Shown here piece by piece: positions 1 to 42,291 of a stretch of 42,291 bases of DNA. The stretch comes from Thermoleophilia bacterium (GTDB taxonomy: Bacteria > Actinomycetota > Thermoleophilia > Miltoncostaeales > Miltoncostaeaceae), in contig JADHKZ010000002.1 of assembly GCA_016780995.1 (NCBI GenBank), positions 1-42,291 of the forward strand, written 5' to 3'. Position 1 is the first letter of the stretch; every line of letters starts with the position of its first letter. The notes under the pieces were generated by a model. The model was given only the letters and a program-made list of their open reading frames with translations, searched no databases and was not told the origin of the DNA. The position numbers were made by a program, and so were the translations under genes.

Positions 1-55
1 CATCATCCGCCATGGCCTGCAGCGGGATCCACTCCGGAATGTCCATTCGCGCCAT
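1..55 (-). CDS. Start of a divergent gene, product unknown (partial)
   Basis: The minus strand reads ATG at 55-53 and stays open to the window edge, giving 18 residues that begin MARMDIPEWIPLQAMADD. Nothing here is long enough to assign a family. The reason for calling it a gene is positional: a TAGCCT -10 hexamer (complement of 62-67) lies exactly 6 nt before this ATG, the same spacing seen before many starts in the window, and it mirrors the pdxH promoter. A second ATG (44-42) is possible. The rest of the gene lies outside the window. Confidence 0.45.
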   Translation of the reverse strand, partial: MARMDIPEWIPLQAMADD

Positions 56-61
56 GGCGAC

Positions 62-71
62 AGGCTACCGT
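62..71. promoter_or_regulatory. Symmetric divergent promoter between the partial gene and pdxH
   Basis: The 10-mer AGGCTACCGT has the form AnnnTAnnnT. Read on the plus strand it holds TACCGT (66-71), 7 nt before ATG 79; read on the minus strand it holds TAGCCT (67-62), 6 nt before ATG 55. The two -10 hexamers share the TA at 66-67. No convincing -35 is visible on either side. Both transcripts would begin at or next to their start codons. Confidence 0.55.
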
Positions 72-78
72 GACGGCC

Positions 79-675
79 ATGGCACCCCTGCTGCCCGAGC
101 ACCTGCTCCCCGACCCCGCGCGGGCCATGTGCGCGTGGATCGACGAGGCGCGGGCCACCCGCCAGCCGCAGGCGATGGCCATGACGCTCGCCACCAGCGG
201 GACGGACGGACATCCCTCTGCGCGCATGGTGTTCGTGCGCGGGTGGGATCCCGGCGGGCTGGAGTGGATCACCGACGGAGCGTCGCGCAAGGCGCGCGAG
301 CTCGCCGCCCAGCCGCACGCGGCCGGGGTGTTCCTGTGGGCGGGCCTGGGACGCCAGCTGCGCGTGGAGGGTCCGGTGCACCTGCTGCACCCCGAACGGG
401 TGCAGGAGCACATGGCGCGCAGGCGCCCGGCCACCCGCGCCGCCGCGCGCGCATGGCGACAGGGCGAGCGATTGGAATCGCGTGCCGACCTGCACCGGCG
501 CCTGGCCCAGGCCCGCGTGGACGATGACGCCGGCGGGGTGCCCCCGGGGTGGCTGGGCCACCGCCTCCAGCCGCACGTCCTGGAGTTCTGGCAGGAGGAT
601 CCCGACGGCCTGCACGACCGCCTGCGCGCCACCCGGCAGGGCGACCACTGGCACATGGAGCGGCTGGCGCCCTAG
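79..675 (+). CDS. pdxH: Pyridoxamine 5'-phosphate oxidase
   Basis: FMN-dependent oxidase that makes pyridoxal 5'-phosphate from pyridoxine or pyridoxamine phosphate in the cytoplasm. The 198-residue product has the family layout: an N-terminal split-barrel core containing GHPSARMVFVRG, a central RQLRVEG strand, and the diagnostic C-terminus with LEFWQEDPDGLHDR followed by the terminal ERLAP. The central section after EHMARRRPA is more arginine-rich than usual but complete. I chose ATG 79 over GTG 70 because a TACCGT -10 hexamer sits 7 nt before 79, the spacing of other starts here; GTG 70 would lie inside that hexamer. Two PLP users, HemL among them, are encoded further on. The family call is firm; the start is inferred. 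Confidence 0.9.
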   Translation: MAPLLPEHLLPDPARAMCAWIDEARATRQPQAMAMTLATSGTDGHPSARMVFVRGWDPGGLEWITDGASRKARELAAQPHAAGVFLWAGLGRQLRVEGPVHLLHPERVQEHMARRRPATRAAARAWRQGERLESRADLHRRLAQARVDDDAGGVPPGWLGHRLQPHVLEFWQEDPDGLHDRLRATRQGDHWHMERLAP

Positions 676-740
676 CCATCCGGACGGGATTCCCACGCGG
701 TTGCGGCAAACCCGAAACACGGAGCCGTAGGACACCCGAA

Positions 741-769
741 TTGAGGGGTGGTGGGACACCTCATAGGTT
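741..769 (+). promoter_or_regulatory. Promoter of the cytochrome oxidase genes (leaderless)
   Basis: TTGAGG (741-746), a 17-nt spacer and TAGGTT (764-769) make the best-formed promoter in the window. Only 6 nt separate the -10 from ATG 776, so the transcript should start at or next to the start codon with no ribosome binding site. Confidence 0.6.
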
Positions 770-775
770 GCGCCC

Positions 776-1315
776 ATGATGACCTCCCTGGGCAGCGGCA
801 TCGCGATCGGATACCTCATCTTCGTGGTGCTGGGCCTCATCATCTCCATCGCCATCCTGTGGTCCACGCGGGCGGGGCGCCGTGACGGCGGGCAGGGCGT
901 GGACCTGGAGAAGGCCGAGCGCGCGGAGCCGTGGTGGGGCGTGTTCGTGGTGGGCCTGCTGGCGATCCTGCTGGGCCTCACCATCTGGCAGGCCCCGTGG
1001 TTCACCGAGAACGACGACCCCAAGGACGTGCAGGTGAAGGTGACCGGCATCCAGTTCGGGTTCCTGGTGCAGCCCACCCAGGTGAAGGTGGGCCAGGACG
1101 TGGAGTTCGCCGTCACCTCCAAGGACGTCAACCACGCCATGGCGCTCTACAACCCGAAGGGCCAGATGATCATGAACGTGCAGGCGATTCCCGACTACAC
1201 CATCTCGCGCTCCTACAGGTTCACCGAACCAGGTACGTACGAGATCCGCTGCCTCGAGTTCTGCGGGTACCAGCACCACAAGATGATCTACCCGGCCTTC
1301 CAGGTGACCGCATGA
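776..1315 (+). CDS. coxB: Cytochrome c oxidase subunit II (CuA protein)
   Basis: Takes electrons from cytochrome c and passes them to subunit I through the dinuclear CuA centre outside the membrane. The 179-residue protein has hydrophobic segments at about 8-30 and 53-72, then a short cupredoxin domain. The CuA ligands are visible: H120 in DVNHAM and the loop C159-x-E161-x-C163-x3-H167-x2-M170 in CLEFCGYQHHKM. It is much shorter than A-type subunit II and resembles the compact B-type (ba3-like) form. Its stop overlaps the coxA start by 4 bp. Expression is probably from the leaderless promoter at 741-769. No cytochrome c domain is fused to it; the heme c partner may be the fused subunit at 26164-26901. 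Confidence 0.88.
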   Translation: MMTSLGSGIAIGYLIFVVLGLIISIAILWSTRAGRRDGGQGVDLEKAERAEPWWGVFVVGLLAILLGLTIWQAPWFTENDDPKDVQVKVTGIQFGFLVQPTQVKVGQDVEFAVTSKDVNHAMALYNPKGQMIMNVQAIPDYTISRSYRFTEPGTYEIRCLEFCGYQHHKMIYPAFQVTA

Positions 1316-2913
1316 GCACCACGATCCCGCCCATCGCCGCGGGCGCGCCCGAGGCGCTTCCCTACGACGACGCGCGGATGCCGCTACCGCTGGTGCAGGC
1401 GCGTACGCGCCGGTTCGTCCTGCGCGTCATCTGGAGCTCCACGGCCTTCCTGGTGGTGTCCGGCGTACTGGGCCTGCTGCTGCGCCTGCGCCAGGGCCAG
1501 GTGATCGAGCTGGGCGACAACTTCTGGTACGCGGTCATGACCGCCCACGGCCTGGGCGCGTTCATCGCGTGGGCCGGCTTCTTCCTGATGGGCATCACCT
1601 TCTGGGTGCTGATGAAGGTGGGCTTCCCGGTGCGCAGCTTCGTGCTGCCCGAGCTCATGTACTGGAGCATGATGGCCGGCGTGGTGGGCATCGTGCTCAC
1701 CACCCTGCTCTCGGGCTTCGGCGGCTCGTGGGTGTTCCTGTACCCGCTGCCCTTCTTCTCGGCCGGGCAGTGGAGCAACACCGTCACCGGCATCTTCGCG
1801 GGCTCCGTGCTGCTGGCCGGCGTGTCGATCCTGGCCTACTGCGCGGCGGTGCTGCAGACCTGCATCTCACCCGCCCTCCAGGCCCGCAAGGACACCCTGG
1901 GCCAGCGAGTGGGCCTCACCTTCGGGTTCGGCCTGCTGTTCCCCTCGCGCTTCAAGACCGACCGCGGCCGGGTGCCCTACCCCGTGCTGCCCTTCGCCGT
2001 GAACGCCGTGGACATGTTCCTGGCCACCCTGCCGTTCGCCGCGCTGCTGGTGCTCAACATCGTGCAGTCGGTCAACAACGGCTTCTCCATCAACGTGCTG
2101 CTGGCCGGCAACATGCTGTGGGCCTTCGGACACCCCGTGGTGTACCTGCTGCTGTTCCCGGCGGCGGCCACCTACTACTACCTCGTCCCCCGGTACGCCG
2201 GGCGCGACCTGGTGGCGGGCAAGGCCGTGGCCGTGGCGTGGCTGATCGCCCTCACCATGAACCTGTTCGTGTGGGCGCACCACCTCTACATGAACTACCC
2301 CGATGGCGAGAACGTGCAGCAGACGCTCGGCACCATCATGCAGCCCACCACCTACGCGCTGGTGCTGCCGTCGGCGCTGTCGCTGTTCTCCATCGCGGCC
2401 ACCATCTACAAGTCGAACTTCCAGTGGAACGTGGCGTCCAAGTTCCTCATCGCCGGGATCATCTCGTGGCTGGTGGCGGGGCTGCAGGGAATCATCAACG
2501 CCACTGCCGCCTTCCAGGAGACGCTGCACAACACGCTCTGGATCGTGGGCCACTTCCACAACATGGCCTTCCTCAACATGGGCCTTCTCATCTTCGGCGC
2601 CATGTACGCCTTCCTGCCCGAGCTCATGGGCCGCGGCTGGTGGAACGAGCGCCTGGGCAGCATCCACCTGTGGGGCACCATCGTGGGCGCCTATGGCTGG
2701 GTGACCTGCCAGATGATCCAGGGCCTGGAGGGCGCGCCGCGCCGCTGGGCTGTGCTGCCCGACCAGTACCTCACGCTCACGCACGTCTCGCTGGGCTTCT
2801 TGGCGCTGCTGGTGGCCGCGCAGCTGGTGTTCGCCTACAACCTGTGGACCACTCTGCGCCGCTCGCCGTTCGACGACCCCACGGCCTCGTTCGCCGGGGG
2901 CACCCAGAGGTAG
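1312..2913 (+). CDS. coxA: Cytochrome c oxidase subunit I, B-type heme-copper oxidase
   Basis: Membrane core of the terminal oxidase, reducing O2 to water and pumping protons. The 533-residue protein has about a dozen hydrophobic helices. Visible sites are the low-spin heme histidine in TAHGLGAF, the CuB histidine and cross-linked tyrosine in GHPVVYLLL (H-x3-Y), the CuB pair in WAHHLYMN, and the heme ligands in VGHFHNM. A-type oxidases have GHPEVY; the glutamate is valine here, as in B-type (ba3) enzymes. The H-x3-Y motif argues against a nitric oxide reductase. ATG 1312 overlaps the coxB stop, which settles the start. No subunit III gene follows; the next gene is a small membrane protein. 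Confidence 0.88.
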   Translation: MSTTIPPIAAGAPEALPYDDARMPLPLVQARTRRFVLRVIWSSTAFLVVSGVLGLLLRLRQGQVIELGDNFWYAVMTAHGLGAFIAWAGFFLMGITFWVLMKVGFPVRSFVLPELMYWSMMAGVVGIVLTTLLSGFGGSWVFLYPLPFFSAGQWSNTVTGIFAGSVLLAGVSILAYCAAVLQTCISPALQARKDTLGQRVGLTFGFGLLFPSRFKTDRGRVPYPVLPFAVNAVDMFLATLPFAALLVLNIVQSVNNGFSINVLLAGNMLWAFGHPVVYLLLFPAAATYYYLVPRYAGRDLVAGKAVAVAWLIALTMNLFVWAHHLYMNYPDGENVQQTLGTIMQPTTYALVLPSALSLFSIAATIYKSNFQWNVASKFLIAGIISWLVAGLQGIINATAAFQETLHNTLWIVGHFHNMAFLNMGLLIFGAMYAFLPELMGRGWWNERLGSIHLWGTIVGAYGWVTCQMIQGLEGAPRRWAVLPDQYLTLTHVSLGFLALLVAAQLVFAYNLWTTLRRSPFDDPTASFAGGTQR

Positions 2914-2923
2914 GGCGCCGGCC

Positions 2924-3379
2924 ATGGACCTGCTGCTCGCGCACATCCCGCACCTCGCCCTGCTGCTGGGCGTGGGGCTGCTCTTCGTCCAGATGATGGT
3001 GGGCGAGAAGCGCATGCAGCTGGCCCTGGCCGATGGCGGCGAGCAGGCGGCCGAACAGGTGACGGTGCTCACCGTGCGCAGCGCGGTGCGCATGCTGCTC
3101 ATGCTGCTCTTCCTGGCGGCGGTGGTGGTGATGGGCGTGGAGGTGCTGCGCGATGAGCTGCCGTCGGCGTTCGTGGTGGTGGACTACCTGCTGGCCGGGG
3201 GCGTGCTGGCCATCTGGATGGCATGGCAGGCGCCGTCGGCCCTCGCCCCCGGCGTGCAGGCCCGCATGGGCGCCAGCGGGCGGGCGCTGGTGCGCATGGC
3301 CGTGGGCATCGTGACCGTGGGCGTGCTGGTGATCGCGGGGATGGCCATGGCCCACGGCGTGGTGCTGCCGCCCCTGTAG
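2924..3379 (+). CDS. Small integral membrane protein, unknown function
   Basis: A 151-residue protein with four predicted membrane helices (about 5-22, 56-75, 86-104 and 128-147) and a short charged loop near 28-45. I recognise no family motif. It starts 10 nt after coxA and in the same direction, so it is probably co-transcribed with the oxidase and could be an accessory or small structural subunit; that is context only. It ends just before the cobalamin riboswitch. It is not a convincing EcfT, which would be larger and carry two Ala-Arg-Gly motifs. Confidence 0.7.
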   Translation: MDLLLAHIPHLALLLGVGLLFVQMMVGEKRMQLALADGGEQAAEQVTVLTVRSAVRMLLMLLFLAAVVVMGVEVLRDELPSAFVVVDYLLAGGVLAIWMAWQAPSALAPGVQARMGASGRALVRMAVGIVTVGVLVIAGMAMAHGVVLPPL

Positions 3380-3380
3380 G

Positions 3381-3560
3381 CTGCCGCCACACGCCATGGG
3401 CGGTGGTGAGGGAAGCCGGTGCGAATCCGGCGCGGTCCCGCCACTGTGACCGGGAGCACCGCCGCGGGGCCCACGGGCCCGGCCACTGGGGACGGTCCCC
3501 GGGAAGGCGCGGCGGGGTGATGACCGGGAGCCAGGAGACCTGCCTCCGCCTTGGCACCAC
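3381..3560 (+). promoter_or_regulatory. Cobalamin riboswitch
   Basis: Class I-like B12 aptamer in the gap before the ECF transporter genes. Conserved blocks appear in order: GGGAAGCCGGTGCGAATCCG (3410-3429), the CGGTCCCGCCACTGTGACCG segment (3432-3451), a CCACTGG element near 3482, GGGAAGG (3501-3507), a TGATGACCGGGAG element, and the B12 box AGCCAGGAGACCTGCC (3529-3544). The box ends about 40 nt before the ECF start, so it could hide the ribosome binding site when adenosylcobalamin binds. This is strong evidence that the next two genes handle cobalamin or a corrinoid. Confidence 0.93.
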
Positions 3561-3583
3561 GACCTTCGAGGACTGAGGTGACG

Positions 3584-5041
3584 GTGCACGGGGATCCCCA
3601 CGGGAACCCGAACGACCCATCCCCCGCGCGCGGCGACGTGGTTGCCCGCGTGCGCGACCTCAGGTTCTCGTACGGCGCATCTGAGCGGGCCGCGCTGGAC
3701 GGGGTGGATCTCGACGTGCGCGCGGGCGAGGTGCTGGTGCTGGAGGGGCCCTCCGGCGGCGGCAAGAGCACCCTGCTGCGCGCGCTGGCCGGCCTGGTGC
3801 CCGACTTCCATGGCGGCGCGCTGGGCGGCACGGTGCAGGTGGCCGGGCACGATGCCCTGGCGGTGCCACCCGCGGTGCTGGGGGCCGCCGCCGGGATGGT
3901 GTTCCAGGACCCCGAGGCCCAGGCGGTGCTGGGCACCGTGGAGCGCGACGTGGCGTTCGGCCCGTCCAATGCGGGGCTGCCGGCCGACGAGATCCTGCGG
4001 CGGGTGCACCGGGCCCTCGACGACGCCGGTGCCCTGCACCTTCGTGACCGGCGCATCGACGAGCTGTCGTCGGGCGAGCGCCAGCGGGTGGCGATCGCCG
4101 GGGTGCTGGCCCGCCGTCCGCGCGTGCTGCTGCTGGACGAGCCCACCTCGCAACTCGACTCCGCCGCAGCCGCCGCGCTGGCCGTCACCCTGCGCCGCCT
4201 GGCCCAGCAGGGCACCGCCGTGGTGGTGGCCGAGCACCGCGCAGAGCGCGTGCGGCCCATCGCCGACCGCGTGCTGGCCGTGTGCTGCGGGCAGGTGGGC
4301 CCGCCCGGCCCGCAGGAGCCCGCGCCCGAGGCGCTGCCACCCTGTCGCGTCACCGCGCCCCCGGCGGCACGGGCCGAGGGCATCCATGCCGCGCATGGCG
4401 ACCGGGTGGTGCTGCAGGGCGCGTCGCTGGTCCTGGCGCCGGGGCGCGTCACGGCCCTGGTGGGCGCCAACGGCAGCGGCAAGACCACCCTGCTGCGCAC
4501 CCTGGCCGGGTTGCACTGCCCCGACGCCGGGCGCGTGCTGCTGGGCGATGACGACGTGTCGGCCCTCCCGCCCGAGGCGCGGTTCCCGCGGCTGGGCATG
4601 GTGCCCCAGGACCCGGGGCGCCACCTGCTCACCGAGAGCGTGGACGACGAGATCGCCGTGGCCCTGCGCAGCCTGGGCCTGCAGGGCCCCGACGTGGCCG
4701 CGCGCGTGGCCGCGGCGGCGGATGAGCTGGACCTGGGCGACATGCTGGAGCGCCACCCGCTCGACCTCAGCGTGGGCGAGCGCGAGCGCGTGGCGCTGGC
4801 CTCCATCCTGGTGGCGCAGCCGGCGGTGCTGGTGCTGGACGAGCCCACCCGCGGCATGGACCCCGAGCGCAAGCGCGCGCTCGCGCGGGTCATCCGCGCG
4901 CGCGCCGCGGCGGGCGCCGCCGTGCTGGTGGCCACCCACGACGGCCTGTTCGCCGCCCAGGCGGCCGACGAGGTGCTGGAGATGTCGGGCGGGGACGCCG
5001 TGCACACGGGGCTGCCCCCCACGGCGCTCATCACCGCATGA
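3584..5041 (+). CDS. ECF transporter ATPase, two ATP-binding cassettes fused (EcfA-EcfA')
   Basis: Energy unit of an energy-coupling-factor vitamin importer. Two complete cassettes lie in one 485-residue chain: Walker A GPSGGGKST, signature LSSGERQRV and Walker B RVLLLDEP in the first half; GANGSGKTT, LSVGERERV and VLVLDEP in the second. GTG 3584 is preferred because GAGG (3575-3578) sits 5 nt before it; GTG 3578 and TTG 3551 are alternatives, the latter inside the riboswitch tail. The riboswitch upstream and the S component downstream (4-bp overlap) point to cobalamin uptake. No EcfT membrane protein is present in this operon. Confidence 0.9.
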   Translation: MHGDPHGNPNDPSPARGDVVARVRDLRFSYGASERAALDGVDLDVRAGEVLVLEGPSGGGKSTLLRALAGLVPDFHGGALGGTVQVAGHDALAVPPAVLGAAAGMVFQDPEAQAVLGTVERDVAFGPSNAGLPADEILRRVHRALDDAGALHLRDRRIDELSSGERQRVAIAGVLARRPRVLLLDEPTSQLDSAAAAALAVTLRRLAQQGTAVVVAEHRAERVRPIADRVLAVCCGQVGPPGPQEPAPEALPPCRVTAPPAARAEGIHAAHGDRVVLQGASLVLAPGRVTALVGANGSGKTTLLRTLAGLHCPDAGRVLLGDDDVSALPPEARFPRLGMVPQDPGRHLLTESVDDEIAVALRSLGLQGPDVAARVAAAADELDLGDMLERHPLDLSVGERERVALASILVAQPAVLVLDEPTRGMDPERKRALARVIRARAAAGAAVLVATHDGLFAAQAADEVLEMSGGDAVHTGLPPTALITA

Positions 5042-5661
5042 GCGCCGCGGCCGTGGTGGTCCTGGCCAGCATCTCGGTGCTGCTGCTGGGGTGGGCCGCC
5101 TGGGAGCGCGGTCCCGGCGGGCCCAAGATGCTGGCGCTCACCGCCACCCTTGGCGCCGCCACCGCGGCCGGCCGCGTGCTGTTCGTGGCCATCCCCTCGG
5201 TGAAGCCCGTCACCACCATGTGCCTGGTCACCGGCGCGGCGCTGGGCGCGCGCGCGGGCATGGCCGTGGGCGCCCTTGCGGCGCTCATCTCCAATGCCTT
5301 CCTCGGACAGGGGCCGTGGACCCCCGCCCAGATGCTGCTGTGGGGCACCGTGGGCGCATCGGGCGCGCTACTGCGCCCGGCCACGCGCACCCGCCTGGGC
5401 CTGGCCTGCGTGGCAGGCGCCTGGGGCTTCGTGTTCGGATGGTCCATGAACGTGTGGTTCCTGGCCACCTTCGGCCCCGAGGTGAGCTGGGCCGCCTTCA
5501 TCACCTATTCCATCGGCAGCCTGTGGTTCGACGTGGCACACGCCGTGGGCAACGTGGTGTTCGCGCTCGTCATCGGCCCGGCCCTCTACCGCCTGCTCAG
5601 CCGCTATGCCGCCCGGGTGCGCGTGACCCATGCGCCGGCCGGCGGCATGCCGGCCCCCTAG
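5038..5661 (+). CDS. ECF transporter S component, probably for cobalamin or a precursor
   Basis: Substrate-binding membrane subunit of the ECF importer, 207 residues with about six hydrophobic helices. The motifs SVKPVTTMCLVTGAALGARAG and FLGQGPWTPAQM resemble ECF S proteins of the CbrT/DUF6580-like kind. ATG 5038 overlaps the stop of the double-ATPase gene, so the two are translationally coupled and share riboswitch control. Substrate specificity is inferred from the riboswitch, not from binding residues. It ends 13 bp from the convergent lyase gene. Confidence 0.8.
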   Translation: MSAAAVVVLASISVLLLGWAAWERGPGGPKMLALTATLGAATAAGRVLFVAIPSVKPVTTMCLVTGAALGARAGMAVGALAALISNAFLGQGPWTPAQMLLWGTVGASGALLRPATRTRLGLACVAGAWGFVFGWSMNVWFLATFGPEVSWAAFITYSIGSLWFDVAHAVGNVVFALVIGPALYRLLSRYAARVRVTHAPAGGMPAP

Positions 5662-5674
5662 GCCCGCCGGCCGG

Positions 5675-7177
5675 CTAGGACCCGGCCAGCGCGCCCGCGC
5701 GGTCGCGCAGGGCGGCGTGGGCGCGCGCGGCGCGATGCGCCGCCTCGGCCCCCCAGGCCTGCGCCTCGCCGATGGCATCGGTGCACGCCGCCGCCATGGC
5801 CTCGGTCTCGCCGGGAGCCGATGAGCCCCGCTGCAGCCGGGTGTCGGCCGCGGCGTCGGGGTCGAGCGCCCGGGCGATCACCTGTGCGTCCACCTGCAGG
5901 TCAATGCCGTCGCTCGCCATGGCGGCCTCGGCCAGCACCTCGGGCGTGAGCGCCGACTCATCCTTGCCCGCCTCCACCAGCATTCGCACGGCGCGCCCCA
6001 CCACGTGGTGCGCGGTCCGGTAATCCAGCCCCGCCTCCTGCGCCAGCACGTCCGACAGGTCGGCCGCGGTGATGAAGCCCCGCCGCGCGGCCTCGCCCGC
6101 CCGTGTGGCGTCGAGCGTCATGCGGTCCACCACGGCCGCCATGAGCCGGGCCGATGCCACGGCCTCATCCATGAGGCGCGGCACCACCGAGTTGAGCACG
6201 TGGAAGTGGTCGGTGCGGGCCGATCCGGTGTGCAGCGCCACCAGTATCCCGGCCAGGTCGCCGGACACCGTGCCGGCCGTGGCGCGCACCACCGCCAGCG
6301 CGTAGGGGTTCCTCTTCTGGGGCATCAGCGCACTGGCGCGGCTGTGCTCATCGGCCAGCTCGGCGATGCCGAACTCCTGGCTGGCCAGGATCTCCAGGTC
6401 CTGCGCCAGCTCGGACTGGTGCGTAGCCGCGGTGGCCGTGGCGGCCACCAGCTCCACGTAGGGGTCCCACTGCCACATGGCGTCCTTCACGTGGGGCACC
6501 ACGCCGGATGCGCCCAGCAGCTCGGCCAGGCGGTCGCGATCCAGTGGCCAGCGCGACCCCGCGCTGCCGCCCGCGCCGGCCACCGACATGTCCAGGTGGG
6601 CGTGCACGCGCCGCAGGCGTGCCGCGTCGCGCAGCGCCGGATAGGCGTACGCCAGCACCAGGTGCCCCAGGCGGGTGGGCTGGGCCGGCTGCAGGTAGGT
6701 GTAGTCGGCGGCCAGGTCGGTGGCGTGGCGCTGGGCCAAGCGCACCAGCGCGGCCGCCAGGTCGATGCAGGCATCGTGCAGCCGCAGCGCCGCATCACGG
6801 GCCACCAGGCGCAGGCCCACCCGGAAGGCCTCGCGGCGGGGCCTGCCCGCCGACAGCCAGCCGGCGGCCACCTTGCCGCAGCGCTCCTTCAGCTGGTGCT
6901 CGCGGCTGTTGAAGGCGTCGCCCAGCGCGGGATCCCACGGGAAGTCGTCGCCGGGAATGGCGTCCAGCTCCAGCAACGCGGCCAGCAGGGCGCGCGACTG
7001 ATCCGCCGGGATGGCCCCGGCCTCGGCCAGGGCGATCACGTGGGCCAGGTCCGACGTGGACAGGCCGTCGGCGAGGCGCGGGCCGGCTGCGGCCTCGTAG
7101 CGGTAGCCGGCCTCCACCAGCTCGTCCGCGGGGCCGCCCTCGAGGCGCCCGCCGCTGCCCAGGTAGTCCTCCGACAC
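5675..7177 (-). CDS. ArgH-like lyase of the fumarase/aspartase superfamily, substrate uncertain
   Basis: A 500-residue homologue of argininosuccinate lyase, recognisable from the fold order and from SALMPQKRNP, the superfamily signature loop that carries the catalytic serine. Other ArgH motifs are altered. The THLQ histidine is tyrosine (YTYLQPAQP; codon TAC confirmed), and the usual RSRNDQ stretch reads GRPRREAF. Argininosuccinate may therefore not be the substrate; other ArgH-like lyases act on different succinyl compounds. GTG 7177 starts 9 nt after the copA stop, and that TAG forms part of a TAGGCT -10 hexamer 6 nt before the GTG. No other arginine gene is in the window. Confidence 0.75.
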   Translation of the reverse strand: MSEDYLGSGGRLEGGPADELVEAGYRYEAAAGPRLADGLSTSDLAHVIALAEAGAIPADQSRALLAALLELDAIPGDDFPWDPALGDAFNSREHQLKERCGKVAAGWLSAGRPRREAFRVGLRLVARDAALRLHDACIDLAAALVRLAQRHATDLAADYTYLQPAQPTRLGHLVLAYAYPALRDAARLRRVHAHLDMSVAGAGGSAGSRWPLDRDRLAELLGASGVVPHVKDAMWQWDPYVELVAATATAATHQSELAQDLEILASQEFGIAELADEHSRASALMPQKRNPYALAVVRATAGTVSGDLAGILVALHTGSARTDHFHVLNSVVPRLMDEAVASARLMAAVVDRMTLDATRAGEAARRGFITAADLSDVLAQEAGLDYRTAHHVVGRAVRMLVEAGKDESALTPEVLAEAAMASDGIDLQVDAQVIARALDPDAAADTRLQRGSSAPGETEAMAAACTDAIGEAQAWGAEAAHRAARAHAALRDRAGALAGS

Positions 7178-7183
7178 GCCGGG

Positions 7184-7189
7184 AGCCTA
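7184..7189 (-). promoter_or_regulatory. -10 element overlapping the copA stop codon, for the ArgH-like gene
   Basis: On the minus strand TAGGCT (7189-7184) begins with the TAG stop of copA and ends 6 nt before the GTG start at 7177. It fits the leaderless TAnnnT pattern. No clear -35 is visible. Confidence 0.45.
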
Positions 7190-9376
7190 GCGGGCCGGCT
7201 TGAACCCCTTCAGACGCAGGGAGTTCGTGACCACGAAGATGCTCGACAGGCCCATGGCGGCGGCGGCGATGAGCGGGTTGAGCAGCCCCAGCACCGCCAG
7301 GGGGATGGCCGCCACGTTGTACCCGAAGGCCCAGGCCAGGTTGCCCTGGATGGTGCGCAGCGTGCGACGCGACAGGCGGATGGCATCGGCGATGGCCCGC
7401 GGGTCGGGGGTGACCAGCGTGATGTCCGCGGCCTCGGTCGCCACGTCGGTGCCCGTGCCGATGGCGATCCCCAGGTCGGCGCGCACCAGGGCCGGGGCAT
7501 CGTTCACCCCGTCGCCGGCCATGGCCACCACCTCACCGGCCTCCTGCAGCTCGCGCACCGCCCGCTCCTTGCCGTCGGGAAGCACGCCGCTCACCACCTG
7601 GTCGATACCCGCGGCCTCGGCCACCGCGCGGGCGGGGGCCTCGGCATCGCCGGTCAGCATCACCGTGCGCAACCCCAGGTCGCGCAGCATCTGCATGGCG
7701 CGCGGGGTCTCGGGGCGCATCACGTCGCTCACCGCCACCAGCCCGGCCACCTGACCGTCCACGCGCACGGCCACCACCGTGCGGCCCTGCTCCCGGGCGG
7801 CGTCGCGCGCCGCCTCCAGGCCAGCGGGAACCTCGTCGCTGCGCCACACCTCCACCTGATGCCCGTCCACCTGCGCGCTCACCCCCAGGCCGGCCTGTGA
7901 CCGGAACGCGCCGGCCGCCGCCAGCGGCCGGGCACGCGACGCCGCCTCGGCGATGGCCCGGCCGATGGGGTGCTCGCTACCGGCCTCGGCCGCGCCCGCC
8001 AGCGCCAGCACGCGGTCGGCATCCCACCCCGGTGCCGGGGCCACGTGCGCCACGGCCATCACGCCCTCGGTGAGCGTGCCGGTCTTGTCCAGAACGGCCA
8101 CGGTCACGCGCCGGGTGCTCTCCAGCACCTCGGGCCCCCGGATGAGGATGCCCAGCTCCGCGCCGCGGCCGGTGCCCACCATCAGTGCCGCCGGGGTGGC
8201 CAGCCCCAGCGCGCACGGGCACGAGATCACCAGCACCGCCACGGCGGCCGTCATGGCCTCACCCGCGGGGTTGCCGAGCGCCAGCCAGCCCACCAGCGTG
8301 CCCACGGCGATCAGGATGACCACGGGCACGAACACGCCGGCCACGCGATCGGCCAGCCGCTGCACGGGAGCCTTGCCCGCCTGCGCGGCCTCCACCAGTT
8401 GCGCCACGCGATGCACGGCGGTCTCCGACCCCACGCGGGTGGCGCGCACCGTGATGCGCCCGCCGGCGTTCAGCGCCCCGCCCTCCACGGGGTCACCCGG
8501 GCCCACCTCCACGGGCACGCTCTCGCCGGTGAGCAGGGCGCGATCCACGGCCGACATGCCGTCCTGCACCTCGCCATCCACCGGGATGCGGTCGCCGGGG
8601 CGCACCACCACCACCTCGCCCACCTGCACCGACGCGGCGGGCACCTGCACCTCGGCATGGCCGCGCAGCACCATGGCGGTGTCGGGCGCCAGGGCCATGA
8701 GCGACCGGATGGCCTCGCCGGCGCTGCGTCGCGCCCGGGCCTCCAGGAACCGGCCCAGCAGCACCAGGGCCACGATGCCCGCGGCCACCTCGAAATAGAT
8801 CTCCGCGCCCATGGAGTCGGACGGGAACAGCGACATGTGCATGGTCATGCCGATCTCGCCGGCGCCCAGGAACAGCACGGCCACCACCGACCATGCCCAC
8901 GACACCCCCGACCCAAGCGACACCAGGCTGTCCATCGAGAACGACCGGTGCATGAGCGCCCGCCACGCGCCCACGTGGATGGCCCAGCCGCACCACCACA
9001 CCACCGGGGTGGCCAGAACCAGCGATGCCCACTGCCATCCCGGGAACTGCAGCGGGGGGATCATCGACACCGCCAGCACGGGCACCGACAGGGCCACCGC
9101 CCAGATGAGGCGCAGGCGCAGCGCCGCCGCCACGCGTGCCGCGGCATCGGCGTCGTCCGCCGGCGCCGCCGATGCGGGCACGGCGTCGTACCCCGCGGCG
9201 CGCACCACCTGGACCAGCGCATCGTCGTCCAGCCCCGCGGGGGCCTGCACGCGTGCGCGCTCGGTGGCCAGGCTCACCGACGCGGTGACCCCGTCCACGG
9301 CATTGAGGGCCTTCTCCACGCGCGCCACGCAGGCGGCGCAGGTCATGCCCTCGATCACCAGGTCGTGCTCAGGCAA
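7187..9376 (-). CDS. copA: Copper-exporting P-type ATPase (P1B-1)
   Basis: Pumps Cu(I) out of the cytoplasm. The 729-residue protein has one N-terminal heavy-metal domain with GMTCAAC, the transmembrane CPC motif (C386-P-C388), the phosphorylated aspartate D430 in DKTGTLTEG, the SEHP nucleotide-binding motif, and the hinge GDGVNDAPALV. The last helices keep the YN, AM..SS and N.LRL pattern of Cu(I) pumps. The start is TTG 9376, overlapping the copZ stop by 8 nt; GTG 9358 is an alternative. Its neighbour encodes the copper chaperone, and the organism runs a copper-dependent oxidase, so both export and cuproprotein assembly are plausible roles. Confidence 0.92.
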   Translation of the reverse strand: MPEHDLVIEGMTCAACVARVEKALNAVDGVTASVSLATERARVQAPAGLDDDALVQVVRAAGYDAVPASAAPADDADAAARVAAALRLRLIWAVALSVPVLAVSMIPPLQFPGWQWASLVLATPVVWWCGWAIHVGAWRALMHRSFSMDSLVSLGSGVSWAWSVVAVLFLGAGEIGMTMHMSLFPSDSMGAEIYFEVAAGIVALVLLGRFLEARARRSAGEAIRSLMALAPDTAMVLRGHAEVQVPAASVQVGEVVVVRPGDRIPVDGEVQDGMSAVDRALLTGESVPVEVGPGDPVEGGALNAGGRITVRATRVGSETAVHRVAQLVEAAQAGKAPVQRLADRVAGVFVPVVILIAVGTLVGWLALGNPAGEAMTAAVAVLVISCPCALGLATPAALMVGTGRGAELGILIRGPEVLESTRRVTVAVLDKTGTLTEGVMAVAHVAPAPGWDADRVLALAGAAEAGSEHPIGRAIAEAASRARPLAAAGAFRSQAGLGVSAQVDGHQVEVWRSDEVPAGLEAARDAAREQGRTVVAVRVDGQVAGLVAVSDVMRPETPRAMQMLRDLGLRTVMLTGDAEAPARAVAEAAGIDQVVSGVLPDGKERAVRELQEAGEVVAMAGDGVNDAPALVRADLGIAIGTGTDVATEAADITLVTPDPRAIADAIRLSRRTLRTIQGNLAWAFGYNVAAIPLAVLGLLNPLIAAAAMGLSSIFVVTNSLRLKGFKPAR

Positions 9377-9563
9377 CCGCGTATCCGGCCTCGACGATGG
9401 CGTCCCTCACCAGCCGGTCCTCGGGGTCGCCCTCCACAAGCACGGTGCCGGTGGCCAGGTCCACCGCCACGGCGGTGACGCCCGGCACGGCTCCCACGTG
9501 GTTCTCCACGGCGGCACGGCAGTGATCGCAGGTCATGCCCTCGACCCGGTACGTGCTGCTCAT
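9369..9563 (-). CDS. copZ: Copper chaperone, single heavy-metal-associated domain
   Basis: A 64-residue HMA-domain protein that binds Cu(I) through GMTCDHC near its N-terminus and hands it to CopA. The fold is complete, from TYRVEG to EAGYAVA. I chose ATG 9563 rather than the GTG one codon earlier because the strong ribosome binding site AAAGGAGG ends 6 nt before this ATG and only 3 nt before the GTG. It overlaps copA by 8 nt, so the two are translationally coupled. It lies downstream of the STAS gene in the same direction. Confidence 0.9.
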   Translation of the reverse strand: MSSTYRVEGMTCDHCRAAVENHVGAVPGVTAVAVDLATGTVLVEGDPEDRLVRDAIVEAGYAVA

Positions 9564-9569
9564 CACTGA

Positions 9570-9577
9570 CCTCCTTT
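9570..9577 (-). promoter_or_regulatory. Strong ribosome binding site of copZ
   Basis: AAAGGAGG on the minus strand, 6 nt before ATG 9563. It is one of the few near-perfect Shine-Dalgarno sequences here, which contrasts with the many apparently leaderless starts. Confidence 0.6.
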
Positions 9578-9608
9578 TCCACCGACGGTAACACCGGCGT
9601 CAAGGGGG

Positions 9609-9950
9609 TCAGGCGGCGGGCAGCTCCTCGGCCTCCACCAGCACGGCGGTGACGCCCGAGATGTTCAGCAGCCTGCGCACGGCGTCGGAGGGCGAGTACA
9701 GGCGGATGCCCGCGGCGCCCTCGCGGGCACGCTCGTTGGCCGCGATCAGCGCGCCCAGCCCGCGGCTGTCCATGAAGGTCACGGCGGAGAGGTCCACGAA
9801 CACCGTGCGGCCGTCGCGCTGGGCGTCGGTGAGCACCGACGACACCTCCGACAGCGTGCTGGCGTCCACCACGCCCGCGACCGTGACGACGATCCCCGAG
9901 GGGCGTTCGTCAGTGGTTACCGTGACCTGTGCGTTGCTGGGTTCCGACAT
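9609..9950 (-). CDS. STAS-domain protein, anti-sigma factor antagonist type
   Basis: A 113-residue single STAS domain of the SpoIIAA/RsbV kind. Such proteins bind a partner kinase or anti-sigma factor and are switched off by phosphorylation of a conserved serine; here FMDSRGLGALI supplies it (S62). No kinase, phosphatase or sigma factor gene is nearby, so the regulon is unknown. ATG 9950 follows a TAGTCT -10 hexamer by 11 nt, part of the symmetric promoter at 9962-9971. It lies upstream of copZ in the same direction, with a 45-nt gap that holds the copZ ribosome binding site. Confidence 0.85.
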   Translation of the reverse strand: MSEPSNAQVTVTTDERPSGIVVTVAGVVDASTLSEVSSVLTDAQRDGRTVFVDLSAVTFMDSRGLGALIAANERAREGAAGIRLYSPSDAVRRLLNISGVTAVLVEAEELPAA

Positions 9951-9961
9951 GGCGGGCGGGG

Positions 9962-9971
9962 AGACTACATT
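9962..9971. promoter_or_regulatory. Symmetric divergent promoter between the STAS gene and the small membrane protein
   Basis: AGACTACATT again fits AnnnTAnnnT. The plus-strand hexamer TACATT (9966-9971) faces the small membrane protein and the minus-strand hexamer TAGTCT (9967-9962) faces the STAS gene; they share TA at 9966-9967. The STAS transcript would have a very short leader, and the plus transcript one of about 55 nt containing a ribosome binding site. Confidence 0.5.
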
Positions 9972-10032
9972 CCCGTGACGTCAATGTGGTGGTGGTGGGC
10001 GTGGCGCCCGCCTCCAGGCAGGAGAAGCCCTC

Positions 10033-10203
10033 GTGAAGAAGTTGCCCATCTGGATCGTCACCGTCCTGCTGCTGCTGGGCATCATCACCACGTATGTCGG
10101 CTGGATCGACCGCCACGAGGTGGGCTACATCCCGTTCGCCCTGGGCATCCTGTTCGTGCTCTTCGCGCTGGCGTCGGCTCCGCGGGTGTTCGCCGACGAC
10201 TGA
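10033..10203 (+). CDS. Small two-helix membrane protein, unknown function
   Basis: A 56-residue ORF, GTG start, TGA stop. It begins MKKLPIWIVTVLLLLG, has hydrophobic segments at about 5-20 and 34-49 joined by a polar GWIDRHEVGY linker, and ends FADD. An AGGAG (10019-10023) lies 9 nt before the start and a TACATT -10 hexamer about 60 nt upstream. The amphipathic layout and positive-inside N-terminus look like a real membrane protein. It overlaps the long frame that becomes the phosphotransferase, so the boundary between the two genes is uncertain. Confidence 0.65.
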   Translation: MKKLPIWIVTVLLLLGIITTYVGWIDRHEVGYIPFALGILFVLFALASAPRVFADD

Positions 10204-10978
10204 TCCCCCGCGGGGCGGCGGGCGCTTCGCGCTCACGCGCCCTCAGGGGTCGCCGCACCTCGTCCTGAAGCAGGGCGACCCGGCGGCGCTGCGCCGCGAG
10301 GCCGCCGGCGCCCGGCGCGCAGGGCCCCCGCTGGCCCCACGCGTGCTGGCCAGTCGGCCCGGCGCGCTCACCAGCGAGTGGATCCCGGGCCGCCCACGAC
10401 GCCTGGACAGGCTCGACCCGCCACGGGCGGTGGCCCTCGGGCGCGTGCTGGCCGCGGTGCACGCGCGCCGCGCCACGGCCTCGGGCGGGCTGCCGGGATG
10501 GCGCACCAGGGCCACAGGCCTGCCGGGGTACGCGCGCGGGCGGGGCCGCGACGCCGCGGCGCGGGCGGGGACCGCCGCCGAGAGGGACCTCGTGGCGCGC
10601 GCCACCGGACGTGCCCTGGCCGCCGCGCAGCAGGCGTCGCGCGAGGCCCGCCCCTTCGCCCTGCTGCACGGGGACCTGGTGGGGTCCAACGTAGTGTGGC
10701 CGGCAGGTGGCGGCGAGCCCGTGTTGGTGGACTGGGAGTTCTGGCGCATGGGTGACCGGGCCGAGGACCTGGCCTACCTCGTGGCGCTGAACCACCTTCC
10801 GGCCCGGGTGGCCGATGGGGTGTACCGGGGCTACGGCGCCGACGGGCCCCTGAGGGCGCGCGCGCGCATGTGGATGCCGCTGGTGCTGGCCGACGCCGGC
10901 CTGTGGCTGCGGGCGCACGGCGACCCCGGTGGCGGCGACGCGCTGCTGGACCGCGCGCGGGATACGCTGGTCGGGTGA
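10094..10978 (+). CDS. Phosphotransferase of the aminoglycoside/choline kinase family
   Basis: Small-molecule kinase with a protein-kinase-like fold. The visible motifs are the nucleotide-loop region GGGRFALTRP, the invariant-lysine strand LVLKQG, the catalytic loop LLHGDLVGSN and the Mg-binding VLVDWEF, then GDRAEDLAYL. The substrate cannot be told from sequence. The start is unclear: ATG 10094 lies inside the small membrane protein frame, and the first ~35 residues are S/R-rich, like a frame shadow. No ATG, GTG or TTG lies between 10094 and the nucleotide loop, so a CTG start, a real overlap, or an error is possible. The 3' end overlaps the P-type ATPase start by 4 bp. Confidence 0.75.
   Translation: MSAGSTATRWATSRSPWASCSCSSRWRRLRGCSPTTDPPRGGGRFALTRPQGSPHLVLKQGDPAALRREAAGARRAGPPLAPRVLASRPGALTSEWIPGRPRRLDRLDPPRAVALGRVLAAVHARRATASGGLPGWRTRATGLPGYARGRGRDAAARAGTAAERDLVARATGRALAAAQQASREARPFALLHGDLVGSNVVWPAGGGEPVLVDWEFWRMGDRAEDLAYLVALNHLPARVADGVYRGYGADGPLRARARMWMPLVLADAGLWLRAHGDPGGGDALLDRARDTLVG
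10963..10968 (+). promoter_or_regulatory. Possible -10 element of the CtpE-like ATPase inside the kinase gene
   Basis: TACGCT lies 6 nt before GTG 10975, matching the leaderless pattern although it is inside coding sequence. No -35 is evident, so this may be coincidence. Confidence 0.25.
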
Positions 10979-13377
10979 GCGTCCCCTCCCCCGACCTCGG
11001 CCTCTCGTCGCAGGAGGCCGCGCGGATACTCGAGGAGCACCCCTACCGCGGGGGGCCCAGGGGCAGCAGGTCGTTCGCCGACATCGTGTGGGCCAACACC
11101 TTCACGCTGTTCAACCTCATCCTCATCATCCTGCTGGTGCCGCTGGCCATCTTCGGCCTGTGGGGCGACATGCTGTTCGGTGGCGTGCTGCTGGCCAACA
11201 TGGCCATCGGGATCATCCAGGAGACCCGCGCCAAGCGGGCCCTCGACAAGCTGGCGCTGCTGGTGGCGCCGCACGGACGGGTGCTGCGCGATGGCCAGCC
11301 GCAGGAGCTGCCCATCCCGCGGATCGTCCCGGGCGACGTGGTGCTGCTGGAGCCGGGCGACCAGGTGGTGGCCGATGGCGAGCTGGTGCGGGCCACCGTG
11401 CTGAGCCTGGACGAATCGGTGCTCACCGGCGAGTCGGACGCCGTGGCGCGCGAGCCCGGCGACCAGGTGCTGTCGGGCGCGTTCTGCGTGGCCGGGAGCG
11501 GCGCCTACCGGGTGACCGCCGTGGGCGCCGACTCGTTCGCGGAGCGCCTGGCCGCCGAGGCCAAGGGCACGCGGGCCACGCTGTCGCCGCTGCAGCTGGA
11601 CATCAACCGCATCCTGCGCGTGATCATCGCCGTGATGGTGCCGCTGGCCATCCTCATGATCGCCTCCACCGTGTGGCTGGACTTCGGCGGCACGGTGGCG
11701 TCGGTGCAGCGCGTGGTGGCCGCGCTGGTGCCCCTGGTGCCCGAGGGCCTTGTGCTGCTGGCCAGCCTCACGTTCGCCGTGGCCGCGGTGCGCCTGGCAC
11801 GCATCGGCACGCTGGCCCAGCAGCTGAACGCCATCGAGAGCCTGGCCAGCGTGGACACCGTGTGCGTGGACAAGACCGGCACGCTCACGGAGAACCGCCT
11901 TGAGGTGGGCGGCATGGTGGCCGCGCCTGGGCACGATGAGGCCCAGGTGCGCCGTGCCGCCGGCCTGCTTGCCGCCAGCGCCGCGGCGCGCAACTCCACG
12001 GCCGAGGCCATCCTGACCGCCATGCCGGCCCATCCCGCGGTTCCCTCCGTGGAGGTGCCGTTCGCGTCGTCGCGCAAGTGGAGCGGCGTCACCCTGCCGG
12101 ACGCGGGCACCATCGTGATGGGGGCGCCCGAGATCCTGGAGCGCATCGGCGTGCAGGTGCCCGCCCGGCTGCAGGCGGCCATCGACCGGGCGCAGTCGGA
12201 GCGGCGGCGAGTGCTGCTGGTGGCCACCGGAGACCAGCCCCTCGACGACCAGCAGGAGGGCATGGGCCACCTGCCGCCCGTCTCCGCGGCGGGTGCGGTG
12301 CTGCTGGAGGAGGCCCTGCGGCCCGATGCCGCCGACACGGTGCGGTTCCTCGAGGGCGAGGGCGTGCAGGTGAAGGTGATCTCGGGCGACGGCGTTGGCA
12401 CCGTGCAGGCCGTGGCCACGGCCTGCGGGGTGACCGGCGCCGAGCACGCCATCCAGGGCCCCGACCTCCCCGACGACCCCCGGGCCCTGCGCGAGCTGGT
12501 GCGTACCACCGCGGTTTTCGGGCGCATCACGCCCGAGCAGAAGCGCGCGCTGGTGCAGGCCATGACCGACAACGGCCGCTACGTGGCCATGATCGGCGAC
12601 GGGGTGAACGACGTGCTGGCCCTCAAGGATGCCCGCCTGGCGGTGGCCATGGGCAACGGCAGCCAGATGGCCAAGGGCGTGGCCGACCTGGTGCTGCTCA
12701 CCAACTCGTTCGCCACCCTGCCCAAGGCCATCGAGGCCGGCCGGCAGATCATCCGCAACACCCACCGGGTGGCCAAGCTGTTCATCACCAAGTCGGTCTA
12801 CTCGGCCATCATCCTCCTGGCATTCGCGCTGCTGCCGGTGGCCTTCCCCTTCCTGCCCCGGCAGTTGTCCATCACCTCGTCGCTCACCATCGGCATCCCC
12901 GCGTTCTTCATGGCCCTGTCGCGCAGCGACGGCCCGGTGCGGCGCGAGGGGTTCATGCGCAGCCTGTGGGCGTTCGCCGTGCCCGCGGGGGTGGTCATAT
13001 CCATCGCCATCACCGCGGCCTACCTGCTGGCGCGCGACGCCCTGGGCGCCGACGTGCCCGCGGCGCGCACCGCCGCGGTGCTCACGGCCACGCTGCTGGG
13101 GCTGGCCGTGGTGGTGGAACTGGAGCGGGGCGTGGAGCGCCGGCGCGTGCGCCCGTGGGTGTGGCTGATGGTGGCCGGATTCGTGGTGCTGCTCACCATC
13201 GGCCTGCAGATCACCTTCCTGCGTGACTTCTTCCAGGTGGAGGTGCCGACCGCATCCGAGTGGGCGCTGATCGGAGTGGTGGTGCTGGTGGGCATCGCGG
13301 CGCTGCTGGCGGTGCGCCGCGTGCCGTGGCTGCGCCGGCTGGAGGACCCGGAGCCGCGCGGGAGCGCGGGCTCCTAG
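10975..13377 (+). CDS. CtpE-like cation-transporting P-type ATPase
   Basis: P2-like ATPase of 800 residues, close in length to mycobacterial CtpE, a calcium-uptake pump. Visible motifs: TGES in the actuator domain, PEGL in the ion-binding helix, D299 in DKTGTLTEN, and GDGVNDVLALKDARLAVAMG. Heavy-metal CPC and N-terminal metal-binding domains are absent, and the nucleotide-binding domain is short. GDGVNDVLALKDA instead of GDGVNDAPALK is typical of the CtpE group. GTG 10975 overlaps the kinase stop. Calcium specificity is inferred from family resemblance. The stop shares a CTAG with convergent ymdB. Confidence 0.85.
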   Translation: MSVPSPDLGLSSQEAARILEEHPYRGGPRGSRSFADIVWANTFTLFNLILIILLVPLAIFGLWGDMLFGGVLLANMAIGIIQETRAKRALDKLALLVAPHGRVLRDGQPQELPIPRIVPGDVVLLEPGDQVVADGELVRATVLSLDESVLTGESDAVAREPGDQVLSGAFCVAGSGAYRVTAVGADSFAERLAAEAKGTRATLSPLQLDINRILRVIIAVMVPLAILMIASTVWLDFGGTVASVQRVVAALVPLVPEGLVLLASLTFAVAAVRLARIGTLAQQLNAIESLASVDTVCVDKTGTLTENRLEVGGMVAAPGHDEAQVRRAAGLLAASAAARNSTAEAILTAMPAHPAVPSVEVPFASSRKWSGVTLPDAGTIVMGAPEILERIGVQVPARLQAAIDRAQSERRRVLLVATGDQPLDDQQEGMGHLPPVSAAGAVLLEEALRPDAADTVRFLEGEGVQVKVISGDGVGTVQAVATACGVTGAEHAIQGPDLPDDPRALRELVRTTAVFGRITPEQKRALVQAMTDNGRYVAMIGDGVNDVLALKDARLAVAMGNGSQMAKGVADLVLLTNSFATLPKAIEAGRQIIRNTHRVAKLFITKSVYSAIILLAFALLPVAFPFLPRQLSITSSLTIGIPAFFMALSRSDGPVRREGFMRSLWAFAVPAGVVISIAITAAYLLARDALGADVPAARTAAVLTATLLGLAVVVELERGVERRRVRPWVWLMVAGFVVLLTIGLQITFLRDFFQVEVPTASEWALIGVVVLVGIAALLAVRRVPWLRRLEDPEPRGSAGS

Positions 13378-14162
13378 CCCAGCGGCAGGTCGATGCGCTC
13401 GATGGAGGTGGCCCGGCCGGTGGGCTCGGCCCGGATGATGGCGCCCTGCAGGCGCACGTCACCCGTGGCGGGCTCGAACCGTGCGGGCATGCCGGTGAGG
13501 AACCGGCGCAGCACGGGCTCGTCCTTCACGCCGATCACCGAGTCGTGCGGGCCGGTCATCCCCAGGTCGGTGATGTAGGCGGTGCCGCCGGCCAGCACGC
13601 GCTCGTCAGCCGTGGGCACGTGCGTGTGGGTGCCCACCACGGCGGTCACCCGGCCGTCCAGGTGCCGCGCCAGGGCCAGCTTCTCGCTGGTGGCCTCGGC
13701 GTGGATGTCCACGATGATCAGCGGCGTCTCGCGCCGCATGCGGTCGATGATGTCGTCGGCCACGGCGAACGGCCCCTGCGCCGCCTCGATGAACACCGAG
13801 CCGATCAGGTTCACCACCCCCACCCGGTAGCCGCCGCGGGCGTCCACCACCACGCTGCCCGAGCCCGGCGCCCGCGTGGACAGGTTGGCCGGGCGCAGCA
13901 CGCGCGGGTCGTTCTCGAGCGTGGCCAGGAACTCCTGGCGGCGGAACGTGTGGTTGCCGCCGGTCAGCACGTCGGCGCCGGCCTCCAGGATCTGGGCGGC
14001 CTGCTTGGGCGTGGTGCCCGACCCGTGCGCCGCGTTCTCGGCGTTCACCACCACGATGTCGGGCGCGTGCTCACGCACCAGGCCCGGCAGGGCGTCCTGC
14101 ACCGCGCGCATTCCCGCGCCGCCGAACACATCGCCCACCACCAGGGCGGTGAAGGCGCCCAC
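13374..14162 (-). CDS. ymdB: YmdB-family metallophosphoesterase
   Basis: A 262-residue dimetal phosphodiesterase. In Bacillus, YmdB hydrolyses cyclic nucleotides in vitro and affects biofilm and motility decisions. The family motifs are intact: VGDVFGGAG, VVNAENAAHGSG, LTGGNHTFR, DIHAEATSEK, VGTHTHVPTADE and DLGMTGPHDSVIG, which together supply the metal ligands. The start is GTG 14162, immediately after the TAG of the upstream M23-like gene with no gap, so translation is presumably coupled. No rny gene, the partner common in Firmicutes, is adjacent. Confidence 0.9.
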   Translation of the reverse strand: MGAFTALVVGDVFGGAGMRAVQDALPGLVREHAPDIVVVNAENAAHGSGTTPKQAAQILEAGADVLTGGNHTFRRQEFLATLENDPRVLRPANLSTRAPGSGSVVVDARGGYRVGVVNLIGSVFIEAAQGPFAVADDIIDRMRRETPLIIVDIHAEATSEKLALARHLDGRVTAVVGTHTHVPTADERVLAGGTAYITDLGMTGPHDSVIGVKDEPVLRRFLTGMPARFEPATGDVRLQGAIIRAEPTGRATSIERIDLPLG

Positions 14163-14924
14163 CTAGAGGCCCGGACCGGTGGTCTGGCGCAGAAGGTCCA
14201 CCTGCACGTTGTTGCCCGCGTCGTTGGTGTAGCGCGCGATCTCGAACCGGGCCGCGCGCGACAGGTCGCGCACGCGTCCCAGCACGGTGCGCCCCGCGCC
14301 CACGGCGGTGCCCACCTGCGGCACCACGCCGTCCGGGCCGGGCTCGATGTGGCTCACGCGCACGGCGGCGTCGGGCACGCCCGCCGGGGTGATGACCACG
14401 GCCAGCCCCTCGGGGCGGCCCGCGATGCGGTTGGGCACCACGGCCGTCACCACGCCGTCCACGGGGCTGTACACGGTGGTGCCCGCGGGCGCACCCACGT
14501 CAACGCCCGACGTGCCGGGGTCGCCTCCGTCATCCGACAGCACGTTGTGGGCCACCCCCTGGGCGGGGTCCATGTTGATGGCGCCGGGCTCCCCGGCCGG
14601 GTGGAACAGCACGGCCGTCACCTGCTTCTCGGCCACCGGCAGCACCACCTCCACCTCGCCGGCGCGGGCCAGCACCACGCGCTGCGGAGCCGTCTCCTCG
14701 CCGATGCCGGTGGGGGGCACGGGCGACGCCAGCTGGCCGGTGGCCGGTTGGGCGGCGCCATCCCCGCCGCCGTCGTAGAACGCCAGCACCACCGCGGCGA
14801 TGAGCACGGCCACCAGCAGCGCAGGGGCCACCACCGTGAGCATCACCCGGTTGCTCTGGTGGCGATCGGCCTGCCGTCGCACGGCGCGGCGCGACCGGAG
14901 CTCGTCTCGGGTCAGGGGCGTCAT
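14163..14924 (-). CDS. Membrane-anchored protein with a degenerate M23/LytM-like domain
   Basis: A 253-residue protein with a basic N-terminus, one membrane helix at about 30-50 and a proline-rich linker, then an extracytoplasmic region. The stretch GAPAGTTVYSPVDGVV recalls the core of M23 (LytM) domains, where sugar or peptide binding begins with a similar AP.GTPV.A..DG.V pattern, but no HxH or H...D zinc motif is visible. It is probably non-enzymatic, as in cell-wall regulator LytM proteins. ATG 14924 was chosen because the 12 residues before it in the longer frame look non-coding; a TAGCCT hexamer lies 10 nt upstream. It is translationally coupled to ymdB. Confidence 0.6.
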   Translation of the reverse strand: MTPLTRDELRSRRAVRRQADRHQSNRVMLTVVAPALLVAVLIAAVVLAFYDGGGDGAAQPATGQLASPVPPTGIGEETAPQRVVLARAGEVEVVLPVAEKQVTAVLFHPAGEPGAINMDPAQGVAHNVLSDDGGDPGTSGVDVGAPAGTTVYSPVDGVVTAVVPNRIAGRPEGLAVVITPAGVPDAAVRVSHIEPGPDGVVPQVGTAVGAGRTVLGRVRDLSRAARFEIARYTNDAGNNVQVDLLRQTTGPGL

Positions 14925-14934
14925 TGGCCCCGCA

Positions 14935-14940
14935 AGGCTA
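14935..14940 (-). promoter_or_regulatory. Possible -10 element of the M23-like/ymdB operon
   Basis: TAGCCT on the minus strand, 10 nt before ATG 14924, so the transcript would have only a few leader bases. No -35 is evident. Confidence 0.35.
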
Positions 14941-14979
14941 GACCAGCCGCGGCATGGCACCGGCCCCGGAGGGGCGCGA

Positions 14980-14985
14980 TACCAT
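14980..14985 (+). promoter_or_regulatory. -10 element of the AI-2E-family gene
   Basis: TACCAT with exactly 7 nt to ATG 14993. If it is the -10, the upstream ATG 14984 lies within the promoter and is not the start. A competing reading is a GGAGGGG ribosome binding site at 14968-14974 serving ATG 14984. Confidence 0.4.
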
Positions 14986-14992
14986 GCCGCGC

Positions 14993-16252
14993 ATGACGGG
15001 CCGCCAGGCCACAGCGCCGCCGTGGGCCTGGCTCGGGGCGGCGGCTGCCATCGTCGTGATCCTCTGGATCGCGGGACAGACCCTCGGGCGGGTGGTCTTC
15101 GTGTTCCTGGTGTCGATGGTCATCGCCCTGCTGCTCAACCCGCTGGTGCGCATGCTGCGGCGTGCCCACGTGCCGCGCGGCCTGGCCGTGGGAACGGTGT
15201 TCCTGTCGTTCCTGGGCGTGGTGGCCGCGGCCATCGTGCTGCTCATCCCGCCCATCCAGCAGCAGATCAACACCATCCGGGCCAACCTGCCGCTCTACAC
15301 CGACCAGGCGCAGCGCCAGGTGCAGAACGTGCAGGGCTTCTTCGATCGCAACAGCATCGACATCGACGTGGCCGAGCGGGCCAACGCCGCGCTGCAGGCA
15401 ATCCGCGGATGGGCCAACGACCTCAGCGGCAACGCCGTCTCGTATTCCCTCAGCGCGCTGGGCGCGCTGGTGGTGCTCATCATCATCATCGTGGCCGCGG
15501 TGTACATGCTGCTCGACGCCCCCCAGATCCTGCGCGGCGCGCGGCGTCTGGGCGGGCCGTCGGCGGCCCAGTTCCTGCGCCGCACCGAGCGCACGCTGGT
15601 GGAGTACATCAAGGCCCAGACGCTGGTGTGCCTCATCATCGGCGTCAGCGCCGGGGTCATCCTGTGGATCTTCGGCGTCACCGGCATCTTCCCCCAGGGC
15701 GCCACCTACGCCGTGCTGTTCGCCGCGTGGATCTTCCTGATGGAATTCATCCCCTACATCGGGCCCATCCTCGGCGCCATCCCGCCCATCCTGCTGGCCC
15801 TGTTCATCTCGCCGTGGACGGCCCTCTGGGTGCTCATCGCGTTCATCGCCATCCACCAGTTCGAGGGCCACGTGGTGGTGCCGCAGGTCATGGGCGACGC
15901 CGTGGGCGTGCACCCGCTGGTGGTCATCTTCGGCGTGCTCATCGGCGAGGAGCTCTACGGGCTCATCGGCATCATCCTGGCCGTGCCCGTTGTGGTCATC
16001 CTCAAGGAGAGCGCCGTGTACCTGAGCGAGCGCATGGGCTGGTTCAACATGGGCCTGGCCACCGCGGGGGCCCCCGCCGGCATGGCCGGCGCCGCGGGCG
16101 TGGCCGATACGGATGACGGCGACACCCTCACCGGCTTCACCCCCCCGCCACGCCGCGCCCCGGCCGGATCGCCGGCCGCGGATGACGGCGACACCATGGA
16201 CGTGACCGGGGTCATCGACCCCCGGCCCGCGCGCCCCACAGGCGCCGACTGA
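14993..16252 (+). CDS. AI-2E family transporter (PerM/TqsA-like)
   Basis: A 419-residue polytopic membrane protein of the AI-2 exporter superfamily, whose members export small metabolites or act as Na+/H+ antiporters. It has an early hydrophobic hairpin, a periplasmic amphipathic region (about 90-150, with IPPIQQQI), and a conserved C-terminal block with FLMEFIPYIGPILGAIPP and EGHVVVPQVMGD, the family signature. The C-terminal tail is unusual: two copies of DDGDT, encoded by an exact 17-bp direct repeat, in a proline/glycine/alanine-rich stretch. The start is either ATG 14993 (leaderless) or ATG 14984 (with a ribosome binding site). The substrate is unknown. Confidence 0.85.
   Translation: MTGRQATAPPWAWLGAAAAIVVILWIAGQTLGRVVFVFLVSMVIALLLNPLVRMLRRAHVPRGLAVGTVFLSFLGVVAAAIVLLIPPIQQQINTIRANLPLYTDQAQRQVQNVQGFFDRNSIDIDVAERANAALQAIRGWANDLSGNAVSYSLSALGALVVLIIIIVAAVYMLLDAPQILRGARRLGGPSAAQFLRRTERTLVEYIKAQTLVCLIIGVSAGVILWIFGVTGIFPQGATYAVLFAAWIFLMEFIPYIGPILGAIPPILLALFISPWTALWVLIAFIAIHQFEGHVVVPQVMGDAVGVHPLVVIFGVLIGEELYGLIGIILAVPVVVILKESAVYLSERMGWFNMGLATAGAPAGMAGAAGVADTDDGDTLTGFTPPPRRAPAGSPAADDGDTMDVTGVIDPRPARPTGAD
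16110..16195 (+). repeat. 17-bp direct repeat in the tail of the AI-2E-family gene
   Basis: CGGATGACGGCGACACC occurs at 16110-16126 and 16179-16195, in the same reading frame, encoding DDGDT twice in the C-terminal tail. Both copies are followed by a Thr/Gly-containing stretch. It looks like internal tandem expansion of an acidic linker motif. Confidence 0.7.
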
Positions 16253-16262
16253 CCGGGCGGCC

Positions 16263-16946
16263 ATGGCCGGCCCACTGCTGCACGCGCGCGGCATCGAATG
16301 CCGCTACGGAAGCGTCCAGGCGCTGGCGCCCATGGACCTGCAGATCAACGCGGGCGAGCGCATCGCCCTCACCGGCCCCAACGGCGCGGGCAAGACCACC
16401 CTGCTCAGCGTGCTGGCGGGCGTGCGCCGGCCGGACGACGGCACGCTGGAATGGGCACACGCCGCCCACGGGCGCGTGGGGTGGGTGCCGCAGCGCCCGG
16501 CGTTGTACCCGCGGCTCACCGTGCGCGAGAACCTGCGCCTCTTCGCGGGGCTCGAGGGTTCGGACGACCCCCGGGCCGCGGCCGATGCCCTCATCGCCCG
16601 CGCGGACCTGGGGCAGTTCGCCGACCGGCGCGCGTCGGCGCTGTCCACGGGCACCATGCAGCGGCTCAACCTGGCCATCGCGCTGGCCGGATCGCCGTCG
16701 CTGCTGCTGCTGGACGAGCCCACCGGCACGCTCAGCCCCGACCAGCGGGTGCGCCTGTGGGAATGGCTTGCCCACCTGGTGCAGGACGACGGCATGTCGC
16801 TGGTGTTCTCCACGCAGTCGACGGAGGAGGCGGGGCGCAACGCCGACCGCGTGCTGGTGCTGGCGGGCGGCACGCTGCGCCACGACGGCCCGGCCGGACA
16901 GCTGGACGAGGCCGCCTTCATGGCGATGGTGGGGGACGACGCGTGA
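16263..16946 (+). CDS. ABC transporter ATP-binding protein
   Basis: Cytoplasmic ATPase of an ABC-2-type exporter, 227 residues. It has Walker A GPNGAGKTT, Q-loop WVPQRP, Walker B LLLLDEP, and the switch region QST in place of the usual H-loop histidine. The signature motif reads LSTGTMQRL instead of LSGGQ. The nearest resemblance is to small CcmA/NatA-like ATPases. ATG 16263 starts 11 nt after the AI-2E gene. It overlaps the next gene, its permease, by 4 bp. Confidence 0.88.
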   Translation: MAGPLLHARGIECRYGSVQALAPMDLQINAGERIALTGPNGAGKTTLLSVLAGVRRPDDGTLEWAHAAHGRVGWVPQRPALYPRLTVRENLRLFAGLEGSDDPRAAADALIARADLGQFADRRASALSTGTMQRLNLAIALAGSPSLLLLDEPTGTLSPDQRVRLWEWLAHLVQDDGMSLVFSTQSTEEAGRNADRVLVLAGGTLRHDGPAGQLDEAAFMAMVGDDA

Positions 16947-18295
16947 GGGCCCTGCGCGCGGGGCGGCTGCTGTTCGCAAAGGACCTGCGGGTGCTGGGCC
17001 GCAGCCGGGGCCTGGTGGCAGTGCTCATCGGATACCCCATCGTCATCGCCATCCTCCTGGCCATCGCGCTGTCGGGCGGCGACCGGCGGCCGGCGGTGGC
17101 ATTCGTCAACCTCGACGCGGCGTCGGGGCGCACCGTGCAGGTGGGTGATGAGCGCCTGTCCATCGAGGACTACGCCACGCGCCTGGAGGACGACGTGGAC
17201 CTGGTGCGGCTGGGTCCCGCGCAGGCCCGTGAGGCGCTCGAGGATGGCCGCGTGAGCGCGGTGCTCACCGTGCCCCGGGGGTTCATCGCCGACCTGCAGT
17301 CGGGCCTCAGGCCACCGGTGCTGCGCCTGGCCACCAACCCCCGCTCGCCCATCGAGGCCCAGGCCATCGAGCGCAACCTCGAATCGGCCGTGTACCGGCT
17401 GAACCAGGCACTGGCCACCGCGTACGTCACCCAGGTGCTGGACCTGGTGGACCTCATCCAGGACGGCGGCACCGTGGGCATCTTCGGGCGCTCGGGCACC
17501 CTCCTGGGCCTGGCGCAGAGCGACCGCGAGCTGCGCCGGGTGCAGGCGCAGCTGCGCCGCGATGACCGTCCCGGCCTGGCCGACCGACTGGATCCCCTGC
17601 GTGACTACATCCAGGGCGTGGGCAGCAACCTCGAGCTGGCCAAGCCCGCGGCGCAGGCCATCGCCAGCCCCATCCGCCTGGAGGTGCGCGAGGGCGCGCC
17701 CGGCCGCGAGCCCCTCTCGGCGCTGGGCATCGCGGGCGCGCTGGTGGTGGGGATCGGGCTGGTGGGGGTGCTGCTGGCCGCCGCGCTGCTGTCGGCCGAG
17801 CGCGAGGACCACGTGCTGTCGCGCCTTGGCCGCGGGCTGGCGGGCGCGGGCACCATCGTGGCCCAGAAGGCCCTGCTGGCCGCCATCGCGTGCACCGCCG
17901 TGGGCTTCGTGCTGCTGGGCGTGGTGGCGCTCACCACGTCGGTCACCGTGGGGCGCTGGCTCCTGTGGCTGCCCGCCCTCCTGCTGGCCGGGCTGGCGTC
18001 GGGCGCATTCGGGCTGCTCATCGGCGCCTTGGCGCGCGAGACGCGCACCGCCCTGCTGGCGGGTCTCATGCTGGCCCTCCCTCTGGCCGTCATCGCCCTC
18101 ATCCCGGGCAACGACATCGCCTACTGGGCCAGCGCCCTGGCCGGGTTCGGCCCGGCGGCGCGCACGTTCCAGGGCCTGCTGGTGGACCCCGAGGTCACGG
18201 CATCCACCTACGCCGGCATGGGCGTGATGGCCGTGGTGGCGCTGGTGTACGGCGTGGCGGCCGGCGTGGCGCTGCGCCGGCGCATGCACGCCTAG
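16943..18295 (+). CDS. ABC-2-type permease with a large extracytoplasmic loop
   Basis: A 450-residue membrane partner of the preceding ATPase. It begins with a signal-anchor helix (about 22-43), then about 200 residues outside the membrane with FVNLDAASG, as in YhgE/NatB-like ABC-2 proteins. A C-terminal block of five or six helices runs from about 250 to the end and contains the ABC-2 hallmark LSAEREDHVLSRLGRGLAG. GTG 16943 overlaps the ATPase stop by 4 bp. The cargo is unknown. Its TAG is inside the CTAG shared with the convergent aat gene. Confidence 0.85.
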   Translation: MRALRAGRLLFAKDLRVLGRSRGLVAVLIGYPIVIAILLAIALSGGDRRPAVAFVNLDAASGRTVQVGDERLSIEDYATRLEDDVDLVRLGPAQAREALEDGRVSAVLTVPRGFIADLQSGLRPPVLRLATNPRSPIEAQAIERNLESAVYRLNQALATAYVTQVLDLVDLIQDGGTVGIFGRSGTLLGLAQSDRELRRVQAQLRRDDRPGLADRLDPLRDYIQGVGSNLELAKPAAQAIASPIRLEVREGAPGREPLSALGIAGALVVGIGLVGVLLAAALLSAEREDHVLSRLGRGLAGAGTIVAQKALLAAIACTAVGFVLLGVVALTTSVTVGRWLLWLPALLLAGLASGAFGLLIGALARETRTALLAGLMLALPLAVIALIPGNDIAYWASALAGFGPAARTFQGLLVDPEVTASTYAGMGVMAVVALVYGVAAGVALRRRMHA

Positions 18296-18933
18296 GGGTC
18301 GCCCGCCCCCAGGGCGTCCCGCAGCAGCCGCATGAACTCCCCATGCGGCACCCCGCGCGCGCCGAAGCGCATCACGTGCGGCGACTCCACCTGCACGTCG
18401 ATCACCTGCGTGCCCATGCCACGGGCGATGCCGATGAGCCCGGCCAGCGCCGCGTTGCCGCCGTCGGGCAGGGCATGGAACATGCTCTCGGCACTCATGA
18501 AGCCACCGATCCACACGCCGAACAGCCCGCCCGCCAGCACGTCGCCATGCCAGGCCTCCACGCTGTGGGCCCAGCCCCCGGCATGCAGCCGCGAATAGGC
18601 GTCCTCCAGCCGCGGGGTGAGCCACATGCCGTCCCGGTCGCCCGCGCACGCGTGCACCACCTCGGCGAATGCCGTGTCCACGCGCACCTCGTAGCCCCGG
18701 CGCCGCAGCATGCGGCGCACCGTGGCGGGCACCCGGGCCTCCGGGGGCAGGATCACCGCGCGCGGATCGGCCGTGTACCAGCCCACCGGGCCCGGGGCGC
18801 CCTCCTCGTCCATGGGGAACGCACCGTTCACGTAGCCCGTGAGCATCTGGTGCGGGGCCAGCCCCGCGCGTTCATCGGCGGGGATGGACGTCCCGGGCTC
18901 GCCGCCGGGCGGCGGGTGGGGCTCGTGCGCCAC
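18292..18933 (-). CDS. aat: Leucyl/phenylalanyl-tRNA-protein transferase
   Basis: Adds Leu or Phe to N-terminal Arg/Lys of proteins, marking them for ClpS-ClpAP degradation. The 213-residue product has the family blocks: LTGYVNGAFPMDE, WYTADPRAVILPP, GGWAHSVEAWHGD, LAGGLFGV, MSAESMFH and GEFMRLLRDAL. The frame stays open far upstream, but GTG 18933 is chosen because the homology begins just after it and a TATCGT -10 hexamer lies 7 nt before it. It diverges from hemB across only 24 bp. Confidence 0.9.
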   Translation of the reverse strand: MAHEPHPPPGGEPGTSIPADERAGLAPHQMLTGYVNGAFPMDEEGAPGPVGWYTADPRAVILPPEARVPATVRRMLRRRGYEVRVDTAFAEVVHACAGDRDGMWLTPRLEDAYSRLHAGGWAHSVEAWHGDVLAGGLFGVWIGGFMSAESMFHALPDGGNAALAGLIGIARGMGTQVIDVQVESPHVMRFGARGVPHGEFMRLLRDALGAGDP

Positions 18934-18940
18934 GGAACCG

Positions 18941-18950
18941 ACGATACACT
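18941..18950. promoter_or_regulatory. Symmetric divergent promoter between aat and hemB
   Basis: ACGATACACT fits AnnnTAnnnT. Minus strand: TATCGT (18946-18941), 7 nt before the aat GTG. Plus strand: TACACT (18945-18950), 7 nt before the hemB ATG. The two share TA at 18945-18946 inside a 24-bp intergenic gap that has no room for two separate promoters. Confidence 0.6.
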
Positions 18951-18957
18951 CGCCGCG

Positions 18958-19976
<1,019 letters not shown>

Positions 19977-19980
<4 letters not shown>

Positions 19981-21059
19981 CCACCACGGCCACCACGCCC
20001 GTGCGGCACAAGCCCGACGAGGTGGACCAGCGCCTGCTCAACGCCCTGCAGGCGGGCATCCCCCTGGAGCGACGGCCCTTCACCGGCATCGCCGAGTCGG
20101 TGGGCATCGACGAGGATGAGGTGCTGCGCCGCATGGCGGTGCTCAAGGACGCGGCCATCATCCGCCAGGTGTCGGCCATCTTCGACACCCGCGCCCTCGG
20201 CTACGAGAGCACGCTGGTAGCTGCGGCCTACCCCGACGACCGCCTGTTCGAGGCCGCCAAGGTGATCAACGGCCACCCGGGGGTCAGCCACAACTACCGC
20301 CGCACGCACCACTTCAACATGTGGTTCACGCTGGCCGTGGAGCCTGACGCCCGGCTGTCGCTGGAGGACACGCTTGACATCCTGGCGCGCGAGACCGGTG
20401 CCATCTCCATGCGCATCCTGCCCACGCTCATGCTCTACAAGATCAACGTGCAGCTGGACATGACCGGCGAGAAGGGCACCACCGCCCGCGCTGAGCCGCA
20501 GGCGCCGCCCAAGCGCGGCGACGGCAAGCCGCCGTCGGACGAGGACCGCGAGGCCATCCTCATCCTGCAGGAGGACCTGCCGCTGGTGCATGAGCCCTTC
20601 GACGCCTGGGCGCAGGCCGCCGGCTGGGACGTGGACCGCCTGCTGGCCAAGGCGCAGGAGATGAAGGACCGCACCCTCATGCGCCGGTTCGCGGCGGTGC
20701 TCAACCACCGCAAGGCCGGCTTCGGCGCCAACGGAATGGCCGTGTGGAAGGTGCCCGAGGACCAGGTGGACGACTTCGGCAGCCGCATGGCCACGTTCCA
20801 GTCGGTGTCGCACTGCTACCGGCGCCCCACCTACGACGACTGGCCCTACACGCTGTTCACCATGGTGCACGCCCGCTCCAAGGACGCCTGCGAGGAGACC
20901 ATCGCGGCGCTGGGCGAGGAGGCCGGCATGGGGCCCGACGACTACGCGGTGCTCTACTCCACCATGGAGTTCAAGAAGGTGCGCCTGCGCTACTACTCGC
21001 CCGAGTACCGCGCGTGGGAGGACCTGGCCATGGCGGGCGCACCGCTGCCGGTGGCCTGA
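19977..21059 (+). CDS. ahbAB: Siroheme decarboxylase, AhbA and AhbB fused in one chain
   Basis: Removes two acetate carboxyls from siroheme to give didecarboxysiroheme, the first Ahb step to heme; the related NirDLGH proteins do the same for heme d1. Normally AhbA and AhbB are separate ~150-residue Lrp/AsnC-like proteins. Here both lie in one 360-residue chain: domain 1 about 15-165 with GVSHNYRRTHHFNMWFTL, a charged linker about 165-185, and domain 2 about 185-340 with VSHCYRRPTYDDWPYTLFTM. The GTG start overlaps hemB, and hemL follows after 5 nt. No ahbC, ahbD, nirS or nirJ is in the window, so heme versus heme d1 cannot be settled here. Confidence 0.88.
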
Positions 21060-21064
21060 GGCCC

Positions 21065-22342
<1,278 letters not shown>

Positions 22343-22355
22343 GCGGGGCCCGCGC

Positions 22356-22880
22356 ATGATCGGCGCGGGTGCCGACCGGGTGAGCGAGGTGCTTGCCGAC
22401 CAGCCCGCGCTGGCCGGGCGCACCGTGGATGCCGATGAGGTGATGGTGCCGCTGGTCAGCCCGCCCCTGCGGCGCGAGAACGCGCTGGGGCTGGAGCTGA
22501 TCCTGGAGGGCTTCCTGCTGCACCACGGGCGCCCGCGGCACGTGGACAACGTGCCCATGGGCGCGGCCGTGCTGGCCGGCGACTACTGCTACGCGCAGGG
22601 GCTGGTGCGGGTGGCGGCCACGGGCGACCTGCAGGTGGTGGAGGCGCTGGGCGACCTGGTGTCGCTGTCGGCGGTGGCCGTGGCCATTGACCGCCAGCAG
22701 GACCTGGTGCCGCTGTGGAGGGTCACCGCCGCCGGGATCGCGGGCGAGGACGGCCCCGCCACGGCCGGCGCCGCCCGGGCCGCACGCGCCGCCCTGCGCG
22801 AGGGCGTGCCCGACCCCATCCACGAGATGGCTGCCACCCTGCCGGTGGCACCGGCGCTCGAGCAGGCGCTGGCGCGATGA
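22356..22880 (+). CDS. Polyprenyl-synthase-like protein without aspartate motifs
   Basis: A 174-residue alpha-helical protein. The central stretch PMGAAVLAGDYCYAQGLVRV resembles the VLAGDFLFA helix of trans-polyprenyl diphosphate synthases, and HHGRPRHVD resembles the ..RRGRPT.. segment just after their first aspartate motif. Neither DDxxD motif is present. It could be a regulatory or small subunit of a heterodimeric synthase, as HepS is to HepT in Bacillus, with the catalytic subunit at 27625-28596. Alternatively it is a decayed paralogue. ATG 22356 is 13 nt after hemL, and the 3' end overlaps ubiD by 4 bp. The family link is suggestive only. Confidence 0.45.
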   Translation: MIGAGADRVSEVLADQPALAGRTVDADEVMVPLVSPPLRRENALGLELILEGFLLHHGRPRHVDNVPMGAAVLAGDYCYAQGLVRVAATGDLQVVEALGDLVSLSAVAVAIDRQQDLVPLWRVTAAGIAGEDGPATAGAARAARAALREGVPDPIHEMAATLPVAPALEQALAR

Positions 22881-24322
22881 AGGACCTGCGCGAGTGGCTG
22901 GATGCCCTGCGGGGCATCGGCGAGCTGGTGGAGGTGGACGCCGAGGTGGATCCCCACCTGGAGATCACCGAGATCGCCGACCGGGTCATGAAGGCGGGCG
23001 GGCCGGCGCTGCTCTTCCGCAATGTGAAGGGCTCCGACATGCCCGTGCTCATCAACCAGTTCGGCAGCGAGCGGCGCATGGCCATGGGCCTCGGCGGCAG
23101 CGACCTCGACGAGATCGCCGGGCGCATCGCGGCCATCGCCCAGATGCAGCCGCCGCAGGGGATGATGGAGAAGGTGAAGGCCCTGGGCACCCTGAAGGAC
23201 CTGGCCTCGCTGGGCACCAAGACGGTGCGCTCGGCGCCGTGCCAGGAGGTGGTGCTGCGCGGCGACGAGGTGGACCTCGACCGCGTGCCGATCCTCACCT
23301 GCTGGCCGGGCGATGGCGGCCCGTTCATCACGCTGCCCCTGGTGTTCAGCAACGACCCGCGCACCGGCACCCGCAACTGCGGCATGTACCGCGTGCAGAA
23401 GGTGGACCGCACCACCTGCATGATGCACTGGCAGATCCACAAGGACGGGCGCCAGCACCTGCTCGACTCCCAGGGGCGCGTGCCGGTGGCCGTGGTCATC
23501 GGCACCGACCCGGCGGTCACCTACTCGGCCACGGCGCCGCTGCCCCCGGCGCTTGACGAGATGATGTTCGCGGGCTTCCTGCGCGGCGAGCGCGTGGAGA
23601 TGGTCAAGGCCGTGAGCCAGGACATCGAGGTGCCGGCCCACGCCGAGGTGGTGCTGGAGGGCTACGTGGATGCCTACGACATCCGCGACGAGGGCCCGTT
23701 CGGCGACCACACCGGCTTCTACACCCCGGTCGACCAGTACCCCGCGTTCCACGTGACGGCCCTCACCATGCGCCGCGACGCCATCTACTCGACAACCGTG
23801 GTGGGCATGCCCCCCATGGAGGACTACTGGCTGGGCAAGGCCACCGAGCGGCTCTTCCTGCCGCTCATCACGATGACGGTGCCCGACCTGGTGGACATGA
23901 ACCTGCCGCTCGAGGGCGTGTTCCACAACTGCGCCATCGTGTCGGTGAAGAAGCGTTACCCGGGGCATGCCAAGAAGCTCATCAACGCCGTGTGGGGCCT
24001 TGGGCTGCTGTCGCTCACGCGCTGCGTGATCGTGGTGGACGCCGACATCGACGTGCACGACGTGTCGCAGGTGGCATTCCGGGCGTTCTCCAATGTGGAC
24101 CCCGGGCGCGACGTGCTGGTGGTGGACGGCCCGGTGGACGCCCTCGACCACGCGGCGCCATGGCCGGCCTATGGCGGCAAGATCGGCTTCGACGCCACCG
24201 CCAAGTGGGAGGGCGAGGGGCAGGTCCGACCCTGGCCCGATGAGATCCGCATGTCGCCCGAGGTCAAGGAGCGGGTCACCGCCCGGTGGGTGGAATTCGG
24301 CATCCCGATGCCCCCCGCCTGA
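22877..24322 (+). CDS. UbiD-family decarboxylase (probably menaquinone pathway)
   Basis: Prenylated-FMN-dependent decarboxylase of 481 residues. Family blocks include NCGMYRVQKVD followed by a HW motif, and EGPFGDHTGFY with the active-site glutamate region. In futalosine-pathway organisms, UbiD/UbiX homologues (MqnL/MqnM) decarboxylate the prenylated naphthoate late in menaquinone synthesis. A UbiX gene lies at 26996, and mqnA and mqnC just beyond, which supports this reading; another aromatic acid substrate is possible. ATG 22877 overlaps the preceding gene by 4 bp. Confidence 0.85.
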   Translation: MKDLREWLDALRGIGELVEVDAEVDPHLEITEIADRVMKAGGPALLFRNVKGSDMPVLINQFGSERRMAMGLGGSDLDEIAGRIAAIAQMQPPQGMMEKVKALGTLKDLASLGTKTVRSAPCQEVVLRGDEVDLDRVPILTCWPGDGGPFITLPLVFSNDPRTGTRNCGMYRVQKVDRTTCMMHWQIHKDGRQHLLDSQGRVPVAVVIGTDPAVTYSATAPLPPALDEMMFAGFLRGERVEMVKAVSQDIEVPAHAEVVLEGYVDAYDIRDEGPFGDHTGFYTPVDQYPAFHVTALTMRRDAIYSTTVVGMPPMEDYWLGKATERLFLPLITMTVPDLVDMNLPLEGVFHNCAIVSVKKRYPGHAKKLINAVWGLGLLSLTRCVIVVDADIDVHDVSQVAFRAFSNVDPGRDVLVVDGPVDALDHAAPWPAYGGKIGFDATAKWEGEGQVRPWPDEIRMSPEVKERVTARWVEFGIPMPPA

Positions 24323-24337
24323 CCGGATTGCCCTGCC

Positions 24338-24356
24338 GTCCCGCCGCGGCCGGGAC
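24338..24356 (+). terminator. Weak stem-loop after ubiD
   Basis: GTCCCG/CGGGAC 6-bp stem with a 7-nt loop, 16 nt after the ubiD stop. There is no T-run, so termination activity is doubtful. Confidence 0.25.
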
Positions 24357-24389
24357 AACCGGCCCATCATCGGCCCCGTGATGCGGGGA

Positions 24390-24420
24390 TTGCACGCCGA
24401 TCGGCTGCGCCTCCGATAGT
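24390..24420 (+). promoter_or_regulatory. Possible promoter of the qcrABC genes
   Basis: TTGCAC (24390-24395) and GATAGT (24415-24420) with a 19-nt spacer, in the only sizeable gap of this stretch. The spacer is long. Unlike many genes here, qcrA has a GGAGG (24445-24449) ribosome binding site 5 nt before its GTG. Confidence 0.35.
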
Positions 24421-24454
24421 GTCGCGAGTCGAATGAACGTCTACGGAGGTTGGA

Positions 24455-25324
24455 GTGGCTGAGGACGAGCCGAACGGCGGCGACCCGGGGACCCAGGGCG
24501 GTCCCTACACGGGTCCGCGCGCGGCCGACTACACCCCGGAACCGGACCACTCCGACGATCCGCGGTACGTCACGCGCACCCGTTTCCTGTCGAACGTGGC
24601 GTTCGCCGGCACGGGCGTGCTGGCGGCGGCCATCCTGGTGCCCGTCATCGGCTTTGCCGTTGCCACCCCGCTGCAGGACGAGAAGTACCGCTGGATCGAC
24701 ATCGGTCCGGCCAGCGACTTCCTGAAGAACCCGCCGCCGTACCCCAACGCCACGCCGTCCACGAGGGTCGGCGAGGTCACATCGCTCGCGGTGTCCGGCC
24801 CCACGTCCGACGCCGACCGCCGCATCTACGTGGTGTACGGCCTGAAGGATCCGTCCACGCGCCCCCAGCCCACGCCGGGCGAGGACGCCGCGGTCTTCGA
24901 GTCCAAGTTCCAGCGCTGGGCCGCCGGCCTGACTGCCGCAGACTTCGACCTGCTGGCCATCTGGAACCGCTGCGCCCATCTGGGCTGCCCGGTGGCCTAC
25001 TCGCCCGGTTCCGCCGGGTACGTGTGCCCGTGCCACGGTGGCGCCTACGACTCCCGCGGCCTGGTCACCGGCGGGCCGCCGCCGCGCCCGCTGGACCGCG
25101 TGGACATCAAGGTCATTGACAAGAGCAAGTCCTACACGCCCGAGCAGATCGCCCAGGGCAAGGACCGCGTTCCCCTCGCGGTGGCCGCCACGAGCAGCAA
25201 CCCCAACCTGCGGGTGCTGGTGGGCAAGCCGTATTCCATCGACCAGGAGCAGCAGTCCTTCCCGCTGGCCGACCCGGGATACCCGGTGTCGGGGACGCTC
25301 TCCCACCTCTACCCGTTCACGTAG
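24455..25324 (+). CDS. qcrA: Menaquinol:cytochrome c reductase, Rieske iron-sulfur subunit
   Basis: Passes electrons from menaquinol to cytochrome c through a [2Fe-2S] cluster. The 289-residue protein has an acidic N-terminal tail, a membrane anchor at about 47-70, and a Rieske domain. Cluster ligands are C173-x-H175 in CAHLGC and C191-x-x-H194 in CPCHGGAYDSRG; C178 and C193 would form the stabilising disulfide. GGPPPRPL follows. Rieske proteins are often exported by the Tat system, and TatA is encoded at 33459, although no clear twin-arginine is seen here. First of three qcr genes. Confidence 0.92.
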   Translation: MAEDEPNGGDPGTQGGPYTGPRAADYTPEPDHSDDPRYVTRTRFLSNVAFAGTGVLAAAILVPVIGFAVATPLQDEKYRWIDIGPASDFLKNPPPYPNATPSTRVGEVTSLAVSGPTSDADRRIYVVYGLKDPSTRPQPTPGEDAAVFESKFQRWAAGLTAADFDLLAIWNRCAHLGCPVAYSPGSAGYVCPCHGGAYDSRGLVTGGPPPRPLDRVDIKVIDKSKSYTPEQIAQGKDRVPLAVAATSSNPNLRVLVGKPYSIDQEQQSFPLADPGYPVSGTLSHLYPFT

Positions 25325-25333
25325 GAGCGAAGG

Positions 25334-26167
25334 GTGACGACCAAGGACATCGGGCCTAAGAACCCGCTCCAGAAGGGCACCGAGGACGCCATCGACTACG
25401 TCGACGAGCGCTCCGGGGTCAAGACGGGCACGCGCTGGTTCCTGTTCCGGAACATCCCCGAGGGCACCAGCTGGTTCCAGACGCTGGGCTTCACGGCGAT
25501 GGTGGTGTTCGGCATGCAGGCCATCACCGGGATCATCCTGGCGATGTACTACGTGCCCGACACCGAGGGCGGCGCGTACAAGAGCATCGAGTACATCACC
25601 AACGAGGTCACCTGGGGCTGGTTGGTGCGCGGCATGCACAAGTGGGGCGCCTCGGTGATGATCATCGTGGTGTTCCTGCACATGGCCCGCGTATTCATCT
25701 GGGGCGCCTACAAGTACCCGCGTGAGCTCACGTGGGTCACGGGTGCGTTCCTCCTGCTGCTCACCATGTTCATGGGCCTCACCGGCTACCTGCTGGTGTG
25801 GGACCAGAAGGCCTACTGGGCCACGGTGGTGGCGGTGAACATCTTCGCCAGCGCCCCCATCCTGGGGCCGTACATCGGCGACATCCTGCGTGCCGGCCCG
25901 GAGTTCGGACCCGCCACGCTATCCCGCTTCTATTCCATCCATATGCTCGTGATACCCGGCGCCATCGCCACCTTCATCGGGTTGCACCTGTACTTCATCG
26001 TGCGCCTGGGAATCTCCGAGCCACCGTGGTCCAAGCGGAGGCTCCGAATCGAGCGCGATGAGGAGGACGCCCGCCGCGAGGCCGCGCGCGAGCGCGCCAA
26101 GGCCCTGCCCGGCGCCGTGAACTACCCGTCCACGTGGCCGGTGGAGGCCAAGGAGTCCGCTCGATGA
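25334..26167 (+). CDS. qcrB: Menaquinol:cytochrome c reductase, cytochrome b (b6-like) subunit
   Basis: Binds the two b hemes that carry electrons across the membrane. The 277-residue protein is the short, four-helix cytochrome b6-like form. Heme histidines lie in MHKWGASVMIIVVFLHMARV and in IHMLVIPG / GLHLYFIVRL. The N-terminal tail is longer than in plastid b6 and the C-terminus is highly charged. The start is GTG 25334 with AGGAG a few bases before. It overlaps the next gene by ATGA. Together with qcrC this is the split b6/subunit IV architecture rather than the long cytochrome b of most actinobacteria. Confidence 0.92.
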   Translation: MTTKDIGPKNPLQKGTEDAIDYVDERSGVKTGTRWFLFRNIPEGTSWFQTLGFTAMVVFGMQAITGIILAMYYVPDTEGGAYKSIEYITNEVTWGWLVRGMHKWGASVMIIVVFLHMARVFIWGAYKYPRELTWVTGAFLLLLTMFMGLTGYLLVWDQKAYWATVVAVNIFASAPILGPYIGDILRAGPEFGPATLSRFYSIHMLVIPGAIATFIGLHLYFIVRLGISEPPWSKRRLRIERDEEDARREAARERAKALPGAVNYPSTWPVEAKESAR

Positions 26168-26901
26168 AGCCGGCCGACAAGAAGGCCTACGACAAGGATT
26201 ACGCGCAGGCGAAGAAGACCGGCAAGCCGTTCTTCCCCTACGCGATCTTCAAGGACACCATCGTGGCCGGCCTGGTGGTCGTGGCCACGATCATCCTCGC
26301 CATCACGGTGCGGGTGGAGGTGGGCGAGCCGGTCAACCCGTCCACCACGGACTTCGTGCCGCGGCCCGAGTGGTACTTCTACTTCGCGTTCGAGCTGCTG
26401 AAGATCTTCGCCAACCAGAACGCGCTCACCCCGGTGATCATGGCCACGTTCATGGTCCCGAACATCCTCATCATCCTGCTGGTCATCTGGCCGTTCATCG
26501 ACCGTGGCCCCGAGCGCCGCATCTGGAAGCGCCCGTTCGCCATGGGGATGATCGTGCTGGTCACGGGCTTCCTCTGCTACACGACCTACCTGGGCGCCAA
26601 CTCGCCCGGTGGCGTGGGCTCGGGCGGCCTGCCGCTCACCGGCCTGGACGAGGCGGGTACAGCGGGAATGGCGGTGTACATGGCCAACGGCTGCGCCAGT
26701 TGCCATATGGTGGCCGGCGTGGGAGCGCCCGGACCGGGTCCGGATCTCACCAACTTCGGCTCGAAGGGCTGGGACACCGCCAAGCAGGTGGCGTGGCTCA
26801 AGGCGCCCAACGCGCCCATGCCGTCGTACGCCTCACTGCCGCCGGCGGAGCTGGAATCACTGGCCAATTTCGTCAACGGGCTGGGGACGAAGTACAAGTA
26901 G
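26164..26901 (+). CDS. qcrC: Menaquinol:cytochrome c reductase, subunit IV fused to cytochrome c
   Basis: The 245-residue chain joins two modules. The first (about 1-145) is the subunit IV-like half of cytochrome b with three hydrophobic helices and the quinol-site signature FVPRPEWYFYFAFELLK. The second (about 160-245) is a small cytochrome c with CASCH (C177, C180, H181) and a likely methionine ligand M219 in MPSY. This is the Bacillus QcrC arrangement. The fused heme c could deliver electrons directly to the CuA oxidase at 776-2913. A strong stem-loop follows. Confidence 0.92.
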   Translation: MKPADKKAYDKDYAQAKKTGKPFFPYAIFKDTIVAGLVVVATIILAITVRVEVGEPVNPSTTDFVPRPEWYFYFAFELLKIFANQNALTPVIMATFMVPNILIILLVIWPFIDRGPERRIWKRPFAMGMIVLVTGFLCYTTYLGANSPGGVGSGGLPLTGLDEAGTAGMAVYMANGCASCHMVAGVGAPGPGPDLTNFGSKGWDTAKQVAWLKAPNAPMPSYASLPPAELESLANFVNGLGTKYK

Positions 26902-26931
26902 GCCTCCCCGCCACTGTCGAACGGTCTTTCA

Positions 26932-26957
26932 CGGGGTCCCGCATGTGCGGGACCCCG
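26932..26957 (+). terminator. Strong stem-loop terminator after qcrC
   Basis: A perfect 12-bp stem, CGGGGTCCCGCA paired with its complement around a 2-nt loop, 31 nt after the qcrC stop, followed by CGTGTTTCC. It is the best terminator-like hairpin in the window and separates qcr from the ubiX/mqn operon. Confidence 0.75.
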
Positions 26958-26980
26958 CGTGTTTCCGGGCGAAACGGGTC

Positions 26981-26986
26981 TACGAT
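26981..26986 (+). promoter_or_regulatory. Possible -10 element of the ubiX/mqn operon
   Basis: TACGAT, 9 nt before ATG 26996 and just after the qcr terminator. It would give a leader of about two bases. Confidence 0.35.
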
Positions 26987-26995
26987 CATGCTCGT

Positions 26996-27628
26996 ATGCG
27001 GATCTTCCTGGGGGTCACGGGCGCAAGCGGCGCCCTCTACGGGGCTCGGTCCCTCGCGGCGCTCACCGCCGCGGGCCACCACGTGGGCCTGTGCGTGTCG
27101 GATGCCGGCGCCCGGGTGATCAGCCACGAGATCCTGGGCGAGGGGCCGCGACCGGCGTCCTACGCCGATGTGGTGGCGCGATTCGCCGACATGTTCGGCA
27201 ACCCCGAGGGCGCCGTGGACGTGCTCGACGCCGACGACATCGCGTGCTCGTTCGCATCAGGGTCGTCCGGCGCCCGCGCCGCCCTGGTGGCTCCGTGCAG
27301 CACCTCCACGCTGGGGCGCATCGCCCACGGCACGGGCGACAACCTCATCCACCGCGTGGCCGAGGTCATGCTGAAGGAGCGCGGTCGCCTGGTGGTGATG
27401 CCCCGCGAGACCCCCGTGTCGCTCATCCAGCTGCGCAACATGGTGGCCATCACCGAGGCCGGCGGCGTGGTGCTGCCGGCCGCGCCCGGCTTCTACGCCA
27501 TGCCGCAGTCCATCGACGACCTGGTGGACTTCGTGGTGGGCAAGGCCCTCGACGTGCTGGGCATCGAGCACGCGCTGTTCGCCCGCTGGGGCCAGCCGCA
27601 CGTGGCTACCGCCGAGGACGCCCGATGA
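26996..27628 (+). CDS. ubiX: UbiX-family flavin prenyltransferase
   Basis: Makes the prenylated FMN cofactor needed by UbiD-type decarboxylases. The 210-residue protein has the N-terminal GVTGASGALYGARS nucleotide motif, VAPCSTSTLGRIAHGTGDN, LKERGRLVVMPRETP and PGFYAMPQSIDD, all characteristic. ATG 26996 is preferred; it lies 9 nt after a TACGAT hexamer. It overlaps the polyprenyl synthase gene by 4 bp and opens an operon running to mqnC. Its client is probably the UbiD homologue at 22877-24322. Confidence 0.92.
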   Translation: MRIFLGVTGASGALYGARSLAALTAAGHHVGLCVSDAGARVISHEILGEGPRPASYADVVARFADMFGNPEGAVDVLDADDIACSFASGSSGARAALVAPCSTSTLGRIAHGTGDNLIHRVAEVMLKERGRLVVMPRETPVSLIQLRNMVAITEAGGVVLPAAPGFYAMPQSIDDLVDFVVGKALDVLGIEHALFARWGQPHVATAEDAR

Positions 27629-28596
27629 GCACCGCACCGCCGGTCTACGCGTTCGTGCGCCCCCTGCGCCCCTGGCTCACCCAGTGCGAGGAGATGCTGG
27701 GCCGGTTCGCGGGCGGCCACGCGCCGCAGGTCTCCGGCCCGGCCACCGATACCCTGCGGGCGGGCGGCAAGCGGGTGCGCCCGCTCATGGTGTTCTGCTC
27801 GTCCGCACGCGACGAGGACGACCGCGCCGCGCTGGTCACCGCCGCCGCGGCGGTGGAGCTGGTGCACATGGCCACGCTGGTGCACGACGACCTCATCGAT
27901 GGCGCCACCACCCGACGCGGCCTGCCCACCGTGGCGCGCGTCCACGGCGCCACCGCGGCTATCAACGTGGGCGACTTCCTGTTCGCGCGCGCGTTCGCCG
28001 AGCTCAGCCGGGTGGGATCACCCGCGGCCGTGGCGGCGCTCGCCGACGCGGCGCTCGACCTGGCCCTGGGCGAGATGGACCAGCAGCGCGCGGCGGGCGA
28101 CCTGAACCTGGGCGTGGACGCCTACATGGCCCGCTGCCGCCGCAAGACCGGGGCGCTGTTCGCCGTGGCCTGCCGCCTGGGGGGCCTGCTGTCCGGCGCA
28201 TCCGACGAGGCGCAGCTGCGCCTGGCGTCGTTCGGATCACACGTGGGGGTGGCGTTCCAGATCCTCGACGACATCCTCGACCTGGCCGGGTCGCCCGCGG
28301 AGATGGGCAAGCGGCGCGGCACCGACATCCTCAGCGGCACCGTCACCCTGCCGCAGATCCTGGCCATCGCCGAGGAGCCGTCGCTGGGCAACGAGATCGG
28401 CCGCGTGGCGGCGGGCGGCGACGGCCTGGACGCCCTGTGCGATCGCCTGGCGGCCCACCCGGGCACCGCGAAGGCACGGCGGCGGGCCCTCGACGAGGTG
28501 CAGCGCGCCACCGCGCTGCTCGATGGCGACATCGGCGGCGCCGATGCCGATGCGCTGCGCGAGGTGGCCGCGGGCGCGGTGCAGAGGCTGGCATGA
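27625..28596 (+). CDS. Polyprenyl diphosphate synthase
   Basis: Builds the isoprenoid side chain of menaquinone or a carotenoid precursor from IPP and allylic diphosphates. The 323-residue protein has GGKRVRP for IPP binding, the first aspartate motif D88-D89-L-I-D92, and the second D215-D216-I-L-D219. Product length cannot be fixed by eye; the residues just before the first motif (AVELVHMATLVH) are typical of long-chain synthases. Position between ubiX and mqn genes suggests a menaquinone tail role. A geranylgeranyl role for the carotenoid cluster is possible, since no crtE is visible. Confidence 0.92.
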   Translation: MSTAPPVYAFVRPLRPWLTQCEEMLGRFAGGHAPQVSGPATDTLRAGGKRVRPLMVFCSSARDEDDRAALVTAAAAVELVHMATLVHDDLIDGATTRRGLPTVARVHGATAAINVGDFLFARAFAELSRVGSPAAVAALADAALDLALGEMDQQRAAGDLNLGVDAYMARCRRKTGALFAVACRLGGLLSGASDEAQLRLASFGSHVGVAFQILDDILDLAGSPAEMGKRRGTDILSGTVTLPQILAIAEEPSLGNEIGRVAAGGDGLDALCDRLAAHPGTAKARRRALDEVQRATALLDGDIGGADADALREVAAGAVQRLA

Positions 28597-29054
28597 CGCG
28601 CGAGCAGGCCATCGCGCTGCTGGAGGCCCGTGACCCCATCGCGGCCGCGCAGGGCATCGCCCCGCCGCACGAGGTGGGCTGGCTGCGGGGGCCTGCCGAC
28701 GGCGAGGGCGTGGCGCAGGTGCGCTACGGCGCCGGCACCACCCCCGCCCAGGTGGCGGACCGGCTCATGGAGATCGCCCGGCAGCCATCGGCGGCGCGGG
28801 CCGTGCTGCTGGTGCCAGGCACCGACTCCGGCGACCGCCCGGGGTCGTGGGGCAACGAGGACCTGCTGGTGGCGGCCGTGGCGCGGCGCGTGCTGCCGGA
28901 CGTGCCCATCCGCCTGTCATGGGACGCCGTCGGCGAGGCCGCATGCCAGGTGGCGGTGGCGTTCGGCGCGGATGAGTGGGTGATCCCGCCGGGGGCCGAC
29001 GCCGACCCCGATCACCTGGCTGCGGCCCTGGGCGCGCGGGCGGTGGCCCGATGA
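28593..29054 (+). CDS. MqnE-like protein lacking the radical SAM domain
   Basis: A 153-residue protein in the position where aminofutalosine synthase (MqnE) would be expected. The N-terminal MTREQAIALLEARD resembles the start of MqnE/MqnC/ThiH-like enzymes, and EDLLVAAVARRVLPDVPIRL followed by GADEWVIPPG resembles their C-terminal segment (DLR.IAVARL.L.N.P then FGADD). There is no CxxxCxxC cluster motif and no SAM domain. It may be an accessory or structural protein, or the residue of a gene deletion that kept the frame. It overlaps both neighbours by 4 bp. Family assignment is by eye. Confidence 0.45.
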   Translation: MTREQAIALLEARDPIAAAQGIAPPHEVGWLRGPADGEGVAQVRYGAGTTPAQVADRLMEIARQPSAARAVLLVPGTDSGDRPGSWGNEDLLVAAVARRVLPDVPIRLSWDAVGEAACQVAVAFGADEWVIPPGADADPDHLAAALGARAVAR

Positions 29055-29866
29055 CCGACGCGCTGCGCGTGGGGCGCATCAGCGCCCTCAACATGTTCCC
29101 GGTGTACCACCACCTGGAGCGGGCCGGGCTGCCCGGCGTGGCGTTCACCGATGGGCTGCCCGCGGCCCTGAACGCCGGCGTGCTGGACGGCGCGCTCGAC
29201 GCATCGGCCATGTCCAGCATCGCGTATGCCCGCGCGGCCGACCGCCTGCGGCTGCTGCCCGCGGGCTGCATCGCGTGCGAGGGCGCGGTGGACTCCATCC
29301 GCCTGCTCTCGCACGTGCCCATCGACCAGGTGGACCGCGTGGCGGTCACCCCGCACAGCGCCAGCAGCGTCACCCTGCTGCGCGTGCTGCTGGGGCCCCA
29401 CGTGCCCTTCCGCGTGCTTGCGTCCGACCACGATGCGCCCGCCGCGCTGGCCGACGGCGAGGCCGTCCTGCTCATCGCCGACGCCGCGCTCATCGCGCAC
29501 CGTGACGGACTGGCGCCCCACTCAATCGACCTGGGCGACCTGTGGCAGCAGCGCACGGGGCTTCCCATGGTGTTCGCCGTGTGGGCGGTGCGCGAGGACG
29601 TGGCGCGTGAGCGCCCCGACCAGGTGGCCGTGCTGGCCTCGGCCATCGCCGAGGGGGGCCGTGCCTTCGCGGCCGACCCCGAGGGCATCGCGCGCGCCGC
29701 CGCGGAGCGCTTCCCGTTCGACCCGGACTACATCCGCGGGTACCTCGGACGCCTGCGCTACGGCTTCGGCGAGGCCGAGCGCGCCGGGCTGGCGCGGTTC
29801 CTCGACCTGGCGCGCCGCGCCGGCGAGCTTCACGACGTACCCGCCCTGGAGGCCCTGGCCGCATGA
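29051..29866 (+). CDS. mqnA: Chorismate dehydratase
   Basis: First enzyme of the futalosine menaquinone pathway, turning chorismate into 3-enolpyruvylbenzoate. The 271-residue protein has the periplasmic-binding-protein-like fold of MqnA/MqnD with VGRISALNMFPVYHHLE, DASAMSSIAYAR, CEGAVDSIRLLSH and AVTPHSASSVTLLR. The length fits MqnA. Linked by 4-bp overlaps to the upstream gene and to mqnC. MqnB and MqnD are not visible in the window. Confidence 0.9.
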   Translation: MTDALRVGRISALNMFPVYHHLERAGLPGVAFTDGLPAALNAGVLDGALDASAMSSIAYARAADRLRLLPAGCIACEGAVDSIRLLSHVPIDQVDRVAVTPHSASSVTLLRVLLGPHVPFRVLASDHDAPAALADGEAVLLIADAALIAHRDGLAPHSIDLGDLWQQRTGLPMVFAVWAVREDVARERPDQVAVLASAIAEGGRAFAADPEGIARAAAERFPFDPDYIRGYLGRLRYGFGEAERAGLARFLDLARRAGELHDVPALEALAA

Positions 29867-30954
29867 GCACCGCCACTCCCACCCGGCACCTGGACGTGAT
29901 CGCGCACCTCGACGCCGGCGGGCGGCTGGATGACGACGGCGCCCGGGCGCTCATCGAGTCGCGCGACGTGGTGGCCGTGGCCGCCGCGGCGCGGCGCGCG
30001 CGCGACCGCGTGACCGACCCGCACGAGGTCACGTTCGTCATCGACCGCAACGTCAACTACACCAACTTCTGCGTCACCGACTGCGACTTCTGCGCCTTCT
30101 ACCGCCACCCGCGCGATCCCGGGGGCTACGTGCTGAGCAAGCCCGTGATCTTCCGCAAGATCGAGGAGACCCTCGACCTGGGCGGCACGGCCCTGCTCAT
30201 GCAGGGCGGGCACCACCCCAACCTTCGCATCGAGTGGTACGAGGACCTCTTCTCGGACATCACCCGGCGCTACCCCATCCACCTGCACGCGCTGTCGCCC
30301 AGCGAGGTGCTGCACATCGCGCACTACTCCAAGCTGGACGTGGGCGAGGTGCTGGACCGCCTCATCGCGGCGGGCCTTGGATCCATCCCGGGTGGTGGCG
30401 CCGAGATCCTGGTGGACCGCGTGCGCGACATCATCGCGCCGCGCAAGACCACCACTGCCGAGTGGCTGGGGGTCATGCGCGAGGCGCACCTGCGCGGGCT
30501 GCGAAGCAGCGCCACGATGATGTACGGCACGGTGGACTCGGTAGACGACCGCATCGAGCACCTGCGCGTGCTGCGGGAGCTGCAGGACGAGACCGGGGGC
30601 TTCACGGCCTTCGCCTGCTGGTCGTACCAGCCCGGCGGCTGCTCGGCGCGCGGCGACGACCACCTGGGCACCACGGCCGCCGACTACCTCATGATGAATG
30701 CCGTGGCGCGGCTGTACCTCGACAACATCGCGCACATGCAGTCGTCATGGGTCACCCAGGGCCTGCGCATCGGCATGCTGGCGCTGGAGGCCGGGTGCGA
30801 CGACATGGGGTCCATCATGATCGAGGAGAACGTGGTGCGCGCCGCAGGCACGGCCTTCACGCTGGACACCCCGCGCATGGTGGAGGCCATCGAGGCCACC
30901 GGGCGCCGCGCCGTGCAGCGCGACACCTTCTACCGCGTGGTGCGCCGCTTCTAG
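29863..30954 (+). CDS. mqnC: Cyclic dehypoxanthine futalosine synthase (radical SAM)
   Basis: Radical SAM enzyme that cyclises dehypoxanthine futalosine. The 363-residue protein has the cluster cysteines C70-x3-C74-x2-C77 in CVTDCDFCAFYR, the LMQGGHHPN motif, and GCDDMGSIMIEENVV near the C-terminus, all typical of MqnC. Here the MqnE-type HxxxD variant is absent, supporting MqnC over MqnE. Its TAG is inside a CTAG shared with the convergent rhodanese gene. Confidence 0.93.
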   Translation: MSTATPTRHLDVIAHLDAGGRLDDDGARALIESRDVVAVAAAARRARDRVTDPHEVTFVIDRNVNYTNFCVTDCDFCAFYRHPRDPGGYVLSKPVIFRKIEETLDLGGTALLMQGGHHPNLRIEWYEDLFSDITRRYPIHLHALSPSEVLHIAHYSKLDVGEVLDRLIAAGLGSIPGGGAEILVDRVRDIIAPRKTTTAEWLGVMREAHLRGLRSSATMMYGTVDSVDDRIEHLRVLRELQDETGGFTAFACWSYQPGGCSARGDDHLGTTAADYLMMNAVARLYLDNIAHMQSSWVTQGLRIGMLALEAGCDDMGSIMIEENVVRAAGTAFTLDTPRMVEAIEATGRRAVQRDTFYRVVRRF

Positions 30955-31265
30955 GGCGTGGTCACCGGCAGGCCCGCCTGGTACCAGGCGACGATGCCGC
31001 CCTCCAGGTTGGCGATGTCGGTGAAGCCCTCGTTGGCCTCGAGGTGCTCGCACACGCTGCCCGACCGGGCGCCGCTGTGGCAGATGAACACCACGGTGCG
31101 GTCGCGCGGCACCTCGCCCAGGCGGGCGAGCAGCTCACCGATGGGGATGTGCACGGCGCCGGGCACCGACGCCTGCGCCAGCTCATCGGGCTCGCGCACG
31201 TCGATGATGACGGCGGTGCCGGCATCCACGGCGGCCTTTGCCTGCTGGGGAGTCATTGCCTTCAT
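30951..31265 (-). CDS. Rhodanese-domain sulfurtransferase
   Basis: A 104-residue single rhodanese domain. The active-site loop is CHSGARSG with the persulfide cysteine; IIDVREPDEL and LEGGIVAWYQAGLPV are family marks. The partner is unknown; lying directly downstream of lipA, it might supply sulfur for cluster repair, but this is context only. ATG 31265 has a TAGGTT hexamer 6 nt upstream that begins in the lipA stop codon. Confidence 0.88.
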   Translation of the reverse strand: MKAMTPQQAKAAVDAGTAVIIDVREPDELAQASVPGAVHIPIGELLARLGEVPRDRTVVFICHSGARSGSVCEHLEANEGFTDIANLEGGIVAWYQAGLPVTTP

Positions 31266-31271
31266 GCCCGA

Positions 31272-31277
31272 AACCTA
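31272..31277 (-). promoter_or_regulatory. -10 element overlapping the lipA stop codon, for the rhodanese gene
   Basis: TAGGTT on the minus strand (31277-31272) begins with the TAG stop of lipA and ends 6 nt before ATG 31265. The same layout occurs at copA/ArgH-like and amidohydrolase/TPR. Confidence 0.45.
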
Positions 31278-32348
31278 GATGACCCCGGCGCCCACTTCGT
31301 CGGCCACGCGGTCGGCCTCGAACGACGAGCGCACCAGAGGGCCGGCCTCCACGTGCGCCAGGCCCAGCGACTGCCCCAGCGCGGCCAGCGCCGGGTACTC
31401 GGCCGGGGCGTAGAAGCGCTCCACCGGAAGGTGGTCCGGCGAGGGGCTCAGGTACTGGCCCACGGTCACCACCTCGCACCCCGACGCCGCCAGGTCGGAG
31501 AACACCTGCGCCACCTCGGGGAGATCCTCGCCCAGCCCCACCATGATGCCGCTCTTGGTGGGCAGCCCCGCGGCACGGGATCGCTCCAGCAGCTCGAGCG
31601 TGCGCTCGTACCGCGCGCCGGGGCGCACGCGCCGGTACAGGCGCGGCACGGTCTCGGTGTTGTGGTTGAGCACGTCGGGGCGGGCCTCCAGCACGATGTC
31701 GAGCGCCTCCCAGTTACCGCGGAAGTCGGGGATGAGCACCTCCACCCGGGCATCGGGAAGCCGCTCGCGCAGCGCGCGGATGACCGCGGCGAAGTGCGCG
31801 GCGCCGCCGTCGGGCTGGTCATCGCGCGCAACGGCCGTGACCACCACGTAGCGCAGGCCCATGGCCGCGGCGGCGTCGGCCAGTCTCTCCGGCTCGCGCG
31901 GGTCGGGCGGCAGCATGGGCTTGCCCGAGGTCACGTCGCAGAATCGGCAGCCGCGCGTGCAGGTCTCGCCGGCGATCATGAAGGTGGCCGTGCCGCGCGT
32001 CCAGCAGCGCTGGATGTTGGGGCACGAGGCCTCCTCGCACACGGTGACCAGGCTCTCCTGGCGCATCAGCGACTTCAGCTGCACGTAGCCCGGACCGAAT
32101 GAGCCCTTCTCCACCACCCACCGCGGCAGCCTGCCGCCGTCCACCAGCTGCCTGAGCTCATCGGGGCTCACGTCCACGGGCTCCAGGGCGTCCGGCGGGC
32201 CGTCGCCCACCAGCACGCCGCCGACGATCACATCGGGCACCGCACCGCGCTCGCGGGCCACGCGCACGCGGGCCAGCAGGTCGTCGGCCGGATCCGCATC
32301 CACGCGGAACGCGCGCTGCAACTGCTCGTTGGCCGGGTTCGCCGCCAC
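31275..32348 (-). CDS. lipA: Lipoyl synthase
   Basis: Radical SAM enzyme that inserts two sulfurs into the octanoyl group of lipoyl domains. Both cluster motifs are present: CEEASCPNIQRCW for the auxiliary cluster and CTRGCRFC for the SAM cluster. The 357-residue length exceeds the usual ~300; the first ~75 residues form an extra N-terminal region rich in Val/Asp/Ala before the usual LPRWVVEKG. GTG 32348 is favoured by a TACCCT hexamer 7 nt upstream. No lipB is adjacent. Confidence 0.92.
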   Translation of the reverse strand: MAANPANEQLQRAFRVDADPADDLLARVRVARERGAVPDVIVGGVLVGDGPPDALEPVDVSPDELRQLVDGGRLPRWVVEKGSFGPGYVQLKSLMRQESLVTVCEEASCPNIQRCWTRGTATFMIAGETCTRGCRFCDVTSGKPMLPPDPREPERLADAAAAMGLRYVVVTAVARDDQPDGGAAHFAAVIRALRERLPDARVEVLIPDFRGNWEALDIVLEARPDVLNHNTETVPRLYRRVRPGARYERTLELLERSRAAGLPTKSGIMVGLGEDLPEVAQVFSDLAASGCEVVTVGQYLSPSPDHLPVERFYAPAEYPALAALGQSLGLAHVEAGPLVRSSFEADRVADEVGAGVI

Positions 32349-32355
32349 GCCCGTC

Positions 32356-32399
32356 AGGGTAGCCCAGCGCGCATCGACGGGGGGCGCATCGGGTAGCGT
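32356..32399. promoter_or_regulatory. Divergent leaderless promoters between lipA and dcd
   Basis: Minus strand TACCCT (32361-32356) lies 7 nt before the lipA GTG; plus strand TAGCGT (32394-32399) lies 8 nt before the dcd ATG. Unlike three other divergent pairs here, the hexamers are separate. The 12-mer TAGCGTGCCCGC also occurs before tRNA-Lys at 35706. Confidence 0.45.
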
Positions 32400-32407
32400 G
32401 CCCGCCG

Positions 32408-32980
32408 ATGGTGCTCTCCGACCGCACGATCCGCGAGCAGATCGCCGCCGGGCGACTGCTCATCGATCCCTTCGACGACGCGCTGCTGCAGCCGTCTTCG
32501 GTGGACCTGCGGGTGGACGGGGCCTTCCGGGTGTTCCGGAACAACCGCCAGCCGTTCATCGACCCGCGCGAGCCGGAGGCCGACCTCACCGAGGTGGTCA
32601 CGGTCGCCGAGGACGAGCCGTTCATCCTGCACCCCGGCGAGTTCGTGCTGGGCTCCACGCTGGAGCGCGTGGGCATCCCCGACGACCTGGTGGCGCGGCT
32701 CGAGGGCAAGTCCAGCCTGGGGCGCCTGGGCCTGCTCATCCACTCCACCGCGGGCTACATCGACCCCGGGTTCGAGGGGCAGATCACGCTCGAGTTCTCC
32801 AACGTCGCCAGCCTGCCCATCGCCATCCACGCGGGCATGCGCATCGGCCAGATCTCGTTCCTGCAGATGACCACGCCCGTGGACCGCCCCTACCAGGGCA
32901 AGTACCAGGGCCAGGCGGGGCCCACGTCCAGCCGCGCGCACCGCGACTTCGAGGCCGACGCCGCCCGCGGCGGCGCCTAG
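32408..32980 (+). CDS. dcd: dCTP deaminase, dUMP-forming type
   Basis: Supplies dUMP for thymidylate synthesis. The 190-residue protein has [49 protein letters not shown] and KYQGQAGPT. The sequence follows the mycobacterial bifunctional deaminase/dUTPase closely, including the length and HSTAG loop, so dUMP formation in one step is likely. ATG 32408 follows a TAGCGT hexamer by 8 nt. Its stop shares a CTAG with the convergent membrane protein gene. Confidence 0.93.
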
Positions 32981-33402
32981 TACCGCCTGCGCAGGCGCCG
33001 GGTGCTGTAGCGGCGCTCGGCGAACATCCCGCCCACCGCGGCGGCCAGCAGGGAGCCCGCGGCGATGAGCAGGGCGGCCCCGTCGCTGCCCGGGGCGAAC
33101 TCGGGGTCCGATGGGCCGCCGGATGCCGCCACGATGGCCAGCACGATGCAGATGACCCCCCACAGGGCCCAGCCGAAGGCCCATGCCGCGGTGGCGGTGA
33201 GCGCGCGGCGGTCGAGCGTGCGCACGCCCGACAGGAACCCGCCCAGCAGGAACGCGCCGATGATGGCCACGGCGCGTACCCACACGGGTGCCCCGGCCGA
33301 GGCGGCCAGGCCGATCGTCCCTACCAGGCCGCCCCATCCGACCGCCATGGGCTCGAGCCCCACCGCCTCACCCCCCGCCGTGTCGCCGATTGACGCGCCC
33401 AT
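32977..33402 (-). CDS. Small membrane protein, unknown function
   Basis: A 141-residue protein with hydrophobic segments near 20-60, 72-95 and 108-125, and a very basic C-terminus ([13 protein letters not shown]). I recognise no family. The start is uncertain: ATG 33402 is used, but an upstream GTG at 33447 and an internal ATG at 33348 are possible, and no -10 or ribosome binding site clearly supports one. It diverges from tatA and converges on dcd. Confidence 0.55.
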
Positions 33403-33404
33403 GC

Positions 33405-33439
33405 TAACGTCGTCGCAATCGGTTCCCCGCCCGGGAACC
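33405..33439 (+). promoter_or_regulatory. tatA promoter hexamer and 5'-UTR stem-loop
   Basis: TAACGT (33405-33410) is a -10 candidate. Transcription starting near 33417 would put the inverted repeat GGTTCCC-CGCCC-GGGAACC (33421-33439) at the 5' end of the tatA mRNA. The hairpin may stabilise the message or serve as an operator between the divergent genes. A GAGG lies before the tatA ATG. Confidence 0.45.
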
Positions 33440-33458
33440 GCGACCACGAGGTATCCCC

Positions 33459-33686
33459 ATGCCGTTCGGCATCGGCCCGCTGGAACTGATCATCGTACTG
33501 GCCATCATCCTGCTGGCCTTCGGAGCCAAGCGCCTGCCGGAGATCGGCAAGAGCCTGGGCACCGGCATGCGCGAGTTCAAGAAGGGCGTCACGGATGACA
33601 AGGCGGCCGAGGAGCAGGTGACGGCCAGCCAGTCGTCCGACCCCGCGCTCCCCACCAAGACCGACGAGACCACTCCCGCCGCCTAG
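33459..33686 (+). CDS. tatA: Twin-arginine translocase subunit TatA
   Basis: Pore-forming component of the Tat system, which exports folded proteins. The 75-residue protein has the membrane helix LELIIVLAIILLAFGAKRLP, the FGAKRLP hinge, an amphipathic helix (EIGKSLGTGMREFKKG) and an acidic/polar tail. No tatB or tatC is adjacent. It precedes the amidohydrolase gene by 7 nt. Confidence 0.93.
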   Translation: MPFGIGPLELIIVLAIILLAFGAKRLPEIGKSLGTGMREFKKGVTDDKAAEEQVTASQSSDPALPTKTDETTPAA

Positions 33687-33693
33687 CAGCGGG

Positions 33694-35022
33694 TTGCCCT
33701 CCGCCCTCATCCGGGCGGAGTGGGTGCTCCCCGTGGAGGGCCCCGTCGTGCAGGGCGGGGGGGTCCTGGTGCAGGACGGGGCCATCGTGGCCGTGGGACG
33801 CGAACGCGACCTGCCGCCATGCGACGGCGTGCCGGTCACCGACCTGGGCGGCGCCATCCTCATCCCCGGCCTGGTGGATGCCCATTGCCACCTGGAGTGG
33901 GGGCTCATGGGGGGGCTCGTGCCTGACGCCGGGTTCGGCGACTGGCTGGGGGCGTTCATCCACCGCACGGCGGGGGTCACACCGGCCGATCGCGAGCAGG
34001 CGGCCCGCTGGGCGGCGCTCACGGCGCTCCGGCGGGGCACCACCACGCTGGCCGACTCCGGCCCCAGCGGATTCGCGGCACCGGCAGCCGGCCAGGCCGG
34101 CCTGCGCGCCGTGGTGCACATGGAGATCTTCGGCCGCGACACCGGGCACGACGCCCGCGAGAAGGTGGCGCGCCACGGCGAGGCGCTGCTCGAGGCGCGC
34201 GAGCAGGCCGGCCCCCGGGTGCGCATGGGGGCGTCGCCGCACTCGCCCTACACCGTGGGGCCCGAGCTGTGGAGCGAGGTGCTTGCCGACCCCATCCTGG
34301 GCGCCGCGCCCCTTGCGGCCCACGTGGCCGAGAGCCCGGACGAGGTGCTGCTGCTCGACCAGCAGGTGGGCCCACTGGTGGAGGCCATCACCTCGGTGGG
34401 CCGTGACCCCGCGCGGTGGCCCGGAGGGGGCCCGGGCGTGGTGTCGCGGCTGGAGGCCGCCGGGGCGCTGGCCCCCGGGCTGGTGGCCGCGCACTGCGTG
34501 CAGGTGGACGAGGACGACGCCGCGCTGCTGGCGGCCCGCGACGTGCGGGTGGCGCACTGCCCGCACTCGAACGCGCGGCTGCAGTGCGGCGACGCGCCCG
34601 TGGAGGTGCTGCAGGCGCTGGGGGTGGCCGTGGGCCTTGGCACCGACAGCCCTGCCAGCGCCGGGGCCTACGACCTGCGTGACGAGGCCCGGTGGGCGGC
34701 CGAGGGCGTGGCGCGGCGCGGCGGCACGCCCCTGGCGGCCGACATGCTGGCGATGGCCACCATCGGATCGGCCACGGTCCTGGGCATGCAGGGCGAGGTG
34801 GGATCGCTGGTCCCGGGGAAGCGGGCCGACATGGTGGCCATCCGGCCGTTCGAGGGGGCGCCCGTGGAGGCCGACCCGTCGCTCGTGGCGCTGGACCCGC
34901 GCTCCCGCATCGCGGCCTCATGGGTGGACGGCGAGCTGGTGCTGGGGCCGGACGGGCCCGTGCTCCTGGACGCCGGTGCCATCGAGGCCGATGCCGCGGA
35001 GGCCCGGGCCCGGATCATGTAG
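33694..35022 (+). CDS. Amidohydrolase, candidate aminodeoxyfutalosine deaminase
   Basis: A 442-residue metal-dependent hydrolase of the TRZ/ATZ-SAH deaminase group. Metal and catalytic motifs are DAHCHLEW (HxH), AAHVAES.DE, AAHCVQVDEDD and LGTDSPAS, plus SPHSPYTV; the C-terminal GSLVPGKRADMVAI is the usual beta-sandwich edge. Some futalosine-pathway organisms use an amidohydrolase (MqnX) to deaminate aminodeoxyfutalosine. With mqnA and mqnC 3 kb away this is a good candidate, but guanine, SAH or other deaminase roles fit the sequence equally. The TTG start is 7 nt after tatA; its TAG stop forms part of the next -10 element. Confidence 0.8.
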   Translation: MPSALIRAEWVLPVEGPVVQGGGVLVQDGAIVAVGRERDLPPCDGVPVTDLGGAILIPGLVDAHCHLEWGLMGGLVPDAGFGDWLGAFIHRTAGVTPADREQAARWAALTALRRGTTTLADSGPSGFAAPAAGQAGLRAVVHMEIFGRDTGHDAREKVARHGEALLEAREQAGPRVRMGASPHSPYTVGPELWSEVLADPILGAAPLAAHVAESPDEVLLLDQQVGPLVEAITSVGRDPARWPGGGPGVVSRLEAAGALAPGLVAAHCVQVDEDDAALLAARDVRVAHCPHSNARLQCGDAPVEVLQALGVAVGLGTDSPASAGAYDLRDEARWAAEGVARRGGTPLAADMLAMATIGSATVLGMQGEVGSLVPGKRADMVAIRPFEGAPVEADPSLVALDPRSRIAASWVDGELVLGPDGPVLLDAGAIEADAAEARARIM

Positions 35023-35025
35023 CGT
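35020..35025 (+). promoter_or_regulatory. -10 element overlapping the amidohydrolase stop codon, for the TPR-like gene
   Basis: TAGCGT starts with the TAG stop of the amidohydrolase gene and ends 6 nt before GTG 35032. It is the third case of this stop-codon/-10 fusion in the window. Confidence 0.45.
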
Positions 35026-35031
35026 CGCCGC

Positions 35032-35676
35032 GTGCTGTTCGACGGCAGGCATCACAAGAAGGTCATCAAGGCGATCGCCATCGTCACCGTCATCGTCTTC
35101 GCGGGTTTCGGCTTGGTGGTGGGCGGAATGGCGGTGGGCGGGGGATGCGCGGCAGCCGACCCGCTGGTGCAGGCCGTGGACGACGCCCAGGAGCGCGTCA
35201 CCACCGCGCAGGCCAACCTCTCCTCCGCGCAGGCGGCGGCCAAGGCATCACCGAAGAGCGCCACCGCGAAGGCCGACCTGGCCCAGGCGCGCACCGACGT
35301 CGGGATCGCGCTGTCGTCGCTGGCCCAGGCACGCCTTGCCGTGTCGGGCACCGACCCTCAGGCCCTGGCCGATGCCCAGGCGGCCGCCAAGAGCGCGCCG
35401 GGCGACCAGGACGTGGTGCTGGGGCTGATCACGATCGCCACCTCGCAGAACAACCCGTCCTCCGCGCTGCCCGCGGTGGCCGCCTACACGCGCATCAACC
35501 CCCGAGACGCGCAGATGTACGCCTACTGGGGCCAGCTGGCCGAGCAGGCGGGGCAGCGCAACCAGGCCATCCTGGCCTACCAGCGGTTCCTGGACCTGGC
35601 CCCGCAGGACACCGTGGCCCCCGATATCCGACAGCGCCTGGCCGAGCTCACGAAGCAGGGCTCCTCGGCAGGCTGA
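35032..35676 (+). CDS. Membrane-anchored TPR-like protein
   Basis: A 214-residue protein with a basic start, a signal-anchor helix at about 12-35, an Ala/Gln-rich helical (probably coiled-coil) region at about 45-105, and two TPR-like repeats from about 120, including YAYWGQLAEQAGQRNQAILA and YQRFLDLAP. It is likely an extracytoplasmic scaffold. No specific partner is suggested by its neighbours. Confidence 0.75.
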   Translation: MLFDGRHHKKVIKAIAIVTVIVFAGFGLVVGGMAVGGGCAAADPLVQAVDDAQERVTTAQANLSSAQAAAKASPKSATAKADLAQARTDVGIALSSLAQARLAVSGTDPQALADAQAAAKSAPGDQDVVLGLITIATSQNNPSSALPAVAAYTRINPRDAQMYAYWGQLAEQAGQRNQAILAYQRFLDLAPQDTVAPDIRQRLAELTKQGSSAG

Positions 35677-35705
35677 ACCCCTTCCCCCCGCCGCCTGCCC
35701 GGTGC

Positions 35706-35711
35706 TAGCGT
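35706..35711 (+). promoter_or_regulatory. -10 element of tRNA-Lys
   Basis: TAGCGT ends 6 nt before the first base of the tRNA, so transcription would start at or next to the mature 5' end. The surrounding TAGCGTGCCCGC is identical to the dcd promoter sequence. Confidence 0.5.
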
Positions 35712-35717
35712 GCCCGC

Positions 35718-35790
35718 GGGCCGTTAGCTCAGCTGGTAGAGCAGGGGACTCTTAATCCCAAGGTCGCAGGTTCGATCCCTGCACGGCCCA
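35718..35790 (+). tRNA. tRNA-Lys (anticodon CUU)
   Basis: A 73-nt cloverleaf: acceptor GGGCCGT/ACGGCCC, D-stem GCTC/GAGC, anticodon loop CTCTTAA, T-stem GCAGG/CCTGC with TTCGATC, discriminator A. The anticodon CTT reads AAG. The 3' CCA is not encoded. The top anticodon-stem pair (27-43) is a G-A mismatch. Confidence 0.95.
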
Positions 35791-35906
35791 TCGATCACCC
35801 CCCGCGCGTTCCCGCCGACCCCGCCGGCGCTCCCGCCGCATGTATGTCCTGCTCCTAGCGGACAATCGGTAGTCACCGCTTTCACGCTCCGTGCGGGGGC
35901 ATGGGG

Positions 35907-35934
35907 TTGCGGCTCCCCCCCGAATGGATAGGCT
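35907..35934 (+). promoter_or_regulatory. Promoter of the RlpA-like gene
   Basis: TTGCGG (35907-35912), 16-nt spacer, TAGGCT (35929-35934). Transcription near 35941 would leave a ~24-nt leader containing GGGAGG (35955-35960) just before CTG 35965. The rest of the tRNA-to-gene gap (35791-35906) shows nothing else I can identify. Confidence 0.4.
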
Positions 35935-35964
35935 CTCCGATCCCGTCACCGCCCGGGAGGCCTC

Positions 35965-36456
35965 CTGCCCCGCCGCACCGCACTCACCGTGGCTCTCGTG
36001 GCCACGTGCATCACCGCAATCGCAGCCACCGCCATGGGCGCCATGCCCGGGACCCTGCCCGTGCGGTCGCCCGTGTCGGCGGCCCCCGCGAACACGCCCG
36101 CTGTGGCTCGACCCGGCACGCTGCCGCGGCGCATCACGCAGGCCAGCGCCTACAGCGCGTGGGACGAGGGCAACTTCTGCCCGGGGCATCCACAGACGCG
36201 GAAGATGGACCTGACCGTGGGCAGCGACCTGGTGCCGTGCGGCGCCCACATCCGCATCTGCCTTCCCAATGGCAGGCGGTGCGTGGTGGCGCAGCGCCGT
36301 GACTGGGGGCCCGGCCTCACGAAGAAGCGGCGGCTCGACCTGAACCTGGGAGTCGTCCGCGCGCTGGGGTACCGCTCGCTCTACCACTGGGGCGTGCGGA
36401 CCGTACGGTGGGAACCGGCCAGGGGACCGTCACGAAGGGCCGCATTCACCCCCTGA
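35965..36456 (+). CDS. Secreted RlpA-like double-psi beta-barrel protein
   Basis: About 163 residues with a signal peptide and a small C-terminal domain. QASAYSAWDEGNFCPGHP, GSDLVPCGAHIRICLPNG and QRRDWGP...RRLDLNLGVVRALGY follow the double-psi beta-barrel pattern of RlpA/expansin-like proteins, including the conserved aspartate (RDWGP) of RlpA lytic transglycosylases. Four cysteines in the domain could form disulfides. The start is unusual: CTG 35965, preceded by GGGAGG, yields a proper signal peptide beginning (M)PRRTALTVALVAT; the next option, GTG 35989, would lose the positive charges. Probably acts on the cell wall. Confidence 0.65.
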   Translation: MPRRTALTVALVATCITAIAATAMGAMPGTLPVRSPVSAAPANTPAVARPGTLPRRITQASAYSAWDEGNFCPGHPQTRKMDLTVGSDLVPCGAHIRICLPNGRRCVVAQRRDWGPGLTKKRRLDLNLGVVRALGYRSLYHWGVRTVRWEPARGPSRRAAFTP

Positions 36457-36496
36457 ACCGGGCGGGGTGGGGCGGCGTCGGCCAGACTGCCTCCCC

Positions 36497-37420
36497 GTGA
36501 ACGTCCCTCTCTGGGCATGGATTGCGCTGGTTGCCGGCACGGTCATCGTGATCGCGGTCGACCTGCTGTTCATCTCCAAGGCCAACCGCGAGATGGGCCT
36601 TCGCACGGCCCTCATCTGGACCGGCATCTGGATAAGCCTGGGGCTCGTGTTCGCCGTGGTGGTGGGCGTGGCGTTCGACAGCCGGTATGCCACCGAGTAC
36701 CTGTCGGGGTTCCTGCTGGAGTACTCGCTGTCGATGGACAACGTGTTCGTGTTCATCGTGCTGTTCGCGTTCTTCGCCGTGCCCCCCGCCGCCAAGTTGC
36801 GGGTGCTCACCATCGGCATCCTCATCGCGCTGGGCCTGCGCCTGATCGCCATCCTCGTGGGCGGCGTGGTCATCGCAAAGGCCGAGTGGGTGCTGTACCT
36901 GTTCGGGGCCTTCCTGCTGTACACCGCGTGGAAGCTGATCCGCCACGTGGATGAGCCCGCCGACCCCGAGAAGTCGGCAATCCTCAAGCTCATCAAGCGG
37001 CGCCTGCCGATGACCGGTACCTATGACGGCCAGAAGTTCCGCGTGAAGGTGGACGGCAAGTGGATGTACACCACCCTCACCGTGGTGCTGGTGATGCTGG
37101 CCGGTACCGACATCGTGTTCGCGCTCGACTCCATCCCGGCGGCCTTCGGGGTCACGCGCGAGCCGTTCCTGGTGTTCGCGGTGAACGCCTTCGCCCTCAT
37201 GGGCCTGCGATCGCTGTTCTTCGTGCTGGAGGGCCTGGTGGACCGCTTCCCGTACCTGTCGTACGGGCTGGCCATCGTGCTGGCGTTCGTGGGCGCCAAG
37301 ATGCTGGTGAAGGACTTCTGGCACTCGCCCATCTGGCTGTCGCTCACGGTCATCGTGGTGGTGCTGGGCACCAGCATCATCTACAGCTGGATCAAGACCA
37401 AGCCGCCGCGGATGGCCTGA
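36497..37420 (+). CDS. TerC/Alx-family membrane protein
   Basis: A 307-residue integral membrane protein of the TerC family, now linked to manganese export and metalation of exported proteins. It has about nine helices and the family motifs EYSLSMDNVFVF, GTDIVFALDSIPAAFG and FALMGLRSLFF, with the acidic membrane residues of the likely ion site. GTG 36497 is 40 nt after the RlpA-like gene. The crtY gene starts 31 nt downstream with its own ribosome binding site. Confidence 0.9.
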   Translation: MNVPLWAWIALVAGTVIVIAVDLLFISKANREMGLRTALIWTGIWISLGLVFAVVVGVAFDSRYATEYLSGFLLEYSLSMDNVFVFIVLFAFFAVPPAAKLRVLTIGILIALGLRLIAILVGGVVIAKAEWVLYLFGAFLLYTAWKLIRHVDEPADPEKSAILKLIKRRLPMTGTYDGQKFRVKVDGKWMYTTLTVVLVMLAGTDIVFALDSIPAAFGVTREPFLVFAVNAFALMGLRSLFFVLEGLVDRFPYLSYGLAIVLAFVGAKMLVKDFWHSPIWLSLTVIVVVLGTSIIYSWIKTKPPRMA

Positions 37421-37451
37421 CACAAGCCCCACGCCCCCGGAGGCCTGCACC

Positions 37452-38648
37452 GTGACCACACCGCAGCATCGCGCGGCACTCGGCGGTACGGGGTGCGTGA
37501 TCCTCGGGGCAGGACTCGCGGGCCTCTCCCTTGCCGATGCGCTGCTCACGCGCGGAGTCACGTCCCCGATCACCCTGATCGACGTCCGGGAGGAGTTCCC
37601 GGACGATCGCACGTGGTGCTTCTGGGATGTCCACCCGCATCCCTACCGCCACCTCGTGAGCCACCGGTGGGCGTGCTGGTCGTTCAGCGGCCACGGGGCC
37701 ACCCACCGCCAGCGGTCGGCGTCGGCACCCTATTGCCACCTGCCGGCACGCCGCTTCTATGAGGACGTGCTGAGCAGGCTGAGCGCCGCCCCGAACTGCA
37801 CGCTGGTCCTGGGCACGACGGTGCAGGACGTGAGAGGCCAACCCGGAACCGTGCGGGTGCGCACGTCCGCGGGCGAGGTGACCGCTGCCCACTGCTTCGA
37901 CGCCCTTGCGACCGCCGGCCCCACGTGGGCGCGCCTGGGGCCGGCGACCGGGGAGCAGCAGCTCAGCCAGAGGTTCCTTGGGTGGTTCGTCCGGGCGCCA
38001 AGGCCCGTTTTCGACCCCTCGTGCATGACCCTCATGGACTTCGACGTCACCCCCAACGGCGAGCTGCGATTCATGTATGTGCTCCCCTTCAGCACCACAT
38101 CAGCGCTCGTCGAGGACACCTCGATCGGCTTCCACGGCGTTCCCGCCGATGCCAGCCGGGATGAGATCCGGCGCTACCTGGGGGCACGCTTCGGACTGCA
38201 CGAGGTGGAGGTGCTGCGCGAGGAGGAATCGGTCCTGCCCATGGTGTCGGCGCGCCCGCCACGCGGAGATGCCGCGGCACCCGTGATCGCAGTGGGCAAT
38301 GCTGCGGGCGCCGTGCGCCCGTCGAGTGGCTATGCCTTCATCCGCACGCAGCGCCACGTCGCGCGCCTGGCGGACGCGTTCGCGCGCGGGCGACCCGGGC
38401 CCGTGCCGGTGGAGCGCCCCCGCGAGGCGCGCCTTGACGCGGTGTTCCTCGAGGCCCTCCGCGACGACCCGCCCGGGTTCGCGAACCATCTCCTCTCGCT
38501 CGGTCGGCGCATGCCGGGTGACCGCTTCGCCCGCTTCATGATGGACGCGGCGTCGCCTGCCGACGTGCTGGCGATGGTCGCCGCGCTGCCCAAGGGGCCG
38601 TTCGCGCGAGCGGCCGCACGGTCCATCGCCACCGGACGCATGCCGTGA
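37452..38648 (+). CDS. crtY: Lycopene beta-cyclase, CrtY type
   Basis: Flavoprotein that cyclises lycopene to beta-carotene. The 398-residue protein has an N-terminal dinucleotide motif VILGAGLAGLSLA, DDRTWCFWD, FLGWFVRAP, MLTLMDF-like LMDFDVTP, YVLPFSTTSALVEDTS and VRPSSGYAFIRT, matching CrtY rather than the heterodimeric CrtYcYd or CruA. GTG 37452 has GGAGG 8 nt upstream. It overlaps blh by 4 bp, so cyclase and cleavage enzyme are coupled. Confidence 0.9.
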   Translation: MTTPQHRAALGGTGCVILGAGLAGLSLADALLTRGVTSPITLIDVREEFPDDRTWCFWDVHPHPYRHLVSHRWACWSFSGHGATHRQRSASAPYCHLPARRFYEDVLSRLSAAPNCTLVLGTTVQDVRGQPGTVRVRTSAGEVTAAHCFDALATAGPTWARLGPATGEQQLSQRFLGWFVRAPRPVFDPSCMTLMDFDVTPNGELRFMYVLPFSTTSALVEDTSIGFHGVPADASRDEIRRYLGARFGLHEVEVLREEESVLPMVSARPPRGDAAAPVIAVGNAAGAVRPSSGYAFIRTQRHVARLADAFARGRPGPVPVERPREARLDAVFLEALRDDPPGFANHLLSLGRRMPGDRFARFMMDAASPADVLAMVAALPKGPFARAAARSIATGRMP

Positions 38649-39685
38649 CCTCGTTGCACCGCAGGTGGGCCGTTCCCACGTACGGGGCGCTGGTGGCCAC
38701 GGCCGCGCTCGCCGTGGCCGCGCCCGGGCTGGCCGAGCAGCTCCAGTGGGTGCCCCTGCTGCTCTCGCTCCTGCTCTTCGGGATGGCGCACGGCGCCGTG
38801 GACCATCGCGTGCCCGGCCGACTGCTGCGCCGCGCGCTCACGCGTCGCGAGTACGGCGCGCTCATCACGGCCTACGCCCTGGCGAGCATCACCCTCATGG
38901 CGCTCTGGTGGGTGGCACCCGTGCTCGCGCTCGTGCTGTTCCTGGTGGTCGCCATGCTCCACTGGGGTGACGGCGACCTCTGGTTCTGCGAGCGGGTGAA
39001 CGGTCGATCCGCACCTCGCTCCGGAGCCTCGCTCGTGGCGTTCGTGCTGGCACGTGGCCTGCTGCCCATCGGGCTGCCGATACTGGCGCACCCCGACACC
39101 GTGCTCCCCGTATTCGATGACATCGTCGGGTTGTTCGGCTACGAAGCGCCCCTCGTCCTGAGCACGCCGCAACGCGTGGCCGGGCTGTGCGTGGTTGGCG
39201 CCGTGGTGGTGGCCGCCGCCATCTTCAGCATTCGCGACAACCGGGGGCTCGCGGTACGCGCCACCACCATCGACATCGGCGAGATGGCACTGCTCACGGC
39301 GTTCTTCCTCGTGACCCAGCCGGTGTTCGCCGTCGGGGTCTACTTCCTGGCGTGGCACTCACCGCGTCACATCCTGCGCCTGATGATGTCCGACCCGCGC
39401 CAGCGGGCGCTGGTGGACTCGGGCCGGGGAGGTGCCGCGCTCATCACCTTCCACCGGGAGGCGCTGCTGTTCACGGTGATACCCCTGCTCGGCATCGCCG
39501 CGATCGCGGTGATGCTGGCCGTGACGGGTGCGTCGGAGATCGCGGCGATAAGCCTTGCGGCGATCGCCGCCCTCACGTATCCGCACGCCGTCACGGTGGC
39601 CTGGATGGACCGCCGTCAGGGGGTGTGGCGCGCGCCGCAATCCGACCCGCCGGACCGGGTCACGACCACAGGGCAGGGCGGGTGA
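38645..39685 (+). CDS. blh: Beta-carotene 15,15'-dioxygenase, Brp/Blh family
   Basis: Cleaves beta-carotene to two retinal molecules for rhodopsin. The 346-residue integral membrane protein carries the iron-ligand histidine motifs MAHGAVDH, LHWGDGD, AWHSPRHILRL and TYPHAVTVAWMDRRQGVW. GTG 38645 overlaps crtY by 4 bp. Its 3' end overlaps crtB on the other strand by 26 bp. Its presence beside a rhodopsin makes retinal production essentially certain. Confidence 0.92.
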   Translation: MTSLHRRWAVPTYGALVATAALAVAAPGLAEQLQWVPLLLSLLLFGMAHGAVDHRVPGRLLRRALTRREYGALITAYALASITLMALWWVAPVLALVLFLVVAMLHWGDGDLWFCERVNGRSAPRSGASLVAFVLARGLLPIGLPILAHPDTVLPVFDDIVGLFGYEAPLVLSTPQRVAGLCVVGAVVVAAAIFSIRDNRGLAVRATTIDIGEMALLTAFFLVTQPVFAVGVYFLAWHSPRHILRLMMSDPRQRALVDSGRGGAALITFHREALLFTVIPLLGIAAIAVMLAVTGASEIAAISLAAIAALTYPHAVTVAWMDRRQGVWRAPQSDPPDRVTTTGQGG

Positions 39686-40502
39686 GCGCGAGCGCCACGA
39701 GCCGGGCCTTGCGCGATCGCGACACCACCGCGCGGCGTCGCGTGGCCCCGTAGCCCTCGCGTTCGATCTCCCGCAGGATCTCCCGGTACATCACGGCCGC
39801 CGCTGCGATGGCACGGCCCCCGTTGCGCAGCATCGGCACTCCGGCGAGCCCGTCGTCGTACATGGCGTCGGCCCGGGCGATCTGCTCGCGGTAGAGGGCC
39901 GTGCGGTCCCGGTGCGTGGCGAGGTCGGCCACGCCGAAGCGCTCGAGTGTCTCGCGGGGCAGGTACACCCGCCCGTTGGCCAGGTCCTCATCGACATCCC
40001 GCAGGATGTTGGTGCGCTGCATTGCGCAGCCGAGGGCATCTGCAGCATCCCACGCCGCGTCGTCGCGCACCCCGAGGATCGACGCCATCATCTGGCCGAC
40101 GGAACCGGCCACGCGCGAGCAGTAGAGGTCGAGGTCGTCCTCGGTGCGGATGTCGGGGCCGGCGAGGTCGTCGCGCATGCCCTGGGCGAAGGCGGCGAGC
40201 GCCGATGGCGGCAGGGGATGGCGGTGCGAGAGGTCCTCAAGGATGGCGGTCTCGCGGCTGGTGACCTCGCCATCCCCGATCCACGCCTCGAGCGCATCGA
40301 CAGCGTCGAGGGCCCCGGGGTCATCCTCGTCCACGAGGTCGTCGAGGGTGCGGAGCACCAGATAGAGCAGCACCACGTCGTCCCGCACATCGGAGGGAAG
40401 GAGGCGCGTAGCCACGGAGAACGTCCGCGCCACGTTCTGCATCACCTTCTCGGCCTCGTGCAGGTACCCGGCGTCGAGCGGCGGAGGCGAGAGGGTGGTC
40501 AT
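39660..40502 (-). CDS. crtB: Phytoene synthase
   Basis: Condenses two geranylgeranyl diphosphates to phytoene. The 280-residue protein has ARTFSVATRLLP, the first aspartate motif RTLDDLVDED, YCSRVAGSVGQMM and the second motif QRTNILRDVDEDLANGRVYLP. It overlaps crtI by 4 bp (crtI upstream), so the two are translated together. No crtE is in the window; the polyprenyl synthase at 27625-28596 or a gene beyond the edge might supply the substrate. Confidence 0.95.
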   Translation of the reverse strand: MTTLSPPPLDAGYLHEAEKVMQNVARTFSVATRLLPSDVRDDVVLLYLVLRTLDDLVDEDDPGALDAVDALEAWIGDGEVTSRETAILEDLSHRHPLPPSALAAFAQGMRDDLAGPDIRTEDDLDLYCSRVAGSVGQMMASILGVRDDAAWDAADALGCAMQRTNILRDVDEDLANGRVYLPRETLERFGVADLATHRDRTALYREQIARADAMYDDGLAGVPMLRNGGRAIAAAAVMYREILREIEREGYGATRRRAVVSRSRKARLVALALTRPALWS

Positions 40503-42043
40503 GCCAGCACCCCGATGTCGCGCGCCACGAGCCCGGCAGCCACCTCAGCGCCCAGCAGGACGCCGGGCACGCCTGCCCCCGGATGGGCGCCCGCCCCCAC
40601 GTGGTAGAGGCCGCGCACGGTGCGGTCACGATTGGGCTGGCGGAAGTACGCCGACCGGGTGAGCAGCGGCTCCGTCGAGAACGCCGTTCCCTCGTCGGCG
40701 TCATAGCGCGACTGGAAGTCGAGCGGCGTCATCCGGTGCTCTACCGTGATGGACGAGCGCAGCCCGCCGAGACCGGCGTCTTCCTCCAGGTAGCGCAGCA
40801 CCTTGTCGCGCCAGGCATCGCCGATGGAGTCCCAGTCGTCCCCCGACGCCAGGTTGGGAACCGGCAGCAGCACGGCGAGGGAGTCGCATCCGGGGGGCGC
40901 CATCGATGCGTCAGTGCGCGCGGGCACGTGCAGGTAGAGCGAGAGGTCCTGCGGAAGCACGCGCCGATGCGTGACGTCGTCGAGGAACCTCCTGTACCCA
41001 TCGCCGACGACGAGCGTGTGGTGGAGGAGCTCGGGCCATTGCCGGTCGGTGCCCAGGTAAAGCAGGAAGCAGGACATGCCGTTGCGCGGGCCGCGGAACC
41101 TCCACGGGATGCTGTCGGGCGCGCCCCGCAACAGGCGCGCGCGGGTGCGCACCGGGTCGGCGTCAGAGATGACGATGTCAGCGGGGATCACCTCGCCGTC
41201 GGCCAGGCGCACCCCCACGGCGCGCCCGTTGCGGGCAAGGATCTCGTCCACATCGGCGTTGCACCGCACCCGGCCGCCGGCATCCTCGATGGCGCGCACC
41301 ATGGCCTGCACGATCGAGTACATCCCCCCCATCGCGTACCAGACGCCATCGGCGACCTGCAGGTACGCGAGCGCCGCATACACGGCCGGCACCCGGAACG
41401 GATCGCCACCGATGTACAGCGAGTGGAAGCTCATGGCCTGGAAGACGTGCTCTTCGCTGAAGAACTTCCGGCAGAAGCCCGACAGGTTGCGCGCGGCGTC
41501 GAGGCGCAGCATCGTCGGGAGGAGCCGCGCGAATGGAGCCGGGCCCTCGAAGGCCCGGCGTCCGGCGGCCAGGACGGCCTCCTCGTGGATGAGCCGTGAG
41601 GCCTCGAGGAAGTCCGGGTAGCGCGCGGCATCGCTGCCCGAGAGCGGACGGATCTCGTCCTGCATCTCACGAACGCCCCGGCGAAAGTCGATGCGGGTGC
41701 CGTCGTGCGGCCAATCGATGCGGTACAGCGGGTCGAGCTCGACCAGGTCGACCTCGTCGTGGAAGTCACGTCCCAGGAGCGCGAAGAGCTCCTCGAACAC
41801 CCAGGGCATCGTCACGAGGCTCGGTCCCATGTCCCAGGTGAAGCCCTGGTCCTGCAGCCTGCAGGCCCTGCCACCGGGCGTGGGCCCGCGGTCCACGACC
41901 GTCACGTCGAGGCCCGCGGCTGCAAGGCGCATCGCCACGCCCAGGCCCCCGAAGCCCGCGCCCACCACGACGGCCCGGCGACGCGCGGGACCACGCCGTG
42001 CGGGTGCATGCGCGGCAGAACCCATATGCGGTGAAGTCGTCAC
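40499..42043 (-). CDS. crtI: Phytoene desaturase
   Basis: FAD-dependent desaturase converting phytoene to lycopene. The 514-residue protein has the N-terminal VVVGAGFGGLGVAMRLA Rossmann motif, GGRACRLQDQGF, and the C-terminal GLYHVGAGAHPGAGVPGVLL signature. The frame is open further upstream; GTG 42043 is chosen because it leaves a short lead to the Rossmann motif and a GGGGA precedes it. ATG 42025 is an alternative. It sits between rhodopsin and crtB on the same strand. Confidence 0.93.
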   Translation of the reverse strand: MTTSPHMGSAAHAPARRGPARRRAVVVGAGFGGLGVAMRLAAAGLDVTVVDRGPTPGGRACRLQDQGFTWDMGPSLVTMPWVFEELFALLGRDFHDEVDLVELDPLYRIDWPHDGTRIDFRRGVREMQDEIRPLSGSDAARYPDFLEASRLIHEEAVLAAGRRAFEGPAPFARLLPTMLRLDAARNLSGFCRKFFSEEHVFQAMSFHSLYIGGDPFRVPAVYAALAYLQVADGVWYAMGGMYSIVQAMVRAIEDAGGRVRCNADVDEILARNGRAVGVRLADGEVIPADIVISDADPVRTRARLLRGAPDSIPWRFRGPRNGMSCFLLYLGTDRQWPELLHHTLVVGDGYRRFLDDVTHRRVLPQDLSLYLHVPARTDASMAPPGCDSLAVLLPVPNLASGDDWDSIGDAWRDKVLRYLEEDAGLGGLRSSITVEHRMTPLDFQSRYDADEGTAFSTEPLLTRSAYFRQPNRDRTVRGLYHVGAGAHPGAGVPGVLLGAEVAAGLVARDIGVLA

Positions 42044-42089
42044 GTGATCCCCGGGGAGATAGGAGGGCTCGAGCGGGATTGGTGCCCTT

Positions 42090-42128
42090 CCCTGCCCGCC
42101 CACCGCGCGAGGCGGCGGGCGGGCAGGG
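42090..42128 (-). terminator. Stem-loop between rhodopsin and crtI
   Basis: A perfect 12-bp stem, CCCTGCCCGCCC with GGGCGGGCAGGG, around a 15-nt loop that can pair further (CCGC/GCGG). It starts 15 nt after the rhodopsin stop. No T-run follows on the minus strand, so it may act as a partial terminator or protect the rhodopsin message. Confidence 0.6.
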
Positions 42129-42142
42129 CGGGTGTCCTGCGC

Positions 42143-42291
42143 CTAGACGGCGTTGGGACGCGCGGCCTCGAGCACCTTCCGGTTGGAAAGCAGCAGGAAG
42201 CCGAAGCCGACCTTGGCGATGAGGTCGATGATGGCGAATGTCGCCACCTCGCCCGTGAGGCCGATGACGTTGAAGCCCTCGGTCCCCAGCA
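42143..42291 (-). CDS. Microbial (type 1) rhodopsin, C-terminal part
   Basis: Only the last 49 residues are inside the window. They include the final transmembrane helix (G), ATFAIIDLIAKVGFGFLLLS, with the retinal Schiff-base lysine (codon at 42214-42212) and the aspartate four residues earlier that matches D212 of bacteriorhodopsin. The segment aligns with helix G of haloarchaeal-type rhodopsins (IDLIAKVGFG versus LDVSAKVGFG) and less with proteorhodopsin or actinorhodopsin. The pumping residues of helix C are outside the window, so pump, channel or sensor cannot be decided. The adjacent retinal genes fit a light-driven proton pump. Confidence 0.88.
   Translation of the reverse strand, partial: LGTEGFNVIGLTGEVATFAIIDLIAKVGFGFLLLSNRKVLEAARPNAV

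What the first reader, a model, noticed from the sequence alone, without database searches (positions are those of the whole stretch)
7184..7189. Stop codon of copA doubles as the -10 element of the next gene
The TAG of copA is the first half of TAGGCT, 6 nt before the GTG of the ArgH-like gene. The gap is exactly 9 nt. The same arrangement occurs at lipA/rhodanese (TAGGTT) and amidohydrolase/TPR (TAGCGT), also with 9-nt gaps. Three cases with identical geometry suggest a recurrent solution to compaction in which a translation signal and a transcription signal share bases.
Basis: partly seen in the sequence, partly recalled or inferred. Interest (0 to 1): 0.7.

Follow-up and report, generated by a model that had tools for sequence, protein, structure and literature searches.

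The report
Stop codons embedded in leaderless promoters
In this small, GC-rich freshwater actinobacterium many genes seem to begin transcription exactly at their start codon, and where such a gene closely follows another, the upstream gene's TAG or TAA stop codon is often also the first half of the downstream gene's promoter (-10 box), so the same three bases appear to serve translation and transcription.

Summary
In detail: three gene pairs in the window have a TAG stop that opens a TAGnnT hexamer 6 nt before the next start codon. The hexamer has every computational mark of a leaderless -10 promoter (TANNNT). In 721 kb of the genome, TAnnnT peaks 6-8 nt before starts (119 of 715 genes, about 1 per position elsewhere), and those genes lack Shine-Dalgarno motifs. 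TAG/TAA-ended genes followed by a same-strand start at 9-11 nt carry T at +6 in 15/22 cases, against 20/326 otherwise (p=5e-12); six relatives pooled give 19/30 against 40/410 (p=3e-11). Stop and -10 coincide in 34 of 124 same-strand leaderless genes; other offsets nearby reach at most 3. Across congeners, six unrelated pairs keep the box; where the stop moved away (8 clear cases) it stayed with the downstream start. 'Compaction' is unproven; capture of the upstream stop by a TAG-bearing promoter is at least as good an account. No transcript data exist here, so the transcription start is inferred. It is a new variant of a known kind.

The parts
7184..7189 (-). TAGGCT: copA stop codon (7189-7187) and predicted -10 box of the ArgH-like gene
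   Evidence: box found at 16 orthologous junctions, spacer 6-7
7178..7183 (-). 6-nt spacer CCCGGC between hexamer and start; predicted transcription start at the G of GTG (leaderless)
   Evidence: sequence; spacer class 6 of the genome-wide 6-8 peak
5675..7177 (-). downstream gene, ArgH/fumarase-superfamily lyase (best NCBIfam model XcbC-like, below its cut-off), GTG start at 7177
7187..9358 (-). upstream gene copA, heavy-metal P-type ATPase, ends in TAG
31272..31277 (-). TAGGTT: lipA stop codon (31277-31275) and predicted -10 box of the rhodanese gene
   Evidence: coupled in 9 junctions; in 3 others the stop lies 38 nt upstream without T at +6 while TAGGTT stays 6 nt before ATG
30951..31265 (-). 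rhodanese-domain gene, predicted leaderless, ATG at 31265
31275..32348 (-). lipoyl synthase lipA; its own start has TACCCT at spacer 7
35020..35025 (+). TAGCGT: amidohydrolase stop codon (35020-35022) and predicted -10 box of the TPR gene
   Evidence: coupled in 12 junctions; in L269 the stop is TGA with a gap of 24 and TAGCGT stays 6 nt before GTG
33724..35022 (+). amidohydrolase gene, ends in TAG
35032..35676 (+). TPR-repeat gene, predicted leaderless, GTG at 35032
764..769 (+). TAGGTT, predicted leaderless -10 for the gene starting ATG 776; here the TAG is not a gene's stop (upstream stop is 100 nt away), an in-window uncoupled example

Best explanation
The hexamers are -10 boxes (consensus TANNNT, most often TAGnnT here) of leaderless promoters. 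The housekeeping sigma factor binds TAGGCT at the end of copA, transcription starts at or within about two bases of the GTG/ATG, and the mRNA is translated without a Shine-Dalgarno sequence. Because the -10 box begins with TA and usually has G in third place, it contains a ready stop codon, and the upstream gene ends on it. T1 and A2 then serve both functions, base 3 is held to G or A by the stop, and T6 is held by the promoter alone. Shown: positions, statistics, absence of Shine-Dalgarno, conservation, and persistence of the hexamer when the stop moves. Inferred: sigma binding, the transcription start and leaderless translation. Most likely origin (inferred): the -10 belongs to the downstream gene, and upstream genes acquired their stop from it, because it is one of few stop-bearing sites in a 72% GC spacer.
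For: TAnnnT peaks at spacers 6/7/8 before called starts (47/34/38 of 715 genes; 0-4 at any spacer of 12-29), and also at divergent genes (64 of 204) where no upstream stop exists. Genes with the motif have 0 Shine-Dalgarno 5-mers, against 61 observed and 9.7 expected in other same-strand genes. T at +6 after TAG/TAA is specific to gaps of 9-11 and is not a stop-context effect (TAG/TAA ends facing convergent genes 6/160). Stop and -10 coincide exactly in 15/53 (own genome) and 19/71 (six relatives) same-strand leaderless genes. Six unrelated pairs keep the box in congeners while bases 4 and 5 vary in four of them; TAG and TAA interchange in one. Decoupled orthologues keep the -10 at the downstream start: argH L158 (copA ends TGA, gap 22, TATTCT at spacer 7), L147 and L153 (about 1 kb between), rhodanese L236/L237/L239 (gap 38), TPR L269 (TGA, gap 24), MMPL gene L300 (TGA, gap 17). 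Removing the stop of uncoupled leaderless pairs would land the frame on the -10 in 4/34 and 7/45, against 0/206 and 6/302 in controls. TANNNT about 12 bp upstream of starts is the published mark of leaderless genes in Actinobacteria (PMC3160421).
Against: No RNA data exist for this organism. No -35 consensus was seen (no TTGACA match of 5/6 or better among 64 divergent leaderless promoters), though weak -35 boxes are usual in this phylum. Two same-family genomes show little of the effect in 200-kb samples (G022 1/5, G024 0/0 at 9-11 nt), and a more distant argH homologue (L078) follows a TAG at 9 nt with no T at +6. Start codons come from a home-made gene caller. The direction of evolution is not resolved.
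Confidence: 0.88

Rival explanations
1. Chance: TAG is a common stop in this genome and T at +6 with a start 9 nt on is coincidence found by scanning for patterns.
For: TAG is 45% of stops here, and the three cases were picked by eye.
Confidence: 0.01
2. The spacing is a translational signal: terminating ribosomes re-initiate 9-11 nt downstream on a read-through mRNA, and the T is incidental.
For: Short stop-to-start distances do support re-initiation in general (background in PMC4633059), and it could operate in addition on read-through transcripts.
Against: The same hexamer stands at the same distance before divergent genes with no upstream stop and stays when the stop moves 17 to 995 nt away. 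A re-initiation signal would not need T at +6 or exclude TGA.
Confidence: 0.06
3. Same promoters, opposite history: the stop codon came first, and single mutations creating T at +6 turned TAG/TAA stops near a start codon into promoters (stop codons as seeds of new -10 boxes).
For: Single-base creation of TANNNT boxes with transcriptional effect is documented in the M. tuberculosis complex (PMC6728331). TAG stops with gaps of 9-11 but no T exist (7 in the sample) as a possible raw pool.
Against: For argH the box is present in distant relatives without copA next to it (L075, L079), and -10 boxes of divergent genes favour G at position 3 anyway (31/64), so no stop is needed to explain TAG.
Confidence: 0.2
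4. Selection for compact genomes actively favours sharing bases between stop and -10.
For: Small genome (1.67 Mb) with 93% coding. Coincidence in 27-28% of same-strand leaderless genes exceeds the 12-16% expected from random stop loss.
Against: The excess over the capture expectation is modest and rests on small counts. The pattern is as strong in a 2.6 Mb class relative (G031, 8/9). Spacers and whole genes are found between some pairs without loss of the box.
Confidence: 0.2

Closest known systems
Leaderless genes with TANNNT -10 signals in Actinobacteria and Deinococcus-Thermus (PMC3160421; mycobacterial maps PMC4633059, PMC6448022)
   Same: TANNNT about 12 bp before the start codon, no Shine-Dalgarno, ATG/GTG starts
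   Different: Here in Thermoleophilia; the box is superposed on the upstream gene's stop codon. The passages of these papers read here do not describe that overlap.
recX of Mycobacterium tuberculosis, leaderless promoter internal to recA (PMC3062782)
   Different: The promoter lies inside the coding sequence of an overlapping gene; in the passages read no stop codon is reported as part of the -10, and it is one case rather than a recurrent register.
Stop codon/Shine-Dalgarno overlap in short co-directional spacers (PMC2784483)
   Same: An expression signal of the downstream gene shares bases with the upstream stop and shapes stop usage and gap length
   Different: There the shared signal is translational (SD); here it is transcriptional (-10). 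The window holds both kinds (TAGGAG at 25322; TAGGCT at 7189).
ATGA/GTGA 4-nt overlaps (translational coupling)
   Same: Stop shares bases with a signal of the next gene
   Different: Stop shares with the start codon, uses TGA and is the commonest same-strand junction here (130 cases); the present pairs use TAG/TAA and appear to carry their own promoter.

Membership tests
Leaderless TANNNT promoter | TANNNT at a fixed distance, about 12 bp, before the start codon | tested here: met
   Spacer 6-8 peak, 119/715 genes; all three window cases spacer 6
Leaderless TANNNT promoter | no Shine-Dalgarno in front of the gene | tested here: met
   0 SD 5-mers in 117 motif genes with a classified upstream neighbour (expected 2.9), against strong enrichment in other classes
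Leaderless TANNNT promoter | signal independent of the upstream gene | tested here: met
   Present before divergent genes; kept in 8 clear decoupled orthologues
Leaderless TANNNT promoter | transcription starts at the start codon | not testable with these tools
   needs 5'-end mapping
Sigma-70-type two-part promoter | -35 hexamer 16-18 bp upstream of the -10 | tested here: not met
   No TTGACA match of 5/6 or better at spacers 14-21 in 64 divergent or 15 coupled promoters; -35 boxes are often weak in this phylum, so this does not exclude sigma-A
Stop/SD overlap | stop codon inside a purine-rich anti-SD-complementary motif | tested here: not met
   The three pairs have TAGGCT, TAGGTT and TAGCGT with no GGAG/GAGG/AGGA; the fourth 9-nt pair (25322) does meet it
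Translational coupling by stop/start overlap | RTGA or similar overlap of stop and start | tested here: not met
   gap is 9 nt in all three

The most novel reading that the evidence does not exclude
In GC-rich genomes with leaderless transcription, the -10 box and the upstream stop codon evolve as one composite element. Promoters act as backstops that terminate upstream reading frames, and TAG/TAA stops act as half-made promoters, so stop codon choice (TAG/TAA against TGA) is partly set by transcription of the next gene.
Probability: 0.35. Interest if true: 0.65.

Novelty: new variant of a known kind. Interest (0 to 1): 0.52.

Why it matters
It gives a sequence rule that marks independently transcribed genes hidden inside apparent operons: TAG/TAA + nnT + 6-8 nt + RTG, without Shine-Dalgarno. 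Operon prediction by short gaps would wrongly call these pairs co-transcribed only, and gene callers can use the box to fix starts. It shows one force on stop codon choice other than release factors or composition: TGA cannot serve because it breaks A2 of the -10. It also provides a clean four-way mutational test, since TAA keeps both functions, TGA keeps only the stop, TAC keeps only the promoter, and a change at T6 removes only the promoter.

Tried and rejected
Chance and stop-context effects were tested and rejected. A Shine-Dalgarno reading of the three hexamers was rejected. A -35 box was sought and not found. Overlap of the stop with T6 of the box (offset +5) was considered; only one case turned up. 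Pooled loci from Acidimicrobiia and other Actinomycetes around the argH homologue had too few motif genes to tell. Deinococcus deserti plasmid 2 (250 kb) gave one T-bearing pair out of one at 9-11 nt, too few to tell. Literature searches found no description of stop/-10 overlap, but subscription papers are mostly missing from the library.

Full report
What is there. On the minus strand, 7189-7184 reads TAGGCT: the in-frame TAG of the copA P-type ATPase gene plus GCT, then CCCGGC, then the GTG of a lyase gene. Gene identities were checked against Pfam and NCBIfam. The genome is a 1.67 Mb, 106-contig assembly, 96% complete, about 72% GC. Its nearest named relatives are mostly environmental Thermoleophilia/Miltoncostaeales assemblies; 'freshwater' is inferred from isolate names there.

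A leaderless promoter class in this genome. I called genes in 721 kb with a codon-usage model that knows nothing of promoters (768 genes, 93% coding). TAnnnT upstream of starts is nearly absent except for a sharp peak ending 6, 7 or 8 nt before the start codon (47, 34 and 38 of 715 genes), and it is strong in front of divergent genes too (64 of 204). Genes with the box have no Shine-Dalgarno 5-mers (0 of 117, 2.9 expected), while the other classes are clearly enriched (for example 61 observed against 9.7 expected). This is the published signature of leaderless genes in GC-rich bacteria (PMC3160421). The third base is G in 64 of 119 boxes and in 31 of 64 divergent ones, so the box often spells TAG even where no stop is needed.

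Superposition on stops. Among TAG/TAA-ended genes with a same-strand start 9-11 nt on, 15 of 22 have T at +6, against 20 of 326 other TAG/TAA ends (p=4.9e-12); TGA-ended pairs at those gaps are few (4) and none has the T. Gaps of 9-11 are commoner after TAG/TAA (22/89) than after TGA (4/61, p=0.004); in relatives 30/127 against 4/114 (p=4e-6). The enrichment of T is at +6, not at neighbouring positions. The effect repeats in same-genus genomes G018 (4/5) and G008 (3/6) and in class relatives G031 (8/9) and G038 (3/5), but not in same-family samples G022 (1/5) and G024 (0/0). Measured the other way, the upstream stop falls exactly on the first base of the box in 15 of 53 and 19 of 71 same-strand leaderless genes, while no other offset from -40 to +14 exceeds 3 in either set.

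Evolutionary test. For the three window pairs and three further pairs (in front of an MMPL-family transporter gene, of a ribulose-phosphate 3-epimerase gene behind an rsmB-type gene, and of an HD-domain gene behind a nuclease/helicase gene) I read the junctions in up to 20 congeners (families). In the 89 junctions that carry the box, T1, A2 and T6 stand by definition of the search, so the informative facts are these: within the genus every TAG/TAA stop read at a gap of 9-11 is followed by T at +6; bases 4 and 5 vary in four of the six sets; and in the MMPL set TAG and TAA interchange. Outside the genus there is an exception: L078 has a TAG 9 nt before the argH homologue without the T. Where the two functions are separated, the box stays with the downstream start. 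In argH L158, copA ends in TGA 22 nt upstream and TATTCT stands 7 nt before GTG; in L147 and L153 about 1 kb lies between and TAGGCT stays. In rhodanese L236, L237 and L239 the stop is 38 nt upstream, reads TAGGCG or TAGGCA and lacks the T, while TAGGTT stays 6 nt before ATG. In TPR L269 the stop is TGA at 24 nt and TAGCGT stays. In MMPL L300 the stop is TGA at 17 nt and TAGTCT stays, at spacer 9. In five other MMPL orthologues and one rhodanese orthologue both are gone. Two junctions scored as decoupled by the script (L293, L298) are ambiguous because the upstream match is broken there, and I do not count them.

How it most likely works. The box is a sigma-A type -10 element, transcription begins at or next to the start codon, and the message is translated leaderless. 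The upstream gene terminates on the TAG or TAA that the box contains. TGA is excluded because its G would replace A2. These steps are inferred from sequence; no transcript was measured. The relation need not be selected for compaction. In a 72% GC spacer stop codons are scarce and the box is one of few sites with one. Deleting the present stop of uncoupled leaderless pairs would make the frame end on the box in 4 of 34 and 7 of 45 cases, against 0 of 206 and 6 of 302 in pairs without a box. The observed 27-28% coupling is somewhat above that, so a selective component remains possible, as does the reverse history in which a stop near a start gains a T and becomes a promoter (single-base creation of TANNNT is documented, PMC6728331).

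Known relatives. Leaderless TANNNT genes (PMC3160421, PMC4633059, PMC6448022), a leaderless promoter inside the upstream gene (recX in recA, PMC3062782) and stop/Shine-Dalgarno overlap with adapted stop usage (PMC2784483) are all described. I found no description of a stop codon serving as the -10 of a leaderless gene as a recurrent arrangement, within a library that lacks most subscription papers. I class it as a new variant of a known kind.

Limits.

Noticed in passing
window 25322-25336 (+): A fourth TAG pair with a 9-nt gap is TAGGAGCGAAGG-GTG: here the stop overlaps a Shine-Dalgarno motif (GGAG) instead of a -10 box, the kind of arrangement described in PMC2784483.
   Followed up: partly
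window 5675-7177 (-): The ArgH-like gene misses the NCBIfam argH cut-off (255.5 against 279.5 bits) and scores best with the XcbC model of bacterial coenzyme M synthesis (411 bits, cut-off 575); another ArgH homologue is on contig C46, so this is probably not the arginine-pathway enzyme.
   Followed up: no
own genome, 721 kb sampled: For a 72% GC genome TAG is strikingly common: 324 TAG, 374 TGA, 26 TAA. Convergent genes end TAG 155, TGA 52, TAA 5, and TGA owes much of its share to 4-nt overlaps (130). Class relative G038 has no TAA among 189 stops.
   Followed up: partly
window 32349-32407: lipA (-) and the gene at 32408 (+) diverge from a 59-bp gap that holds a leaderless-type -10 for each (TACCCT at spacer 7 and TAGCGT at spacer 8), a very compact bidirectional promoter.
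   Followed up: no
L081 around 982 (+): In a distant Thermoleophilia assembly the copA-like/argH-like pair is coupled by TAA instead of TAG (TAACCT-GGCGGA-GTG), suggesting the arrangement at this locus is old or arose twice.
   Followed up: partly
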